Of a stretch of 57,116 nucleotides of DNA, positions 1-57,116 are shown one piece after another. Source of the DNA: Rhodospirillales bacterium (GTDB lineage: Bacteria; Pseudomonadota; Alphaproteobacteria; Rhodospirillales; Defluviicoccaceae). A program made the translations under genes and the position numbers. The stretch lies in the NCBI GenBank assembly GCA_007695045.1, contig REEP01000059.1, forward strand, positions 1 to 57,116. The letters are read 5' to 3'. How positions within the stretch are numbered: the stretch's first letter is position 1; every line of letters starts with the position of its first letter. The notes below the pieces were generated by a model that saw only the letters and a list, made by a program, of their open reading frames with translations, did not search any database and was not told the origin of the DNA.

Positions 1-271
1 CGGACTCCAGGCCGCCCGGCGTGTCCATGCGCAAGACCACCACCTCGGCCCCCTGTTCCGCCGCGCGATCGATGCCGCGCACGATGTAATCGCTGGTGGC
101 GGGCCCGATCGCGCCCTCGATCTCGAGGACGATAGCCGGCCCTCGCGTGGGCGCCTCCTGCTGTGCCTGGGCCAGCCCGAGAAGAGCCAAGCCCAACAAC
201 AGAATGGCCATGAACGAAGCGATCCTGGCGGGCTTCGTTCCGAATCGGCGGCGCACCGCGCAAAGCGTCAT
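1..271 (-). CDS. NfeD-type membrane-bound ClpP-class serine protease, N-terminal fragment
   Basis: Partial gene running off the left edge; 90 N-terminal residues are visible from an ATG at 271. Residues 1-36 form a signal peptide or first membrane segment (basic start, then MAILLLGLALLGLA). The mature part reads GPAIVLEIEGAIGPATSDY, followed by VVVLRMDTPGGL near residues 77-88. The IxGxIGPATxDY and DTPGG motifs are typical of the periplasmic ClpP-like domain of NfeD1b/YdiN-type proteins, which cleave or partner with stomatin-like proteins in membrane quality control. The catalytic Ser/Lys and the C-terminal NfeD OB domain lie outside the window, so activity cannot be judged. Confidence 0.75.
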   Translation of the reverse strand, partial: MTLCAVRRRFGTKPARIASFMAILLLGLALLGLAQAQQEAPTRGPAIVLEIEGAIGPATSDYIVRGIDRAAEQGAEVVVLRMDTPGGLES

Positions 272-337
272 CACGTCCGTGTCGATCCTTCCGCCAGTCC
301 CACTGGGGCGCGCCGAGGCCCGCCCGAATGGCCGTTG

Positions 338-1261
338 CTACCGGTTTGAGCTTGCCGCAGTGGTCGATCCTTTGGCCAACGCATCCAGGCCGGTGCGGTA
401 GTTCGGGTAGGCCAAGCGAACGCCGAGGACTTCTTTGATCCGATCATTGCGAACCCGACGGTTGTCACGCCAGAAGGTCTGCGCCATCGGCGACATGTTC
501 AAGGCGGCCTGTTCAAACGGCACCAGAGCAGGTGGCTTCCGATCCAGTAGCCGACACGCATACTCAACCACCGACCGCGGCTCGGCCGGCTCGTCATCAC
601 AAACGTTATATAGGGTCCCTGGTTCCGGCCGCGCCATGGAGGCTCTCAGGATGGTTGCGATGTCTTCCACATGGATGCGCGAGAACACGTGCCCCGGGCG
701 GTCGATGCGGCGTGCTGTGCCGGCCAGCACCTGATCGATGGCGCTGCGGCCGGGGCCATAGATGCCGGCCAGGCGAAAAATGTGCACAGGCAGGCCATGA
801 CGCTGCTGCAGGCGTAGCCACGCCACTTCGCTGTTCACCCGGCGACGGCCGCGCTCCGAAGTCGGTTTGGTCGGTGCCGTCTCGTCCACCTCGGCACCGC
901 CAGTGTCCCCATACACCCCCGTGGTGGAGAGGTAGCCGATCCAGCGCACGTCGCCGAAGGCGGCGAGATCGGCTCCGTGGCGGTCCAGGACGGGGTCGCC
1001 ATGGGGGTCCGGCGGTACCGAACTCAGCACGTCGGTCACAGTGGCGAACGCCTCCCGTGGCGAAGGCAGAGGCCGGTCGCGGTCGAAGATCACGGCGCGG
1101 ATGCCAAGTCGGGCCAGCCGGTCGCGCTTGTCCTCGGATCGGCAGGTGCCGGAGATTCGCCATCCTTCTTCGAGCAGGCGCTCCGCCAGGGTGTTGGCGC
1201 TGTATCCCAGTCCGAAACAGAAAAGATGCGGGGCGTTGCCGGCCAGGGCACGGCTCGTCAC
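338..1261 (-). CDS. NAD(P)-dependent epimerase-like SDR (YeeZ-like)
   Basis: 307 residues from a GTG start. A modified Rossmann fingerprint FGLGYSANTLA sits at residues 16-26, and STTGVYGD and FRLAGIYGPGRSAID are characteristic of the extended/atypical SDR branch that includes E. coli YeeZ and nucleoside-sugar epimerase relatives. The canonical YxxxK active-site pair is not obvious: the region after VYGD reads SERGRRRVNSE, which fits the atypical, poorly characterised subgroup. It is followed on the same strand, 42 bp upstream, by a GST gene, so the two may be co-transcribed. The substrate is unknown. Confidence 0.75.
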   Translation of the reverse strand: MTSRALAGNAPHLFCFGLGYSANTLAERLLEEGWRISGTCRSEDKRDRLARLGIRAVIFDRDRPLPSPREAFATVTDVLSSVPPDPHGDPVLDRHGADLAAFGDVRWIGYLSTTGVYGDTGGAEVDETAPTKPTSERGRRRVNSEVAWLRLQQRHGLPVHIFRLAGIYGPGRSAIDQVLAGTARRIDRPGHVFSRIHVEDIATILRASMARPEPGTLYNVCDDEPAEPRSVVEYACRLLDRKPPALVPFEQAALNMSPMAQTFWRDNRRVRNDRIKEVLGVRLAYPNYRTGLDALAKGSTTAASSNR

Positions 1262-1303
1262 GATTCGGCTCTCTTTGATTGCACTGTCCGCGGACTCCTG
1301 AAC

Positions 1304-1972
1304 CTAAAAGTCAAGGTCGGCGTAGGCCCGCGGAGGTGCCACGCCGGGAACAGTGTCGGCCAGCAGAGGCCGAAAGCTCGGCCGCGACTTAAGCCTGGCG
1401 TACCATTCCTTCGCACCCGGATGGTCTTCCCAGGGCACTGAGCCAAGGTAATCGATACACGAGAGATGTGCCGCTGCCGTCAGGTCGGCGAGGGTCAACC
1501 GATCGCCCGCAAGCCACGGGCGTCGGTCGGCGAGGTAGCCGATGTAATCCAGATGCGTGTGGATATTGGCGTGCCCGGCCCGGATGGCACTGGAATCGGG
1601 CTGACCGATACCGCTCAGACGCTTGACGATCTTTTCTCCCACAAGGTTGGCGGTTACCTCCGAGTCGAACTTGCGGTCGAACCAAGCGACCAGGCGCCTC
1701 GCTTCGGCGCGCGTTTCCGGGGTGGCGCCCAGCAGATCGGGGTCGGGCGCTACCTCGTCCAGATATTCCGAAATGGCGGTGGCATCGGCCAGGATGCGTT
1801 CGTCAGGTTCGATCAATACGGGGACTTCTCCGGCCGGGTTGAGTGCCAGGAACGCCCGTCGCCGCTGCCAGACCGGTTCAATCTCCAGGGTGAAGTCCAG
1901 ACGCTTCTCCGCGAGGACCAGCCGGACCTTCCGGCACGCCGGTGACAGCCACAGGTGGTAAAGGGTACGCAT
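1304..1972 (-). CDS. glutathione S-transferase family protein
   Basis: 222 residues, ATG start at 1972. N-terminal thioredoxin-fold half (about 1-78) with LYHLWLSPACRKVRLVLAEK at the start and LNPAGEVPVL carrying the conserved cis-proline loop that contacts glutathione. The C-terminal all-helical half contains DRLTLADLTAAAHLS, the usual GST-C N-capping/hydrophobic-staple region. The SPAC motif gives a Cys rather than Ser/Tyr near the glutathione thiol, as in beta/omega-like and stringent-starvation-like GSTs. A detoxification or reductase role is inferred from the family; the substrate is unknown. Divergent from the SH3 gene at 2193. Confidence 0.85.
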   Translation of the reverse strand: MRTLYHLWLSPACRKVRLVLAEKRLDFTLEIEPVWQRRRAFLALNPAGEVPVLIEPDERILADATAISEYLDEVAPDPDLLGATPETRAEARRLVAWFDRKFDSEVTANLVGEKIVKRLSGIGQPDSSAIRAGHANIHTHLDYIGYLADRRPWLAGDRLTLADLTAAAHLSCIDYLGSVPWEDHPGAKEWYARLKSRPSFRPLLADTVPGVAPPRAYADLDF

Positions 1973-2192
1973 GACAAGTCAATGGCACGGAAGACCACGG
2001 TTCGCAACCGGGCTTGGCCCCGCCGGGTTTCTTGGCAGGCTGGCCCACGACCGCCGGAGCCCCAGCCAACAACGACGCTGGTCGTGGCCGGCAGGTGGAT
2101 TGACCGGACACCGTCCGTCTTTCCTATAATGTCGGGACTCTCGGTCACAGAGCCCCATCTCGCCGCTTGTGTCGTTCTGAACTTCTGGAGCC

Positions 2193-2744
2193 ATGTCGCC
2201 AACAACCAAGCCCGTGCCACGCCTGACGTGCCTGACAGCGCCCTTATTGAAGCCTTTGGCCTGTGTCGTTGTCGTGGTCGCGGCCCTGGCGGGGGTCGCC
2301 GCCGCTGCGGCCGACAGCGGGCCGAGCGGATTGCCGCTGCCGCGATTCGTCAGTCTGCGCGCGGACGAAGTGAATCTCCGGGCCGGGCCCGGCACGCAAT
2401 ACCCGGTGGAATGGGTCTACCGCCGCCGCCTGCTGCCGGTGGAGATCGTCGCGGAGCACCACAACTGGAGGCGTATCCGGGACTGGCAGGGCGACCAAGG
2501 CTGGGTGCATCACAGCCTGCTGATCGGCCGGCGCAGCGTCCTGATCACGGGAGAAATGGCCGAGGTGCGGGCCACGCGGGAGCCGGGCAGCCGCCGTGTG
2601 GCGCGGGTTGAGCCCGGGGTGACCGGCATGCTGCTGACCTGCCCCGATCCGGGACCGTACTGTCGGGTCCGTTTCGGGCGAACCGAAGGTTGGTTGGCAC
2701 GATCCGCCTTCTGGGGCAGCTACCCGGGGGAGATCGTCCGCTGA
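2193..2744 (+). CDS. secreted SH3-like domain protein
   Basis: 183 residues. A long N-terminal hydrophobic segment (about residues 18-42, ACVVVVVAALAGVAAAAA) acts as signal peptide or anchor. The rest contains a bacterial SH3-like domain: VNLRAGPGTQYPVEWVY, LPVEIVAEHHNWRRIRDW and GWVHHSLL, then a second half with VEPGVTGMLLTC and GWLARSAFWG. This is the COG3807-type periplasmic SH3 protein common in alphaproteobacteria, thought to bind cell-wall peptides. Two Cys (LTCPDPGPYCRVRF) could form a disulfide. Function is inferred only from the domain. Confidence 0.8.
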   Translation: MSPTTKPVPRLTCLTAPLLKPLACVVVVVAALAGVAAAAADSGPSGLPLPRFVSLRADEVNLRAGPGTQYPVEWVYRRRLLPVEIVAEHHNWRRIRDWQGDQGWVHHSLLIGRRSVLITGEMAEVRATREPGSRRVARVEPGVTGMLLTCPDPGPYCRVRFGRTEGWLARSAFWGSYPGEIVR

Positions 2745-2784
2745 CGGGGCGCCCGCGGTGGGCCCTGGTTGCCCGGCCCTCCGC

Positions 2785-3393
2785 CTAGCGATCGTCCAGG
2801 TCTGCGGCCAAGGCTGCGCGCACGGCCTCCGGCAGGGCCGCCATGTGATCGTATTTTGCGTGCGTCACCGACAGTACGGCGCGTGTGCCCGGTTGCTTTA
2901 ACGCCTGTCTCTGCTGCGGCGCGAACGGAAACTTGAGGAAATGGACGGAGGACGTCTTGCCCGCTTCGGTGGTCCGTTCCACATCCTCCTCCGGCACGGC
3001 GGCGATCGTGTCCCCGTCGATGGTCAGTGTCACCGCCTCCTCGATTCCGCCAAGCTCGGCCAGTACCCGGGACCGACGTACGGGTTCCTCAATCTCGATC
3101 ATCATGGTGGCGACCAGGTTGCTGCCGTCGGGGATGAGTGGGGCATAGGCGCTCAGTTCATCCTCGATCTGCGCCTCGCCACCCTTCTCGATGCGCAGCA
3201 TCTCGTGGATCTGGTGCCACATCGTGTCGAAGTTCTCGAAATAGAAGGTGACATCCGGCCCGACCGAAAGCCGGCGGTTGCGCTTCAGCGCGGTGACCGC
3301 GGCCCGGCGCTGGTCGCGGACTTTCTCATAGTCGTCCAGTGGCATGATGTCATCGCGGGTGATCTCTCGCTTGCTCACGGCTTGCAGCTCCAT
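2785..3393 (-). CDS. DUF3501 family protein
   Basis: 202 residues from the ATG at 3393. Begins ITRDDIMPLDDYEKVR after a short leader and contains VGPDVTFYFENFDTMWHQ and MLRIEKGG, signatures I recognise from the DUF3501 family. I rejected a longer reading that starts inside the upstream gene. It lies 26 bp after the Fe-S protein gene and is the last member of an irr / rubrerythrin / Fe-S protein / DUF3501 run on the minus strand. The biochemical role is unknown; the context suggests a partner in peroxide or iron-linked electron transfer. Confidence 0.85.
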   Translation of the reverse strand: MELQAVSKREITRDDIMPLDDYEKVRDQRRAAVTALKRNRRLSVGPDVTFYFENFDTMWHQIHEMLRIEKGGEAQIEDELSAYAPLIPDGSNLVATMMIEIEEPVRRSRVLAELGGIEEAVTLTIDGDTIAAVPEEDVERTTEAGKTSSVHFLKFPFAPQQRQALKQPGTRAVLSVTHAKYDHMAALPEAVRAALAADLDDR

Positions 3394-3419
3394 TCCGGTG
3401 GTGTGCGTGCACAGGCCCT

Positions 3420-4757
3420 CTACAGGCCGTAGGCACGGGCCATGATCTGGATGGGGTGAGACACCGGCGCCACCGTCGGTGGCGACCCGGCCTGTTTCTC
3501 CATCATCTGAATGATGTGATCCCGGGCCAGCGGGCATTCGGACACCACATACCGGTTGGCATCCTCCAGGGCTTGGCGCGCCACCGGCCGGCCCACCTTG
3601 AGGGCCACCTCGAAGTTGTCCTTCATCACGCCCCACGATCCGCCGTGACCGGAACACCGTTCGATCACCTTCACATCGGTCTCCGGTAGCAGGCGCAGGA
3701 GATCGGTCGCCTTCTGTCCCATGTTCTGCGCCCGGGCGTGACAGGCGATGTGCACGGTGACGCCGCCGTCGAGCGGCCGCATGCCGTCGGCCAGTCCTTC
3801 CTTCCGGGCGATGTCGACGACGTATTCGGCGGCATCGAAGGTCGCCTGGCTCAGGGCCTTGACCGCCTCGTCCTCAGGTTCGATCAGCGGCCATTCGAAC
3901 TTCATCATCAGGCTGCACGAGGGCACCAGGGAAATAACGTCGTACCCCTTGTCGACCCACGGACGGAGGGCGCCGGCGATCTTTCGCGCGCTTGCGGCAA
4001 CGCGTTCGAGATCGCCGTGCTCCAACTGCGGCATGCCGCAGCAGGCCGGATAGACCACTTCCGTTTCCACGCCATTCCGGGCCAGGATGCCGCGGAGCGC
4101 CGTGCCGATGTCCGGGTTGTTGTAGTTGGCGAAACAGGTCGCGTAGATCACCGCCTTGCGGCCGAACGCCGGTGCATTCCGGTCGACTGCCGGGCTTTCC
4201 TTGCGGGCGCGCGCAGTCAAGGTCCTGCCGTGATAGCGCGGCAGCGCCGCGTCGCGATGGACGTGCCCGACGCGCTCCAGCAGCGGGCGGGTCACCTTGT
4301 TGCCGCACTTGGAGGCCCAGTTGGCGAGCGGTGCTGTGCGGGTGGCCAGCCGACCGTTGCGGTCCGTTTCGGTCAGTTGGCGCTCCACAAACGGCACCCG
4401 GCCCTGCTTGTGCTCGAACGCGCGGTAGCGCAGCATCAGGTGCGGAAAGTCCAGGTCGAACTCGTGCGGGGGCACGTATGGACACTTGGTCAGGAAACAC
4501 ATGTCGCACAGCGTGCAGGCATCCACCACCGGCTTGAACCCGTCGCTCGATACGGAATCCAGCTCGCCGGTTTCCGATTCATCGATCAGGTCGAACAGCC
4601 GCGGAAACGAATCGCACAGATTGAAGCAGCGTCGGCATCCGTGGCAGATGTCGAAAACGCGGCGCAGTTCCGCGTCCAGTTTCGCTTCGTCATAGTAGTC
4701 CGGCTCCCGCCATGGGATGACGTGGCGGGTGGGGGCATCCAAGCTGCCTTCGCGCAT
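3420..4757 (-). CDS. heterodisulfide-reductase-like Fe-S protein (two 4Fe-4S plus CCG-type domain)
   Basis: 445 residues from the ATG at 4757. Two ferredoxin-type motifs are visible: C38-x2-C41-x2-C44-x3-C48 (CHGCRRCFNLC) and C81-x2-C84-x2-C87-x4-C92-P (CTLCDMCFLTKCP). The C-terminal half resembles the CCG domains of HdrD/GlpC: YPACCGMPQLEHG keeps the CCG core, while the second site reads ERCSGHGGSWG with only one Cys, so it may bind its cluster differently. No membrane segment is obvious. In this family the gene travels with rubrerythrin and DUF3501, and it probably passes electrons to rubrerythrin; that direction is inference. Confidence 0.85.
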   Translation of the reverse strand: MREGSLDAPTRHVIPWREPDYYDEAKLDAELRRVFDICHGCRRCFNLCDSFPRLFDLIDESETGELDSVSSDGFKPVVDACTLCDMCFLTKCPYVPPHEFDLDFPHLMLRYRAFEHKQGRVPFVERQLTETDRNGRLATRTAPLANWASKCGNKVTRPLLERVGHVHRDAALPRYHGRTLTARARKESPAVDRNAPAFGRKAVIYATCFANYNNPDIGTALRGILARNGVETEVVYPACCGMPQLEHGDLERVAASARKIAGALRPWVDKGYDVISLVPSCSLMMKFEWPLIEPEDEAVKALSQATFDAAEYVVDIARKEGLADGMRPLDGGVTVHIACHARAQNMGQKATDLLRLLPETDVKVIERCSGHGGSWGVMKDNFEVALKVGRPVARQALEDANRYVVSECPLARDHIIQMMEKQAGSPPTVAPVSHPIQIMARAYGL

Positions 4758-4828
4758 CGTGACTGATCCTGTCCGTCGCCTGGAGAACGACGTTTCGCGT
4801 AAATGATCTGCCCAACAGAGATGGATGT

Positions 4829-4860
4829 TTTGGGGGCCGGTCAGAAACGCGGCCCCCAAA
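4829..4860 (-). terminator. stem-loop after rubrerythrin gene
   Basis: An 11-bp perfect stem (TTTGGGGGCCG with CGGCCCCCAAA, 4829-4839 and 4850-4860) with a 10-nt loop sits 26 bp beyond the rubrerythrin stop. Neither strand has a following U-tract, so it is not a classical intrinsic terminator. It may attenuate read-through or protect the rubrerythrin mRNA end, allowing more rubrerythrin than the downstream Fe-S protein. Confidence 0.45.
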
Positions 4861-4885
4861 GGTTCAGTCGGTCAGGGACCGACCC

Positions 4886-5305
4886 TTACTCCATGGTGTC
4901 GAGGGCCTTCTGGAAGCGGCCGGCGTGGGACTTCTCGGCCTTGGCCAACGTCTCGAACCAGTCGGCGATTTCTTCAAACCCTTCATCGCGTGCGGTCTTC
5001 GCCATGCCCGGATACATGTCGGTGTACTCGTGGGTCTCTCCGGCGATGGCGGCCTGGAGATTGTCAGAGGTCACGCCGATCGGCAGGCCGGTGGCAGGAT
5101 CCCCGACTTTCTCCAGGAACTCCAGGTGACCGTGCGCATGCCCGGTCTCGCCCTCGGCGGTGGACCGGAACACGGCAGCGACATCGTTGAAGCCTTCGAC
5201 GTCTGCCTTTTGCGCGAAATACAGGTAGCGACGGTTGGCCTGGGACTCGCCCGCGAACGCTTCCTTCAGGTTTTCTTCCGTCTTGGAACCCTTGAGGTTT
5301 GGCAT
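4886..5305 (-). CDS. rubrerythrin (ferritin-like diiron domain only)
   Basis: 139 residues. Diiron ligands are visible as E20 (AGESQANRRY), E53 with H56 (EGETGHAHGH), E90/E93 (GETHEYTDMY) and E124 with H127 (KAEKSHAGRF). The usual C-terminal rubredoxin domain (paired CxxC) is missing, so electrons must come from another protein; the Fe-S protein encoded just downstream is the natural candidate. Rubrerythrins reduce hydrogen peroxide in the cytoplasm. The gene has its own upstream region with an Irr-box-like palindrome and a TTGACA -35 element, so iron/haem or peroxide control is likely. Confidence 0.92.
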   Translation of the reverse strand: MPNLKGSKTEENLKEAFAGESQANRRYLYFAQKADVEGFNDVAAVFRSTAEGETGHAHGHLEFLEKVGDPATGLPIGVTSDNLQAAIAGETHEYTDMYPGMAKTARDEGFEEIADWFETLAKAEKSHAGRFQKALDTME

Positions 5306-5379
5306 CGATCACTCCTTCACCCGGTCAAAACCAAGCGCCCCTTGATGGGACGCGCGGCATTCATGGTTTTTGCACAACC

Positions 5380-5409
5380 ACTATGCGACCGGGGGTCGAG
5401 GGGTGTCAA
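5380..5409 (-). promoter_or_regulatory. putative sigma70 promoter of the rubrerythrin operon
   Basis: On the minus strand TTGACA (5409-5404) is followed after 18 bp by CATAGT (5385-5380), a consensus -35 with a 4/6 -10 and a slightly long spacer. It lies about 75 bp upstream of the rubrerythrin ATG and directly downstream of the Irr-box-like palindrome. Confidence 0.5.
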
Positions 5410-5413
5410 GCAG

Positions 5414-5430
5414 TTTCAAACCGCTCTAAA
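5414..5430. promoter_or_regulatory. Irr box (ICE)-like palindrome
   Basis: TTTCAAACCGCTCTAAA matches the TTTAGAA-N3-TTCTAAA type iron control element of alphaproteobacterial Irr at 11 of 14 half-site positions (consensus recalled from memory). It sits between irr and rubrerythrin, immediately upstream of the putative -35 of the latter. The divergence of the left half-site (CA for AG) lowers certainty. Confidence 0.4.
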
Positions 5431-5461
5431 CTTCCCCACAACCCTCTGATAATAAGATGGA

Positions 5462-5932
5462 TTATCGTTTCGGGGTGGGCGCCTTCTCGCGCACGCGGAC
5501 GATCACGTCGACACGCGAAACATCGGTGCCCTCGGGAGGTGGCGGAAGTTCGGTGACGGCCACCTGGTCGGCCGGGATGTCTTTGAGGCGGCCGGAGGAT
5601 TCGAAAAAGAAATGATGGTGTTCACAGGTCTTTGTATCGAAGTAAGACCGGGTGCCATCGGCCAGAATCTCCCGGAGGAGCCCCGCCGCGGTGAACTGAT
5701 GCAAAGTATTATACACGGTGGCCAGCGACACCTGCACCCCGGCGGCTTCGGCCTCGGCGTGCAGCATTTCGGCGGTGACGTGGCGATCGCCGCTTTCGAA
5801 CAGCAACTTGGCAAGGGCGAGCCGTTGGCGCGTCGGCCTGAGGCCGGCATGGCGAAGGATTTCAAGGACCTGGGCGTAGGGCCGATCACGCTGCATGCCC
5901 GTTAACATGAACCCGCCCGGCTCAGGTGACAA
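5462..5932 (-). CDS. irr: Irr-type Fur family transcriptional regulator
   Basis: 156 residues. Fur winged helix at the N-terminus (LRHAGLRPTRQRLALAKLLF, then VSLATVYNTLHQFTAAGLL as recognition helix region). The dimerisation half carries SYFDTKTCEHHHFFFE, the triple-His stretch (105-107) that binds haem/metal in Irr, and lacks the paired CxxC zinc sites of Fur/PerR. Bradyrhizobium-type Irr has an N-terminal GCPW haem regulatory motif; none is seen here, so it belongs to the class without that degradation motif. Irr is active when haem/iron is low. Its position just upstream of rubrerythrin suggests local as well as global control. Starts at 5932 or 7-12 codons later are possible. Confidence 0.88.
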   Translation of the reverse strand: MSPEPGGFMLTGMQRDRPYAQVLEILRHAGLRPTRQRLALAKLLFESGDRHVTAEMLHAEAEAAGVQVSLATVYNTLHQFTAAGLLREILADGTRSYFDTKTCEHHHFFFESSGRLKDIPADQVAVTELPPPPEGTDVSRVDVIVRVREKAPTPKR

Positions 5933-6141
5933 GAGCCCAAGACCAGCTTTTGACGGCGTTTTTTTTTACGGGTACGCGTCATCACCCCTCAGCCCGCGAC
6001 GAATCACTTGGCCAGGTGCCGTTGGTTGTTATCGCTACGATGCGCCATTGCCGCCGCCAAAGCCCTTGAACCGCAAGCCTGAGCCGTCGCGGCGGCGCTT
6101 ATGGGGCGCGACGGCGGTTCATCGCTGCTATATTGCCGGGC

Positions 6142-8457
6142 ATGGACGACCCTTTCGAACTCAGCGACACCCCGAGTACGCCGTCCGCCCGAGCCGCTCC
6201 GGGGCCCGCACCGGTAACGGCCGTCCGGTCGCCCACCTATCTCGATGCGCTCAACCCGACCCAGCGCGAATCGGTGGAGGCGACGGAAGGCCCGGTGCTC
6301 ATCCTGGCTGGCGCCGGAACCGGCAAGACGCGGGTCCTCACTACCCGGTTGGCCCATATCCTGGCCCAGGGCAAGGCGCGGCCATGGCAGATTCTGGCGG
6401 TGACCTTCACCAACAAGGCGGCGCGGGAAATGCGAGAGCGGGTGGCCGAACTGGCCGGCGCCGCGGTGGAGGGCTGGTGGCTCGGGACGTTCCATGCCAT
6501 CGGTGCCCGCATCCTCCGCGTTCACGCCGAAGCCGTCGGGCTCAAGTCGGGTTTCACTATCCTGGATACCGACGATCAGCTACGCCTGATCAAGCAGCTG
6601 CTGGAAGCCCGCAACGTCGATCCCAAGCGCACCCCGCCCCGGGCGGCCCTCGCCATCATCCAGCGCTGGAAGGATCGCGGACTGACCCCCGACCGGATAT
6701 CCGAGGCCGAGGGCGCGGAGGCGATGGACGGCTTGGCCCTGCCGCTGTACCACGATTACCAGGCGCGGCTGGCCACCGTGAACGCGGCCGACTTCGGCGA
6801 CCTGCTGCTGCACGGCCTCACCCTGTTCCGCAGTGCGCCGGACGTGCTGGCGCGCTACCAGCGGCAGTTCCGCTACATTCTGGTGGACGAGTACCAGGAC
6901 ACCAATGTGGCGCAGTATTTGTGGCTACGGGCGCTGGCCCAGGGGCATCACAACATTTGCTGCGTCGGCGATGACGATCAGTCGATCTACTCCTGGCGTG
7001 GCGCCGAGGTCGGCAACATCCTGCGCTTCGAGCATGACTTCCCCGGTGCGCGCGTGATCCGCCTGGAACACAACTACCGCTCCAGCCCGCATATCCTGGC
7101 CGCCGCCTCCGGCCTGATCGCCCACAACCGCAGCCGCCTCGGCAAGACGCTCCGCACCGACCGCGGCGCAGGGGACAAGGTGCTGGTGCGGGGGGTCTGG
7201 GACGGCGACGACGAAGCCCGCATGGTGTGCCAGGAAGCGGAACGCTTGACCGGTTGTGGTCACCGCCTGTCCGAGATGGCGATCCTGGTGCGTGCCGGCT
7301 TCCAGACCCGGGCATTCGAGGAACGGATGATCACCATCGGTATGCCCTACCGGGTCATAGGCGGCCTCCGCTTCTATGAGCGCCAGGAAATCCGCGACGC
7401 CATCGCCTACCTCCGGGTGGTGTTCCAGCCGGGTGACGACCTCGCGTTCGAACGCATCGTGAATATGCCCAAGCGCGGCATCGGCATCGCGAGCCTCCGC
7501 GCCATCCACACCCTGGCGCGTGCCGAGAGCCTTCCGCTCACGGCGGCGGCGGAACGCCTGATCGAGACCGATGAACTCAAGCCCGCCGCCCGCCGGGCGC
7601 TGGCCCGTCTGCTCGCCGACCTTGCCCGCTGGCGCGATGATGTCCCCCGTGTGCCCGGGCCGGAACTCACCCGCCGCATCCTGGACGAATCCGGCTATAC
7701 GGCCATGTGGCAGCGGGATCGCAGCCCGGAAGCGCCGGGCCGGCTGGAAAACCTCAAGGAACTGGTCTCGGCGCTGGAAGATTTCGACAGCATCCCGGGA
7801 TTCCTTGAGCACGTCAGCCTGGTCATGGAAAACGACGAGAACGGCATGGCCGATAAGCTCACGCTGATGACCTTGCATGCCGCCAAGGGGCTCGAGTTCG
7901 ACACCGTGTTCCTGCCCGGCTGGGAGGAAGGGCTGTTCCCCCACCAGCGGGCGTTGGATGAAGGCGGCACCTCAGGCCTGGAGGAGGAGCGACGCTTGGC
8001 CTATGTGGGCCTGACCCGGGCCCGGCAGCGCGCGGTCATCTCCTATGCCGCCAACCGTCACGTCTACGGCTATTGGCAGAACCCCATGCCATCCCGCTTC
8101 ATCGGCGAACTCCCTGAAGATGCAGTGGATACGGTGGTGGCGACCGGGCTCGCGGCTGGGCCTGCCGCGCGACGCCCGCAGGAGGCGTCGGCGGAACCGT
8201 TGATGGAACCCGAGACAGGTAACGCGGTTGTTACGGGTGGGCGGTCGCGTCGCGCTGCCCGGGTGATCGAGGGCGTGCCCTATCGAAGCATACCGCGGTC
8301 GGCGGCGACGGGGCCATTTCATCCGGGCCAACGCGTGCGGCACGGCACCTTCGGCGAGGGTCAGGTCGTGGCGGCCAGCGGCGACGTTCTGGAGATCGCG
8401 TTCGATTCCGTCGGCACCAAGCGCATCGTCCAGAGTTTTGTCGAGTTGGTAGCCTGA
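6142..8457 (+). CDS. uvrD: UvrD/PcrA/Rep-type superfamily 1 DNA helicase
   Basis: 771 residues from the ATG at 6142 (a TTG three codons earlier is less likely). Motif I LAGAGTGKT at residues 55-63, motif Ia TFTNKAAREMRERV, motif II VDEYQDTN, motif III GDDDQSIYSWRGA, motif IV region LEHNYRSSP, motif V MTLHAAKGLEFD and motif VI EERRLAYVGLTRARQ are all present, so it should be a working 3'-5' helicase. The C-terminus GTFGEGQVVAASGDVLEIAF is the Tudor-like domain found at the end of PcrA/UvrD that contacts RNA polymerase. It is somewhat longer at the N-terminus than typical. Roles in nucleotide excision and mismatch repair are inferred from the family. Confidence 0.93.
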   Translation: MDDPFELSDTPSTPSARAAPGPAPVTAVRSPTYLDALNPTQRESVEATEGPVLILAGAGTGKTRVLTTRLAHILAQGKARPWQILAVTFTNKAAREMRERVAELAGAAVEGWWLGTFHAIGARILRVHAEAVGLKSGFTILDTDDQLRLIKQLLEARNVDPKRTPPRAALAIIQRWKDRGLTPDRISEAEGAEAMDGLALPLYHDYQARLATVNAADFGDLLLHGLTLFRSAPDVLARYQRQFRYILVDEYQDTNVAQYLWLRALAQGHHNICCVGDDDQSIYSWRGAEVGNILRFEHDFPGARVIRLEHNYRSSPHILAAASGLIAHNRSRLGKTLRTDRGAGDKVLVRGVWDGDDEARMVCQEAERLTGCGHRLSEMAILVRAGFQTRAFEERMITIGMPYRVIGGLRFYERQEIRDAIAYLRVVFQPGDDLAFERIVNMPKRGIGIASLRAIHTLARAESLPLTAAAERLIETDELKPAARRALARLLADLARWRDDVPRVPGPELTRRILDESGYTAMWQRDRSPEAPGRLENLKELVSALEDFDSIPGFLEHVSLVMENDENGMADKLTLMTLHAAKGLEFDTVFLPGWEEGLFPHQRALDEGGTSGLEEERRLAYVGLTRARQRAVISYAANRHVYGYWQNPMPSRFIGELPEDAVDTVVATGLAAGPAARRPQEASAEPLMEPETGNAVVTGGRSRRAARVIEGVPYRSIPRSAATGPFHPGQRVRHGTFGEGQVVAASGDVLEIAFDSVGTKRIVQSFVELVA

Positions 8458-8559
8458 CGACGGGACCATGACCTGACATGCGGCGCGCCTTCGCCGCGTT
8501 CCCTGGCTGCGCCGGCTGTGCCGTGGCGGCCTGAACGTCAGCCACAGAGGAGAGATGGC

Positions 8560-9093
8560 ATGATCATTCGGACAGTCATGTTCTCGGCCGCCGCCGCGGC
8601 CCTGATCGCCGGCGGCTTCGTCGCCGCCGCCACAGCCGACACCGCCGACAGCACCAAGACCGCCGAGGCCCGAATGATCGACCGGGACGGCAACAGCGTC
8701 GGCACCGTCACCCTCCGCCAGACCCATCACGGCACCCTGTTGCACGCGCGCCTTCACGGCCTGCCGCCTGGGGTGCGGGCCTTCCACATCCACGAGACCG
8801 GGCTGTGCGAGCCGCCGGACTTCGCTTCCGCCGAAGGCCATTACAACCCTACGGGCGACAAGCACGGCTTCCTGGCCGAAGAGGGGATGCACGCTGGTGA
8901 CATGCCCAATATCCACATACCGGAGAGCGGCGAGTTGGAGATCGAGGTGCTCGCGCACATGGTCGATCTCGATGACAACCTGTTCGACGCTGATGGTTCG
9001 TCGATCGTCATCCACGAAGGTGCGGACGATTACAAGACCGATCCCGCCGGCGCGGCCGGTCCCCGCATCGCCTGCGGCGTGATCGAGCGGTAG
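8560..9093 (+). CDS. sodC: Cu/Zn superoxide dismutase, periplasmic
   Basis: 177 residues; the ATG at 8560 is set by an AGAGGAGAG ribosome site a few bases upstream. A signal peptide spans about residues 1-26 (IIRTVMFSAAAAALIAGGF). Copper/zinc ligands are visible in FHIHETGLCEPPDF (His-x-His), GHYNPTGDKHGF and IVIHEGADDY, and the disulfide pair is Cys in GLCEPP with Cys in RIACGVIE. It converts periplasmic superoxide to peroxide and oxygen. It lies alone between uvrD and tRNA-Leu. Confidence 0.95.
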   Translation: MIIRTVMFSAAAAALIAGGFVAAATADTADSTKTAEARMIDRDGNSVGTVTLRQTHHGTLLHARLHGLPPGVRAFHIHETGLCEPPDFASAEGHYNPTGDKHGFLAEEGMHAGDMPNIHIPESGELEIEVLAHMVDLDDNLFDADGSSIVIHEGADDYKTDPAGAAGPRIACGVIER

Positions 9094-9181
9094 CGGCCCA
9101 CCTTTCGCCGTTGCTCTTCGTCTCTGCTCTTCGTCAATGTTGCGCAGCAGCCCGGCCGGCGAGTAGCGTCCCGCTTGCGGC

Positions 9182-9201
9182 GGCCGGGCTCCGTCCCGGC
9201 C
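9182..9201 (+). terminator. possible terminator hairpin after sodC
   Basis: Perfect 7-bp stem GGCCGGG / CCCGGCC with a 6-nt loop, between sodC and tRNA-Leu. No U-tract follows, and the tRNA starts only 7 bp later, so it may equally influence tRNA leader processing. Confidence 0.3.
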
Positions 9202-9208
9202 ATGGTGG

Positions 9209-9293
9209 GCCCGCTTGGCGGAACCGGCAGACGCAACGGACTTAAAATCCGTTTCCTTCGGGAGTGGGGGTTCGAGTCCCCCAGCGGGCACCA
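9209..9293 (+). tRNA. tRNA-Leu (anticodon UAA)
   Basis: Complete cloverleaf of 85 nt with encoded CCA (9291-9293). The acceptor stem GCCCGCT pairs with AGCGGGC; the anticodon stem ACGGA/TCCGT encloses loop CTTAAAA with TAA at 9243-9245; the T arm GGGGG-TTCGAGT-CCCCC is perfect. The long variable arm (about 9253-9265) identifies a class II leucine tRNA. Confidence 0.97.
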
Positions 9294-9455
9294 TGCGCAC
9301 GCTTCAAAAAGGTCTGATACTGCCACGACCGCATACCCGCCCGGCCCACAGAGTCGGTCGGAATAGCCGAAAGCGTCTTCCGACGGATGTCATCGGACCG
9401 AGCCGAAGCCATCCGTCGGATTGTGCTCTTCTTCAACCCGCCCGACGCGCTGTAG

Positions 9456-9816
9456 CTATACAGAGGCCCATACCTGCGGCCGATCACGCTTCACGGCGAT
9501 GCCGAACAGCGCGAACAAGGCGGTCGTCAGCATCAGCATCGCTGCTGGAACCGGGATCGAATCCGGTTCCACAAAACCCTCAACCCGGAGAACGCGATCC
9601 GAGCCGGTGGCAAAGAAGCTGGTTGACCGGCCAGCGGGCGGTGAACAGAGCACCCTCCGGCCCGAACGTGACGCCACCGTCATTGTACGCGCCCACATTT
9701 CCGAAGGGAGTGAGAGCACCTGAGGAACCGACGATGCCGCTGTCGTCCCCCGGCCGGACATTGATCGTGTGGAGGCGGCCACTTGCGGTATTGGCGGAAC
9801 GAGACCTGTCGGGCAC
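9456..9816 (-). pseudogene. decayed PEP-CTERM/VPLPA-CTERM-type exported protein
   Basis: Two minus-strand frames each hold part of one protein. The upstream part (9816 to about 9640) reads LHTINVRPGDDSG and GGVTFGPEGALFTARWP. The downstream part (to the stop at 9456) reads FFATGSDRVLRVEGF, then a sorting tail: VEPDSIPVPAAM, a hydrophobic helix and KRDR. The reading frame changes by one between them and no start with a signal peptide is present. From memory of similar exported proteins, the two segments would normally be about 100 residues apart, so an internal deletion plus frameshift is likely. It lies just beyond the pntB terminator. An unusual small gene is possible but less likely. Confidence 0.55.
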
Positions 9817-9829
9817 GTGGCGCGTGACG

Positions 9830-9860
9830 AAAAAAACCCTCCCGCGCTGCCGCGGGAGGG
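9830..9860 (-). terminator. intrinsic terminator of the pnt operon
   Basis: On the minus strand a 10-bp perfect GC-rich stem (arms 9851-9860 and 9837-9846) with a 4-nt loop is followed by seven T residues (9836-9830). It begins 36 bp after the pntB stop. This is the clearest rho-independent terminator in the window. Confidence 0.93.
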
Positions 9861-9896
9861 GATCCGAACAAGTGCGAAGTGGAAGGGGACGACCGG

Positions 9897-11288
9897 TCAG
9901 CCGAGGGCCTGGACGATCTCTTCGGTCATCTTCTTGGCGTCCCCGAACAGCATCATCGTCTTCTCGCCGAAGAACAGCGGGTTGTCCACGCCGGCATAGC
10001 CGGAGCCCATGGACCGCTTGATGAACAGCACCGTCCCTGACTTGTCGGCATCGAGGATCGGCATGCCGTAGATCGGGCTGGTCTTGTCGGTCCGCGCCGA
10101 GGGGTTGGTGATGTCGTTGGCGCCGATGACGTAGGCAACGTCGGCGGTGGAGAACTCGTGGTTGATCTCCTCCAGTTCGAACACCTCGTCATAGGGCACA
10201 TTGGCCTCCGCCAGCAGCACGTTCATGTGCCCCGGCATGCGCCCCGCCACCGGATGGATGGCGTACTTCACCTCAACCCCTTCCTCCTTGAGGAGGTCGG
10301 CCATCTCCCGCACCGCGTGCTGGGCCTGGGCCACCGCCATGCCATAGCCGGGGATGATGATCACCTTGCCGGCGTTCTTCATGATGAAGGCGGCGTCCTC
10401 GGCACTGCCGGCCTTGACGCTGCGATCGCCCGCTGCCGCCGATGGCCCCGCGGTCTCGCCGCCGAAGCCGCCCAGCAGCACGTTGAAGATGGAGCGGTTC
10501 ATCCCCTTGCACATGATGTAGCTGAGGATGGCGCCGGCCGAGCCGACAAGAGCCCCGGTGATCACCAGCGCCGGGTTCTGCAGGGTGAAGCCGATGCCGG
10601 CAGCCGCCCACCCGGAGTAGGAGTTCAGCATCGACACCACCACCGGCATGTCGGCACCGCCGATCGGAATGATCAGCAGGAAGCCGATGGCAAACGCCAG
10701 CAGCACCAGCAGCCAGTAGGCGCTGTAGGACTCGGTGGCGCTGAAGATGATGATCAGGAGGACGATCAGCGCCCCGATCACCGCGTTCAACGGATGCTGG
10801 AACGGGAAGATGATGGGATTGCCGCTCATCAGGCCCTGGAGCTTGAGGAAGGCGATCACCGAACCGGAGAAGGTGACGGCGCCGATGGCGGTGCCGAGCG
10901 CCATCTCGATCAGGCTGGCGGCGTGGATGTTGCCGACCACGCCGATCCCGTAGGCTTCCGGGTGGTACAGAGCCGCGGTCGCCACCAGCACGGCGGCCAT
11001 GCCGACCAGGCTGTGGAACCCGGCGACGAGCTGCGGCAATGCCGTCATCTGGATGCGGAGCGCGATCATCGTGCCGACCGTGCCGCCGATCAGTACCCCC
11101 GGGATGATCAGCCAGAAGTTGACCACGCCCGGCAGGGATATCGTCGCGACCACCGCGATCGCCATGCCGGAGATGCCGAAGATGTTGCCGCGGCGGGCGG
11201 TTTCCGGCGAGCTCAGACCGCGCAACGCCAGAATGAAGAGGACGGCCGCAATGAGATAAGCGAACCCGGTGATTTCCGTAACGCCCAT
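9897..11288 (-). CDS. pntB: NAD(P) transhydrogenase subunit beta
   Basis: 463 residues. The N-terminal half has about nine membrane segments (first: ITGFAYLIAAVLFILALRGL); the C-terminal ~175 residues form the NADP(H)-binding domain III with GYGMAVAQAQHAVREM (the GxGxxxA fold) and IGANDITNPSART, and end in GDAKKMTEEIVQAL. The enzyme couples hydride transfer from NADH to NADP+ to proton entry, supplying NADPH. Third gene of pntAA-pntAB-pntB, with 13 bp between pntAB and pntB and a strong terminator downstream. Confidence 0.97.
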   Translation of the reverse strand: MGVTEITGFAYLIAAVLFILALRGLSSPETARRGNIFGISGMAIAVVATISLPGVVNFWLIIPGVLIGGTVGTMIALRIQMTALPQLVAGFHSLVGMAAVLVATAALYHPEAYGIGVVGNIHAASLIEMALGTAIGAVTFSGSVIAFLKLQGLMSGNPIIFPFQHPLNAVIGALIVLLIIIFSATESYSAYWLLVLLAFAIGFLLIIPIGGADMPVVVSMLNSYSGWAAAGIGFTLQNPALVITGALVGSAGAILSYIMCKGMNRSIFNVLLGGFGGETAGPSAAAGDRSVKAGSAEDAAFIMKNAGKVIIIPGYGMAVAQAQHAVREMADLLKEEGVEVKYAIHPVAGRMPGHMNVLLAEANVPYDEVFELEEINHEFSTADVAYVIGANDITNPSARTDKTSPIYGMPILDADKSGTVLFIKRSMGSGYAGVDNPLFFGEKTMMLFGDAKKMTEEIVQALG

Positions 11289-11301
11289 GATCAGGCCCCC
11301 C

Positions 11302-11718
11302 TCACTTCCTTACTTTTTTCTTGTACATCGACAGCATCCGCTGGGTGACGATGAAGCCGCCGAAGATGTTCACCGAGGCGATCGTCACGGCGAAGAAGCC
11401 GAGGATGCTGGAAAAGTCGATGTGCGAGGGACCTGCCGCCAGCAGGCCGCCGACGATGATCACCGACGAGATCGCGTTGGTGACGCTCATCAGCGGCGAA
11501 TGCAGCGCCGGCGTGACGCTCCACACCACATAGAAACCGACGAACACCGCCAGCACGAACACTGTGAACAGCGACAGGAACTCGCCGCCGGTGGCGGCCA
11601 AATCCGGTGCGGTCACCAGCATCGTGGTGTCGACGGCGAAGCGGGCCGCCTGCTCGGCGAGCCGGGCGGCTTCGACCGCGATCTGCTGCGCCTGTTCTAC
11701 GAGCCTTTCCGGATCCAT
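11302..11718 (-). CDS. pntAB: NAD(P) transhydrogenase subunit alpha 2 (membrane part)
   Basis: 138 residues, the separate alpha-2 membrane subunit of the Rhodospirillum-type three-gene transhydrogenase. Four hydrophobic helices are visible, including [20 protein letters not shown], the segment ending [14 protein letters not shown], and [34 protein letters not shown] is the conserved loop. The N-terminal ~40 residues are Ala/Gln-rich and amphipathic. The start is 3 bp downstream of the pntAA stop, so translation is probably coupled. Confidence 0.95.
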
Positions 11719-11721
11719 GGG

Positions 11722-12873
11722 TCAGCTCCCCTCCCCTGTCAACATGGGGTTCACCACCTTGCCGTCCCGGGTCACCAGGGTACCCTTGACGGTCTCGTCA
11801 TCCCAATCGAACTTGAGGGTCTTGCCCTCCTTGTCGATGTGCGGGTTGATGAAGTTCAGCAGGTTCTTGGCGAACAGGGTGCTCGCGTCCTTGGCGATCC
11901 GGCCGGGGAAGTTGGCATGGCCGACCAGCTTGACGCCGTGCTTCACCACCACCTTGCCCAACTCCGACAACGGACAATTGCCGCCGGCTTCGACCGCGAG
12001 ATCGACAATCACCGAACCGGCGCGCATGGTCTTGAGCATGTCCTCGGTGACCAGCACCGGCGCCGGCTTACCCGGGATCAGGGCAGTGGTGATGACGATG
12101 TCCTGCTTCTTGACGTGCTCGGCGACCACTTCCGCCTGCTTGCGCTTGAAGTCCTCGGACATTTCCTTGGCGTAACCGCCCGACGTCTCCGCCTCCTTCA
12201 TCGCCGCCTCGTCGACGGTGATGAACTTGCCGCCCAGGCTTTCCACCTGCTCCTTGGTGGCGGGGCGCACATCGGTGGCGGTGATCACCGCACCCATGCG
12301 CTTGGCTGTGGCGATCGCCTGCAGGCCGGCAACGCCGACGCCCATCACGAACACCTTGGCAGGCGCAACGGTGCCGGCTGCGGTCATCATCATCGGCAGG
12401 GCGCTGTGGAACTCGGCGGCACCATCGATCACCGCCCGATAGCCGGCCAAGTTGCTCTGGCTCGACAGGATGTCCATGGACTGAGCCCGCGAAATCCGCG
12501 GCATCAGTTCCATGGCAAAGGCCGTGATGCCGGCCTTGGCATATGCCTCGACCTCTTCCCGGTGGATCAGGGCGCCGAGGTGGCCGATGAGGATCGCCCC
12601 CGACTTCATCAGGGCAAGTTCGTTGGCATCGCCCTCGAGGATCGGCCGCTGAATCTTGAGAACGACGTCGGCATCCTTGAGGGCGGCCGCCTCATCCTGC
12701 GCAATGGTGGCGCCGACATCCTGAAATTCCTTGTCGGTCAGCGACGCGGCCGCACCGGCCTCTGACTCGACCACGACGTCAAAACCGAACCCGACCAGCT
12801 TCTTGGTAACGTCCGGCGAGATTGCGACGCGGGTCTCGCCCGGCATTCGCTCCCTGGGTATTGCTATCTTCAT
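11722..12873 (-). CDS. pntAA: NAD(P) transhydrogenase subunit alpha 1 (NAD-binding)
   Basis: 383 residues from the ATG at 12873 (start MKIAIPRERMPGETRVA, the usual beginning of this family; a longer in-frame extension upstream is low-quality sequence). Domain I NAD(H)-binding with FVMGVGVAGLQAIATAKRMG (GxGxxG), the TDVRPATKEQVESLGG loop and LIPGKPAPVLV. Belongs to the alanine dehydrogenase/PNT fold. First gene of the pnt operon. The 297 bp between it and apt must hold both divergent promoters; I could not place them confidently. Confidence 0.96.
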   Translation of the reverse strand: MKIAIPRERMPGETRVAISPDVTKKLVGFGFDVVVESEAGAAASLTDKEFQDVGATIAQDEAAALKDADVVLKIQRPILEGDANELALMKSGAILIGHLGALIHREEVEAYAKAGITAFAMELMPRISRAQSMDILSSQSNLAGYRAVIDGAAEFHSALPMMMTAAGTVAPAKVFVMGVGVAGLQAIATAKRMGAVITATDVRPATKEQVESLGGKFITVDEAAMKEAETSGGYAKEMSEDFKRKQAEVVAEHVKKQDIVITTALIPGKPAPVLVTEDMLKTMRAGSVIVDLAVEAGGNCPLSELGKVVVKHGVKLVGHANFPGRIAKDASTLFAKNLLNFINPHIDKEGKTLKFDWDDETVKGTLVTRDGKVVNPMLTGEGS

Positions 12874-13170
12874 GTTTGGAGTCCCCCGCGCTCTCCCTGG
12901 AGGAAAGTGTGCGGCACGGGTTATGCACGCTCCCGCCATCCGGCACAAGGGGGCCCCGGGCAAAAACCGGTCTCCGCTGGACAAAAAGCGCCAAGCCGCA
13001 AGCCCTGGTGTGAAAGATACCGAACCTGGTGCGCGCCATGCGCGGTTGCGGCCGGGGTGCGGCCGCTTGCTGCCGAGGGCAGTGCCAACCGCTTCCACCG
13101 TCCGGTTGCCGTGGCCGGATCGGCCTCATAAGATGCGTCGCTTTTCCAACCCTCAGCGACGGGCGGCGGC

Positions 13171-13686
13171 ATGGATATCAAGGATCACATCCGGAGCGTT
13201 CCCGACTTTCCCAAGCCGGGCATCCTGTTCTACGACATCTCCACGCTGCTGGCGCATGCGGATGCGTGGTCGGTGGCCATGGGCCGTCTGGCCAAGGCGG
13301 TGGGCCGGCAACGTCCCGATATTCTGGCCGGTGTCGAATCGCGCGGCTTTCTGGTGGCGGCCCCGCTCGCCCTCAAGCTCGGCCTCGGCTTCGTCATGGT
13401 ACGCAAGCGCGGCAAGCTGCCCGGGCCGACCATCCCTTACGAGTACGCCCTGGAATACGGCTCCGACACCATCGAGGTGCAGGCGGATGCCATCGAACCG
13501 GGCCAGAAGGTCGTTGTGCTGGACGATCTGCTCGCCACCGGCGGCACCCTCGCGGCCGCCATCCAGCTGTTCCGCAACATCGGTGCCGAGGTGGTGGGCA
13601 GCGCCTGCATCATCGAACTGCGCTTCCTGGGCGGCCGCAGCAAGGTCGACGTGCCGTTCACCGCGCTGGTCAGCTACGACCAATAG
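13171..13686 (+). CDS. apt: adenine phosphoribosyltransferase
   Basis: 171 residues. Starts [20 protein letters not shown], typical of Apt. The PRPP-binding signature [17 protein letters not shown] is intact, and [15 protein letters not shown] and [14 protein letters not shown] are standard Apt segments. It salvages adenine to AMP using PRPP. Its last 17 bases overlap the convergent 3' end of mutY. Confidence 0.97.
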
Positions 13687-14866
13687 CCCTGCCGGTATCG
13701 CCCCGGGTATCCGCCGCCGACAAGGCCAGCGCCGCAATCTTCTGCATCAGCGTCGGCAGCGGTTCCCCTGCCAGCGCATCGATCCCGACCCAGCGACCGT
13801 CGGGGACGGCGGGTGCGGCCGCCACCCGGGCGGCCACCACCGTCAGTTCGAGCCGGAAATGGGTGAACACGTGAATGACCGGCGTGGACATGCGACGCCA
13901 CTGCGCCTTGAGCGGAGCATGGGCGGTGGCTTCCCGGTGCGGCCATGGCCGCGCCCGCCACGGCGTCGACGGCACCTCCATCATGCCCCCCAGCAACCCC
14001 GACGGCGGGCGCCGGCGCAGCAGCACGGTATCTCCCGGGCCGGTGATCCAGAAGGCGACGCCATGGCGCACCGGCCGCGCCGCCCGCGGCGCTTTCACCG
14101 GGTAACGCTCGGGGGTTCCGGCGATGTTGGCGCGGCAGTCCTGTGCCCACGGGCAGGCGTCGCAGCGGGGTTGGCGCGGCGTGCACACGGTTGCACCCAG
14201 GTCCATCAGCGCCTGGGCGAAATCGCCCGGACGCCGATCCGGCAGCAGGGCGCGGGCGTGCCGCTCAACCAGGTCCCGGCCGGCCGGCATAGCCAAGTCC
14301 AGGGCGGACAGGCGGCTGATCACCCGAATCACGTTGCCGTCCACCGCCACCGCAGGGCGATCGAACGCGATCGCGGCGATGGCGGCGGCGGTGTAGGCGC
14401 CGATGCCGGGCAGCGCCCGCAACCCGTCCTCACTGTCGGGAAAGCCGCCCACGGCCGCGACCGCGCGGGCTGAGGCATGCAGGTTGCGCGCGCGAGCGTA
14501 GTATCCGAGCCCCCGCCACGCCACCAGGATCTCGTCAAGACTGGCCGCCGCCAAGTCGGCGACGCGAGGCCAGCGTGCCGTGAAGCGTCCAAAATACGGC
14601 GTGACCGTCGCCACCTTCGTCTGTTGCAGCATGACCTCGCTGAGCCAGACATGGTACGGGTCAGGCCGAACGCCCGGTGGTGCCCGCCAGGGCAAGTCTC
14701 GCCGGTTGGCGTCGTACCAAGTGAGCAGGCGCCGGCCCAACTCGGGCCGCACAGGTTCAATTCCGGAACCTCGCGAGGATGTGACCGTCGCAGGCATCGG
14801 GCCGTCCGCTTCCGCGTTGTGTTCGTCGCGGCCCGACCGTAGCATGACCACCGAAGGGATTGTCAT
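13670..14866 (-). CDS. mutY: A/G-specific adenine DNA glycosylase
   Basis: Up to 398 residues. HhH-GPD core with [35 protein letters not shown] and [12 protein letters not shown] (catalytic Asp). The 4Fe-4S cluster motif C-x6-C-x2-C-x5-C is visible as [17 protein letters not shown]. The C-terminal NUDIX-like 8-oxoG recognition domain follows ([16 protein letters not shown] to the end). The protein removes adenine opposite 8-oxoguanine. The first ~40 residues are poorly conserved; starts at 14845 or 14797 are also possible, the latter preceded by GGAAG. Divergent from the DciA-like gene, convergent and overlapping with apt. Confidence 0.95.
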
Positions 14867-14917
14867 CCCGGCATGAACGCGGCCGTGCGAAATCCGGCCA
14901 TGTCAGAAGGCGCATCG

Positions 14918-15394
14918 ATGGCTTGGGGTCCAAGAGCGATCGCGAGCGCGGTTGCCAAGACGACGGCGCCGGTGTTCCGCAAGCGTGGGCTCGCCGATGG
15001 CCTTGTCGTCGCCGAATGGCGAGCGGTGGTGGGCGAGCGGCTGGCGGCGGTCAGTGCTCCCGAACGCTTGGTGTTTCCGCCGCGCCGCCGCCAGGGCGGT
15101 ACGTTGCGCCTGCGCATCGCTTCGAGTGCCCTGGCGTTGGAAATCCAGCATCTGCAACCCCAAATCCTCGAACGGATCAACGGCTATTTCGGCTATCCGG
15201 CTGTGGCCCGGATCCAGATCGTGCACGGCCCCCTGCCAAAGCGCGCTGTCCCCCGCCGGCCCTCGATTCGCGACCTGACCCCGTCGGAAGCGGCCCGGAT
15301 GCAGCGCGTCGTGGACGGCATTGACGACGCCGACCTGAAAGCGGCGGTGAGCCGGCTCGGACAGGCTGTTCTTGGCCGCAACGCTGAGGTTTGA
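14918..15394 (+). CDS. DUF721/DciA-like protein
   Basis: 158 residues from the ATG at 14918, chosen because AGAAGG lies 7 bp upstream; ATGs at 14873 and 14900 in the same frame are alternatives. The DUF721 core is visible as ADGLVVAEWRAVVGERLAA followed by LRLRIASSALALEIQHLQPQ and ILERINGYFG. DUF721 includes DciA, the ancestral loader of the replicative helicase DnaB, which is probably its role here. The position between mutY and the dsbA-like/smc pair is a familiar alphaproteobacterial order. Confidence 0.85.
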   Translation: MAWGPRAIASAVAKTTAPVFRKRGLADGLVVAEWRAVVGERLAAVSAPERLVFPPRRRQGGTLRLRIASSALALEIQHLQPQILERINGYFGYPAVARIQIVHGPLPKRAVPRRPSIRDLTPSEAARMQRVVDGIDDADLKAAVSRLGQAVLGRNAEV

Positions 15395-15542
15395 GGCGGT
15401 TCGCATCCTCCGCCACGCGGGATTCCGCGGACCCTCCCGGCCTCTGCGTTCCATGAACGTTCACGCCGGCTGAGGCGGCAGCTTGCCTGGGCGCAGGTCA
15501 CGCCCGTATAGTCATCAACATCTTGTGGACGGAGAAGGCCTC

Positions 15543-16283
15543 GTGCGCCACCTGATACGCTTCTTTGGTTTGGTCCTGCTTGTAGCGACGGTCGCCGTCG
15601 GCGCAGCCGAGGCCACCGGCCCGCGCGCTGAACAGCGCGTGCTGGGCGATCCCGACGCGCCGGTCACCCTGATCGAGTTCTCGTCGCTCACCTGCCCGCA
15701 TTGCGCCACCTTCCATGTGGAGACCCTGCCCCGGATCAAAGCCGCATACGTGGACACCGGCAAGGTGCGTCTGGTCTACCACGATTTTCCGCTTGATCCA
15801 TTGGCGCTGGCGGCGGCGATGACGGCGCGCTGTGTTCCGCCCGAGCGCTACTTCGGTTTTCTCGAGATGCTGTACGCCAACCAGGCGCAATGGGCCCGCA
15901 GCCAGGATCCGCTCCGGGAGCTGGAGCAGATGGGGCGCCTCGCCGGTCTGTCGCCCACCGGCCTGCGCGAATGCCTGAATGACCAGGCGCTTCTGAACAC
16001 GATACGCTCACGCCAGGCCGAGGCCGAGCGTCAGCATGACATCACCTCCACGCCGAGCTTTGTCATCAACGGCAGCAAGCTCGTTGGCGCCCAGCCGTTC
16101 GAGCGTTTTGAGCAGGCGATCGAGCAGGCGCTGGCCGCCGCACCATCCGTCGATCCCGCCACCTTACGCGAAACCACGCCGGACCGGGCTCGACCCGACG
16201 CGTCGGCAGGGGCGTCGCGGCCGACCACGACCTCCTGGTGGTCGGCCCTGACCGCGTGGTGGCAGGGCGGGACGCCGCGCTGA
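15543..16283 (+). CDS. DsbA-family thiol:disulfide oxidoreductase
   Basis: 246 residues from a GTG at 15543 with GGAGAAG upstream. Signal peptide about 1-24 (FFGLVLLVATVAVGAAEA). Active site LTCPHCATF (C51, C54) in a thioredoxin fold, with the cis-Pro loop as STPSFVINGSKLVG. The CPHC dipeptide and overall plan fit the BdbD/DsbA family of periplasmic oxidases. The C-terminal ~45 residues are a low-complexity tail rich in Ala, Asp and Trp. It lies 6 bp before smc, so the two are probably co-transcribed, a common alphaproteobacterial arrangement. Confidence 0.9.
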   Translation: MRHLIRFFGLVLLVATVAVGAAEATGPRAEQRVLGDPDAPVTLIEFSSLTCPHCATFHVETLPRIKAAYVDTGKVRLVYHDFPLDPLALAAAMTARCVPPERYFGFLEMLYANQAQWARSQDPLRELEQMGRLAGLSPTGLRECLNDQALLNTIRSRQAEAERQHDITSTPSFVINGSKLVGAQPFERFEQAIEQALAAAPSVDPATLRETTPDRARPDASAGASRPTTTSWWSALTAWWQGGTPR

Positions 16284-16289
16284 GCCGGC

Positions 16290-19200
16290 GTGGACGGCTT
16301 TCCGGCACACGAGCTTGAACCGGCGCTGCCCGCAGCCCTCCTGCGGTCGGCGCTCAGGTTCACCCTTCTGCGCCTGAACGGCTTCAAGTCCTTCGTCGAC
16401 CCAGCGGAACTCTTCATCGAAAGGGGGCTCACGGGTATCGTCGGCCCCAATGGTTGCGGCAAATCCAACCTGGTCGAAGCGCTGCGCTGGGTGATGGGCG
16501 AAAGCTCGGCGCGCCAGATGCGCGGTGGCGAGATGGACGACGTCATCTTCAACGGCACGGCCGCCCGTCGAGCGCGGGACCTCGCCGAAGTCACGGTGGA
16601 ACTGGAAACCTCGGGCCGGCCGCTGCCGGCCGGGCTGCCGCCGGCCTCCACACTCGAAATCAGACGCCGGATCGAACGCGGCCGCGGCTCCCTCTACCGG
16701 GTGAACGGCAAGGAAGTGCGCGCGCGCGACGTCCAGCTCCTGTTCGCCGATGCCCAGACCGGCGCGCGCTCGTCGGCCATCGTGAGCCAGGGCCAGATCG
16801 GCGGCCTGATCAGCGCCAAGCCCAAGGAGCGGCGCAGCCTGCTTGAGGAGGCTGCCGGCATCACCGGCCTGCACGCCCGCCGGCACGAAGCCGAACAGCG
16901 CTTGACCGCCGCCGAAGCCAACCTGGAACGCCTGGATGATGTCGTCGCCACCTTGCAGGTGCAACTGGATCACCTGGGCAAGCAGGCCCGCCATGCCGCA
17001 CGCTTCCGCGCCCTTGCCGAATCGATCCGCGAAACCGAGGCACTTCTCTTCGCACTGCGCTGGCAGGCCGCCTGTGCCGCGGTTGCTGACGCGAACCGGC
17101 GCCTGAGCGCCGCCGAGACCGCGGTGGCCGAGGCGACCGCCGCGGCCTCTGCCACCGCCACCCGGCAGACCGAGTGCGCCGCGCTGCTGCCGGGGTTGCG
17201 CCGTGCCGAAAGCGAGGCGGCTGCCGAGGCGCAACGCCTCGCCCTGGCCGAGGACGGCTTGGCGGCGGAGGAGCGCCGGCTGGCCGACGAGCAGGCAGCC
17301 TGCCGCACCCGGCTGGAGCAGGCCCGCCGCGACCTTGCCCGCGAAGAGGCACGGACCGGCGAAGCGGAGGCCGCACTGGCGCGGCTTGACGACGATGCGG
17401 ACCGGGTCCGGCGGGCCGCCGCTGACGAGGACCGGCATAACGCCGAGGCCGAGGCTGCGCTCGCCGCGACAGATGCCGACGTGCGTCGCCTGGACGGGGA
17501 CTTGGCGGAGGTCACCGCGGCGATCGCCACCGCCGAAGCCGAACGCGCGAGCCTTGCTCGTGGCCGCAACGATCTGCTGGCCCGGAAACAACGGCTGACG
17601 GCGCGGCAAGCGGAACTGGCTCGGCGCCGGGGCGACCTTGACCGCCGCATCCAAGCCTTGCCCGATGTTGCGGCGCTGGAATCTGCCGCCGCCGCTGCCG
17701 CAACCGGCTTGGAAGCGGTGATGCAGGTGTTCTCCGCTGCTGAACGCGAGCGTGGTGAGGCGGACGCCGCCAGCCGGAATTCCGCCGCCGCCGCCCAGGA
17801 AGCCGCCAGCCGACACGCCGGGCTTGCCGCTGAAGCCACAGCCCTGGAGCAGGTTCTGGGCGACGGCGATCACGCCGGTGGCACCCCGCTGGCCGACCTG
17901 ATCAGCGCCGAACCGGGGCTCGAAACGGCGCTGGCGGCGGGCGTCGGCGACGCCCTTCTGGCCTCCACCGACAGAAGCGCACCGGTGCATTGGCGCACGT
18001 TGCCGCCGAGCGCCCATTCGCGGCCGTTGCCGGACGGCAGTGCCCCCCTTTCCGCCCGGGTTGAGGCACCACCGGCGCTGTCGCGGTGTCTGGCCGCCGT
18101 CGGCCTGGTCAACGACGACAGGGAGGGCGATCGCCTGCAAGCGCTGCTGTCCCCCGGTCAGCATCTGGTCAGCGCCGAGGGTGCCCTGTGGCGGTGGGAC
18201 GGCTACACCCGTACGGCGGCGTCATCGCCGGCTGCCATGCGCCTGCGCCAGCGTGCCCGCCTCCAGCATGTGCGAGAGGCCGAGGCCGCCGCTGAAGCCG
18301 AACGGGACGCTGCCGCCGCCCGCGCAACGGCGGCCGGCGCTCGGCTGGAGAGGGCTCTCGGCGCCGAACGGGAGGCCCGAGGTCAACTGCGGGCGGCCGA
18401 AACCGCCTTGTCACGGGCCAGGGAAGCCCGCGCCGACGCCCGTGAGCAGGCGGCACGGATCGCCGCCGACCGGGCCGCCCTCGATGAAGCCGACGCTGCC
18501 GCGACCCAGGAAATGGCGGAAGTCACCACCGCCCTTGCTGTGGCCGAGGCCGCGCTGTCGGCCCTGCCGGCCCACGACGCCGCGCAACAGCGAGCGCAGG
18601 CGCTGCGGGAATCCCTGGCCCGCGCCCGCAGTCGGCAAGGCGATCGGCGCGCCGCCCGGGATGCGTTGCTGCGTGATGCCAAGGCCAGACACCGTCGGCT
18701 TGCGGCCATCGCCGACGAAACCCGCTCCTGGGCAGCGCGGCGGGAGGGCGCCCACGGTCAGGCGGCGGAACTGCGCGAACGGCTGGCGGCGGCCGAAGCG
18801 GAGTGCGGCCGGCTGGCGGCGCTGCCGGCGGATCTGGCCCGGCGCCGGTCGGCGTTGCTGTCGGCGGCCGAGGCGCATGCGCGCACCCGGGCCGAGACGG
18901 CGGACCGTTTGAGCGGGGCCGAAGCCGCCGCGGCCGAAGCCGATCGCGCTGCCCGTGCTAGCGAAGCCGATCTCGCGCGGGCGCGCGAAGATCTTGTGCG
19001 CGCCGAGGCTGTTGCCGAGCAGGCGGCGGCGGCCCGGACCGCCGTCGCCGAGCGCATCGCCGAGGTGCTGGCGGTCACGCCGGACCGTTTGGCCGCCGCG
19101 GTTGAGGCCTCGTCCGACACGCAGCAGCCGCAGGATCCGGCCGCCATCGAGCGCCGATTGGAACGGCTGCGTCGAGACCGCGACCTGATGGGGGCGGTGA

Positions 19201-19814
19201 ATCTCCAGGCCGAGGAGGAGGCCAAGAGCCTCGCCGGGAGGATCGACGACCTGATGTCGGAGCGGCGTGATCTGGCGGCGGCCGTGGCGAAGTTGCGCCA
19301 GGCCATCGGCGAACTGGACGACGAAGGTCGCGGGCGGTTGTTGGCCGCCTTCGCCGCCGCCGACCAGCATTTTCGCACACTTTTCACCCGGCTGTTTGGC
19401 GGCGGGCGCGCCCATTTGGCGCTGGTCGAGTCTGACAATCCGCTGCAAGCCGGCCTCGAGATCATGGCAAGCCCGCCCGGCAAGCGGCTGCAGTCTCTGT
19501 CCTTACTGTCCGGCGGCGAGCAGACGCTCGCGGCGCTGGCCCTGGTGTTTGCCGTGTTTCTGTGTATGCCGGCGCCGGTCTGCATGCTCGATGAGGTCGA
19601 TGCCCCGCTGGACGATGCTAATGTCGATCGGCTGTGTTCGCTTCTGACCGAATTGGCGCGCGAGACCGGAACGCGCTTTCTGGTGGTGACCCATCACCGC
19701 ATGACCATGGCGCGGATGGACCGGCTGTTCGGCGTCACCATGGCCGAACGCGGCATCTCGCAACTGGTCTCGGTGGACCTTGCCCGCGCCGAAGCCCTGG
19801 TCGAGCCGGCCTGA
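16290..19814 (+). CDS. smc: chromosome segregation SMC ATPase
   Basis: 1174 residues, normal for bacterial SMC. Head motifs: Walker A GPNGCGKSN at 52-60, Q-loop in VSQGQIGGLISAKP, signature LLSGGEQTLAALAL near 1073 and Walker B CMLDEVDAPLDD near 1098. Two very Ala/Arg/Glu-rich coiled-coil arms flank a hinge around residues 520-650 (TPLADLISAEPGLETALAAG to SAEGALWRWDG). The start is a GTG at 16290; about 20 poorly conserved residues precede RFTLLRLNGFKSFVDP, so the true start could be slightly downstream. No scpA/scpB are nearby. Confidence 0.96.
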   Translation: MDGFPAHELEPALPAALLRSALRFTLLRLNGFKSFVDPAELFIERGLTGIVGPNGCGKSNLVEALRWVMGESSARQMRGGEMDDVIFNGTAARRARDLAEVTVELETSGRPLPAGLPPASTLEIRRRIERGRGSLYRVNGKEVRARDVQLLFADAQTGARSSAIVSQGQIGGLISAKPKERRSLLEEAAGITGLHARRHEAEQRLTAAEANLERLDDVVATLQVQLDHLGKQARHAARFRALAESIRETEALLFALRWQAACAAVADANRRLSAAETAVAEATAAASATATRQTECAALLPGLRRAESEAAAEAQRLALAEDGLAAEERRLADEQAACRTRLEQARRDLAREEARTGEAEAALARLDDDADRVRRAAADEDRHNAEAEAALAATDADVRRLDGDLAEVTAAIATAEAERASLARGRNDLLARKQRLTARQAELARRRGDLDRRIQALPDVAALESAAAAAATGLEAVMQVFSAAERERGEADAASRNSAAAAQEAASRHAGLAAEATALEQVLGDGDHAGGTPLADLISAEPGLETALAAGVGDALLASTDRSAPVHWRTLPPSAHSRPLPDGSAPLSARVEAPPALSRCLAAVGLVNDDREGDRLQALLSPGQHLVSAEGALWRWDGYTRTAASSPAAMRLRQRARLQHVREAEAAAEAERDAAAARATAAGARLERALGAEREARGQLRAAETALSRAREARADAREQAARIAADRAALDEADAAATQEMAEVTTALAVAEAALSALPAHDAAQQRAQALRESLARARSRQGDRRAARDALLRDAKARHRRLAAIADETRSWAARREGAHGQAAELRERLAAAEAECGRLAALPADLARRRSALLSAAEAHARTRAETADRLSGAEAAAAEADRAARASEADLARAREDLVRAEAVAEQAAAARTAVAERIAEVLAVTPDRLAAAVEASSDTQQPQDPAAIERRLERLRRDRDLMGAVNLQAEEEAKSLAGRIDDLMSERRDLAAAVAKLRQAIGELDDEGRGRLLAAFAAADQHFRTLFTRLFGGGRAHLALVESDNPLQAGLEIMASPPGKRLQSLSLLSGGEQTLAALALVFAVFLCMPAPVCMLDEVDAPLDDANVDRLCSLLTELARETGTRFLVVTHHRMTMARMDRLFGVTMAERGISQLVSVDLARAEALVEPA

Positions 19815-19930
19815 GCAGGCCGGGGGCTCGATCGCCGATCGCGTCCCGACCCTCCTCGGACCGTCCTCCCGACACTCCGGGAGCCGATGCATATCAGCCG
19901 GTTACCTGATGCGGCATGAGCCGGGCCGTG

Positions 19931-19959
19931 TTGACAGCCCGCGGGGCGGCCTCTATGGT
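19931..19959 (+). promoter_or_regulatory. sigma70-type promoter of the F0 ATP synthase operon
   Basis: TTGACA (19931-19936), a 17-bp spacer and TATGGT (19954-19959) lie about 50 bp upstream of the atpI start. The -35 is perfect, the spacing ideal and the -10 matches 4/6. Transcription would start near 19966. Confidence 0.65.
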
Positions 19960-20008
19960 CGGAATGGCGTCGGCATGGTGCCGAAGGCAGGTGGGTTTGG
20001 CCCCGGTG

Positions 20009-20428
20009 ATGGATGGCAAGGGAAGCGTGTCGTTGCCGCATGGGGACCTGGGTGAACGCCTCAGGCGACTGCGGGAGGAAACGACACCGCTGCCTGGGCG
20101 GCGGGCGGATCAGCCGGCCAGCGGTCTTGGCATGGCGTTTGCTTGCGGCGCGCACATGGTTGCGGGTCTGGCGGTGGGCGCCGGCATCGGCTACCTGCTG
20201 GATGGCTGGCTCAGCACGTCGCCGTGGCTGTTCGTGGTGTTTTTCTTTCTGGGCGCCGCCGCCGGTATCCTGAACACCTATCGAACGGCAACCGGCATGG
20301 GGATGGCCCTGGGCTATCGCCCGGCCGAGAAGGGGACAGAAGCGCATCGGCAGGAGGACGAACCGCCCGCCGGTGATCAAGAAACGAAAGACCAAAGGGG
20401 CGGGAACCGCGGTGGCCAATCCGCTTGA
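20009..20428 (+). CDS. atpI: ATP synthase protein I
   Basis: 139 residues from the ATG at 20009. Two membrane helices: GMAFACGAHMVAGLAVGAG and SPWLFVVFFFLGAAAGILN, with GYLLDGWLSTSPW between, the standard AtpI pattern. The N-terminus is charged (DLGERLRRLREE) and the C-terminus is a polar tail. AtpI assists assembly of the c-ring. First gene of the F0 operon; its end overlaps the atpB start by 17 bases. Confidence 0.9.
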   Translation: MDGKGSVSLPHGDLGERLRRLREETTPLPGRRADQPASGLGMAFACGAHMVAGLAVGAGIGYLLDGWLSTSPWLFVVFFFLGAAAGILNTYRTATGMGMALGYRPAEKGTEAHRQEDEPPAGDQETKDQRGGNRGGQSA

Positions 20429-21134
20429 CCAATTCATCATCAAGACGATCCTGCCGATCAATGTCGGCAATGTCGATGCGTCGTTCACCAATTCAAGCCT
20501 GTTAATGGTGATCGCCGTCGCTGTCGTGACGCTGTTCCTGACGCGCAGCATGCGGGAGCGCAAGCTGGTGCCGGGGCGATGGCAATCCGTAGCCGAACTG
20601 ACCTATCAGTTTGTCGGCAATATGGTCCGGACTAACGCCGGATCCGGCGGCAAGCCATACTTCCCGTTCATCTTTAGCCTGTTTATGTTCATCCTGATGG
20701 GCAACATGCTGGGGATGATCCCCTACAGTTTCACCTTTACCAGCCACATCATTGTCACCCTCGCCATGGCCTTGATGGTGTTCATCGGCACGACGGTGGT
20801 GGCGTTCGCCAAGCACGGGGTCAAGTTCTTCAGTTTTTTCCTGCCCCACGGCACGCCCTGGTACATCGCGCCGGTGCTGGTCCCGATCGAGATTCTGTCT
20901 TACTTCACCCGTCCGGTGAGTCTGTCGCTGCGTCTGTTCGCCAACCTGACCGCGGGACATACCCTGCTCAAGGTGTTCACTGGGTTCGTCTTCGCTATGG
21001 GTCTGGCGGGGGTGATCCCGTTAGCAGCCTCGGTGGCGCTGACCGGGCTTGAGTTTCTACTGGCGTTCCTGCAGGCATACGTCTTCGCCGTATTGTCTTG
21101 CATCTACCTGCACGATGCGCTCCATATGCACTGA
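20412..21134 (+). CDS. atpB: F0F1 ATP synthase subunit a
   Basis: 240 residues from the GTG at 20412, giving the typical start ANPLDQFIIKTILP; an upstream ATG at 20373 would lie deep inside atpI. Five or six membrane helices. SLSLRLFANLTAGHTLLKV contains the essential Arg that faces the c-ring, and LEFLLAFLQAYVFAVLSCIY is the conserved last helix. Forms the proton half-channels of the F0 motor. Confidence 0.97.
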   Translation: MANPLDQFIIKTILPINVGNVDASFTNSSLLMVIAVAVVTLFLTRSMRERKLVPGRWQSVAELTYQFVGNMVRTNAGSGGKPYFPFIFSLFMFILMGNMLGMIPYSFTFTSHIIVTLAMALMVFIGTTVVAFAKHGVKFFSFFLPHGTPWYIAPVLVPIEILSYFTRPVSLSLRLFANLTAGHTLLKVFTGFVFAMGLAGVIPLAASVALTGLEFLLAFLQAYVFAVLSCIYLHDALHMH

Positions 21135-21191
21135 TCGCGCGGTTGGATAGGGTGCGCAGACGGCGGAAGGCCGGGCCGGGACTGAGTTCGA

Positions 21192-21208
21192 GTTAGAATA
21201 ATTCCAAC
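21192..21208. promoter_or_regulatory. palindrome resembling an Irr box, upstream of atpE
   Basis: GTTAGAATAATTCCAAC is a near-perfect dyad, with halves GTTAGAA and TTCCAAC around a 3-bp centre. It matches TTTAGAA-N3-TTCTAAA at 11 of 14 positions, as well as the site before rubrerythrin. It ends 21 bp before the atpE ATG, in the 95-bp atpB-atpE spacer. Confidence 0.3.
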
Positions 21209-21229
21209 GACGAAAGAGGGGATCTGAAG

Positions 21230-21457
21230 ATGGATATGGATGCTGCGAGAATGATCGGCGCTGGTATCGCCGTGGTCGGCCTGGGGGGCGTTGGCGCGGG
21301 CATCGGCAACATTTTCGCCACGACGATCGCGTCTCTGGCGCGCAATCCCGCCGCCCAGCCGATCGTGCAGTTGCCCATGTGGGTCGGTTTCGCCCTGGTC
21401 GAGGCCGTGGCGCTGTACGCCCTGGTGGTCGCCCTCATCTTGATGTTCGTGTTCTGA
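21230..21457 (+). CDS. atpE: F0F1 ATP synthase subunit c
   Basis: 75 residues, two membrane helices with a polar loop LARNPAAQP. The proton-carrying carboxylate is E58 in GFALVEAVALYALVVAL; there is no extra sodium-type ligand pattern, so the ring is probably proton-driven. The glycine-rich first helix (AGIAVVGLGGVGAGIG) is normal. A ribosome site GAAAGAGGGG lies about 10 bp upstream. Confidence 0.97.
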   Translation: MDMDAARMIGAGIAVVGLGGVGAGIGNIFATTIASLARNPAAQPIVQLPMWVGFALVEAVALYALVVALILMFVF

Positions 21458-21564
21458 GGCAGCTCCGGCGTAAGGCCGGAGCGCGCTTTCGACCGGTTCC
21501 GACCGTGCTCCTCGGAAACGCGGCCGGCATCCGGGGCAGGAACACCGTCCGGTAAGAGGGCGTC

Positions 21565-22056
21565 ATGCCGCAGTTCGATCCCGCCGTCTGGTCGCCGCAG
21601 TTGGTGTGGCTGGCCATCACCTTTGTTGCCCTCTACCTTCTGATGTCGCGGGTGGCGCTGCCGCGGATCGGCGACATCCTGGAGGAGCGGGAAACCCGGA
21701 TCGCCCGTAACCTGGAAAAGGCCGAAACCCTCAAAGCGAAGGTGGATGAGGCGGTGGCCACCTACGAGCAGCGTATGGCCGATGCGCGGGCGCGGGCACA
21801 GGAAACCTTGCGGCAGGCCCGCGATGCGGCGGCCGATGAGGCCGCGCGCCGCCATGCCGAGCTGGGCGCCGAGTTGAGCCGGCGGATCGGCGAAGGCGAA
21901 GCCCGGATCGCTGAGGCCCAGGCCGAGGCCGCTGCGGGGGTGCGTGATATCGCCGTCGACGTTGCTGCGGGCGCGGCGCAGCGGCTGCTGGGTGGACGGA
22001 TCGACCGCAAGGGCGTCACCGCCGCCACCGAAGCGGTCCTGGCCGAAACCGGCTGA
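21565..22056 (+). CDS. F0F1 ATP synthase subunit b'
   Basis: 163 residues. Begins [20 protein letters not shown], with one N-terminal membrane helix, then a long charged helical stator arm ([20 protein letters not shown], repeated Ala/Glu/Arg). The PQFDP start is typical of the b' paralogue of alphaproteobacteria and phototrophs. Pairs with subunit b, encoded 43 bp downstream, to form the heterodimeric peripheral stalk. Confidence 0.93.
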
Positions 22057-22099
22057 GGCGCATCGTGGCGGGGCGGGATACCGAAGGAGACAACATCGC

Positions 22100-22636
22100 A
22101 TGATCGAGGCGTTTGCAGCCGAGGCGGCGGCGGGCCAGGCCGAACCATTTTACGCCACTGCGGACTTCTGGGTGCTCGTGGCGTTCGTGCTATTTTTTGC
22201 CCTGACCGGGCGGGTGATCTACCGGGTAATCACGGTCGCCCTGGATGACCGCTCGGACCGGATCCGCCAGCAACTCGACGAAGCGGAGCGCTTGGCCACG
22301 GAAGCGCAGGAGATGCTTGCCGGTGCCGAACGCCGCCAGCGTGAGGCCGAGGCAGAGGCGGAGGAGGTGATCTATCGCGCCCGGCAGGAAGCGGAACGGA
22401 TCAGCGAACGCGCCGCCGCGGACCTTGAAAATGCCCTGAAGCGGCGCGAGCAGCTGGCGATGGAGCGGTTGGCCTTCGCCGAGCAGACAGCGCTCGCTGA
22501 GGTGCGGGCCCGGGCCGTCGACCTCGCCATCGAAGCGACCCGCCGCTACCTGGAAACCCAGGCCGAGGGCAAGCGCGCCGACGCCTTGATCGACGCCACG
22601 ATCAAGGATCTGCCCAACACCCTCAAAATGCATTGA
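22100..22636 (+). CDS. atpF: F0F1 ATP synthase subunit b
   Basis: 178 residues from the ATG at 22100, with AAGGAGA 9 bp upstream. A membrane helix at about 22-42 (ADFWVLVAFVLFFALTGRVI) is followed by a long stalk helix with LDDRSDRIRQQLDEAERLA and heptad-like Ala/Glu repeats. C-terminus RADALIDATIKDLPNTLK. Last gene of the F0 operon; F1 genes are not in the window, as usual where F0 and F1 operons are separate. Confidence 0.94.
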   Translation: MIEAFAAEAAAGQAEPFYATADFWVLVAFVLFFALTGRVIYRVITVALDDRSDRIRQQLDEAERLATEAQEMLAGAERRQREAEAEAEEVIYRARQEAERISERAAADLENALKRREQLAMERLAFAEQTALAEVRARAVDLAIEATRRYLETQAEGKRADALIDATIKDLPNTLKMH

Positions 22637-22753
22637 TCCGGACTGAAGGCCCGTCGATCCGGGTAGGGTGTCGCCGTCGTTGACGGTGTACGCGCACTTC
22701 GGCTATGGCGACGGGGGTACATCGCGACCACGAGTATGAATGAGGAGAACGGG

Positions 22754-23692
22754 ATGCGGCGTCGCGTCGCCACCGTGTTCGGCGGATCCGGGTTCATCGG
22801 GCGTCACCTGATCCGTCGCCTGGCCGCAGACGATTGGATCATCCGGGTGGGGGTACGCGATCCGGATGCGGCCCTGTTCCTCAAGCCGATGGGCGAGGCG
22901 GGGCAGATCGTCCCCATGCGCGCCGATATCACCGACGCCGAAGTGGTCGGAGCGCTGGTCCACGAGGCGGAACTCGTGGTCAATCTGGTCGGTATCCTGT
23001 ACGAAAGGGGGCGCAGCACCTTCCAGCGCATCCATGTGGATGGGGCCGCTACTGTTGCCGCCGCCGCCAAGTCCGCCGGGGTCGCGCGCCTGCTCCATCT
23101 TTCGGCCATTGGTGCCGACCCGGACTCGCCCGCCGCCTACGGACGCACCAAGGCTGCGGGGGAGCGCGCCGTGAACGAAGCATTTCCCGAAGCCACGGTT
23201 TTCAGGCCGAGTGTGGTATTCGGGCCCGAGGACCAGTTTCTCAACCGCTTTGCGCAAATGGCTCGGTTCTCCCCGGTGCTGCCGGTGTTCCCAACGCGGT
23301 TCCAGCCGGTGTTCGTGGGCGATGTGGCCGATGCCATGATGCATGCCCTGGCCGATCGCAGCAGCCGCAGCCGCACGTACGAACTGGGCGGGCCACGGGT
23401 GCTCAGCTTTCGGGAGATCATGGAACTGATCAACTGGGAAACCGGCCACAACCGCCGGCTCCTCCGCATGCCGCTGAAGCTGGCGACATTCCAGGCTTGG
23501 TTCCTGGAATGGCTGCCGGTGCCGCCGCTGACCCGGGATCAGGTGCGCCTTTTAAGCCAGGATAACATCGTCTCCAAGGATGCGTTGACCCTGGCCGACC
23601 TGGACGTGGCACCCACCGATATCGAGGCGATTGCCCCGCTTTACGTGCGCATCTACGCCCGGCCGCGCCAGCGCACGGCACCGCAGATGTGA
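22754..23692 (+). CDS. NDUFA9-like NAD(P)-binding epimerase family protein
   Basis: 312 residues from the ATG at 22754; GAGGAG six bases upstream decides this start over the ATG at 22736. Rossmann motif VFGGSGFIGRHLIRRL at the N-terminus, LLHLSAIGADPDSPAAYGRT and KAAGERAV with the YxRTK-type active site degraded to Y-G-R-T-K. Proteins of this branch are related to the NDUFA9 accessory subunit of complex I, which binds NADPH structurally. In many alphaproteobacteria the gene sits close to respiratory genes. A role in complex I or ubiquinone biology is inference. Confidence 0.85.
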   Translation: MRRRVATVFGGSGFIGRHLIRRLAADDWIIRVGVRDPDAALFLKPMGEAGQIVPMRADITDAEVVGALVHEAELVVNLVGILYERGRSTFQRIHVDGAATVAAAAKSAGVARLLHLSAIGADPDSPAAYGRTKAAGERAVNEAFPEATVFRPSVVFGPEDQFLNRFAQMARFSPVLPVFPTRFQPVFVGDVADAMMHALADRSSRSRTYELGGPRVLSFREIMELINWETGHNRRLLRMPLKLATFQAWFLEWLPVPPLTRDQVRLLSQDNIVSKDALTLADLDVAPTDIEAIAPLYVRIYARPRQRTAPQM

Positions 23693-23735
23693 TGTAGGCC
23701 AAGACCAAGGCTGCGCCGGGCCTGCCTCGGCTTGG

Positions 23736-24482
23736 TCAACCGTAGCGCAGCAGCATCCGTCCGTGCGCCGCCAGCCATGCCCGCGCCGGAGCCACATCCC
23801 CGCTCAGCCGGTCCACTGTCGCCCAGAACGCCGGGCCATGATTGGGCACAAGCAGATGGGCGACCTCATGCGCGACCACATAGTCGAGGACGTGGTCCGG
23901 CGCCAGGATCAGCCGCCACGAGAACGACAGATTGCCGGCCGCGGAACAGGAACCCCAGCGGCTGCGGGTGTCGCGGATGGTGATCCGGCCGGCCCGCAGA
24001 CCCAGGGTGCGCGCGCAGGCGGTGGCGCGGTGCTCCAGCTCCGACCGGGCGGCGGCGCGGAGCCAAGCCAGGACCCGCGTGCCGATGCCGTCGGTGGGGC
24101 CGCTCACCAGGATCGCGCCGTGATCGCGGCGAACCGGGGCCGGCACCGCGCCCACATGGTAGATGCGGTGGTCGACGCCGAGAAAGGGGACGACGGCGCC
24201 CGGCACGAACGGCACCCGCGGCGGCAGGTTTTCAAGGTGGGCGAGGATCCAGGTGGCGCGCTCGCGCACGAAGGCGAGTCCGTGCGCCTCCGAAGCTTCG
24301 CGCGGCAGGGTCACGATGACGCCGGCTTCCGCTTGGTCGATGCACAAGCGCAGTCGTAACGCGCGGTCGTTCCGGCGCATGGTCAAGGACACCGGCCGTC
24401 CCCGCAGCTCGATGGTGCCGGTTCGAACTGAACGGCCGGTCCGGGACCGTGCTGCACGTCCGGCCTGGGGCGGCGTTGTCAC
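23736..24482 (-). CDS. YgjP-like M48-type zinc metallopeptidase (DUF45)
   Basis: 248 residues from a GTG at 24482 whose bases overlap the stop of the upstream DapA-like gene (GTGA), implying translational coupling. The zinc site VVAHEVAHLLVPNHGPAFW gives HExxH plus a downstream His, and TIRDTRSRWGSCSAAGNLSF is the conserved DUF45 segment before it. Soluble; no signal peptide. The family (SprT/WSS-like fold) is widespread but the bacterial substrate is unknown. Confidence 0.85.
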   Translation of the reverse strand: MTTPPQAGRAARSRTGRSVRTGTIELRGRPVSLTMRRNDRALRLRLCIDQAEAGVIVTLPREASEAHGLAFVRERATWILAHLENLPPRVPFVPGAVVPFLGVDHRIYHVGAVPAPVRRDHGAILVSGPTDGIGTRVLAWLRAAARSELEHRATACARTLGLRAGRITIRDTRSRWGSCSAAGNLSFSWRLILAPDHVLDYVVAHEVAHLLVPNHGPAFWATVDRLSGDVAPARAWLAAHGRMLLRYG

Positions 24483-25420
24483 CCCGCCCCCGGTCCGCGC
24501 TGCGAGAGCACACCGCTCCCCTGCAGCTGAGCGATCAGCTCGGCTTCTGCCTCGGCTGCGAGCGGCATCAGGGGTGGGCGCAGTCGGCGCCAGCCGTCGT
24601 CCCCCCAATTGTGCGCCGTCACGGCCTTGAGTGCGGCGGTGAGCGGATACGCGGCAATCGTCCGGCGCACGCGGCTGAGGGCGTCCTGCGCCTGTTCCGC
24701 CTCGGCATCGTCAGCGGTCCGGAAACGTCGTCGCACCGCGTCCGCCAGCGGTGCCGCCACGTTGGTGACGCCGGTGATGCAGCCGGCCCCGCCCTTGCGC
24801 ATCAGGGGCAGCAGCAGGTCATCCGCCCCGCTGAAAACGTCGAGTTGCGGGAACGACAGTGCCAGCGACGTCATGTGGGCGAGATCGCCCGAGCTATCCT
24901 TGATCCCCACGATCGTGTCGGGGTAGGCGTTCACCAGACGTTCGATCAGGGCACGGCTGAGCGGCACGCCGGACATCTGCGGAAAGTGATACAGGTAGAC
25001 CCGTAGGCGCCCCTCCCCCACCGCCTCGATCACGTCTGCAAATGCTTTGAACAGGCCGTCGTCGCTGACGCCCTTGTAATAGAACGGCGGCAGCAGCAGG
25101 ACCCCGGCCATGTTGAGCGCGACCGCCCGACGGGTCAGCCGCACGGTATCCGGGATCGCGCAGCATCCGGTACCGGCCAGCAGCACGCCGCCCGGTATGC
25201 CGCCTTCGATGATCCCTTCAAGGATATCGAGCCGTTCCTCGACGGTGAACGAGTTGGCTTCACCGGTGGTGCCGAGCACGGTCAGGCCGTCGCAGCCGTG
25301 TTCCAGAAGCCAGCGGCAATGCAGCTTCAGGCGGCCGTGATCCGCCGCCAGATCGGCTGTCAGCGGCGTCAGCACCGCCGCCAGGATCTGACCCGGGCCG
25401 GCATCCGGCGCCCCTATCAT
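24479..25420 (-). CDS. DapA-family aldolase/lyase (dihydrodipicolinate synthase-like)
   Basis: 313 residues from the ATG at 25420, which overlaps the upstream ycgN-like stop by four bases (ATGA). Class I aldolase TIM barrel with [20 protein letters not shown] near the N-terminus, [14 protein letters not shown] (Tyr of the proton relay) and [15 protein letters not shown] carrying the Schiff-base Lys. The genome probably has a separate true dapA; this operon context and the divergent phosphate-site loop suggest a related keto-acid lyase. A second DapA-like gene is at 47034. Confidence 0.85.
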
Positions 25421-25911
25421 GCTGGCCACGTCACGATGTGATGTTCCAACGGACCTGCTTCCGCTTCCGGCACCGCCCGGCCCCACACCGACGCACCGAC
25501 ACGATGCACCAAGTCCCTGTCGCCGGACACCAGGTGATGCCACCAGGGCAGGTCCCGACCGGCGGCGACCAGTCGGTAGGCGCACGTGGACGGCAGCCAC
25601 TGGAAATGTGCTACGGTCGATGGCGTCAGAACCTGACAGCCGGGTACGCGCCGCTGCCGGCGGTCATAATCCCCACAGCGGCAGGTATCCAGGTCAAGCA
25701 GGCGGCAGGCGACGTTGGTGTGTGCGATCTCGTCCGTATCGGCGTCCTGCAGCTTGGCCAGGCAGCATTTGGCGCAGCCGTCGCACAACGCTTCCCACTC
25801 GGATGCGGTCATGGTCTCCAGTGACTTGGTCCGCCAGAACGCTGCCGCCGTGTCGTTGACGGGGTCGGGCGTAGCGGCGATCTGGAGCTTGGGTGCCGGA
25901 GCTAGGGTCAT
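25417..25911 (-). CDS. YcgN-type cysteine cluster protein (UPF0260)
   Basis: 164 residues from the ATG at 25911, preceded by AAGGA. Family marks: [20 protein letters not shown], the Cys cluster [12 protein letters not shown], then [14 protein letters not shown] and [10 protein letters not shown]. The Cys pattern suggests a bound zinc or Fe-S cluster. The biochemical role is unknown. Followed without a gap by the DapA-like gene (ATGA overlap). Confidence 0.88.
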
Positions 25912-25992
25912 GGGCCGTCCTTGCCTGGGTCGCAAAACGAACGCGCTACACTGTTGCCCGCTTCACTCGGTCCGTCAACGCCCACCCGGGAC

Positions 25993-27321
25993 TCAGACCG
26001 CTTCCCGGTCGATCAGGTGGACAAAGGACCCCATGACCAACCCTTGCACCAGTCCGGTCGGGCCGAGTTCCTGCTCCGCGGCGCCGCTGCAGTTGAACAG
26101 CGCTTGACCCGGCCCTTCCGTCACGGTTCGGGCGTAATGGAACTCGTGGCCGCGGTAAGCCGTGCCGGCCGGGCCCAGGACCGTATCCGCCTCCAGCACG
26201 GCACGACGGTAGCCGAGATGCAACCGGCGTTCGGCGAAGGAGGTCTCCAGATCGAGCAGGTCCAGCATCCGATGCCGATGTCCGTCCGCATCCACCAGAC
26301 CGCGACCCAGCACCATGTAGCCGCCGCATTCACCCCACACCACGGCGCCGCGGGCCGCCGCATGGTAGACTGCCGCCCTGAACCTGTGATTGGCGGCAAG
26401 GCGGCCGGCATGCAGTTCCGGATAGCCGCCGGGCAGGTAGATCGCGTCGGCCGCTGCATCCGGCGCCTCGTCGGCCAGCGGTGAAAACGGCACGATCTCC
26501 GCACCCGCCGCCCGCCAGCCGTCGATCACCAGGGGATAGCTGAACGCGAAGGCAAGGTCATCGGCCACCGCAATGCGCTGGCCCAGCGGCGGCACCGGGC
26601 GCGCGGAGTCCAAGGATGCCCGGGATTTCGGCTCGGCCACGGGGGCGGCCAGTGCCATCAAGGCCGGCACGTCCACGTGGCTGGCCACCAGTTCCGCCGC
26701 CCGTTGCACAAAGTCTTCGAGCGCCGGATGCTCCCGCGCCTGCACCAGACCCAGATGGCGTTCCGGCAGGCTGAGCCCCGGCGTCCGCGGCAGACAGCCC
26801 CCCACCGCCACCTCCGGCACCGCTTGGTGACAAGCCTCCCGCACCAGCTCGGCGTGGCGGTCGCTGCCGACCCGATTGAAGATGACGGCCGCCACCGTGA
26901 CATCGGGCCGGTGCCGGGCGAAGCCGCCGACCACGGCGGCGGCCGACGCGGCCTGGGCGCTTACATCCACCACGAGCACCACGGGCCAGCCAAGGTGTGC
27001 CGCAAGATCGGCGGTGGAGCCGAAGCGGACCGTAGCGCCATCGAACAACCCCATGACGCCTTCGCAGATCACGATGTCGGCGTCGACGGCGAGGCATGCC
27101 ATGGCCCGGGTCAAGGTCTCGCCGCGCATGCCCCAGGGGTCCAGATTGATGCAGGTTCGACCCCCGGCGGCGGCATGAAATGCCGGATCGATGTAGTCCG
27201 GTCCCACTTTGGCCGTGGCCACGGCCAGACCCTTATTGGTCAGATGCCGGACGAGCCCCAGGGTGACCACGGTCTTGCCGCTACCCGAGGCCGGTGCGGC
27301 GATGATCACGCCGCGGCTCAT
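25993..27321 (-). CDS. cobB: cobyrinic acid a,c-diamide synthase
   Basis: 442 residues. N-terminal P-loop amidoligase domain with IAAPASGSGKTVVTLGLVRH and VGPDYIDPAFH; ICEGVMGLFDG is the CobB-specific metal/ATP segment. The C-terminal glutamine amidotransferase domain has the nucleophile in VVWGECGGYMVLG and its His at GHEFHYARTV. Catalyses the ATP- and glutamine-dependent amidation of the a and c side chains of (hydrogeno)byrinic acid in cobalamin synthesis. No other cob gene is in the window and no cobalamin riboswitch was seen in front of it, so it seems detached from a main cob cluster. Confidence 0.95.
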   Translation of the reverse strand: MSRGVIIAAPASGSGKTVVTLGLVRHLTNKGLAVATAKVGPDYIDPAFHAAAGGRTCINLDPWGMRGETLTRAMACLAVDADIVICEGVMGLFDGATVRFGSTADLAAHLGWPVVLVVDVSAQAASAAAVVGGFARHRPDVTVAAVIFNRVGSDRHAELVREACHQAVPEVAVGGCLPRTPGLSLPERHLGLVQAREHPALEDFVQRAAELVASHVDVPALMALAAPVAEPKSRASLDSARPVPPLGQRIAVADDLAFAFSYPLVIDGWRAAGAEIVPFSPLADEAPDAAADAIYLPGGYPELHAGRLAANHRFRAAVYHAAARGAVVWGECGGYMVLGRGLVDADGHRHRMLDLLDLETSFAERRLHLGYRRAVLEADTVLGPAGTAYRGHEFHYARTVTEGPGQALFNCSGAAEQELGPTGLVQGLVMGSFVHLIDREAV

Positions 27322-27355
27322 TGGGGCCGGGCGGTCCGCCGCGAGCGCTCCCGCT

Positions 27356-28081
27356 TCAAACCGCTGGTCCCCCGGCCAGGATGGTCCGGAGCCGATCCGC
27401 GATCACCTCAGGCGTGGCTTGGTGGCTGAAATGCCGGATGTAGGTGCCATCCGGCCCCATCAGGTAGGTGATGGCGGTGTGATCCATGGTGTAGGCATCG
27501 GGATCGGCGCCCTCCTCTTCGACCTTGGCATAGTACACCCTGTACTTTCGGGCGACGTCGGCGATCTGCTCGTCGCTGCCGGTCAGGGCGACCAGGCGGG
27601 GATGGAAGTACTCGGCATAGAGCCGCAACTGCTCAGGTGTGTCGCGGGCCGGATCCACCGTGATCAGGATGGGCACGATGCGCTCGGCCTCCTCTGCCTC
27701 CAGCATCTCCAGGGCGGAGGCGAGTTTGGTCAGGGTCATCGGGCAGACGTCCGGACAGAAGGTGAAACCGAAGTACACCAACATGAAGGAACCACGAAAG
27801 TCCGTGTCGCTCGCGGGTTCACCAAACTGGTTGGTCAGGGTGAACGGGCCGCCGAGGGCGCCGGCGGCGTTGGGTGGAGCGGTGCCGCCGCGGTGGGCTC
27901 CCACGACGGCATCGAAGTCACCGAAATAGTGACGGCCGGCAACGAAAGCCACCAGCACCATCACCACCACGGCCGCCGCCACGGCCAAGCCGTTGAACCG
28001 GCCGGATCCTCTGGCGGAGCCGGCGTCCGCCGGCGGTTGCTCACGCTGCGTGGTTTCGTGATCGGCTTGCGGCTTAGTCAT
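27356..28081 (-). CDS. SCO1/SenC copper protein
   Basis: 241 residues from the ATG at 28081 (GGAAAGGATG upstream). One N-terminal membrane anchor (about 31-49, LAVAAAVVVMVLVAFVAG), then a thioredoxin-like periplasmic domain. The copper site is C109-x3-C113 (GFTFCPDVCPMTL) with the distal His in YTMDHTAITYL. SCO proteins deliver copper or reduce the CuA site of cytochrome c oxidase. The upstream SafE-like gene on the same strand supports a link to oxidase/cytochrome maturation. Confidence 0.93.
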   Translation of the reverse strand: MTKPQADHETTQREQPPADAGSARGSGRFNGLAVAAAVVVMVLVAFVAGRHYFGDFDAVVGAHRGGTAPPNAAGALGGPFTLTNQFGEPASDTDFRGSFMLVYFGFTFCPDVCPMTLTKLASALEMLEAEEAERIVPILITVDPARDTPEQLRLYAEYFHPRLVALTGSDEQIADVARKYRVYYAKVEEEGADPDAYTMDHTAITYLMGPDGTYIRHFSHQATPEVIADRLRTILAGGPAV

Positions 28082-28127
28082 GATCATCCTTTCCAGCATA
28101 TGGGTCGTCCAGCTTGGGATATCGCGT

Positions 28128-28898
28128 TCACGCCACCATGCGCCAAGCCAGCACCCCAAGAATTCCGGCATTAACCATCAGCAGAAACGGCATCAGCCGT
28201 GCCGTCGCGGTGCGGAAGCGGCCGCCTGCGACGTGCCCGGCCAAGCCGACGGCCACCAGTACGGGCACGGTGCCGATCGCGAAAGCCGCCATGGCGAAGG
28301 CCCCGGCGAGGGCAGTACCACTCGCCGCCGCCGCGGCGATGGCGCCGTACAGCAGGCCGCAAGGCAGGAAGCCCAGGCTGAGTCCGAGGACATAGCCACG
28401 CCAGCCCAGCGGTCGCGCGAACAGCGGCCGGATGCGCCGTCCCACCTGATGCTCCCACCAACCGGTGCCCCGCGCCTCCACCCGGAAGGTGATTGCGCCG
28501 AGCCGGCTCAGGGCGTATCCGGCGAAGAACACCGCGGCCAGAACCAGGAGCGCGGCAGACACCCATTTGAGCCCGGTCAGGTCCACGAAGCCGCCGGCCA
28601 GGGCCGCCGCGCCGGCGCCAAGGCCCGTGTAGGTGGTCGCCCGGCCCAGGTGGTACGGTGTCAGCGCGGCTCCTTGCAGGCGATGCCATTCCGTCATCCG
28701 CGCCGCCGGCACCGTGTCCAGCCGCGCCACCACCTGGCCCAGCACGAACGGCCCGCACATGCCCACGCAGTGGCCGGCGCTGCCCACGAGTCCGGCGATG
28801 AACAGCGTGACCAGCAGACTGCCGTGATCGACGATCACCGCCTGGCAGTGAGCGGCACCGAATACAAGGGCATCGAGCAGGTCTTGGGAGGTGTCCAC
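28128..28898 (-). CDS. SafE/TauE-like membrane protein (COG2836 type)
   Basis: 256 residues from a GTG start. Six or seven membrane helices. The motif GSAGHCVGMCGPFVLGQ in helix 1 and GLSLGFLPCGLLYGAIA in the second half place it with the DsbD-like/CcoH-neighbour group often found beside cbb3 oxidase assembly genes rather than with true sulfite exporters. The conserved Cys residues could carry thiols or copper. It is first in the minus-strand run with sco, cobB, ycgN-like, dapA-like and ygjP-like. Confidence 0.82.
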   Translation of the reverse strand: MDTSQDLLDALVFGAAHCQAVIVDHGSLLVTLFIAGLVGSAGHCVGMCGPFVLGQVVARLDTVPAARMTEWHRLQGAALTPYHLGRATTYTGLGAGAAALAGGFVDLTGLKWVSAALLVLAAVFFAGYALSRLGAITFRVEARGTGWWEHQVGRRIRPLFARPLGWRGYVLGLSLGFLPCGLLYGAIAAAAASGTALAGAFAMAAFAIGTVPVLVAVGLAGHVAGGRFRTATARLMPFLLMVNAGILGVLAWRMVA

Positions 28899-29037
28899 CG
28901 TTGCCGTCTCTCAACCGGCGCCGGTGCCGGCCAAAACTTCACAGAAAGCTAATATATAATCTGCGCCCATCGAGGCCCATCGTCAATTCGTCCGCAACGC
29001 CGTGGCGGGTATCGCCGGGTTGCTCCGTTGGTTTGTC

Positions 29038-30021
29038 TCACGTCGTGCCCACTGTGAGCACCACCTTGCCGGTGCTGCGGCGTTCCAGCAGGGCCTGCAG
29101 GGCTTCTGCCGCAGCCTCCAGCGGGTAGGTGCGACTGACGTGCGGGCGGATCCGGCCCGCCGCCAGCCACTCCAGCAGTTCGGCGACGGAAGCATCCATC
29201 ACCTCCGGTGCCAGGGTGCGGAACGGGCCCCAGCTGTAGCCGATCACGGTGACGTTCTTGACCAGGAGGATGTTGGCCGGGATTTGCGGTACCGTGCCGC
29301 TGGCGAAGCCCACCGCCAGGATGCGCCCGCCGGGCGCGATCGCGCGTAGGGAAGCATCGAACACGCTGCCGCCGACGGGGTCGTAGATGACGTCGGCGCC
29401 GCGGCCATCGGTCAGGGCCTTTACCCGCTCCCGGATGTCCTCGCGCTTGTAGTCGATGCCGTGGTGGGCGCCGTGGTCGGCTGCGACCGCGAGCTTGTCC
29501 GCCCCGCCGGCGGTGGCGATGACGGTTGCACCCAGGTTCCGCCCCACCTCCACCGCGGTCAGGCCGACGCCGCCGGCGGCGCCATGCACGACCAGCGTCT
29601 CCCCCGCGCGCAGGCCGGCGCGATGCTTGAGACCCAGGTGGGACGTGCCGTAGGCCACGATGAAGCCGGCGGCGGTGACCGCATCCACATCGGCCGGGAG
29701 CGGATAGACATTGGCGGCCGGAGCCACGACTTGTTCGGCGAAACCGCCATGGCTCATGACGGCCAGGACCGGATCGCCGGGCCGGAACCCGGTGACGTTG
29801 GCGCCGTATTCCATCACCTCCCCAGCCACCTCGAACCCCGGGATGAAAGGCAGCGGTGGCTTGACCTGGTAGCCGCCCTTGATGATCAGGGTATCGGCGA
29901 AGTTGACGCCGGCGGCGTGGACGGCGATGCGGACACCGTCCCGGCTCAGCGGCGGCGGCGGCAGGTCGTCGACCACGAGATCGGCTGGTGCTCCCCAGTG
30001 CCGGCAGACAATCGCTTTCAT
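29038..30021 (-). CDS. NADPH:quinone oxidoreductase family protein
   Basis: 327 residues from the ATG at 30021 (start MKAIVCRHWGAPADLVVDD). Medium-chain dehydrogenase fold without the catalytic zinc Cys/His set. AGVNFADTLIIKGGY and PFIPGFEVAGEV in the N-terminal GroES-like half, nucleotide site LVVHGAAGGVGLTAVEVG, and GRILAVGFASGTVPQIP near the end match the QOR/CrtC-like group. Reduces quinones or enones with NADPH. Divergent from the SpoU-type methyltransferase gene. Confidence 0.9.
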   Translation of the reverse strand: MKAIVCRHWGAPADLVVDDLPPPPLSRDGVRIAVHAAGVNFADTLIIKGGYQVKPPLPFIPGFEVAGEVMEYGANVTGFRPGDPVLAVMSHGGFAEQVVAPAANVYPLPADVDAVTAAGFIVAYGTSHLGLKHRAGLRAGETLVVHGAAGGVGLTAVEVGRNLGATVIATAGGADKLAVAADHGAHHGIDYKREDIRERVKALTDGRGADVIYDPVGGSVFDASLRAIAPGGRILAVGFASGTVPQIPANILLVKNVTVIGYSWGPFRTLAPEVMDASVAELLEWLAAGRIRPHVSRTYPLEAAAEALQALLERRSTGKVVLTVGTT

Positions 30022-30129
30022 CGCTGGTAAGCCCTCCCCGCGGCCAGATGGTTGCTCCACGCTGTCTTCGCCGACGTTAGACCAGCGAAGCCGCTTGCGG
30101 AACCCGTCACGGGCGAGTCATGAAGCAGC

Positions 30130-30708
30130 ATGCGTGGCTACTTCGGCATCGGCATGGAAGGCGTCAGTAAGGCGATGAACGCGGGCAGCCTGTTCCGGAC
30201 GGCTCATGCCTTCGGGGCCAGTTTCGTGTTCACCGTTGCCGCGGCCTATGCCCGGGCCGAGAGCGGCAAGGCCGACACCTCGCGCACGGAAGCACAGGTA
30301 CCGTTCTACGCCTTCCCGGATCCCGACTCCCTGGTCCTGCCCCATGGCTGCGCGCTGGTGGGGGTGGAACTCCTGGACGAAGCGACCGAGCTGCCGCGCT
30401 TCCGCCATCCCCGCTGCGCCGCCTATGTGCTGGGGCCGGAACGGGGGGTGTTGTCACCGGGGCTGGCCGCGCGCTGCCGGCACTTGGTGCGCATTCCCAC
30501 CCGCTTCTCGGTCAACGTCGGCATCGCCGGAGCGATCCTGATGTACGACCGCCTGATCAGCCTCGGCCGCTTTCCGCGCCGCCCGGAATGGCCGGCGGGC
30601 GCGGCCGAACCACTGCCGGAACCGGTGTTCGGCGATCCCAAGTTGCGCCGCCGGCTCGAGGTCTACCGCACCGCGCCGCCCGAGCCGAGGCCGCGGCGGG
30701 ACGGCTGA
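30130..30708 (+). CDS. SpoU/TrmH-type RNA methyltransferase
   Basis: 192 residues. SPOUT fold motifs: MNAGSLFRTAHAFGA (motif 1), AAYVLGPERGVLSPGL (motif 2, with the Glu-Arg-Gly of the trefoil knot) and SVNVGIAGAILMYDR (motif 3). The first motif keeps the N-x2-S-x-x-R Arg thought to deprotonate the 2'-OH. Probably 2'-O-methylates tRNA or rRNA; it is the short form without an extra N-terminal RNA-binding domain. The exact target nucleotide is unknown. Confidence 0.88.
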   Translation: MRGYFGIGMEGVSKAMNAGSLFRTAHAFGASFVFTVAAAYARAESGKADTSRTEAQVPFYAFPDPDSLVLPHGCALVGVELLDEATELPRFRHPRCAAYVLGPERGVLSPGLAARCRHLVRIPTRFSVNVGIAGAILMYDRLISLGRFPRRPEWPAGAAEPLPEPVFGDPKLRRRLEVYRTAPPEPRPRRDG

Positions 30709-30715
30709 ACCCGCC

Positions 30716-31732
30716 TTAGTCCTCCAGCCAGCCCGGCATCACCCGCAAGGTGCCGATGCGCGCGTCCAGGGTGTTGCGGAGCGCGGTCTCGACGAAATGG
30801 ACCAGGCGAACCCGGAGGTCGGCTCCGGGCTGGGCGAAGCGCAGGAGTAGCGCCGCCATGGCGGCATCGGCGGCGCGCCGGGCGCCGTCGTCGATCTTGA
30901 CCGCGATGCCGAGCCCGAGCGCCGGCACCGCGGCCGCGTGCACCCCTTCGGCCCCGGCCTTGACCATAACCGAGCCCGCCGCCGCCTCCATGATCGCGGT
31001 GTCGAACCGGCCGCTGCCGCCCACCAGGAACGGGTGCGCCGTCATCGCTGCCACCACCCGCCGCGCCGCCAGCGCGCGCAGCCGGCCCAGTGGCGCCGGC
31101 GCCGCCAGCAGTGCCAGGGCGCGGGCAAGCGCCTGCAGCGGCATCGCCAGGGTGGGCACGCCGCAGCCGTCCGCCGCCACATGCGTGTCGTTGAGGTCGC
31201 AGCCACCCAGGTGGGCAAGGGTTCGGCGCACGCGCAGTTGCACCGGGTGCACCGGCCCGGCGTAGCCCGTGGTGGGCTCGCGCAGGTGCAGGGCGGTGGC
31301 GAGGAAGCCGGTGTGCTTGCCGGAGCAGTTGTTGTGGAGCCGCGACGGCGACTCGCCCCGGCTGATCAGGTCGTGGGCGGCGGCCTCCGCCAGCGGCGGA
31401 TGCGGGCCGCACACCAGCGCCGATTCGCTGAGCCCCAGGCGGTCCAGCCACTGCGCGACCCGGCTCACGTGCTCAGGCTCCCCGGCGTGGGAGGCGCAGG
31501 CCAGGGCGAGTTCCGCTTCCGTCACGGCGAATCGGTCGGCCGCACCGGTCTCCAGCAGCGGCAATACCTGCAACGGCTTGACCGCCGACCGCGGAAAGAT
31601 CGGCGTTTCCACGTCGCCGCGGGCAAACACCAGGGCGCCGGCCGCATCGACCACCGCCGCGGCACCGCGATGCGCGCTTTCAACCCGGTCGCCGCGGGTC
31701 ACCGCCACCAGAACCGGGTTCGCCTCCGCCAT
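30716..31732 (-). CDS. L-asparaginase, Rhizobium type II (COG4448)
   Basis: 338 residues from the ATG at 31732. Hallmarks: FPRSAVKPLQVLPLLETGA, LACASHAGEPEHV, LHNNCSGKHTGFLATALHL and DGCGVPTLAMPL, all typical of the thermolabile/inducible asparaginase family of Rhizobium etli, unrelated to E. coli AnsA/AnsB. The SGKH segment holds the proposed catalytic residues. The gene ends 7 bp past the SpoU gene on the opposite strand (convergent). Hydrolyses asparagine to aspartate and ammonia. Confidence 0.92.
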   Translation of the reverse strand: MAEANPVLVAVTRGDRVESAHRGAAAVVDAAGALVFARGDVETPIFPRSAVKPLQVLPLLETGAADRFAVTEAELALACASHAGEPEHVSRVAQWLDRLGLSESALVCGPHPPLAEAAAHDLISRGESPSRLHNNCSGKHTGFLATALHLREPTTGYAGPVHPVQLRVRRTLAHLGGCDLNDTHVAADGCGVPTLAMPLQALARALALLAAPAPLGRLRALAARRVVAAMTAHPFLVGGSGRFDTAIMEAAAGSVMVKAGAEGVHAAAVPALGLGIAVKIDDGARRAADAAMAALLLRFAQPGADLRVRLVHFVETALRNTLDARIGTLRVMPGWLED

Positions 31733-31845
31733 CTCGTCGCCCCCTGTTGCCAAGACCGCGGCTTGTCTGCCATGGTCCCGCACGGTTGGCAACGGCGGCC
31801 CGGGGCCGGCGTTGCCGTGCGTCAACTGATGACCTCCGGGTGACC

Positions 31846-32391
31846 ATGACCAGAACAGGCCCCCTTCGCCACGCCATCGCTGCGACCGTATTCGTTGTGG
31901 CAACCGTTCTTGCCGCGGCCGACGCCGGCGCCGAGCAGCGGGTGATCGGCACCTTCACCGACTGGACGGCTTTCGTCGATCAGGAGAACGGCAACCGCCT
32001 CTGCTACATCGGCGCGGCGCCCGAACAAGAGGAAGGCGATTACACCCGCCGCGGCAACACCTACACCCTCGTCACCATCCGCCCGCAGGCGCACAGCCAC
32101 GGGGTCGTCACGGTCGAAGCCGGCTATCCCTACCGCGACGGCAGCACGGTCACCGTCGAGATCGACGGAAACGCATTCGAGCTCTACACCCGCAACCGGG
32201 ACGGCGACGGCATGGGCGATGCCTGGGCGTTCGGCGATGACGGCGACAAGGCGCTGGTCCGCGCCATGCGGGCGGGCCGGACCATGGTGGTGAAAGGAAC
32301 CTCCAGCCGCGGCACCCGCACCACCGACACCTACTCCTTGCTGGGCTTCACCGCGGCCTACAATGCCATGGAGCAGGCCTGCCGCGGCTGA
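31846..32391 (+). CDS. invasion-associated locus B (IalB) family periplasmic protein
   Basis: 181 residues from the ATG at 31846. Signal peptide about 1-29 (HAIAATVFVVATVLAAADAGA). The mature part has TDWTAFVDQENGNRLCYIGA and VKGTSSRGTRTTDTYSLLGF and a C-terminal Cys (EQACRG), a pattern seen in alphaproteobacterial IalB-like proteins, whose two Cys may form a disulfide. The family is common in non-pathogens; its function is unclear. Convergent with the MT-A70 methyltransferase. Confidence 0.85.
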   Translation: MTRTGPLRHAIAATVFVVATVLAAADAGAEQRVIGTFTDWTAFVDQENGNRLCYIGAAPEQEEGDYTRRGNTYTLVTIRPQAHSHGVVTVEAGYPYRDGSTVTVEIDGNAFELYTRNRDGDGMGDAWAFGDDGDKALVRAMRAGRTMVVKGTSSRGTRTTDTYSLLGFTAAYNAMEQACRG

Positions 32392-32421
32392 CCGCTCGGG
32401 CGCCGGCCGCTCGGCCACTGG

Positions 32422-33078
32422 TCAGGCGATACCGTCGCCGACGGGCGGCCGGTCCCCGCTGTAGCCGGGATGGCGCGGGTGGGTGCCTGCGCCGCCGTCC
32501 ACCTGATCGCCCCAGCTCTGCCAGCCGACCCGGCGCTCCCGGGCAAAGAGCTCCAGGAATGGTGCGGGGCTGCACCCTTCGATGATCTCATGGAGGCAGG
32601 GCGGCTTGCGCGAATGTTCCCGTTTGCGCGCGACGATGATGTTGGTCTGCCGCCGGCCGGGCGGCAGGGTGCGCAGCCCACCCTTGATGCCGAACAGCAC
32701 CAGTTCGGTCACGTTGCGGAAGTAGAAGCCGACGCCGCGGCCATCCGGACCGCCGTCCTTGCGAACCTTGTACCACACCAGGTTGGTCTTGTAGGTGAAG
32801 CCCCACGCCGCCATCAGGTCGAGCCCGTCCCTCAGCAGCGCGTTGGGGCACCAGAGGTAGAGGTGGCTGCGGGCTTGCACCAGTTCGCCCACCGGCAGGC
32901 GGGCCAAGTCGGCCGTGGCCAGGGTGGCATAGCGGTCCAGCCGTCGGTGTTCCGGCGCCACCTTGCCGGTGCGATTGCTGAACCGCCATGGCGGATCGAT
33001 CAGCAAGGTGCCGAAGCCGCTCCCATGGTCGCGCCCGAACGCCTCGAGCGAACGGAGGGTCTCCTCAATCGTCGGCAC
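32422..33078 (-). CDS. MT-A70-family adenine methyltransferase
   Basis: 218 residues from a GTG at 33078; longer readings run into the repeat and porin leader and are rejected. The catalytic motif DPPW lies at residues 28-31 (TLLIDPPWRFSNR), and YATLATADLARLPVGEL, LYLWCPNALLRDGLDLMAAW and NLVWYKVRKDGG follow in the MT-A70 order; KPPCLHEIIEGCSPAPFLELFARE is the conserved C-terminal AdoMet-site strand region. It should transfer methyl groups to N6 of adenine in DNA (or RNA). No restriction enzyme or phage gene is nearby, so it is an orphan. Confidence 0.88.
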   Translation of the reverse strand: MPTIEETLRSLEAFGRDHGSGFGTLLIDPPWRFSNRTGKVAPEHRRLDRYATLATADLARLPVGELVQARSHLYLWCPNALLRDGLDLMAAWGFTYKTNLVWYKVRKDGGPDGRGVGFYFRNVTELVLFGIKGGLRTLPPGRRQTNIIVARKREHSRKPPCLHEIIEGCSPAPFLELFARERRVGWQSWGDQVDGGAGTHPRHPGYSGDRPPVGDGIA

Positions 33079-33159
33079 GAAATCGCCCGGTTCCCGATAT
33101 CTCCCAAGGGATCGTAGCGGCCCTCGCGCACCGTCGCAATATCCTGAACCTGAGCGAGC

Positions 33160-33188
33160 GCCATGGCCGGGGTATGCCCGGCCATGGC
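33160..33188. terminator. perfect 12-bp stem-loop between porin and MT-A70 genes
   Basis: GCCATGGCCGGG and CCCGGCCATGGC (33160-33171, 33177-33188) enclose a 5-nt loop. It lies 16 bp beyond the porin stop. No U-tract follows on the minus strand, so it may be a transcript-end stabiliser or a protein-binding dyad rather than an intrinsic terminator. Confidence 0.5.
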
Positions 33189-33203
33189 ACGACAGCGTGA
33201 CGC

Positions 33204-34619
33204 CTACCAGTCGACCTGAGCGCGGATGCCGAAGCCGTCGACGCCGAAGTTGCGGTTGTCCGTCGGCGTGCCGGCTTGGTTCACTTCGGTGTGGGCGTAG
33301 TTGAACATCACCCGCGTGTGCCGGTTGAGCCACCAGTTGACACCGGCGACCACGACCCACTGCTCGCCGCCCTGGATGCCGTTGTCGCTGTCGTTCAACG
33401 ACAGGTAGTCAAAGCGCGCAGCCAATTCCCAGGCACCCCAGCCGCCCTGGAACACGGGGTTGTTGACCCGCGGCCGGCCGAAGGTTCCCGATCCCTTGCT
33501 GTACGGCTGGTTTTCACCTGTCAGAAAGTAGGCGACATCGGCGAAAGCACCCCAGACAGCGCCGAAGTTGCGGGTATCCACCCCCGGTACATCGCTGTCG
33601 CGACTGCCCCAGAGAAGGCCGCCCTCGCCCTTGATGGCGAGTGGGCCGCGCACCAGGGCCAACTCGGGCCCCCAGAAAATGTCGCTGGTGACATTGTCGA
33701 TAGTGCCGGTGTTGACCGTCCGGTTGTCGGTGCCGTGGAAGAACGGCCGCTGCCTGAAGCGGACCCGATCGCCGCCGCAGGCATCCGAGCTGTTGAGGTC
33801 GTTGTCGCAGTTGCGGTAGCGGACGGACGTCCCGAGATGGACCGAGTGCTGCCCCTCGGTTCCGAACGGAATGGCGTAGTGGGCCCGGGCCGCCACCGCC
33901 CCGAACGTATTCTTGAACGGACCGGCGTCGTCTTCGTCACCGGTGTTCTGGAAGAACACGCCGGTGGCGACGCTCCAGTTCGGGCCGTTCACATCGGCCC
34001 CGGCGCCAAGCCGGCGGTTCAACGCGAACGCGTCAGTGAACTGTGCCCGCTCCATGAAGGTGATGTAGCGGGAACTGGTCTGTTCCTCCATCGAATTGGG
34101 GGTCTTGAACTGGCCAATGATCAGGGTGACCGGCTTGATCTGTTTGAACGCGACGAAGGCGTCGGTAACGCTGACGTCGTCGTCGGCGAAGTCGACCTCG
34201 AATTTGTACTGGACATCGTGCCAGGCAACGCCCTCGATGCCAAGGCGTGCCCGCCGCAATTCCATTGTATTGGTGTCGACGTCCCCGTTTGAGGCGCTGA
34301 TGTAATTGTAGTCGGTCTGGACACGGCCACGGACATGGAAGGAAAATCGGCCATCCTTGGTGCGGATCGTCGGGCCCGGTGCCCATTCGAACACGACGTT
34401 GCTCAGGCTGTCGTCGATGGCGTCCGTCTTTTCCTTGGCTTCGCGCGCTTCGCGGGCGGTTTCCTGTTGCTGCCGCTCCAGGTCCTCAAACTGGCGCTGC
34501 AACGTCTCCAGTTGCTGGCGAAGTTCTTGCATGCTTTGCGCCGAAGCCGGCAAGGCGACCGTGGCCATCAAGGCAGCACACACGGTGCCTGCCGCAAGTT
34601 TCTCTACCATGCGTATCAT
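33204..34619 (-). CDS. phosphate-selective porin OprP/OprO family outer-membrane protein
   Basis: 471 residues from the ATG at 34619 (GAGGGA upstream). Signal peptide to about residue 28 (AALMATVALPASAQS). Residues 30-72 are a coiled coil (QELRQQLETLQRQFEDLERQ), the trimerisation/periplasmic segment seen in these porins, then a beta-barrel with FSFHVRGRVQTDYNY, LRRARLGIEG and DVQYKFEVDF, alternating strands, and the C-terminal aromatic residue W after FGIRAQVD. Typical for alphaproteobacterial OprO/OprP-like porins. The upstream 450 bp contain structured sequence that could regulate it. Confidence 0.9.
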   Translation of the reverse strand: MIRMVEKLAAGTVCAALMATVALPASAQSMQELRQQLETLQRQFEDLERQQQETAREAREAKEKTDAIDDSLSNVVFEWAPGPTIRTKDGRFSFHVRGRVQTDYNYISASNGDVDTNTMELRRARLGIEGVAWHDVQYKFEVDFADDDVSVTDAFVAFKQIKPVTLIIGQFKTPNSMEEQTSSRYITFMERAQFTDAFALNRRLGAGADVNGPNWSVATGVFFQNTGDEDDAGPFKNTFGAVAARAHYAIPFGTEGQHSVHLGTSVRYRNCDNDLNSSDACGGDRVRFRQRPFFHGTDNRTVNTGTIDNVTSDIFWGPELALVRGPLAIKGEGGLLWGSRDSDVPGVDTRNFGAVWGAFADVAYFLTGENQPYSKGSGTFGRPRVNNPVFQGGWGAWELAARFDYLSLNDSDNGIQGGEQWVVVAGVNWWLNRHTRVMFNYAHTEVNQAGTPTDNRNFGVDGFGIRAQVDW

Positions 34620-35073
34620 CGTCTCGATTCCCTCTTTAGTCTTTGGGTGCAACAAACGTGTCAGCGTCAATTTAAATCTGAAGCACTGAACGTGCTTGCG
34701 TCGCCTATCAAGAGGGCAATCGAATAAACGGCTGTCCAGTCACAGCCCTGTGATCATGAAACATTCACCGAGCAGTCACCGAGCTAACATTTTTGTGCAA
34801 AGGAGCGCGTTTTAGTTGAGGTTCGAGGCCAGCGTTCAAAGCTGGCTCGCTCCTCAAAGGTGCAGCCGGGATCTTCGGAGCCGCGATCTGTCCGGAAAAT
34901 TGACCACCGGCCATCGCCGTCCTAGGTTACGATTCGCGCTCGCCACTTGAGCCGGGCCCGCCCGTTGTCCCCCGCCGTCGGCGGCCTGTCGGATTCGGCA
35001 CAGGACCGGCAAACACCGGCCAACGAGAGCGCCAACCATGCCAGGGAACAAAAAAACGAGGGAGCTTTAAAAC
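34620..35073. other. 454-bp intergenic region between porin and acyl-CoA dehydrogenase
   Basis: Divergent promoter region without an ORF. It holds a short dyad TCACAG-CC-CTGTGA (34740-34753), a direct repeat of CACCGAGC (near 34767 and 34779), and a nested inverted repeat at 34801-34854. The right end carries the GAGGGAG ribosome site of the acyl-CoA dehydrogenase. I could not assign -35/-10 elements with confidence. Confidence 0.5.
34801..34854. repeat. nested inverted repeat (possible RNA structure)
   Basis: Outer arms AGGAGCG (34801-34807) and CGCTCCT (34848-34854) enclose an inner stem CCAGC-GTTCAAA-GCTGG. The combined fold would be a long two-tier hairpin in either transcript. It lies about 180 bp from the porin start and 220 bp from the acyl-CoA dehydrogenase start. 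Confidence 0.4.
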
Positions 35074-36867
35074 ATGACCTATGCCGCCCCGATCGCCGAC
35101 ATGCGGTTCGTCGTTCACGACTTGGGCGAGCTGGCGCGTGTCCATGCCCTGCCCGGCTTTGAGGAGACCACGCCCGACCTTGTGGATGCCGTCCTGGAGG
35201 AGGCGGGCAAGTTCGCAGCGGAAGTGCTGGCGCCGTTGAATGAGATCGGCGACCGGCAGCATTCGGTATTCGAGAACGGAGTGGTGCGCACGCCGGAAGG
35301 CTTCAAGGAGGCTTACGCCCAGTTTGTCGCCGGCGGCTGGAACAGTGTGCCGTTCGATCCCGAGTATGGTGGCCAGGGCCTGCCGTGGCTGGTGGCGACG
35401 GCCGTGTCCGAGATATGGCACGCCGCCAACATGTCGTTCGGGCTATGCCCGATGCTGACCCAGGCCTCGGTGGAACTGCTGGACGCCTATGGCACGGACA
35501 CCCTTAAGGGCACCTTCCTGCCCAAGCTGGTGGAAGGCACCTGGACCGGCACCATGAACCTGACCGAACCGCAGGCGGGTTCCGATCTCGCCCGGGTCCG
35601 CACCAAGGCGATCCCGGACAACGGCGCCTACCGCATCGTCGGCCAGAAGATCTTCATCACCTGGGGCGAGCATGACATGGCCGAGAACATCGTCCACATG
35701 GTGCTGGCCCGCCTGCCCGACGCCCCGGACGGCGTGCGCGGCCTGTCGTTGTTCCTTGTGCCCAAGTTCATGCCCAATCCCGACGGCAGTTGCGGTGTGC
35801 GCAACGACCTCCGCTGCATCTCCATCGAGCACAAGCTCGGCATCCGGGCGAGCCCCACCGCCGTGATGTCGTTCGGCGACGACGGCGGTGCCGTGGGCTA
35901 CCTGATCGGCGAGGAAAACCATGGCCTCGAGCACATGTTCCTGATGATGAACAATGCCCGGCTGGCGGTGGGGCTCGAAGGAGTCGGGATCGGCGACCGG
36001 GCCTACCAACTCGCCCACGCCTATGCCATGGGCCGGGTGCAGGCCCGACTCACCGGGTCGGCCGATCCCGATCCGGTGACCATCATCCACCACCCGGATG
36101 TGCAACGCATGCTGCTCACCATGAAGTCGCAGGTGGAAGCGGCGCGGGCGCTGGCCTATTTCGTGGCGGCGTCCTTGGACGTCTCCAGGCACTATCCGGA
36201 GGAAGGCGTGCGCGCCCACCATGATGGGCTGGTGGCGCTGCTGACGCCGGTGGTCAAGGCATGGTCCACCGACGTTGGTATCGAGGTCGCGGACCTCGGC
36301 ATCCAGGTGCACGGCGGCATGGGCTATATCGAGGAAAGCGGCGCCCCTCAGCATCTCCGCGATGCCCGCATTGCCTCGATCTACGAGGGCACCAACGGCA
36401 TCCAGGCCAACGACCTGGTGGGACGCAAGGTGGCCCGCAACGGCGGGGCCACGGCGCGCGATCTGATCGCCCTGATGCGCGAACTGGACGGTCCCCTGGG
36501 ACAGAGCGCCAACGAGCACCTGCGCGTCATCCGACGCGAACTCAGCCGCGCCATCGACGAGCTGGAGGCGGCCACGGTCTGGGTCGTGCAGACCAACCCG
36601 AAGGACCCGCGCGCCGTCGCCATGGGCGCCTACTATTACCTTCGGCTGATGGGAACGGTGGCCGGCGGCTGGATGCTGGCGCGCTCCGCGGTCACGGCGC
36701 TGCGGAAGCTGTCGGAAGCCGACGGGGACCCCAACTTCCTGCACGGCAAGGTCCTGACCGCCCGCTTTTTCGCCGACCACTTCCTGGTGCGGAGCGAAGG
36801 CCTCAAGCGGGCCATCATCGGCGGCGGCTGGCTGCTCCAGGACTTCGTGCCGGAGGACCACCTGTAG
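35074..36867 (+). CDS. acyl-CoA dehydrogenase (long form with C-terminal domain)
   Basis: 597 residues, the larger acyl-CoA dehydrogenase type with an extra ~120-residue C-terminal domain. FAD/substrate segments: [34 protein letters not shown] and HVHGG-type [10 protein letters not shown]. The catalytic Glu is in [19 protein letters not shown]. The N-terminus [18 protein letters not shown] is typical of this subgroup, which oxidises longer or unusual acyl-CoAs. It stands alone, with an M48 peptidase gene convergent downstream. Confidence 0.93.
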
Positions 36868-36971
36868 GGTCTCGCCACGCCGGAGAACCGGTGTCGGCGG
36901 CGGCCGCGGCGCCACAGAGGGGAGGCTCGGCCCGCGGGCAAGCGCGCGCCATCAACGCCGCTGCCGGCAGA

Positions 36972-37766
36972 CTATTGGTGCTGGGCGTCGTAGATCGCCA
37001 GGGCTTCCGGCATCAGGGCTTCCAGGCGAGCAATCCGGTTGGCGGCGGACGGGTGGGTGGAGAGGAACTCCGGCGGGCGGCCGGCGCCGGCGACCGCACC
37101 CATGTTGCGCCACAGGTCGATGGCGGCGCGGGGGTCGTAACCAGCCCGGGCCATCAGCAGCAGCCCGATGTGATCGGCCTCCGCCTCCTGGTCCCGGGTG
37201 AACGGCAGCAGCAAGCCGAGGGTCGCCGCCTGGGCGGCGATGTCTGCCATGCCGGCATATCCGGGTCCGGTGGCTGCAGCCAGCCCGCCGAGACCAAGCT
37301 CCACAAGCATCTGGCGGCTCATCCGCTCGGCGCTGTGGCGGGCCAGTACGTGGGCGACCTCGTGCGCGATCACCGCGGCCACCTGGTTCTCCGTTCGCGC
37401 CACCCGGAACAGCCCGGTGTTCACCCCGATCTTGCCGCCCGGCAGGGCGAACGCGTTGGGTGACGCATCCTGGAACAGGACGAACTCCCAGCCATAACCG
37501 GTCAGGCCTGATGCCGCGACGACGCGCTGGCCGATTTCCGCAACCATGCGGGCTTCGGGCCGGTCGCGGACAATCGGCTGGCGCGCTTTGATCTGCTGGA
37601 ACGCCTGCACGCCGATCTGCTCCGCCTGCGCTTCCGGCATCAGGATCAGTTGCTGCCGGCCGGTGATCGGCACCGTTTCGCACGCCGTCAGGATGAGGGC
37701 GGCCAGGAGAAGCGGCAGTACCCGCAAGGGCCGGAGGCCGCCATACCACCAGGGCCGAACTGCCAT
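36972..37766 (-). CDS. M48-family metalloprotease lipoprotein (LoiP/YggG-like)
   Basis: 264 residues from the ATG at 37766. Lipobox LTAC at residues 26-29 after a hydrophobic leader (PLLLAALI), so the mature protein is lipid-anchored. Zinc site VIAHEVAHVLARHSAERMS (HExxH), third ligand in TRDQEAEADHIGLLLMARAGYDP, and the downstream FLSTHPSAANRIARL signature are all present. Probably acts in envelope protein quality control. Same strand as, and downstream of, the sigma/anti-sigma pair, 48 bp after the latter, so it may be part of that stress regulon. Confidence 0.92.
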   Translation of the reverse strand: MAVRPWWYGGLRPLRVLPLLLAALILTACETVPITGRQQLILMPEAQAEQIGVQAFQQIKARQPIVRDRPEARMVAEIGQRVVAASGLTGYGWEFVLFQDASPNAFALPGGKIGVNTGLFRVARTENQVAAVIAHEVAHVLARHSAERMSRQMLVELGLGGLAAATGPGYAGMADIAAQAATLGLLLPFTRDQEAEADHIGLLLMARAGYDPRAAIDLWRNMGAVAGAGRPPEFLSTHPSAANRIARLEALMPEALAIYDAQHQ

Positions 37767-37814
37767 GCCGTACCTTCCCGCCGGCTGGCCGACCGACCTC
37801 CCCATCGCGGCCGC

Positions 37815-38399
37815 CTACCGGGATCCCGGTGTACCCGCTCCCAACGGCTCGGTCGCCGCTGAGACAGCGGGGCGGGCAACAGGTGATTGCGAGCCGGCCA
37901 CGACGGCAAACGACAGGCCGTCGCGGCGGCCGGCCGGTGCGACGAGCAGCGCGGAAGGCACCTCCACATGCGCTGCGGCGGTCACGCCCGCAGCAGCCTC
38001 GCTCATTATTTCACCGCAGCCGGCCATCGCCGGCGTCGTCGCGCCACGCCCGGCCCATCCCAAGCCCACACCGGCCACGACAAGAACCAGGGAGGCGGCC
38101 AGGCGCCAGCCGGCGTGATCCGACCACCGGCGTCTCGTGGCGGCGCCGGCGGGCGCCGCGGTGCGGCGCTCTGCCGGGATCGCCGATATCACCTGTCGAA
38201 GGCGGTCCGGCACCGGTTCCGCCAGGACGGGCGCCCCCAGGCGGCGCAGAAGCGCGTTGTCGCGACGGTGGGCCTGCACCGCTGCGGCCAGCGTTTCATC
38301 CCGGTCCAGCGCCGTTTCGAACGTGGTCAGGCGCTCGTACGGCAGCCGGCCGAGGACATAGTCGTCGATCTCTTCAGCCGAGTATGGCCACGTGGTCAC
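37815..38399 (-). CDS. membrane anti-sigma factor
   Basis: 194 residues. N-terminal cytoplasmic domain about 1-90 with SAEEIDDYVLGRLPYERLTTFE, the anti-sigma helix-bundle start, lacking the zinc His-x3-C-x2-C motif. One membrane helix near 96-117 (RLAASLVLVVAGVGLGWAG). The periplasmic remainder is short. It lies 35 bp downstream of the ECF sigma gene, the standard arrangement for a sigma/anti-sigma pair. Signal sensed is unknown. Its N-terminus is clearly related to the orphan at 39560. Confidence 0.88.
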   Translation of the reverse strand: MTTWPYSAEEIDDYVLGRLPYERLTTFETALDRDETLAAAVQAHRRDNALLRRLGAPVLAEPVPDRLRQVISAIPAERRTAAPAGAATRRRWSDHAGWRLAASLVLVVAGVGLGWAGRGATTPAMAGCGEIMSEAAAGVTAAAHVEVPSALLVAPAGRRDGLSFAVVAGSQSPVARPAVSAATEPLGAGTPGSR

Positions 38400-38434
38400 A
38401 AACTTTGCTCCTGCTCAATTCGGTCCGTCTCCCC

Positions 38435-38908
38435 CTACAGGAGGTCGCGGAGCGTGGTGCGTGCCCGGGACAGGCGCGAACGCACGGTGCCGATGGGCAC
38501 GTCCAACACGTTCGCGGCTTCTTCATACTCAAGCCCTTCCACCGCAACGAGCAAGAGCACCTCGCGATGCTCCTCCGAGAGCCGGTTGAAGGCACGCTCC
38601 ATTTCGCGCATCGCCTGGTTGGCTTCCTGTCCGCCGGCGATACCGAGGGCTTGGTCATCCTCGCGCAACTCTGCCGCCGGCGGCGCCGACCGCTGCTTGC
38701 GCAGGCTGTTGATATAGATGTTCCTCAAAATGACGAACAGCCAAGACCGCAAATTGGTTCCGCGCTGCCATTTGTCCAGGTTGCTGATGGCGCGGACGAG
38801 AGCGTCCTGCACCAAGTCGTCGGCACGGTCCATGTCCCGAGCCAGATAACGCGCAAATCGGCGAAGCCGCGGTATCTCGGCTTCGATCAACGGAATAAGG
38901 TTGTCCAT
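38435..38908 (-). CDS. ECF-family RNA polymerase sigma factor
   Basis: 157 residues from the ATG at 38908 (GGGGA just upstream); a longer reading upstream is not convincing. Region 2 with DMDRADDLVQDALVRAISNL and LRSWLFVILRNIYINSLRK; region 4 with LSEEHREVLLLVAVEGLEYE and IGTVRSRLSRARTTLRDLL. Length and lack of extra domains fit a minimal ECF sigma. Targets are probably its own operon and envelope genes; no matching GGAAC/CGTT promoter was found upstream. Confidence 0.93.
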   Translation of the reverse strand: MDNLIPLIEAEIPRLRRFARYLARDMDRADDLVQDALVRAISNLDKWQRGTNLRSWLFVILRNIYINSLRKQRSAPPAAELREDDQALGIAGGQEANQAMREMERAFNRLSEEHREVLLLVAVEGLEYEEAANVLDVPIGTVRSRLSRARTTLRDLL

Positions 38909-39559
38909 AAAATCCCCGAGCCCAGAGGCGGGCCTACCTGAGTGCGTCTGCCACGGCAAGCCAACCTGTGGGGAGAACTTTCCGCGCAAACAATACATGA
39001 ACACTATCTGAACTGTGATGTGCTGGCAACAAATATCAAGACGATGGCACCTGGAGCACGGAAATTTTTACAACTGGACGCTGATTATTTACTCTCAACT
39101 ATCCCATTCCTCCTCCCCCCCCCCCTTCCCCCCCCCGCCGGGAGGCCCAATAAAATCAATCGAAACAGTCCTTTGAGGCTTTTTTTTGGGCAAGACGGTT
39201 ATCTAACTTTAAGTTGATTCCCGTAACATGATCCATCAGGCGTAGCCGCCTTGCGTAGTGGCGCGGGAACTGCGAGGGAAACGCGACTGGGCCGGTCTCC
39301 GCGGGCCGTATGGGGTGCAGAAAAACCATTCATGCCAGCATGAAATTGGGTCCGTGCCGTGACGGTTCGTCATTGTGTTTTTGTCGTCGTTCTGCAACCT
39401 TTGTGTCTGGTATTGCCTGCATGGCCATGTTTGGGCAACGTAAGCCCAGCGGCTCGGTATGCTGGAGTCTTGATCAGCGGAGTGAATGTGCCGATGCCCC
39501 GATCACAGATCAGCGACGATGCAAATTTGAACGGCCGAAGCCAGCCCGTCCCGGAGAGC
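38909..39559. other. 650-bp intergenic region with homopolymer tracts
   Basis: Divergent region between the ECF sigma gene and the orphan anti-sigma-like ORF. Contains an AT-rich patch (about 39000-39110), two adjacent C-tracts (39115-39125 and 39128-39136) and a T-tract (39180-39187). No tRNA, RNA gene or convincing ORF was seen. I looked for ECF-type GGAAC-N16-CGTT promoters and found only an isolated GGAAC at 39266 without a matching -10. Confidence 0.5.
39115..39136 (+). repeat. paired poly-C tracts
   Basis: Eleven C, TT, then nine C. Such tracts are slippage-prone; they could be a phase-variable promoter spacer or an assembly artefact. Confidence 0.7.
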
Positions 39560-39790
39560 ATGGTGGATGTCACCTTCTCCGAGGAGGAGATCGAGGATCA
39601 TGTGCTCGGCTGGCTTCCCGCGTCCCGATCCGTCGCCTTGGAAACCCAGGTCCTGATTGATCACGCGCTGGCCGATCGGCTGGACGATATTCGCCGCACG
39701 CTGCAGCCGCTTGCGGAACTTGGCGCGGACCTGCTGAGGGAGCCGGTGCCGGAGCGTCTCAGGGCGTGCTTGCGCCCCGGGCGGCGCTGA
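39560..39790 (+). CDS. orphan anti-sigma-like N-terminal domain protein
   Basis: 76 residues from the ATG at 39560; ATG 39494 or further upstream starts are possible. FSEEEIEDHVLGWLPASRS and LLREPVPERLRACL align with YSAEEIDDYVLGRLPYERL and LAEPVPDRLRQVI of the membrane anti-sigma at 37815-38399, so it is a paralogue of that domain. It lacks the membrane helix and periplasmic part, so a soluble anti-sigma, a decoy or a degraded copy are all possible. Its 3' end overlaps the convergent Crp/Fnr gene by 32 bases. No ECF sigma is next to it on its strand. Confidence 0.6.
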   Translation: MVDVTFSEEEIEDHVLGWLPASRSVALETQVLIDHALADRLDDIRRTLQPLAELGADLLREPVPERLRACLRPGRR

Positions 39791-40562
39791 CGGAGGGTCG
39801 TTCGGCCGCGGCCACCAGGTCGCCCAAGCCGTCGCCATCGCCGGCGCCGGCCAGATCCATCAGGGCCTCGAGATCGTGGACGGCCACCCGGCCCGACGCC
39901 ATGTGAACGAGCCCGTCTTCCCGCAGGGCACGTAGCGTGCGATTGACGTGGACGATGCTGAGCCCCAGGGCATCGGCCAGCAGTTCCTGTGTGACCGGGA
40001 AGCGGAACCAGCCGTCGCCGGCCGCCCCGGCCTGCCGTGTGCGCTGGTAGACCTCGATCAGAAGGCTCGCCATGCGCTCCTTGGCGTTGCGGCGGCCCAG
40101 GCTGACCGTTTTCTCCAGAAGCCGCGTCATCTCCCGGGCGACGCCTTCTTGCAGCGCCTCTGCCAAGCGGAAATTGACGCGGGCCAGCTCGGTCAGATCG
40201 CCTGAGGCGTGCCGCCGCACGGTGCAATCCGTCAGGGCGGCGACGAAGTGGCTCGCCATGTGCGACAGCGGCGCCACCAGATCTCCCGGGACAAGGAAAT
40301 CGATGATATGCCGGCGGCCGTCACCCAGCAGCCGGTAGCGGAAGGCCCAGCCGGACTGCAGTGTCAGGACACCGTCGCTCTGCTCGCCTTCGATGACGAT
40401 GTCGTGGTAGCGGGGAACGTGGCGGATGGCGTGGTTGTCGCCGTCCTGCCCGCCTTTCGAGCCGTAGCGGCGTACATCGGCGTATCCGGCAACCTCTCCC
40501 GGCGCGGCGCCGCCGCTTGGTTTCCGGGCGTGATGGACCTGATTCAGCCGCGCGTGCACCAT
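39759..40562 (-). CDS. Crp/Fnr-family transcriptional regulator
   Basis: 267 residues from the ATG at 40562, preceded by a GGGAGGG. The N-terminal cyclic-nucleotide-binding-like beta-roll has WAFRYRLLGDGRRHIIDFLV and GDLVAPLSHMASH; the cysteines needed for an FNR-type cluster are absent. C-terminal HTH: FPVTQELLADALGLSIVHVN, then RTLRALREDGLV. Effector unknown. It could respond to redox, haem or a small molecule. The neighbouring YqjE-like operon on the same strand upstream is a candidate target. Confidence 0.88.
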   Translation of the reverse strand: MVHARLNQVHHARKPSGGAAPGEVAGYADVRRYGSKGGQDGDNHAIRHVPRYHDIVIEGEQSDGVLTLQSGWAFRYRLLGDGRRHIIDFLVPGDLVAPLSHMASHFVAALTDCTVRRHASGDLTELARVNFRLAEALQEGVAREMTRLLEKTVSLGRRNAKERMASLLIEVYQRTRQAGAAGDGWFRFPVTQELLADALGLSIVHVNRTLRALREDGLVHMASGRVAVHDLEALMDLAGAGDGDGLGDLVAAAERPSVSAARGASTP

Positions 40563-40720
40563 TGACACGACAACCCTCCCCAAGTCTTGCGATTGCTGAC
40601 AGGCTTGCACCTTCGATGCCTGAGAACACGGGCAAGCCGGGAGAGTTCCCCCGGAGCGCCGGGGGCTGGTGCCTGCGTCGGGCCAATGTTTGCGACACGC
40701 CCCCGCGCGTGGCGGAACGT

Positions 40721-41137
40721 TTACCGCAACCGATCGCGGAGTAGGCGCCGCAGCGCCGGACTGGCGCCGTAGGCAAAGCCGGCGGCGAGAGCCACCGCCG
40801 GCCCGACCCACGGCCGGGTGCGAAGCGCCGCATGGACGCGCGCCCCGGCCAGACGGCCCAGTTCCGCCGCGGCATCGTTACCGAGCGCGGCTTCCTTCTC
40901 GTCCCTACGCGGGCGACGGCGCCGTCCGCCGCCGGCGATGAGCGCGGCGGAAGCCGCGAACACGATGGCCGCCGCCAGCGCCGCAAGCCCGGTCACCAGC
41001 GCCGCCGTCGCCGGTGGGGCCACCGTCGTCACCGCAAGGTAGATGGCTGCCCCCAGCATGCCGATGCCGGCCACCAGGATGACCAGGGCGATCAGGATCA
41101 TAAGGATCGCGATGCCAACACGGACGGCGACGGGCAT
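40721..41137 (-). CDS. holin-like (YqjE-type) membrane protein
   Basis: 138 residues. Two long membrane helices (about 6-34, ILMILIALVILVAGIGMLGA, and 44-66, ALVTGLAALAAAIVFAASAA), a basic loop GGGRRRRPRRDEK, and a weaker third hydrophobic stretch near 112-125. Looks like the phage-holin-superfamily/YqjE proteins. In E. coli yqjE follows yqjD, and the same order is seen here with the DUF883-like gene upstream. Function unknown; not part of a phage here. Confidence 0.65.
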   Translation of the reverse strand: MPVAVRVGIAILMILIALVILVAGIGMLGAAIYLAVTTVAPPATAALVTGLAALAAAIVFAASAALIAGGGRRRRPRRDEKEAALGNDAAAELGRLAGARVHAALRTRPWVGPAVALAAGFAYGASPALRRLLRDRLR

Positions 41138-41191
41138 GCCGGCGATCTCCTCCCACGCGTAAGCGGCGACTGCGGGCTGCGGCGCGTTGCC

Positions 41192-41476
41192 TCAGCGCCG
41201 GTTGCCGAACAGGAACCCCAGCAACAGACCGATGCCGAAGGCGGCGACGACGCTGCTGAACGGCCGCTGCTCGAGCTCCCGCGAGACCGACTGAGCCATG
41301 CGCTCGCCCTCGCTGCGCGCCCGGTCGGCGCTCGATCGCAGCCGTTCGAACGCCTCGGCCCCGCGTTCGCTGCCCATCTCCTTCAGAGTCTGGAGAACGG
41401 CCGAGAGGTCGTCGCGAAGCTGGTTCATCTCCATCCGCAGAGCTTCCGTGTCCTTGGCTTCCTTGGCGTCCATCAT
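41192..41476 (-). CDS. ElaB/YqjD/DUF883-like membrane-anchored protein
   Basis: 94 residues; ATG at 41476 or 41473 after GGAGGAAC. A charged helical domain (EALRMEMNQLRDDLSAVLQT, then RSSADRARSEGERMAQSV) ends in RPFSSVVAAFGIGLLLGFLF and GNRR, the exact plan of the ElaB/YqjD family: a glycine-rich C-terminal anchor with an RR tail. E. coli YqjD binds ribosomes at the membrane in stationary phase. Found between the PRC-barrel gene and the holin-like gene. Confidence 0.82.
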   Translation of the reverse strand: MMDAKEAKDTEALRMEMNQLRDDLSAVLQTLKEMGSERGAEAFERLRSSADRARSEGERMAQSVSRELEQRPFSSVVAAFGIGLLLGFLFGNRR

Positions 41477-41582
41477 GTTCCTCCGTTGCTGTCGGCGGCC
41501 GTCGGTGCGGCGGCCGCCATACTGATCACGCGGGGTACGAGGGGCCGGCAATCGACCAACACGGCCCCCGGCCGAGGTGAGC

Positions 41583-42338
41583 TCACTCTGCCGGCTGCTG
41601 CTGTGGCGGTTCGGTCTCCGGACCCGGTTCGGTCTCGGTTTCCTGCCAGCGCTGCTGAAACTCGCTCCACGCCTCATCGAACGATTCCCGGGCATCCCGC
41701 CAGGCATCTTCGCTGGCGTCGCGAAGCCTCCGCCAGCGCTCGCGCACGGCCGACCAGGCCTCATCCAATTGCTCGGCAGCCTCGCTGGCGAGTTCCTCGC
41801 CGGTGGCTTCCGCTTCCTCGGCCAAGCGTTCCACTTCCTGGCCCCAGCGTTCCACCTGGCGTTCGGCCTGCTCCAGGTAGCGTCTCCGTTCTTCCGCCGT
41901 CTCGGCCGGCGGCGGCACCAGGATATCCAGCCCTTCCGGCTCATGGACGGCCGGACGTTCGCGCAACACGGCATCCCCATGGGGAACCTGCACCCGGTTG
42001 TCTGCGGTAATGTTGATCTCACCGAACGCCACCGGCACGCGCTTTTCCGGCAGCCCCGCGGGATCGCCCAGCGCGACCACCACGTAGGCGGCTTCACCGG
42101 ACGGATCGACGATGACATCGTAAACGGTGCCGATCCGGGCATCGTCTGGCCCGTGCACTGGTGCTTCGATCAGGCGGCGCATGCGGTATCCGCCGATCAA
42201 CACCGCATCGGTCGGCGCGATCACGTCCGTCTCGGCGCCCGGCTCCGCCGGGGTCGGCTCGGTCGCGCCCGGCTGAACCGGTAGCGCGGCTACGGTCCAG
42301 CCGATAACTGCGGCCAGACCGATCATCCAAATCTTCAT
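41583..42338 (-). CDS. exported PRC-barrel protein with helical C-terminus
   Basis: 251 residues. Signal peptide about 1-26 (IWMIGLAAVIGWTVAAL). PRC-barrel from about 48 to 110: RLIEAPVHGPDDARIGTVYD, VIVDPSGEAAYVVVAL and VPVAFGEINITADN. Residues 130-230 form a highly charged helix rich in Glu/Arg/Trp (QAERQVERWGQEVERLAEEA), then a Pro/Gln/Glu tail. PRC-barrels bind protein tails in photosynthetic and RNA-processing contexts; this exported type is common in alphaproteobacterial envelopes. Partner unknown. Confidence 0.8.
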   Translation of the reverse strand: MKIWMIGLAAVIGWTVAALPVQPGATEPTPAEPGAETDVIAPTDAVLIGGYRMRRLIEAPVHGPDDARIGTVYDVIVDPSGEAAYVVVALGDPAGLPEKRVPVAFGEINITADNRVQVPHGDAVLRERPAVHEPEGLDILVPPPAETAEERRRYLEQAERQVERWGQEVERLAEEAEATGEELASEAAEQLDEAWSAVRERWRRLRDASEDAWRDARESFDEAWSEFQQRWQETETEPGPETEPPQQQPAE

Positions 42339-42508
42339 GCCTCACCTCCTCTCTTCTGGCTGGTCAGCGTCGGCAAGACGGCAAATCAACACCTCGCCTA
42401 CACCATGTCACCACGGTCGCGTCCATCGCAATAACCTGGTTAAACGCCCGGTTGCCGGCTGGACCGCTTGTCCGGTCCGGTTTCGTGCGGCCGCTGCCCG
42501 GGGCCCGG

Positions 42509-43546
42509 TCACCAAGCCAGAATCAGGATGACAAGGCCGCCGGCATACAAGGCCATGATCAGCGCACTCTCGAATCCGACGTTGGCGATGCCATGGGTCT
42601 CACGGCGCAGCAGGCCCAGCAGCAGTGCCGTGGTCATCAGCATGGCGAGCACGATGAGGAAGACCTGCGCGCCGGTCATGGCATGGTAGATGGAGCCGGG
42701 CCGGTAGGCCGTGTCGGCCAGGGCCAGGAACAGCACATCGAAAGCGTTTCCGCCCAGGATCCCGCCCACGGCCAGGGTGAGCGCGCCGCGGCGCACCGCC
42801 GCCAGCGTGGTCACCAGTTCCGGTGCGGACGTGACGACCCCGGTGAGGACGGCACCGATCAGGCCGGCATCCAGCCCGGTCTCGTCGGCAATGGCGAGAC
42901 CGGTGCGGGCGACGACGAAGCCGGCACCGGCGACGATGATGGCCAGAACGCCGTACCGGCCGCCGAGTGCGACCACGGAGCCGATTGTCCCCGGCAGTTC
43001 TGCCGGCACGTCCTCGCGCGTTTCCACTGTCTGTTTCGGTCGCCACATCGGCTCATCGCGGGCGTACGAGGCCAGCCTGAGCCCGCCCAGGTAGGCAACG
43101 ACCAGCACCGGCGTGACCGGATGCACGCCGAACACGTCCACGGCCGGTGCCGCATGCGCCAACAGCGGCAGGCACAGCAGCGCCATCAGTGTAGTGCCGT
43201 GTACAAGGTTGGCATAGGACGCCGCCGCATGCTCCAGATTGGCGCGGCGGTACGTGAAATCGGCCAGCGCGATGAAGAATGTCTGGGCCGCGATGCCGCC
43301 CACGGCGTTGCTGACCGCCATCTCGGCATGACCGCTCCCTGCCGCCGTCACCGACACGACGATACCGGCCAGGGATGTCGATGCCCCCAGCAGCAGGGCC
43401 CCGGTGATCGCCTCGCCCAGCCGGGTGACATCGGCCAGACGGTCGGCGAGCGCCGTGAGCTTGACCCCGGCCAGCGTAATGACGGCCCCCGCGGCCAGGA
43501 ACAGGAGGCTGTTTTCGAGCAGGGACAACAGCGGAAACGGGATCAT
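42509..43546 (-). CDS. CaCA-superfamily sodium/calcium exchanger-like protein
   Basis: 345 residues from the ATG at 43546. About ten membrane helices in two halves. The alpha repeats are visible as ITGALLLGASTSLAGIVVSV (with the polar Ser-Thr-Ser) and GAVLTGVVTSAPELVTTLAA (Ser-Ala-Pro-Glu), linked by a cytoplasmic loop RDEPMWRPKQTVETREDVPA. The second repeat keeps the acidic residue of the ion site, but the first has ASTS where typical members have an A-x-T-S-x-P-E motif, so cation choice is uncertain. A long in-frame extension encoded by tandem repeats upstream was rejected. Confidence 0.82.
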   Translation of the reverse strand: MIPFPLLSLLENSLLFLAAGAVITLAGVKLTALADRLADVTRLGEAITGALLLGASTSLAGIVVSVTAAGSGHAEMAVSNAVGGIAAQTFFIALADFTYRRANLEHAAASYANLVHGTTLMALLCLPLLAHAAPAVDVFGVHPVTPVLVVAYLGGLRLASYARDEPMWRPKQTVETREDVPAELPGTIGSVVALGGRYGVLAIIVAGAGFVVARTGLAIADETGLDAGLIGAVLTGVVTSAPELVTTLAAVRRGALTLAVGGILGGNAFDVLFLALADTAYRPGSIYHAMTGAQVFLIVLAMLMTTALLLGLLRRETHGIANVGFESALIMALYAGGLVILILAW

Positions 43547-43898
43547 CGGCGCCGCGCCCCGCGGCCGGCAGGAACAGGGGGATGGCCACCGGGGCCTCGG
43601 CCGCGACCGGGCGGTCGGTCCTTCCACGACCCGGCGGGTCGGTCCTTCCACGACCCGGTGGGTCGGTCCTTCCACGACCCGGTGGGTCGGTCCTTCCACG
43701 ACCCGGTGGGTTGGGTGGCGTCCGTTGATGCGGGCTGGCGTGGAACCTGCAGGTTGCGCAGTGCTGACCTCAATTATCCGGCGGGTTGTTTGCCTTCACC
43801 CGGAACCCGTCCGGTGGTAAAGTAGTTGAAATATCGGGCGATGTCGCTGCACCCGGGCGGGGTTCGGGTGTGCGTGCGTGATGAAGGGGTAGTGAGCG
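43547..43898. other. 352-bp divergent region with hairpin repeats
   Basis: Control region between the CaCA exchanger (minus) and the DUF5132 gene (plus). Contains the four 24-bp repeats (43613-43708) and, near 43872-43882, AAGGGGT before the DUF5132 start. No other ORF looks real. Confidence 0.5.
43613..43708. repeat. four tandem 24-bp units, each a hairpin
   Basis: Units start at 43613, 43637, 43661 and 43685 and are identical except for a C/T near the end of the first. Each contains CGGTCC-TT-type sequence between GGGTCG and CGACCC arms, so every unit can form a 6-bp stem. They lie about 65-160 bp upstream of the exchanger ATG and would be in its mRNA leader. Confidence 0.9.
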
Positions 43899-44228
43899 AT
43901 GGCTCTGTGGGACGATCTGCTGAAGCGCAACGTGGTCACCGGGCTCGCGGCCGGTATCGGTGCGGCGGTGTTGGCGCCGGTTGTGTTGCCGGCGGTGGCC
44001 CGGGCGGCAAAACCGGTGGCCAAGGCGGCGATCAAGGGCGGCATGCTCGCCTATGTCCGCGGCCGGGAGACATTGGCCGAACTGGGCGAGGTGGCGGAAG
44101 ACATCTACGCCGAGGCGCGGGCCGAAATGGTGGCCGAAGCGGCGACCGACCAGGTTCACGCCGCAGCCGAGAAGGTGGCCGAAGCCGCCGAGCAGGCCGC
44201 CGATACGGTGCGTGGGAACGAGACGTGA
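43899..44228 (+). CDS. DUF5132-like membrane-associated protein
   Basis: 109 residues. N-terminus DLLKRNVVTGLAAGIGAAVL and LPAVARAAKPVAKAAIKGG, then LAELGEVAEDIYAEARAE and a helical Ala/Glu tail; this is the pattern I associate with DUF5132. One membrane helix (about 12-34). In other genomes such genes often neighbour HMA-domain proteins and P-type ATPases; here an HMA-like gene follows after 10 bp. Function unknown. Confidence 0.72.
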   Translation: MALWDDLLKRNVVTGLAAGIGAAVLAPVVLPAVARAAKPVAKAAIKGGMLAYVRGRETLAELGEVAEDIYAEARAEMVAEAATDQVHAAAEKVAEAAEQAADTVRGNET

Positions 44229-44238
44229 GGTTTCTGCG

Positions 44239-44742
44239 ATGAGCAACCGGCCACGCGCCCCGCAGGCGCATGTCAGTCACCAGATGCCGGGCCGGCTTCG
44301 CCTGAAAGTGCCGGCGCGGCGGCGTGATTGCGATTATTTCGCCGATGTGCTCGAGGGCCTGTCGCAGTGGCCGGCGGCGCGCCGGGTTGCGGTCAATCCC
44401 GTCACCGCAAGCGTGCTGGTGGAGCATCGGGGCGATCTCGCGGCACTTTCGCGGTTCGCCGAACGGCAGGGCTTGTTTGCGGTGCCCGCGGGGCCGGAGC
44501 CGACGGTGCCGGTGGCCGGGCGCATCCGCCGGGAACTGACCGATGTGGACGAACGTTTGCGGCTGATCGCCGGCGGGGCCTTGGACCTGTGGTCGGCAAC
44601 GTCCCTGGTGTTCATCGTCCTGGCGGTCGTGCAATTGGCGCGGGGCAACTACATGGGGCCGGCGACGACCCTGATCTGGGCCGGCGTTTCGGCCATGCGT
44701 CAGGCGCGCACCGAGCCGAACCTGGCGCCGCCGCAAGGGTGA
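44239..44742 (+). CDS. HMA-like protein without CxxC, membrane-anchored
   Basis: 167 residues from the ATG at 44239 (GAGG upstream, 10 bp after the DUF5132 stop). An N-terminal ferredoxin-like HMA fold: HQMPGRLRLKVPARRRDCDY, then VAVNPVTASVLVEHRGDLAA. The usual metal motif CxxC is absent. C-terminal half has two hydrophobic helices (SATSLVFIVLAVVQLARGN and MGPATTLIWAGVSAM). A second CxxC-less HMA-like protein with the same HxxPGRLR start lies at 45718. Confidence 0.68.
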   Translation: MSNRPRAPQAHVSHQMPGRLRLKVPARRRDCDYFADVLEGLSQWPAARRVAVNPVTASVLVEHRGDLAALSRFAERQGLFAVPAGPEPTVPVAGRIRRELTDVDERLRLIAGGALDLWSATSLVFIVLAVVQLARGNYMGPATTLIWAGVSAMRQARTEPNLAPPQG

Positions 44743-44844
44743 GCGTGCGGCCCTTGGCGGCATCTTATCGAGGCGCCGCGGAGCGCCGGCCGCGGCGATG
44801 ACCTCTCGAAACGGCCCGGCGCACAGGCGAGAAGGAGAGCGACC

Positions 44845-45492
44845 ATGACCGACGAACATGAGACCGAGACGATGACGGCGACGACGCCGCAATCGTTCGG
44901 CGCCGGGGCGACGGCAGCCCTCGGCAGCGCCGGGACCACGGTCAAGGCCGGTATCGTCCAGGGCCTGCGCGGCATGGACGAGATCGAGACGGAGATCGTG
45001 AACCTGGTGCGGAATACCGTGGCCAACACGCTCCAGGCGACCGGGTCGGTCGCGACCGAGACCGTGACGGTGACCCGGGACGTGGTCAACGGCGCCATCG
45101 CCGCGGCCGAGGATGTGGGCGGCGGCTTGGTCAATGCCACCCGGGCGGTGGCCAAGGGTGTGATCCTGGGCGTCGCCGATGTGGGCGGCGATCTGGTCAA
45201 GGCGGCCTCGGAAACCGCCAGTGCGGCCGTGCTGGCGGCCGGCCGGGTCGGCGCTGACGTGGGCCTGGTGGCGAAGCGGGCGGTGGATGGCGTCGTCGAC
45301 GCCGCCCGGGAGAGTGGCGGCAATGTCGGCCAACTGGCCAAGGCCGCCGCTCAGGGCGCGGTCGAGGCGGCCGGCAGCATCAGCACCGCTGCGGTGGCCA
45401 CCGTGCGGGAGTTCCTGATCGGCGTTGCCGAAGGGCTCAAGGAGGTGGTCGGAGCCGTGTTGCCGAAGCCGCGTCAAGCCGCCGGGGCCTGA
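44845..45492 (+). CDS. amphipathic-helix repeat protein of unknown function
   Basis: 215 residues, ATG with GAAGGAGAG upstream. Residues about 25-205 are a run of imperfect 11/22-residue helical repeats rich in Ala, Val, Gly and Thr: TVTRDVVNGAIAAAEDVGGG, VAKGVILGVADVGGDL, VAKRAVDGVVDAARESGG and AAAQGAVEAAGSIS show the recurrent A/V-x-G-V/A-x-x-A spacing. No Cys and no membrane segment strong enough to be certain. Similar repeats occur in membrane-coating or LEA/phasin-like proteins; no family was recognised with confidence. Confidence 0.6.
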   Translation: MTDEHETETMTATTPQSFGAGATAALGSAGTTVKAGIVQGLRGMDEIETEIVNLVRNTVANTLQATGSVATETVTVTRDVVNGAIAAAEDVGGGLVNATRAVAKGVILGVADVGGDLVKAASETASAAVLAAGRVGADVGLVAKRAVDGVVDAARESGGNVGQLAKAAAQGAVEAAGSISTAAVATVREFLIGVAEGLKEVVGAVLPKPRQAAGA

Positions 45493-45573
45493 ACCGGACC
45501 ACGCCGCAGCGCACCACGTCCGTCGTGGGGCTGGTGCGGCCGACGGGATGACGCGCCACGGCATGATTCGCCA

Positions 45574-45598
45574 CGGCGCCGGCAAGGATCCGGCGCCG
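45574..45598. terminator. GC-rich 9-bp hairpin after the helix-repeat gene
   Basis: CGGCGCCGG (45574-45582) and CCGGCGCCG (45590-45598) enclose a 7-nt loop; no U-tract follows within 10 bp (a run of A appears 20 bp later). Probably ends or stabilises the DUF5132/HMA/helix-repeat transcript. Confidence 0.35.
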
Positions 45599-45717
45599 TC
45601 GGCGGGTGTCGACTCGCGTCAAAAAAGAGTCATGCAACCGTAGCCGCGTTGTCATGCGGATAAGCTACTCTCCGGGCTCTTCTCTACCAGACCTAGTGAT
45701 CAGTCGAGAGCCCGAGC

Positions 45718-46104
45718 ATGAGCCCTTACGTGCACCACGTTCCGGGTCGACTCCGGATCCGGACGGCCGCGATCAAGCGCCGGCCGGATGCGGCGGAGCG
45801 GGCCCGACGCCAGCTGGCCGCCATTGACGGCGTGACCGCGGCCGACGCCAACGCCCTGACCGGTAGCCTCACGCTGCGCTACGATCCGGCACGCATCGCG
45901 CACCACGACCTGATCGGCTTTCTTCGCAGTCACGGCTACGGCGACCTGGAGGTCGCAGCGGCCGGCGACGTGCAGCGGCCGGCCGCGCCAGCCAACGCCG
46001 CGGTGAACGAGCTTGCCGAAACGGCGGTCAAGACGGTCGCGGTGGTGGTGCTGGAAAAACTGATCGAGCGATCCACCGTCGCCCTGATCGGCGCGATCAC
46101 CTGA
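45718..46104 (+). CDS. second CxxC-less HMA-like protein
   Basis: 128 residues. Begins SPYVHHVPGRLRIRTAAIKR, the same HxxPGRLR start as the protein at 44239, then VTAADANALTGSLTLRYDP and LIGFLRSHGYGDLEVAAAG, the beta-alpha-beta pattern of an HMA domain. The CxxC metal site is missing. The C-terminal ~40 residues (VNELAETAVKTVAVVVLEKL) may be a membrane-lying amphipathic helix. Separated by 225 bp from the helix-repeat gene, so it has its own promoter. Confidence 0.65.
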   Translation: MSPYVHHVPGRLRIRTAAIKRRPDAAERARRQLAAIDGVTAADANALTGSLTLRYDPARIAHHDLIGFLRSHGYGDLEVAAAGDVQRPAAPANAAVNELAETAVKTVAVVVLEKLIERSTVALIGAIT

Positions 46105-46318
46105 CCTGATCCGGGTCACCCCCCGCGCCCGCGCCCGCTGCCGTCCGGCTGCCGGACTAGGTTTGTCCCGGCGCCGCAGCCTTCCCACCGATGTCGATTC
46201 GGCCGGAGGACACGGAGGGCGTTTCCTTCGTGGCCGTTATCGCCTATGCATTCCGGGCGATGTGGTGCCATCAGAGCGCCCACCGCCGACCAGGGGTCAG
46301 GGGAAGGGGGATTGAGCC

Positions 46319-47002
46319 ATGCCGACGTGCCTGATCACCGGCGCCAATCGTGGGCTCGGGCTGGAATTTGCCAAGCAGTATGCGGCCGACGGCTGGAAGG
46401 TGCTGGCCACCTGCCGCCAACCGGAGACGGCGGACGCCCTGAACGCCGTCGAGGGCCAGATCCAGGTGTATCCGCTGGACGTCACCGATTTTGCCCGGGT
46501 GGAGGCGCTGGGTCGCCGCCTGCAGAACGAGGCGATCGATCTTCTGATCAACAATGCCGGCGTTTATGGGCCGCGCCTCGTGCGCCATGATTCGGTGGAT
46601 TACGCCGCGTGGGCGGAGGTGTTCCGCGTCAACGCCATGGCCCCCCTGAAAGTGTCCGCGGTGTTTCTCGATCACGTGCGGCGCGGCAACCACAAGCTGA
46701 TCGTCGCCATCACCAGCAAGATGGGCAGCCTGGCCGACAACACCTCCGGCGGGGTTTATCTCTACCGGTCGTCCAAGGCGGCGCTGAACGCGGTGATGCG
46801 GAGCCTTTCGATCGATCTCCGCGACCAGGGGATTGCGGTCGTCCTGCTCAACCCCGGCTGGGTGCGCACCGACATGGGCGGGCCCGGCGCCGAACTGGAG
46901 GCGTTCGAAAGCGTGGCCGGCATGCGCGACGTGATCGCCGGGCTCAGCTTCGAAGACAGCGGCCGCTGGCTCAACTACGACGGCACCGACGTGGCGTGGT
47001 AG
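46319..47002 (+). CDS. short-chain dehydrogenase/reductase
   Basis: 227 residues. Classical SDR: nucleotide site [20 protein letters not shown] (TGxxxGxG), structural [10 protein letters not shown], catalytic Ser in [17 protein letters not shown] and Y-x3-K as YRSSK (residues near 149-153). [16 protein letters not shown] follows as the usual helix after the active site. Substrate unknown. Strong ribosome site GGGGAAGGGGG. The DapA-like gene starts 31 bp downstream and may be co-transcribed. Confidence 0.92.
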
Positions 47003-47033
47003 CAGCGGGCGTAGCCGATCCCGAGGACAGACC

Positions 47034-47921
47034 ATGACGGACAAAACGTTCCACGGCGTCTTTCCATACCTCGTCTCGCCCGTGGATGCGAACGGCGGGG
47101 TGATGGCGGCGCCGCTGCAAGGTCTGGTGGACCACGTGATCGCCGCCGGCGTCCACGGGGTGACGGTGCTCGGCAGCACCGGCGAATTCGCCTATCTCGG
47201 CTGGGAGCAGAAGCGCCGTGTGGCCGAGGTCACCCTGGAGGCGGCGGCCGGGCGGGTGCCGGTGATCGCCGGTGTCGCCGCCACGTCCACGGCGGAAGCG
47301 TGCCGGCAGGCGCGGGCGTTCGCGGCCATGGGCGTGGACGGCATCGTCGCCATCCTGGAGGCGTATTTCCCGTTTTCCGAGGATGGCGTGGTCGCCTACT
47401 TCACGGCCGTGGCCGAATCGGTGGATCTGCCGGTGGTGATCTATACCAACCCCAGCTTCCAGCGCGCCGATCTGACCGTCCCCGCCGTCACCCGCCTGTC
47501 GGCGGTACCCAACATCTTGTATATCAAGGACGCCTCCTTCAATACCGGGCGGCTGCTGTCGATTATTCAGGCGGTGGAGGGCCGCATGAGCGTGTTCGCC
47601 GCATCCGCCCACATCCCGGCGGCGGTCATGCTGATCGGCGGCGTCGGCTGGATGGCCGGGCCGGCCTGTCTGGTGCCGGCGGCCAGTGTGGCCCTGTACG
47701 ACCATGCCGCAGCCGGCCGCTGGGACGAGGCGATGGCGCTGCAGCGCCGGCTCTGGCCGCTGAACGAGGCCTTCCAGCGCTACGCCCTGGCCGCCTGTGT
47801 CAAAGGCGGGCTGGAGATGCTGGGCTTCCCGGTGGGCGCACCGGTGCCGCCGCAAGCCCCGCTCGGCGAACAGGGCCGGGCCGAGGTCCGCCGCGCCCTT
47901 CAGACCGCCGGCGTTCTCTAA
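47034..47921 (+). CDS. DapA-family aldolase/lyase, second copy
   Basis: 295 residues. [18 protein letters not shown] and [20 protein letters not shown] (the GSTGE substrate loop) start the TIM barrel; [16 protein letters not shown] and [13 protein letters not shown] contain the Tyr and Schiff-base Lys. C-terminal helix bundle shorter than in lysine-pathway DapA. Like the gene at 24479 it is probably a keto-acid lyase or related aldolase, not the lysine enzyme. Ribosome site GAGGACAG; likely in one transcript with the SDR gene. Confidence 0.88.
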
Positions 47922-47961
47922 GGGCGACGCCCCGGCCGCGCACGAGGGCGATCCTGGATCG

Positions 47962-49710
47962 TCAGGGCGCCGCGGCCGGCTGCAGCCGCGGGAACCGCCG
48001 CACAAGCCACTGCATCACCCAGCCGCGCGGCGCATCGACCCCGGTCATCAGATAGCGCAGGGTGTACTCGTTCTCCAGACTGGCCGCGAGCACGTGCTGG
48101 ACATGCTCCTGCCCGCACATCAGCACCTGATCCCCCGGCGTCAGCACGTGGCTCAGCGGCGGCATCACCTCCCGCCAGCCGTCGCCGGCCTTCAGCACCA
48201 GCGGCACGCAGGGCAGGCGTCGGTCACGCGCCGCCGGATCGCGTAGCACGTCGCTAAGGGTGATCCGGCAGCCTTCGGCGCTGAGGCGGGCCAGGGCCGC
48301 CGGGGTGTCGTCGCCGATGCTGACGGTCCACAGGCGTGGTCGGACATCGCCGCCGACCACGTCGTGCAACTCCGTGATCACCCCCATCAGGAAAGCATCC
48401 CGCGCCTGCACCTGACTTTCCCGGACCGCCTCGAAGAACGTCTTGAGCAGGGGCGCGATCAGCGCGAACAACACCCGCCTGGCGCTCACCAGGGTCGGCT
48501 GCATGACCAGGTCGGCGGCGGCGGCGTCGAACAGCGCGCCGTTCCGGTGACGGTTCTGGCGGACGATCACGAAGATGCGCGGGTTGAGAGCGCGGGCGTT
48601 GAGGACGATGGACAGGTTGTCGGCGTCGCTGTTGGTGCCGGCGACGATTCCGGCGGCCTTGTCGATTCCGGCGGCCTTGAGCGTGCCCTGGCTGGCATGG
48701 CCGGCGATCACGTCGGATCCGGCCTGTTCCGGTGCGATCGCCGGGTCGACGATCACCACCGGAATATCGAGCCGTCGGAACGCCTTCTGCATGGCGTGCC
48801 CCATGCGTCCGAAGCCGCAGACGATCCATGTCCCCCGCGGCACATCGGCATACATGGCAAGGTTGGCGTTGGGCGCGCCGACCAGCCACTCGTACAGCAT
48901 GTGCACCGCCGGGTTGTGAATGGTGGCGGCGAGGTGGCGCGCGAACGTCTGGAACGGATCGATCAGGTGGATGTCGGCGCCCAGCGTGGCCAGGGTTTCC
49001 TCGTGCACGTCGCGGGTGAGCTGCGCCACCACCCGGGCCGCGGGGTTGAGCAGACATGTCGTCACCGCGACCTTGGCATTCACCTCTTCGTCGTCGGTGA
49101 GGGCCACCACCGCCTGGCAGTTGGACCGCAGCAGGCCGGCCTCCGTGAGCCGTTCCGGCACTCGCGCATCGCTCACCAGTGCCGGCGTCGGGATGCGGTA
49201 ATCGCGAAGGTGGACCGCGTTGATCCGGTCCGGATCGCGGTCGACGATCACGGTGGCGATGCCGGCATCGCTCAGGCCGCGGACCAGGAGGCTGCCGCGG
49301 TTGCCGAAGCCGCAGACGATCACGAACGGCTCCGCCAGGCGGCGAACGTCCCGGGCGAATCGGCGCTCGGCCAGGGCCGCCTGGAAGTGGTGGTTCTGGA
49401 TCAGCCGGATGATGGCGCCGAGGGCGTACAGCCACGCGATCACCCCGGCATAAAGCGACACGATCGCCCACATCCGCTGCGCTTCGCTGAAGCCGTGGGG
49501 CAGTTCGCCGAAGCCGGTGGTGGTGGCGGTGTAGGCGAGGAAATAGAAGCTGTGGAAAAATCCCATGGGCTCCGGCGACGACGCCGGCCCCGGGATCACG
49601 GCCCAGCCGATCATCGACGTGGCGTAGACGGCGATCAGCAGCAGGATCGGCCGACGCATGAACCGCAGGATCAGGAACGGGACGCGCTGGGTTCCGGTGG
49701 TGCCGGCCAT
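47962..49710 (-). CDS. potassium channel with two RCK/TrkA-N domains
   Basis: 582 residues. Pore region: two helices with FFHSFYFLAYTATTTGFGEL (residues ~51-70); the filter reads TTTGFGE in place of the usual TVGYGD. Two RCK domains follow: IVCGFGNRGSLLVRGLSDAG (about 131-150) and WIVCGFGRMGHAMQKAFRRL near 307, each with a GxGxxG motif, and VIVDRDPDRIN gives the acidic residue after beta-2, consistent with NAD(H). No TrkA-C domain is obvious at the end. A ligand-gated potassium (or sodium) channel is likely. Confidence 0.85.
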   Translation of the reverse strand: MAGTTGTQRVPFLILRFMRRPILLLIAVYATSMIGWAVIPGPASSPEPMGFFHSFYFLAYTATTTGFGELPHGFSEAQRMWAIVSLYAGVIAWLYALGAIIRLIQNHHFQAALAERRFARDVRRLAEPFVIVCGFGNRGSLLVRGLSDAGIATVIVDRDPDRINAVHLRDYRIPTPALVSDARVPERLTEAGLLRSNCQAVVALTDDEEVNAKVAVTTCLLNPAARVVAQLTRDVHEETLATLGADIHLIDPFQTFARHLAATIHNPAVHMLYEWLVGAPNANLAMYADVPRGTWIVCGFGRMGHAMQKAFRRLDIPVVIVDPAIAPEQAGSDVIAGHASQGTLKAAGIDKAAGIVAGTNSDADNLSIVLNARALNPRIFVIVRQNRHRNGALFDAAAADLVMQPTLVSARRVLFALIAPLLKTFFEAVRESQVQARDAFLMGVITELHDVVGGDVRPRLWTVSIGDDTPAALARLSAEGCRITLSDVLRDPAARDRRLPCVPLVLKAGDGWREVMPPLSHVLTPGDQVLMCGQEHVQHVLAASLENEYTLRYLMTGVDAPRGWVMQWLVRRFPRLQPAAAP

Positions 49711-49733
49711 GGGTTTGCTTCGGCGCGCCCCGG

Positions 49734-50117
49734 CTAGCGCCGCAGCATCAACGTCTCGGCCACCAGAACGGTGACCGAGACCACATTGGCGACCAGAGCG
49801 CCGGAGGCCAAGGATACGATATCCACCATGGTGTCCGGGGTCATGCCGACATCCGTGACGTGGACGGCCCAGGTCCAGATCACCGCCGCAACCACCAGCT
49901 GCAGGACCGCCACCAGGCTGGTGGCGAGCAGAAGCGCGCCGATCTGGCTGCGGTCGCCGAGCTTGAGGATGGTGGCGATGATGTTGACGACCACGACAAA
50001 GAAGAATTCGGCAACCGGATGGTGCGCGGGGTTGTCGATGTCGCCGATCACGAAGCCGACGTTGAGGGTCAAGGCCAGGATCAGGAAAAATCCAAAGGCC
50101 ACCTTTTCCAGGTTCAT
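49734..50117 (-). CDS. small membrane protein, DUF6394-like
   Basis: 127 residues from the ATG at 50117 (GGGAGG upstream). Starts NLEKVAFGFFLILALTLNVG and contains IGDIDNPAHHPVAEFFFVVV and LKLGDRSQIGALLLATSLVA; four membrane helices. I recall the same pattern from the DUF6394 family, but only from memory. It lies 23 bp upstream of the potassium channel gene on the same strand, and the two are often adjacent in my recollection, so a channel-accessory role is possible. Confidence 0.65.
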   Translation of the reverse strand: MNLEKVAFGFFLILALTLNVGFVIGDIDNPAHHPVAEFFFVVVVNIIATILKLGDRSQIGALLLATSLVAVLQLVVAAVIWTWAVHVTDVGMTPDTMVDIVSLASGALVANVVSVTVLVAETLMLRR

Positions 50118-50328
50118 GAACCGCTGCCTCCCGCCGCCGACGCCGTCGACAATGGCCGGTCGTTGCATGCCGGCACCGTTACCAGCCTATCATCGGCGCG
50201 GACAGGCCGCGGTTCAACCCGGCAGCGATGGCCCGGCCGCGATGGCGGGGTGCGCGCCGCCGCTCCTCGCGCCTGCACCGCCCAAGGGATGGTGGCAAGA
50301 GCGCCGGCGATATCCCCAACATATGGTA

Positions 50329-50347
50329 GCGTAAAAAATTCTGACAC
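50329..50347. promoter_or_regulatory. palindromic regulator-binding site 1 (or inverted-repeat end)
   Basis: GCGTAAAAAATTCTGACAC; its reverse complement matches site 2 at 17 of 19 positions. The left arm is degenerate. Could be a second activator site, or the left end of a 300-bp inverted-repeat element. Confidence 0.5.
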
Positions 50348-50628
50348 CGTGCCAAAGCGGCGGAGGTGCCGTCCAGGGCTGGCGGTGTCTTGTTTTTTGT
50401 CTTCTAAATCAGAAGGTTGGACGGCAGGTGCGGCGACGTTGCGACTTGGCCACCGACTTGGCAGCAGGGCGACGGTTGCACAGGTGTAAAGAATCCCGAC
50501 AGTGGATTTTGGCGGCTCTGCCCTCGGCACGGCCGCAGAGCCCCTCGATAACCCTCTGAAATGATTATCTTTTTGTCTGAACCAGAAGGGGTGCCCCCGT
50601 TATGGGGGGTATGAGGTCACAAAATCAG

Positions 50629-50647
50629 GTGTCAGAATTTTTGACAC
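50629..50647. promoter_or_regulatory. palindromic upstream activator site 2
   Basis: GTGTCAGAATTTTTGACAC, a perfect 6-bp dyad (GTGTCA / TGACAC) with 7-bp spacer, 51 bp upstream of the sigma54 -24 element. PEP-CTERM genes in exosortase bacteria are often controlled by a PrsR-type sigma54 activator; this is a good candidate for its site. Confidence 0.6.
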
Positions 50648-50698
50648 TCGCCCTTAGCCGACGTTGCTAACCCATTGAAAAATAGAGTGCCGACGATC

Positions 50699-50713
50699 TG
50701 GCATCACACTTGC
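50699..50713 (+). promoter_or_regulatory. sigma54 -24/-12 promoter of the PEP-CTERM gene
   Basis: TGGCATCACACTTGC matches TGGCAC-N5-TTGC at all invariant positions (GG and GC ten bases apart; only the C6 position is T). Transcription would start near 50725, 38 bp before the gene. Confidence 0.75.
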
Positions 50714-50762
50714 TTTCCTGACAAGCCTAGATTGGACACTCCAGACCCAGAGATCGCATATC

Positions 50763-51497
50763 ATGGTCGTTCGCCCCGTCGTCCTCGCCCTCGCCACCGC
50801 TATCGCCGTATTGACCGCGGCCTCAACGGCACGCGCCGACGTGATCGAGTTCTTCACCGACCGCGCCAGCTTTGACGCGGCGGCCGGCACCGCCCTCAAC
50901 CGGGAGAGCTTCGAGGATTCGTTCACAGCGGCATCCACGGTCGCCTTTGGCGATTTCACGCTGAGCGAGGAAGGTGACTCCACCAACTTGGTCGGTCAAC
51001 TCAATCAAACTTTTGCCGACCTTCTAGACGTCGGCAGCGCGATCACCGAGGGCAGCTTCGCAGCTTTTTATGCTGGCCTCATCGACAATGCATCTGGCGT
51101 CTTCGATTTTTCCATCAAGTCGCCGATCAGCGCATTCGGCGTCGACATCACTGTGGGCCCGAACCTGGATCCAGACTTTGATCCTGGCAAGTTTACCGAT
51201 GAAATCATCGTGATTTCGTTCGATATCTTTCTGGGCGACGAAAACCTCGGGGGATTTTCGCAATTTTCCTCCGTGAACGGCCCCATTTTCTTGGGCGCGA
51301 TCGCCTCCGACGGTCTGTTCGACCGCGTGACGGTGGGGGCAGGGCCTCGCGTCGTCGCGTTCGACGACGCCGCCTTCGGCACCGCCGCCGATCCTGTCGC
51401 CGTGCCCGAGCCGACGGTGCTCGCAACCCTGAGCCTGGGTCTGTTGGCGGCCGCCGGGGCCATGGCCATCCAGCGGCGGCGTCGGGTCCATTGCTGA
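50763..51497 (+). CDS. PEP-CTERM-anchored exported protein
   Basis: 244 residues. Signal peptide about 1-25 (VLALATAIAVLTAASTARA). The mature region is Asp/Phe-rich and has no Cys, like many exosortase cargo proteins. The C-terminus carries VAVPEP, a hydrophobic helix and a basic RRRR cluster ending near the last residue: the PEP-CTERM sorting signal recognised by exosortase (EpsH/Xrt). The protein should be processed and attached or secreted at the outer surface. The gene sits behind a sigma54 promoter. Specific function unknown. Confidence 0.88.
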   Translation: MVVRPVVLALATAIAVLTAASTARADVIEFFTDRASFDAAAGTALNRESFEDSFTAASTVAFGDFTLSEEGDSTNLVGQLNQTFADLLDVGSAITEGSFAAFYAGLIDNASGVFDFSIKSPISAFGVDITVGPNLDPDFDPGKFTDEIIVISFDIFLGDENLGGFSQFSSVNGPIFLGAIASDGLFDRVTVGAGPRVVAFDDAAFGTAADPVAVPEPTVLATLSLGLLAAAGAMAIQRRRRVHC

Positions 51498-51777
51498 GCA
51501 GCAGCGCGGACTACGTCCCTGGGCAAACCAACGGCTACTGAGGGGCGTTCCACCCGTGCGGCTTCCGCCGACGTCACGAAGGATGTGAGTCTCGGCATTG
51601 CCTGACTGCACTGCGGCACGATGCGCCCGGATCAACCATACGAAACCCGTTCCGACCGGCCTTCTCGCGAAAATACCATCGAACCGCGCGCCAACGCGTG
51701 CCAACCTGTCTAGCGGGCATTGCGCCAGAATTGGCCGGCCGCGCCGGTCGAATCGAACAGGGGAGGCATGGACGATC

Positions 51778-52527
51778 GTGGACCCGTTGTTGCGTTTCGG
51801 GGATGACGGACCGCACGTTTTGGAACTGACCCGGCTGCTGACCGAACGCGGCCATCTCGACCAGGCCGGGCCCCGCTTCGACCGGGTGGTCCGGCGCGCG
51901 GTCAAGGAGTTTCAGGCCCGCCATGTGGATTCCCGGGGCCGGCCGCTGGCGGTTGATGGCTTGGTCGGGCCTCTGACTTGGTGGGCCCTGCGCCACCCGG
52001 ACAACACGGCCCTTCTCGGCACGTCAGAGGCGGTGGAAACGACGCTGCCTGAGGGCGGTTCGGCCGCCGGGCGCGCCGCCCTGCGCGCGGCCATCGCGGA
52101 GATGCAGGCCGGCGCGCGCGAAGTGGGCGCCAACAACGACGGCCCCTTTGTCGACAAGTATCTCAACGGAATCGTGCCCGCGCCCGCCAACTGGTGCGCC
52201 GGATTCACCAGCTGGTGTTACACCCATGCGCCGGGCGGCCTGCCGTTCCGCTACAGCCTGGGTGCGCGGGATATCCGCGACCAGTTCCGTCGACAGGGTT
52301 GGACCTATGACGTCGGCGAACGGCTGCCGGAGCCGGGCGATATCATCGTCTGGTGGCGGGATCAGCCGGACAGCTGGAAAGGCCACATCGGCCTCGTGCA
52401 CCATCATGCCGACGGCATCGTCTATACCGTTGAGGGCAACAAGGGCGGCTTTCCCGCGCCGGTCCGGCGCTTCGACTACGTGTTGTCACGGATCGATCGG
52501 CTGCTGGGCTTCGGCCGGGTACCGTGA
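51778..52527 (+). CDS. peptidoglycan-binding plus CHAP-domain protein
   Basis: 249 residues from the GTG at 51778 (GGGGAGG upstream). Residues ~7-75 are a PG_binding_1 domain: FGDDGPHVLELTRLLTERG and FDRVVRRAVKEFQARH, then VDGLVGPLTWWAL. A CHAP amidase domain follows: WCAGFTSWCYTHAP with C141, GDIIVWWRDQPDSW, and H204 in GHIGLVHHHADG. No signal peptide, so either it is exported by another route or the start is further upstream. Probably cleaves peptidoglycan cross-links. Confidence 0.85.
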   Translation: MDPLLRFGDDGPHVLELTRLLTERGHLDQAGPRFDRVVRRAVKEFQARHVDSRGRPLAVDGLVGPLTWWALRHPDNTALLGTSEAVETTLPEGGSAAGRAALRAAIAEMQAGAREVGANNDGPFVDKYLNGIVPAPANWCAGFTSWCYTHAPGGLPFRYSLGARDIRDQFRRQGWTYDVGERLPEPGDIIVWWRDQPDSWKGHIGLVHHHADGIVYTVEGNKGGFPAPVRRFDYVLSRIDRLLGFGRVP

Positions 52528-52934
52528 ACCGGCAGGGGGCGGCAGCGCCCAGGCGTCCGGACCCCGCGCCGAGAGCCGAGAAGAGGTGCTCGACACACAG
52601 AGCGCGTCCGGTCGGCCCAACCGCGTCCGCTCCTGGGCCCCTGGCACCGGCCCGGATCGCCTCTCTGCAGAAGATCGTGGCCGCCACTCCGGCTCGCGCC
52701 CTCCCGTCCATCGAATCGATCCGGCCCGACGCGCCCCCAAAAGGGCCACGTCTCTGTTTTTTTTGTGTCCCTGCCGTCATGCCCATCTGTCTGATCTGAT
52801 GGTATAATCTTCTTCGGGCCCGGCATCCGCCGCCGAAGGTTTCATCACGGAGTCACGAAAACGCGGTATCAGAAGGGCGAAGCGGTCAGGGTTGCATGCC
52901 CGGCCGTTCGCACCGGTTCCAACGGGAGCGCGCG
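52528..52934. other. intergenic region, no gene seen
   Basis: About 400 bp between the CHAP protein and the phosphatase. A run of eight T (52757-52764) follows a weak GGCCC/GGGCC hairpin (52723-52747), which may be a poor terminator. Several short ORFs on the minus strand are Arg/Gly-rich shadows and were not accepted. Confidence 0.4.
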
Positions 52935-53501
52935 ATGATCTTCGTCACCAACCTTGCCGACATGCCGGGCCATGCCCGGACCTTGCGGCCGAGCCACTTG
53001 ATTTCGCTGGTGGAAACGGCGCATCAGCCGCCGACGCCGCGGCAGGTCCACCCGGAACGCCACCTCCGGGTGGAAATCCACGACATCACCGAGCCGATGG
53101 TCGACTGCGTCCTGCCGGACGCGCATCACGTAAGCCGGTTGCTGGACTTCGTCGACGGCTGGTCCGGGGAAGCACCGCTTCTGGTCCATTGCATGGCCGG
53201 GATCAGCCGTTCCACCGCCGCCGCCCTGATCGCGCTCAGCGTCAAGACCGCGGTGCGGGAAGAGGATGCCGCCCGGCGGCTGCGCCGTCTGGCACCGCAT
53301 GCCCAGCCCAACCCGCGGCTGATCGCCCTGGCCGACGACCTCATGGGGCGCGAAGGTCGGCTGGTCGCCGCCTGCGCCGCCATCGGACCGGGCCTGTATC
53401 CGCCGGTGGCGACGTTCCGTGGCCCGCTGGTGGAACTGTCCTTGACGGCTGAACCGGACGTGATGGAGAAACCGGTTATGGCGACCGTCCTGTCGGCGTG
53501 A
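52935..53501 (+). CDS. tyrosine/dual-specificity phosphatase-like protein
   Basis: 188 residues from the ATG at 52935 (GGGAG upstream; a longer start at 52896 adds only basic residues). P-loop [17 protein letters not shown] with C86 and R92 (CX5R); a candidate general acid lies at D50-E53 (EIHDITEP). The fold fits the compact bacterial dual-specificity type found in alphaproteobacteria. Substrate unknown. Confidence 0.83.
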
Positions 53502-53584
53502 TCGCTTGGTCTCGTTTCTTTCTCGTTCCTTGCTTCGGTCAATGCGGCCGAGCCCAGCGGCCACGCCCTGCCGGCGCGGGGCGC

Positions 53585-53661
<77 letters not shown>

Positions 53662-53846
53662 ATCCGGCATTGACACGATGTACTAGGCACTCCAGCGGCG
53701 ACGCGCAAGGTCCGGCACCGCCGCCGGCCATCGCTGCGGACCCGGATGTTCGGACAGGGTTGCGGGGCGGCACCCGGCTGCGCTAGGTTGCGCGCTTCCG
53801 ATGCGTCGCCGGCCCCGTTCGCGGGCACGGCCACCCGCCGGACATG

Positions 53847-53922
53847 GCGCCCGTAGCTCAATGGATAGAGCGTCTGACTACGGATCAGGAGGTTAGGGGT
53901 TCGAGTCCTCTCGGGCGCGCCA
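53847..53922 (+). tRNA. tRNA-Arg (anticodon ACG)
   Basis: 76 nt with encoded CCA (53920-53922). Acceptor GCGCCCG pairs with CGGGCGC; anticodon stem TCTGA/TCAGG encloses CTACGGA with ACG (A34 is normally read as inosine); T arm GGTTCGAGTCC. A common integration site for islands; no second copy of its 3' end was found in the window. Confidence 0.97.
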
Positions 53923-54230
53923 ATGATTTCAAGGGCTTAGAGGCCTTCGGGGTGAGAACAAAACGGACCGTCGGTTTTTCCGTCCGGGGGGTGTTTGTGT
54001 CGGAGGAGTCGGTCACGTCCGCAGGGCGATCTGCCGTTGTGATGCGGTGGCAGGAACCGTTGATTTTTTCGCGCCACGCGGGAGGCGGCGACGGCTGCAA
54101 CGGCGGGGCGACGGCCCCAAGGGTGCCGAGGCCGGCACTGCCCCACGCCGGTGCGCTTCTGCCGGTGCGCTTCTTATTGACCGCGCGGCCGGCATTGCGT
54201 ATATCCTCGTATACACAAAGGAGGGGCGCT
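53923..54230. other. 308-bp region between tRNA-Arg and vapB
   Basis: No accepted ORF. Its right end holds the vapBC promoter and operator palindrome. Apparent ORFs that read into the tRNA (ending RPRGLEPLTS) are tRNA artefacts. Confidence 0.5.
54199..54214. promoter_or_regulatory. likely VapB operator palindrome
   Basis: GTATA-TCCTCG-TATAC, an inverted repeat just upstream of the vapB ribosome site (AAAGGAGG at 54217-54224). VapB-type antitoxins repress their own operon through such short palindromes. Confidence 0.5.
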
Positions 54231-54470
54231 GTGTCCATTCATCGAGGGCGTCTGTTCCGCAGCGGCAATAGCCAAGCCGTCCGATTGCCGAAGGAGATCG
54301 CTTTCGAGGGTGATGGCGACGTGCTGATTGCGCGCTCCGGCGATGTGGTCACCATCTACCGGGCAACAACAAGCCTCCAGGAAATGGCGGACGCGCTCCT
54401 TGCGCGCGCGCCTGTGCCCGAGATCGAGCGCCGGGAGGCGGACGAGCCGACGGACCGGTCGGGCCTCTAG
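54231..54470 (+). CDS. vapB: VapB-type antitoxin (AbrB/SpoVT fold)
   Basis: 79 residues from a GTG at 54231, placed by AGGAGG six bases upstream. HRGRLFRSGNSQAVRLPKEI is the swapped-hairpin AbrB/VapB DNA-binding domain. The C-terminal part (ALLARAPVPEIERREADEP) would wrap the toxin. It lies 3 bp before vapC and beside a palindromic operator. Confidence 0.88.
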   Translation: MSIHRGRLFRSGNSQAVRLPKEIAFEGDGDVLIARSGDVVTIYRATTSLQEMADALLARAPVPEIERREADEPTDRSGL

Positions 54471-54473
54471 TCC

Positions 54474-54860
54474 TTGGCATACATGCTGGACACCAATGTC
54501 GCCATCCATCTGCGCGATGCCGATGCCGTCGTCGTCAAACGGGTCCGGGACCTCGATGACGCCGTCGTCATGTCCGTCGTGACGCGCGTGGAACTTGAAG
54601 GGGGTGTCTATCGCGACCCACGCTACGCGGTCGCCCGGCGCGAGCGGTTGGACATCGTCCTCCGCGCCATCCCGACACTCGCCTTCGACGACGAGGCGGC
54701 GACGATCTACGGAGCGATCGTGGCCGGCGCCGGGTATGCGCGCCGAAAGCTGTTGGATCGGATGATCGCAGCACAGGCGGTCCTGCATCGGGTCACTTTG
54801 GTGACGTTCAATGCCGGCGATTTCAGGGGCGTCCCCGGGTTGAAGCTCCTCGTCTGGTAG
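54474..54860 (+). CDS. vapC: VapC-type PIN-domain ribonuclease toxin
   Basis: 128 residues from a TTG at 54474 (an ATG at 54483 is possible). PIN active site residues D6 (YMLDTNVAIH), E40 (TRVELEGG), D95 (LLDRMIAAQA) and D116 (TFNAGDF) are all present, so it should be active. Cleaves tRNA or rRNA when free of VapB. Convergent with pyruvate kinase. Confidence 0.9.
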   Translation: MAYMLDTNVAIHLRDADAVVVKRVRDLDDAVVMSVVTRVELEGGVYRDPRYAVARRERLDIVLRAIPTLAFDDEAATIYGAIVAGAGYARRKLLDRMIAAQAVLHRVTLVTFNAGDFRGVPGLKLLVW

Positions 54861-54939
54861 CCGGCTGCGATCGCGCCTGGCGACGGCCGTGCCGGCCGCC
54901 GTCATGCGAGCCCTGGCCGCTCCACATCGCCCTTCCGGG

Positions 54940-56433
54940 TCACCCCTCCCTGTCCCACGCCTTCAGGGGGCGCAGTTGCGCGCTGCGTTTCAGCCGGTGG
55001 CCTTCCATCCGGCGTAGCACGTTGTCCAACACGGTGATGCCCTCGGCGATGTAGGGACCCTTGTTCAGCATCACGCATTCCGCCCGTTCCGCCATGGCGG
55101 CGTCGGTGAACTCGCCGCGGGACGGCATCCCCAGCTTGACCAGGCTTTCCAGCACCTGGGTGGCCCAGATCACCGGCACGTGCGCCGCCTCGCACAGCCA
55201 CAAAATCTCCTCCTGCACCTCCGACAGGCGCTCATAGCCGATCTCCACGGCGAGGTCGCCGCGGGCGATCATCACCGCGAACGGGTTGGCCCCGGCAGCC
55301 TGCACGATCAATTCCGGCAGGTTGGTGAACGCGAGCTGGGTTTCCACCTTGGCGACGATGGGCATGGCCGCACGGTCCCGGCGGCGGCGGGCAATCTCGT
55401 CCTGCAGCAACGCGATGTCCTCGGGCCGCTGCACGAACGAGTAGCTGACGATATCCGCGTGCTCGACGACGAAGTCCAGGTCGGCGAGATCGTCCGGCGT
55501 CAGCGGCGATACGGCCAACGGGGTGCCCGGAAAGTTGATCCCCTTTTCCGGTTTGAGCGGCTGCCCGTCCGGTGGGGTGCGTTCCACCGCCACCACCAAG
55601 CCGTCACCGCGCACCGCTTCCACTCGGCCGCGGATCAGCCCGTCCTTGATCGCGACCACCGCGCCCGCGGGCACCTGGCGCAGCACCTCCGGCGCCGAGC
55701 AGGTGGCGCGGAACGGCGGGTCCTTGCCCTCCCCGGCATCCTCGAAGGCGAGCAGGATGCGGTCGCCGGGGCGGACTTTCTTTCGTTTCTTCGGCGTGAT
55801 CACGCCATCGGTGCGGATTTTGGGACCGGCCAGGTCCATCAGCACGCGGACGTCCCGCTGCCGTGCTGCGGCTTCCCGGCGGACGTTGTCGATCATCGCC
55901 TGCCATACGACGGGCCCATCATGGGCGCAGTTGATCCGGGCACAGTCCATGCCGGCGTCCACCAGGCGCGCCACGTGGGCGGCATCCGTCGCCGCCGCGG
56001 TATCGAGGGTCACCAGGATGCGGGTGCGCCGGCCGCCGTCGCGAAGGCCGAACAGTGTGTCGGTGTTGGCGGTCAGCGTGTCGCTGCCGCGGCGGAAATC
56101 GCCCCGTTCCGGGCGCACGGTCTCCGCATTGCTGCGGCAGATCATCTCCAGGTTGGCGATGATCGCCTGCAGGCTCGGCAGCACCCGGCTCTCGCAGCGG
56201 CCGAGGGAGGCCAGACCCCACGGCGCCAGCGCGGCCTCCACCGGGCGCAGGTCGAGCTTGCGGAAGGCGAGGTAGCGCGCCAGATTCTCGGCACTCGGCC
56301 GGAACGGCGCACGACTCAATCGCGGTTCCCACCGGTCCAGGGTCCGGGCCGCCTGCTCGTTGACCTGGTCATGGATGTCCTTGACCGCGGCCAGCAACTC
56401 GTTGGGATCGTCTTCCAGCATGGTTCTGTCCAT
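54940..56433 (-). CDS. atypical pyruvate kinase with N-terminal extension
   Basis: 497 residues. Residues 1-137 have no pyruvate-kinase sequence. Then RILVTLDTAAATDAAH replaces the usual T-x-GP start, GMDCARINCAHDGP keeps the catalytic Arg/Asn/His, VLMDLAGPKIRTDG has Ala where DTKGP has Lys, PIVAKVETQLAFTN holds the catalytic Lys, and VMIARGDLAVEIGYE and VIWATQVLESLVK are conserved. The protein ends just after the barrel (KGPYIAEGITVLDNVLRRME), lacking the allosteric C-terminal domain. Activity on phosphoenolpyruvate is likely but not certain. ATG at 56421 is an alternative start. Confidence 0.82.
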   Translation of the reverse strand: MDRTMLEDDPNELLAAVKDIHDQVNEQAARTLDRWEPRLSRAPFRPSAENLARYLAFRKLDLRPVEAALAPWGLASLGRCESRVLPSLQAIIANLEMICRSNAETVRPERGDFRRGSDTLTANTDTLFGLRDGGRRTRILVTLDTAAATDAAHVARLVDAGMDCARINCAHDGPVVWQAMIDNVRREAAARQRDVRVLMDLAGPKIRTDGVITPKKRKKVRPGDRILLAFEDAGEGKDPPFRATCSAPEVLRQVPAGAVVAIKDGLIRGRVEAVRGDGLVVAVERTPPDGQPLKPEKGINFPGTPLAVSPLTPDDLADLDFVVEHADIVSYSFVQRPEDIALLQDEIARRRRDRAAMPIVAKVETQLAFTNLPELIVQAAGANPFAVMIARGDLAVEIGYERLSEVQEEILWLCEAAHVPVIWATQVLESLVKLGMPSRGEFTDAAMAERAECVMLNKGPYIAEGITVLDNVLRRMEGHRLKRSAQLRPLKAWDREG

Positions 56434-57116
56434 TCAAAGAGCGTCATAAGATCATTAGGGCACAGTCAGGACGGCAGCAACCGAAAGCCTTGTGACGTTT
56501 TGCGCCGGTGCTGCGGTGGTTGTCGCCATCGCTGCCGCCAGGTGTGCTTCGGCATCGCCTGGGATATCCGGATGAGGTGGCCGTGGCCCGGCCCGCCCTC
56601 CCAAACGGGCGCGCGGAGGCGGATGGAAGTTACGATGTTATGAATATAATCCTTGACGCCGCCGGCCGGATGCGCTACTATTCGCGGTTTTTTGACTTAA
56701 GTCCCGCGCCAGCCTTTGCCCGATTTTGCTAACCCTATGATTCAAAAGGACAAAATCTCCAAAATGATAACGTTTGCATACAAATGCATACACATTCCGC
56801 GAGCCATCGGCCGCTTATCTTTTTATTTCAATGGCTTGTGGCAAAAAAGCTGGATAAAAATCGCACCCGATCGCTTGTTTTGGGATCGAAATCGTGCTTT
56901 TTCGAACGGCATCGAGGCGAACCGGATCGTGTCCAGCCGACCATCGATTCCGCTGTGGATGCCGGTCGGCACAATCGCCATCAGCCGGGACACGATCGCC
57001 CGGACGCCCATCGCCGCAAGCGGCAGCGCGACCGGGAACCGAGCCTGCCCCGACCTGGATCACCCCCGGGCCGGGGTCGCCGCCCGGGCGGGGGGGCGGG
57101 GGCGGGGCGGGGTGGG
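56434..57116. other. 680-bp right-end region with low-GC island
   Basis: About 56640-56880 is AT-rich, against the general composition, with GTTTGCATACAAATGCATAC near 56769 containing a repeated GCATAC. A minus-strand open stretch (57060-56823; MGVRAIVSRLMAIVPTGIH) shows no start signal or family and is not accepted. The last ~40 bp are almost pure G/C. No gene can be supported. Confidence 0.5.

Follow-up and report, generated by a model that had tools for sequence, protein, structure and literature searches.

A predicted PrsR-activated, sigma54-type promoter with three palindromic sites and IHF-like boxes upstream of a PEP-CTERM gene in a Rhodospirillales bacterium

A class of promoters preceding PEP-CTERM genes was described by Haft et al. 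in 2006 (PMC1569441). As set out there, motif 1, a sometimes repeated 17-nt motif ending in TTTACA, is followed by a spacer of 32 to 92 nt and then by a sigma54 motif, an arrangement reported before 99 of 167 proteobacterial PEP-CTERM genes and tied to the regulator PrsR and the kinase PrsK. Related findings come from other organisms: the Aquincola PEP-CTERM gene pepA has a mapped start and is RpoN1-dependent (PMC9850573), and DVUA0057, a PrsR-type regulator of Desulfovibrio vulgaris, bound five predicted PEP-CTERM targets in DAP-chip (PMC3333781; also PMC4641369). For activators of the NtrC type, which are reported to work as hexamers, a review calls the influence of enhancer-site binding on AAA+ activator activity unknown so far (PMC7175178). 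At norVW, the three enhancer sites of NorR are described as essential and as a scaffold for the AAA+ hexamer (PMC2941729). Finally, at many sigma54 promoters IHF is said to bind between activator site and promoter and to aid looping (PMC7175178 and PMC7057263).

The DNA studied here (57,116 nt, hereafter the window) contains a promoter region much like those of the 2006 class, with a 17-nt motif 1, a 52-nt spacer within the range given there, a sigma54 element, a long upstream region and a PEP-CTERM gene, in a genome encoding PrsR and PrsK. It departs from that description, as far as its available text goes, in three respects: three sites are the rule in the genus, the proximal site is an 18-nt variant at some promoters, and IHF-like boxes occupy fixed places. 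The three-site, IHF-spaced layout would thus be a variation on a promoter class that is itself already published. What it predicts in common with pepA and DVUA0057 is RpoN dependence and a PrsR-type regulator, respectively. The features are listed in Table 1.

Table 1. Positions of predicted elements around the PEP-CTERM gene, with the copied promoter stretch found elsewhere in the genome
Feature	Position	Strand	Score or basis
Distal motif-1 palindrome CGTAAAAAATTCTGACA, predicted PrsR site; right half better	50330-50346	.	21.5 (window-left-out model), 20.1 (eight-other-genomes model)
IHF-like box AATCAGAAGGTTG, gap 1	50407-50419	+	consensus match, zero mismatches to WATCARNNNNTTR
Middle motif-1 palindrome TGTAAAGAATCCCGACA, predicted PrsR site	50485-50501	.	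23.0 (window-left-out model), 20.2 (eight-other-genomes model)
IHF-like box TTTCAGAGGGTTA, gap 2	50549-50561	-	consensus match, one mismatch
Proximal motif-1 palindrome TGTCAGAATTTTTGACA, predicted PrsR site	50630-50646	.	25.4 (window-left-out model), 23.3 (eight-other-genomes model)
IHF-like box TTTCAATGGGTTA, gap 3, starting 31 nt before the -24 element	50668-50680	-	consensus match, one mismatch; same place in other promoters
Sigma54-like -24/-12 element TGGCATCACACTTGCT	50699-50714	+	read directly; 7/7 scored positions
Expected transcription start	50724-50725	+	predicted from the typical spacing to the -12 element
PEP-CTERM gene of 244 aa with a signal peptide-like start and the tail VPEPTVLATLSLGLLAAAGAMAIQRRRR	50763-51497	+	TIGR02595 borderline
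371-nt exact repeat	L062 (G000:C83), 31407-31777; second copy 1551 nt further along		before two PEP-CTERM genes

The intergenic region extends from 50169 to 50762, the gene on its other side being a divergent neighbour with a DUF6394 domain. The near-perfect -24/-12 element claimed in a preliminary description of this DNA is there to be read directly (TGGCATCACACTTGC, 50699-50713). When GG and GC were required, only two full 7/7 matches to the sigma54 pattern were found on both strands of the 57 kb, this one and TGGCATGGCGTTTGCT at 20128 (+). Also as claimed, a dyad (GTGTCAGAATTTTTGACAC, 50629-50647) lies 51 nt upstream of TGGCATCACACTTGC, which leaves 52 nt between the end of the 17-nt palindrome that it contains and the -24 element. 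Exactly 300 nt further upstream, at 50329-50347, the same dyad recurs with one half degenerate (GCGTAAAAAATTCTGACAC). This second copy had been announced too, but the picture was incomplete: a third copy, TGTAAAGAATCCCGACA, overlooked at first, lies between the two outer ones, and the array therefore has steps of 155 and 145 nt instead of being a pair 300 nt apart. The 3.35-Mb genome contains two exact copies of the 14-mer GTGTCAGAATTTTT, both in this intergenic region, and three further places that match it with one mismatch.

The sites were scored with two models. The window-left-out model, 17 nt wide and palindromic, was trained on the regions preceding 100 PEP-CTERM genes or candidates in ten genomes, excluding the window. 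At a threshold of 12 it finds 100 sites in these regions, which are its own training regions, versus a mean of 2.1 and a maximum of 6 in first-order Markov shuffles. The eight-other-genomes model was seeded only with the TGTAAA/TTTACA palindrome and covers 78 PEP-CTERM genes, 57 of which contribute its 123 sites. With the latter model the three sites of Table 1 are the three best in the whole window, the next one scoring 16.3 at 3225. In 2,000 dinucleotide shuffles of the intergenic region, the best score never exceeded 17.0 and the third best never exceeded 9.0, versus 23.8, 20.9 and 20.5 observed with a near-identical model. Since the three sites take the top ranks in the window and the shuffle maxima are far lower, their presence is beyond chance.

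Two readings that would split up the array or give it another origin deserve mention here. The outer dyads form 21-nt inverted arms that are 90% complementary, as might the two ends of a small mobile element that had inserted upstream of the gene. We give this next to no credence, because the third copy sits inside and the motif recurs as a part of promoters. Moreover, the genome contains no second copy of such an element; the whole region matches only stretches of 22 to 39 nt in 4 other genomes of 100 and stretches of 32 to 35 nt twice in its own genome; there was no plasmid match, and no target duplication was apparent by eye. Alternatively, the distal site, which is 162 nt upstream of the start of the DUF6394 gene (49737-50168, minus strand), might serve that gene and leave the other two to the PEP-CTERM gene; this neighbour is retained in the sister species, where the DNA alignment extends into it. 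Such a division of labour is nevertheless very improbable, as there is no minus-strand sigma54-like element between the distal site and the DUF6394 gene, the sole candidate with at least 4 of 7 positions (50371) being upstream of the site, and three sites are present in other arrays as well. An RNA element was also considered and rejected, a scan of 50100-51000 against Rfam with E values up to 1 having returned one match at chance level.

The components predicted to act on this promoter are encoded in the genome; for prsR, prsK and exosortase genes, the preliminary description had suggested such a check. PrsR is present (TIGR02915, 641 bits; cut-off, 502.6), which is the case in 10 of the 100 genomes searched, this one included, and so is PrsK (TIGR02916, 624 bits; cut-off, 300). 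The translation of PrsR, an NtrC-type regulator, contains the GAFTGA motif. RpoN is encoded, as are both subunits of IHF, alpha (TIGR00987, 135.0; cut-off, 120.25) and beta (TIGR00988, 140.7; cut-off, 119.95). Two matches to PF09721 identify two exosortases, one of which is XrtA (320.5 bits for a cut-off of 208). The XrtA locus also holds the deacetylase, FemAB, amidotransferase and chain-length proteins of the XrtA system, and PrsK is encoded on the same stretch as an XrtA-system ATPase and a glycosyltransferase of the EpsB2 type. Among the ten genomes with PrsR, one (G086) had no exosortase match in the PF09721 search. Autoregulation was considered for XrtA, PrsK and PrsR and rejected: the stretches carrying them (L216, L217 and L051, respectively) have no strong motif-1 site, the best score with the eight-other-genomes model being 13.4.

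The PEP-CTERM gene itself is borderline for TIGR02595, with 15.2 bits alone, 16.6 with its in-frame neighbours and 14.9 in another search, the cut-off being 16. Its ortholog in the sister species (G001:C93), which is 65.9% identical over 217 aa, scores 22.2. In the window's own genome, 14 PEP-CTERM genes exceed the cut-off, the window's gene doing so only with its in-frame neighbours. A genome-wide search with the pattern TGTMRRNAWTNYYKACA found 16 mismatch-free places, every one of them upstream of a PEP-CTERM gene, which bears out the expectation that the dyad would recur near other genes of this type and supports the original reading that the PEP-CTERM gene follows a sigma54-like element and a PrsR-type dyad. 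With one mismatch allowed, there were 15 more places, versus one for the pattern read backwards; 7 of them are in the same arrays. The 8 located elsewhere fall within frames that run for 150 codons or more without a stop, although frames of this kind do not prove coding in a GC-rich genome. These 8 places score between 10.5 and 19.7, and we take them, with some reserve for the highest, as chance matches. One of these stop-free frames is long and contains a motif-1-like site of 19.7, which is like the distal site of the window, and no PEP-CTERM gene was found nearby (L209; G000:C63:135627-135643). An earlier, narrower pattern had given 23 strand matches in this genome versus 2 in a control; it also matched in many relatives, often no more frequently than the control did. 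In a collection of genome contigs, the exact 19-mer was found on 3 stretches, which is about the number we estimate for chance. One of them, in an alphaproteobacterial metagenome-assembled genome (L015, 3584-3602), precedes a gene for a protein that, on inspection by eye, has a PEP-CTERM-like tail; the remaining two apparently do not precede such a gene, as judged for L013 from flanking DNA alone.

On this evidence, as far as sequence can settle it, the window's gene is a member of the PrsR regulon in an exosortase A system, and control of its promoter by PrsR and sigma54 is very probable. PrsR binding here is a prediction from sequence, and the distal and proximal sites are inverted relative to each other and could loop; the palindromes might therefore bind another regulator or be operators of a repressor loop, with PrsR not being the main factor. 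This is improbable, because sigma54 promoters need an activator and the mismatch-free motif is restricted to PEP-CTERM genes in a genome with both PrsR and PrsK. The motif and its spacing to the sigma54 element are also those of the PrsR class, as far as the published account of it goes.

Motif-1 sites tied to a sigma54-like element precede 10 of the 14 PEP-CTERM genes above the cut-off and 1 of 3 weaker candidates. The remaining 4 of the 14, C115b (L055), C28 (L057), C130 (L058) and C45 (L063), have no motif 1 upstream; PEP-CTERM genes of this kind perhaps are under other control or belong to another class of exosortase substrates. We then looked at the number of sites per promoter. Exactly three sites, with widths of 16 to 19 nt and one threshold, are present in 12 of the 15 arrays of this genome and its sister species (G001), first-order Markov sequences serving as the null. 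The exceptions are C69, with three sites and a weak fourth; C130w, with two and a weak third suggested by eye; and G001:C2, with no linked array at this threshold and three sites at a lower one, the last scoring 10.1. In both species, three sites per promoter are thus the rule. The preliminary remark that dual palindromes at such a distance are unusual did not hold: this array consists of three sites, repetition of the motif was noted in 2006, and three-site arrays are usual in this genome, one of which (C115a) extends over 385 bp between its outermost sites. Likewise, the proposal of either two binding sites or a looped array under PrsR-like control was right about the type of dyad but not about the number of sites.

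The layouts of the arrays are of several kinds, with nearly even steps of 108 to 116 nt, with a pair 20 to 21 nt apart followed by a step of 112 to 148 nt, or with long steps of 145 to 216 nt. Evenly spaced promoters combine upstream sites of 17 nt with a proximal site of a variant form, 18 nt wide and in most cases TGTAAAG-N4-CTTTACA. This variant, which perhaps differs in affinity or geometry, is found in the G000 arrays C72, C125, C73, C131, C69 and C83 (L052, L054, L056, L060, L061 and L062).

A rival account of these arrays would be an ordinary PrsR promoter that depends on the proximal site alone. The other two sites would then contribute affinity or be left over from promoter copying, and IHF would work in gap 3 only, as it does in many sigma54 promoters. 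The eight other genomes with PrsR speak for it. In these, a linked site (17 or 18 nt wide, and counted only for genes with a sigma54-like element downstream of a site, as in all our linked-promoter counts) precedes 39 of 78 PEP-CTERM genes, with one site in 24 promoters, two in 14 and three in 1. Since relatives make do with one or two sites, three are not a general need. Spare sites could moreover have been carried along by segment copying between genes, for which examples are given below. Against this account, the ortholog retains three sites (steps of 179 and 145 nt), the middle one again 145 nt upstream of the proximal one, despite strongly diverged surroundings; its -24 element is degenerate, with TAGC for TGGC. 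In addition, most proximal sites have scores no higher than those of this genome's middle and distal sites. Together with the distribution of IHF-like boxes, to which we now turn, this makes the account rather unlikely, although it is the most serious of the alternatives. That all three sites function is, in our judgment, probable.

A match to the IHF consensus, which we take to be WATCARNNNNTTR, is present in each gap of the window's array. The same is true of most gaps overall: among 38 gaps of 14 arrays (leaving out C83b), 31 contain a match of at most one mismatch, which in 9 is perfect, and 7 contain none; when C131 and C69 are left out as well, 25 of 32 gaps keep theirs. Exact dinucleotide shuffles of the 38 gaps gave a mean of 2.6 and a maximum of 6, and control patterns gave 1 (consensus backwards), 1 (complemented) and 4, 3 and 8 (three scrambles). 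The enrichment extends to the upstream gaps, with 9 of 11 for gap 1 and 10 of 15 for gap 2 versus maxima of 3 and 4 in first-order Markov shuffles, which is not what a role for IHF in gap 3 only would lead one to expect. By comparison, the best matches in the 400-nt regions upstream of six PEP-CTERM genes that lack motif 1 have 2, 2, 2, 2, 1 and 3 mismatches. In the eight other genomes, an IHF match is found in 19 of the 39 proximal gaps and in 11 of the 14 gaps that come next, with maxima of 11 and 8 in shuffles of the same first-order kind.

The box nearest to the promoter has a preferred place. We aligned 43 promoters, relatives included, on their -24 element (site widths of 17 to 18 nt; duplicates C83b and G035:14 dropped). 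In 21 of the 43 (29 if up to two mismatches are allowed instead of one), a box in minus orientation starts 31 or 32 nt upstream of this element, versus 0 or 1 promoters at the remaining minus-strand offsets and 2 at the highest in plus orientation. The AA and TTGA of the consensus are conserved and its free positions little so, in an alignment for which the match itself picked between the two offsets. These boxes, between the sites and at a fixed place before the -24 element, are absent from the published description in so far as its accessible portion allows a comparison; neither "IHF" nor "integration host" occurs in the text of PMC1569441, and no paper on IHF at such PEP-CTERM promoters was found among titles and opening lines of abstracts. 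The box in gap 3 is where IHF-assisted sigma54 promoters, as described, have theirs, between activator site and promoter; the boxes between successive activator sites set the present arrays apart. It is fairly likely that IHF acts in the array.

Some of these promoters are copies of one another. C83a and C83b have an exact stretch of 371 nt in common that holds the whole PrsR array, C131 matches both over 139 nt at 94%, and the promoters of C125 and C69 are 69% identical over 319 nt. The proteins encoded by C83a and C83b have no similarity at 1e-5 outside the trimmed tail, and the only similar pair at this cut-off among the genome's own PEP-CTERM proteins is C130w and C69 (28%). Because the promoter stretches are alike and the proteins are not, the cassette seems to have been copied apart from the coding part; the 371-nt repeat may reflect copying of a promoter cassette or be an effect of assembly. 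Since the promoters are partly copies of one another, the arrays are not independent.

From the sites, the boxes and the genes described above, we infer a working for the promoter. PrsR dimers would bind the three palindromes starting at 50330, 50485 and 50630, and IHF would bend the DNA in each gap, at the boxes starting at 50407, 50549 and 50668, gathering the dimers beside the -24/-12 element. The six subunits of the AAA+ ring, which opens the sigma54-RNA polymerase complex, might then come from these three dimers. This last step is modelled on norVW, where, as described, three activator sites are likewise upstream of a sigma54 promoter, the sites here being predicted from sequence. The two systems differ in that NorR has a GAF sensor and PrsR a receiver, and in that the NorR sites are together on one 266-bp fragment, whereas those here are, in the longest layouts, separated by 145 to 216 nt that hold IHF-like boxes; "ihf" occurs nowhere in the text of PMC2941729. 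That three dimers form a single ring has, in our view, slightly less than an even chance. We favour, with moderate confidence, the reading of the region as a PrsR-activated, sigma54-dependent three-site enhancer with IHF-folded gaps before the PEP-CTERM gene. More tentatively, the PrsR promoters of the genus in general may be modular folded enhancers with positioned IHF bends and a ring assembled from three dimers, the whole cassette being copied before unrelated PEP-CTERM genes. If so, cassette copying would wire new surface proteins into one regulon. The promoter class described in 2006 from two motifs gains an IHF-like box at a fixed place, and some 15 natural three-site promoters of differing layout, compared with relatives that have one or two sites, would make the link between number of sites, IHF bending and ring assembly directly testable.

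The next gene downstream (51778-52527, +) has peptidoglycan-binding and CHAP domains and likely encodes a cell-wall amidase. At 53844-54470 (+), an open frame of 208 aa starts over a tRNA-Arg gene (53847-53922), so that its beginning, at the least, is not genuine protein-coding sequence. At 54474-54860 (+), a PIN-domain protein follows a short frame that is antitoxin-like by eye, likely as a VapBC-type pair.
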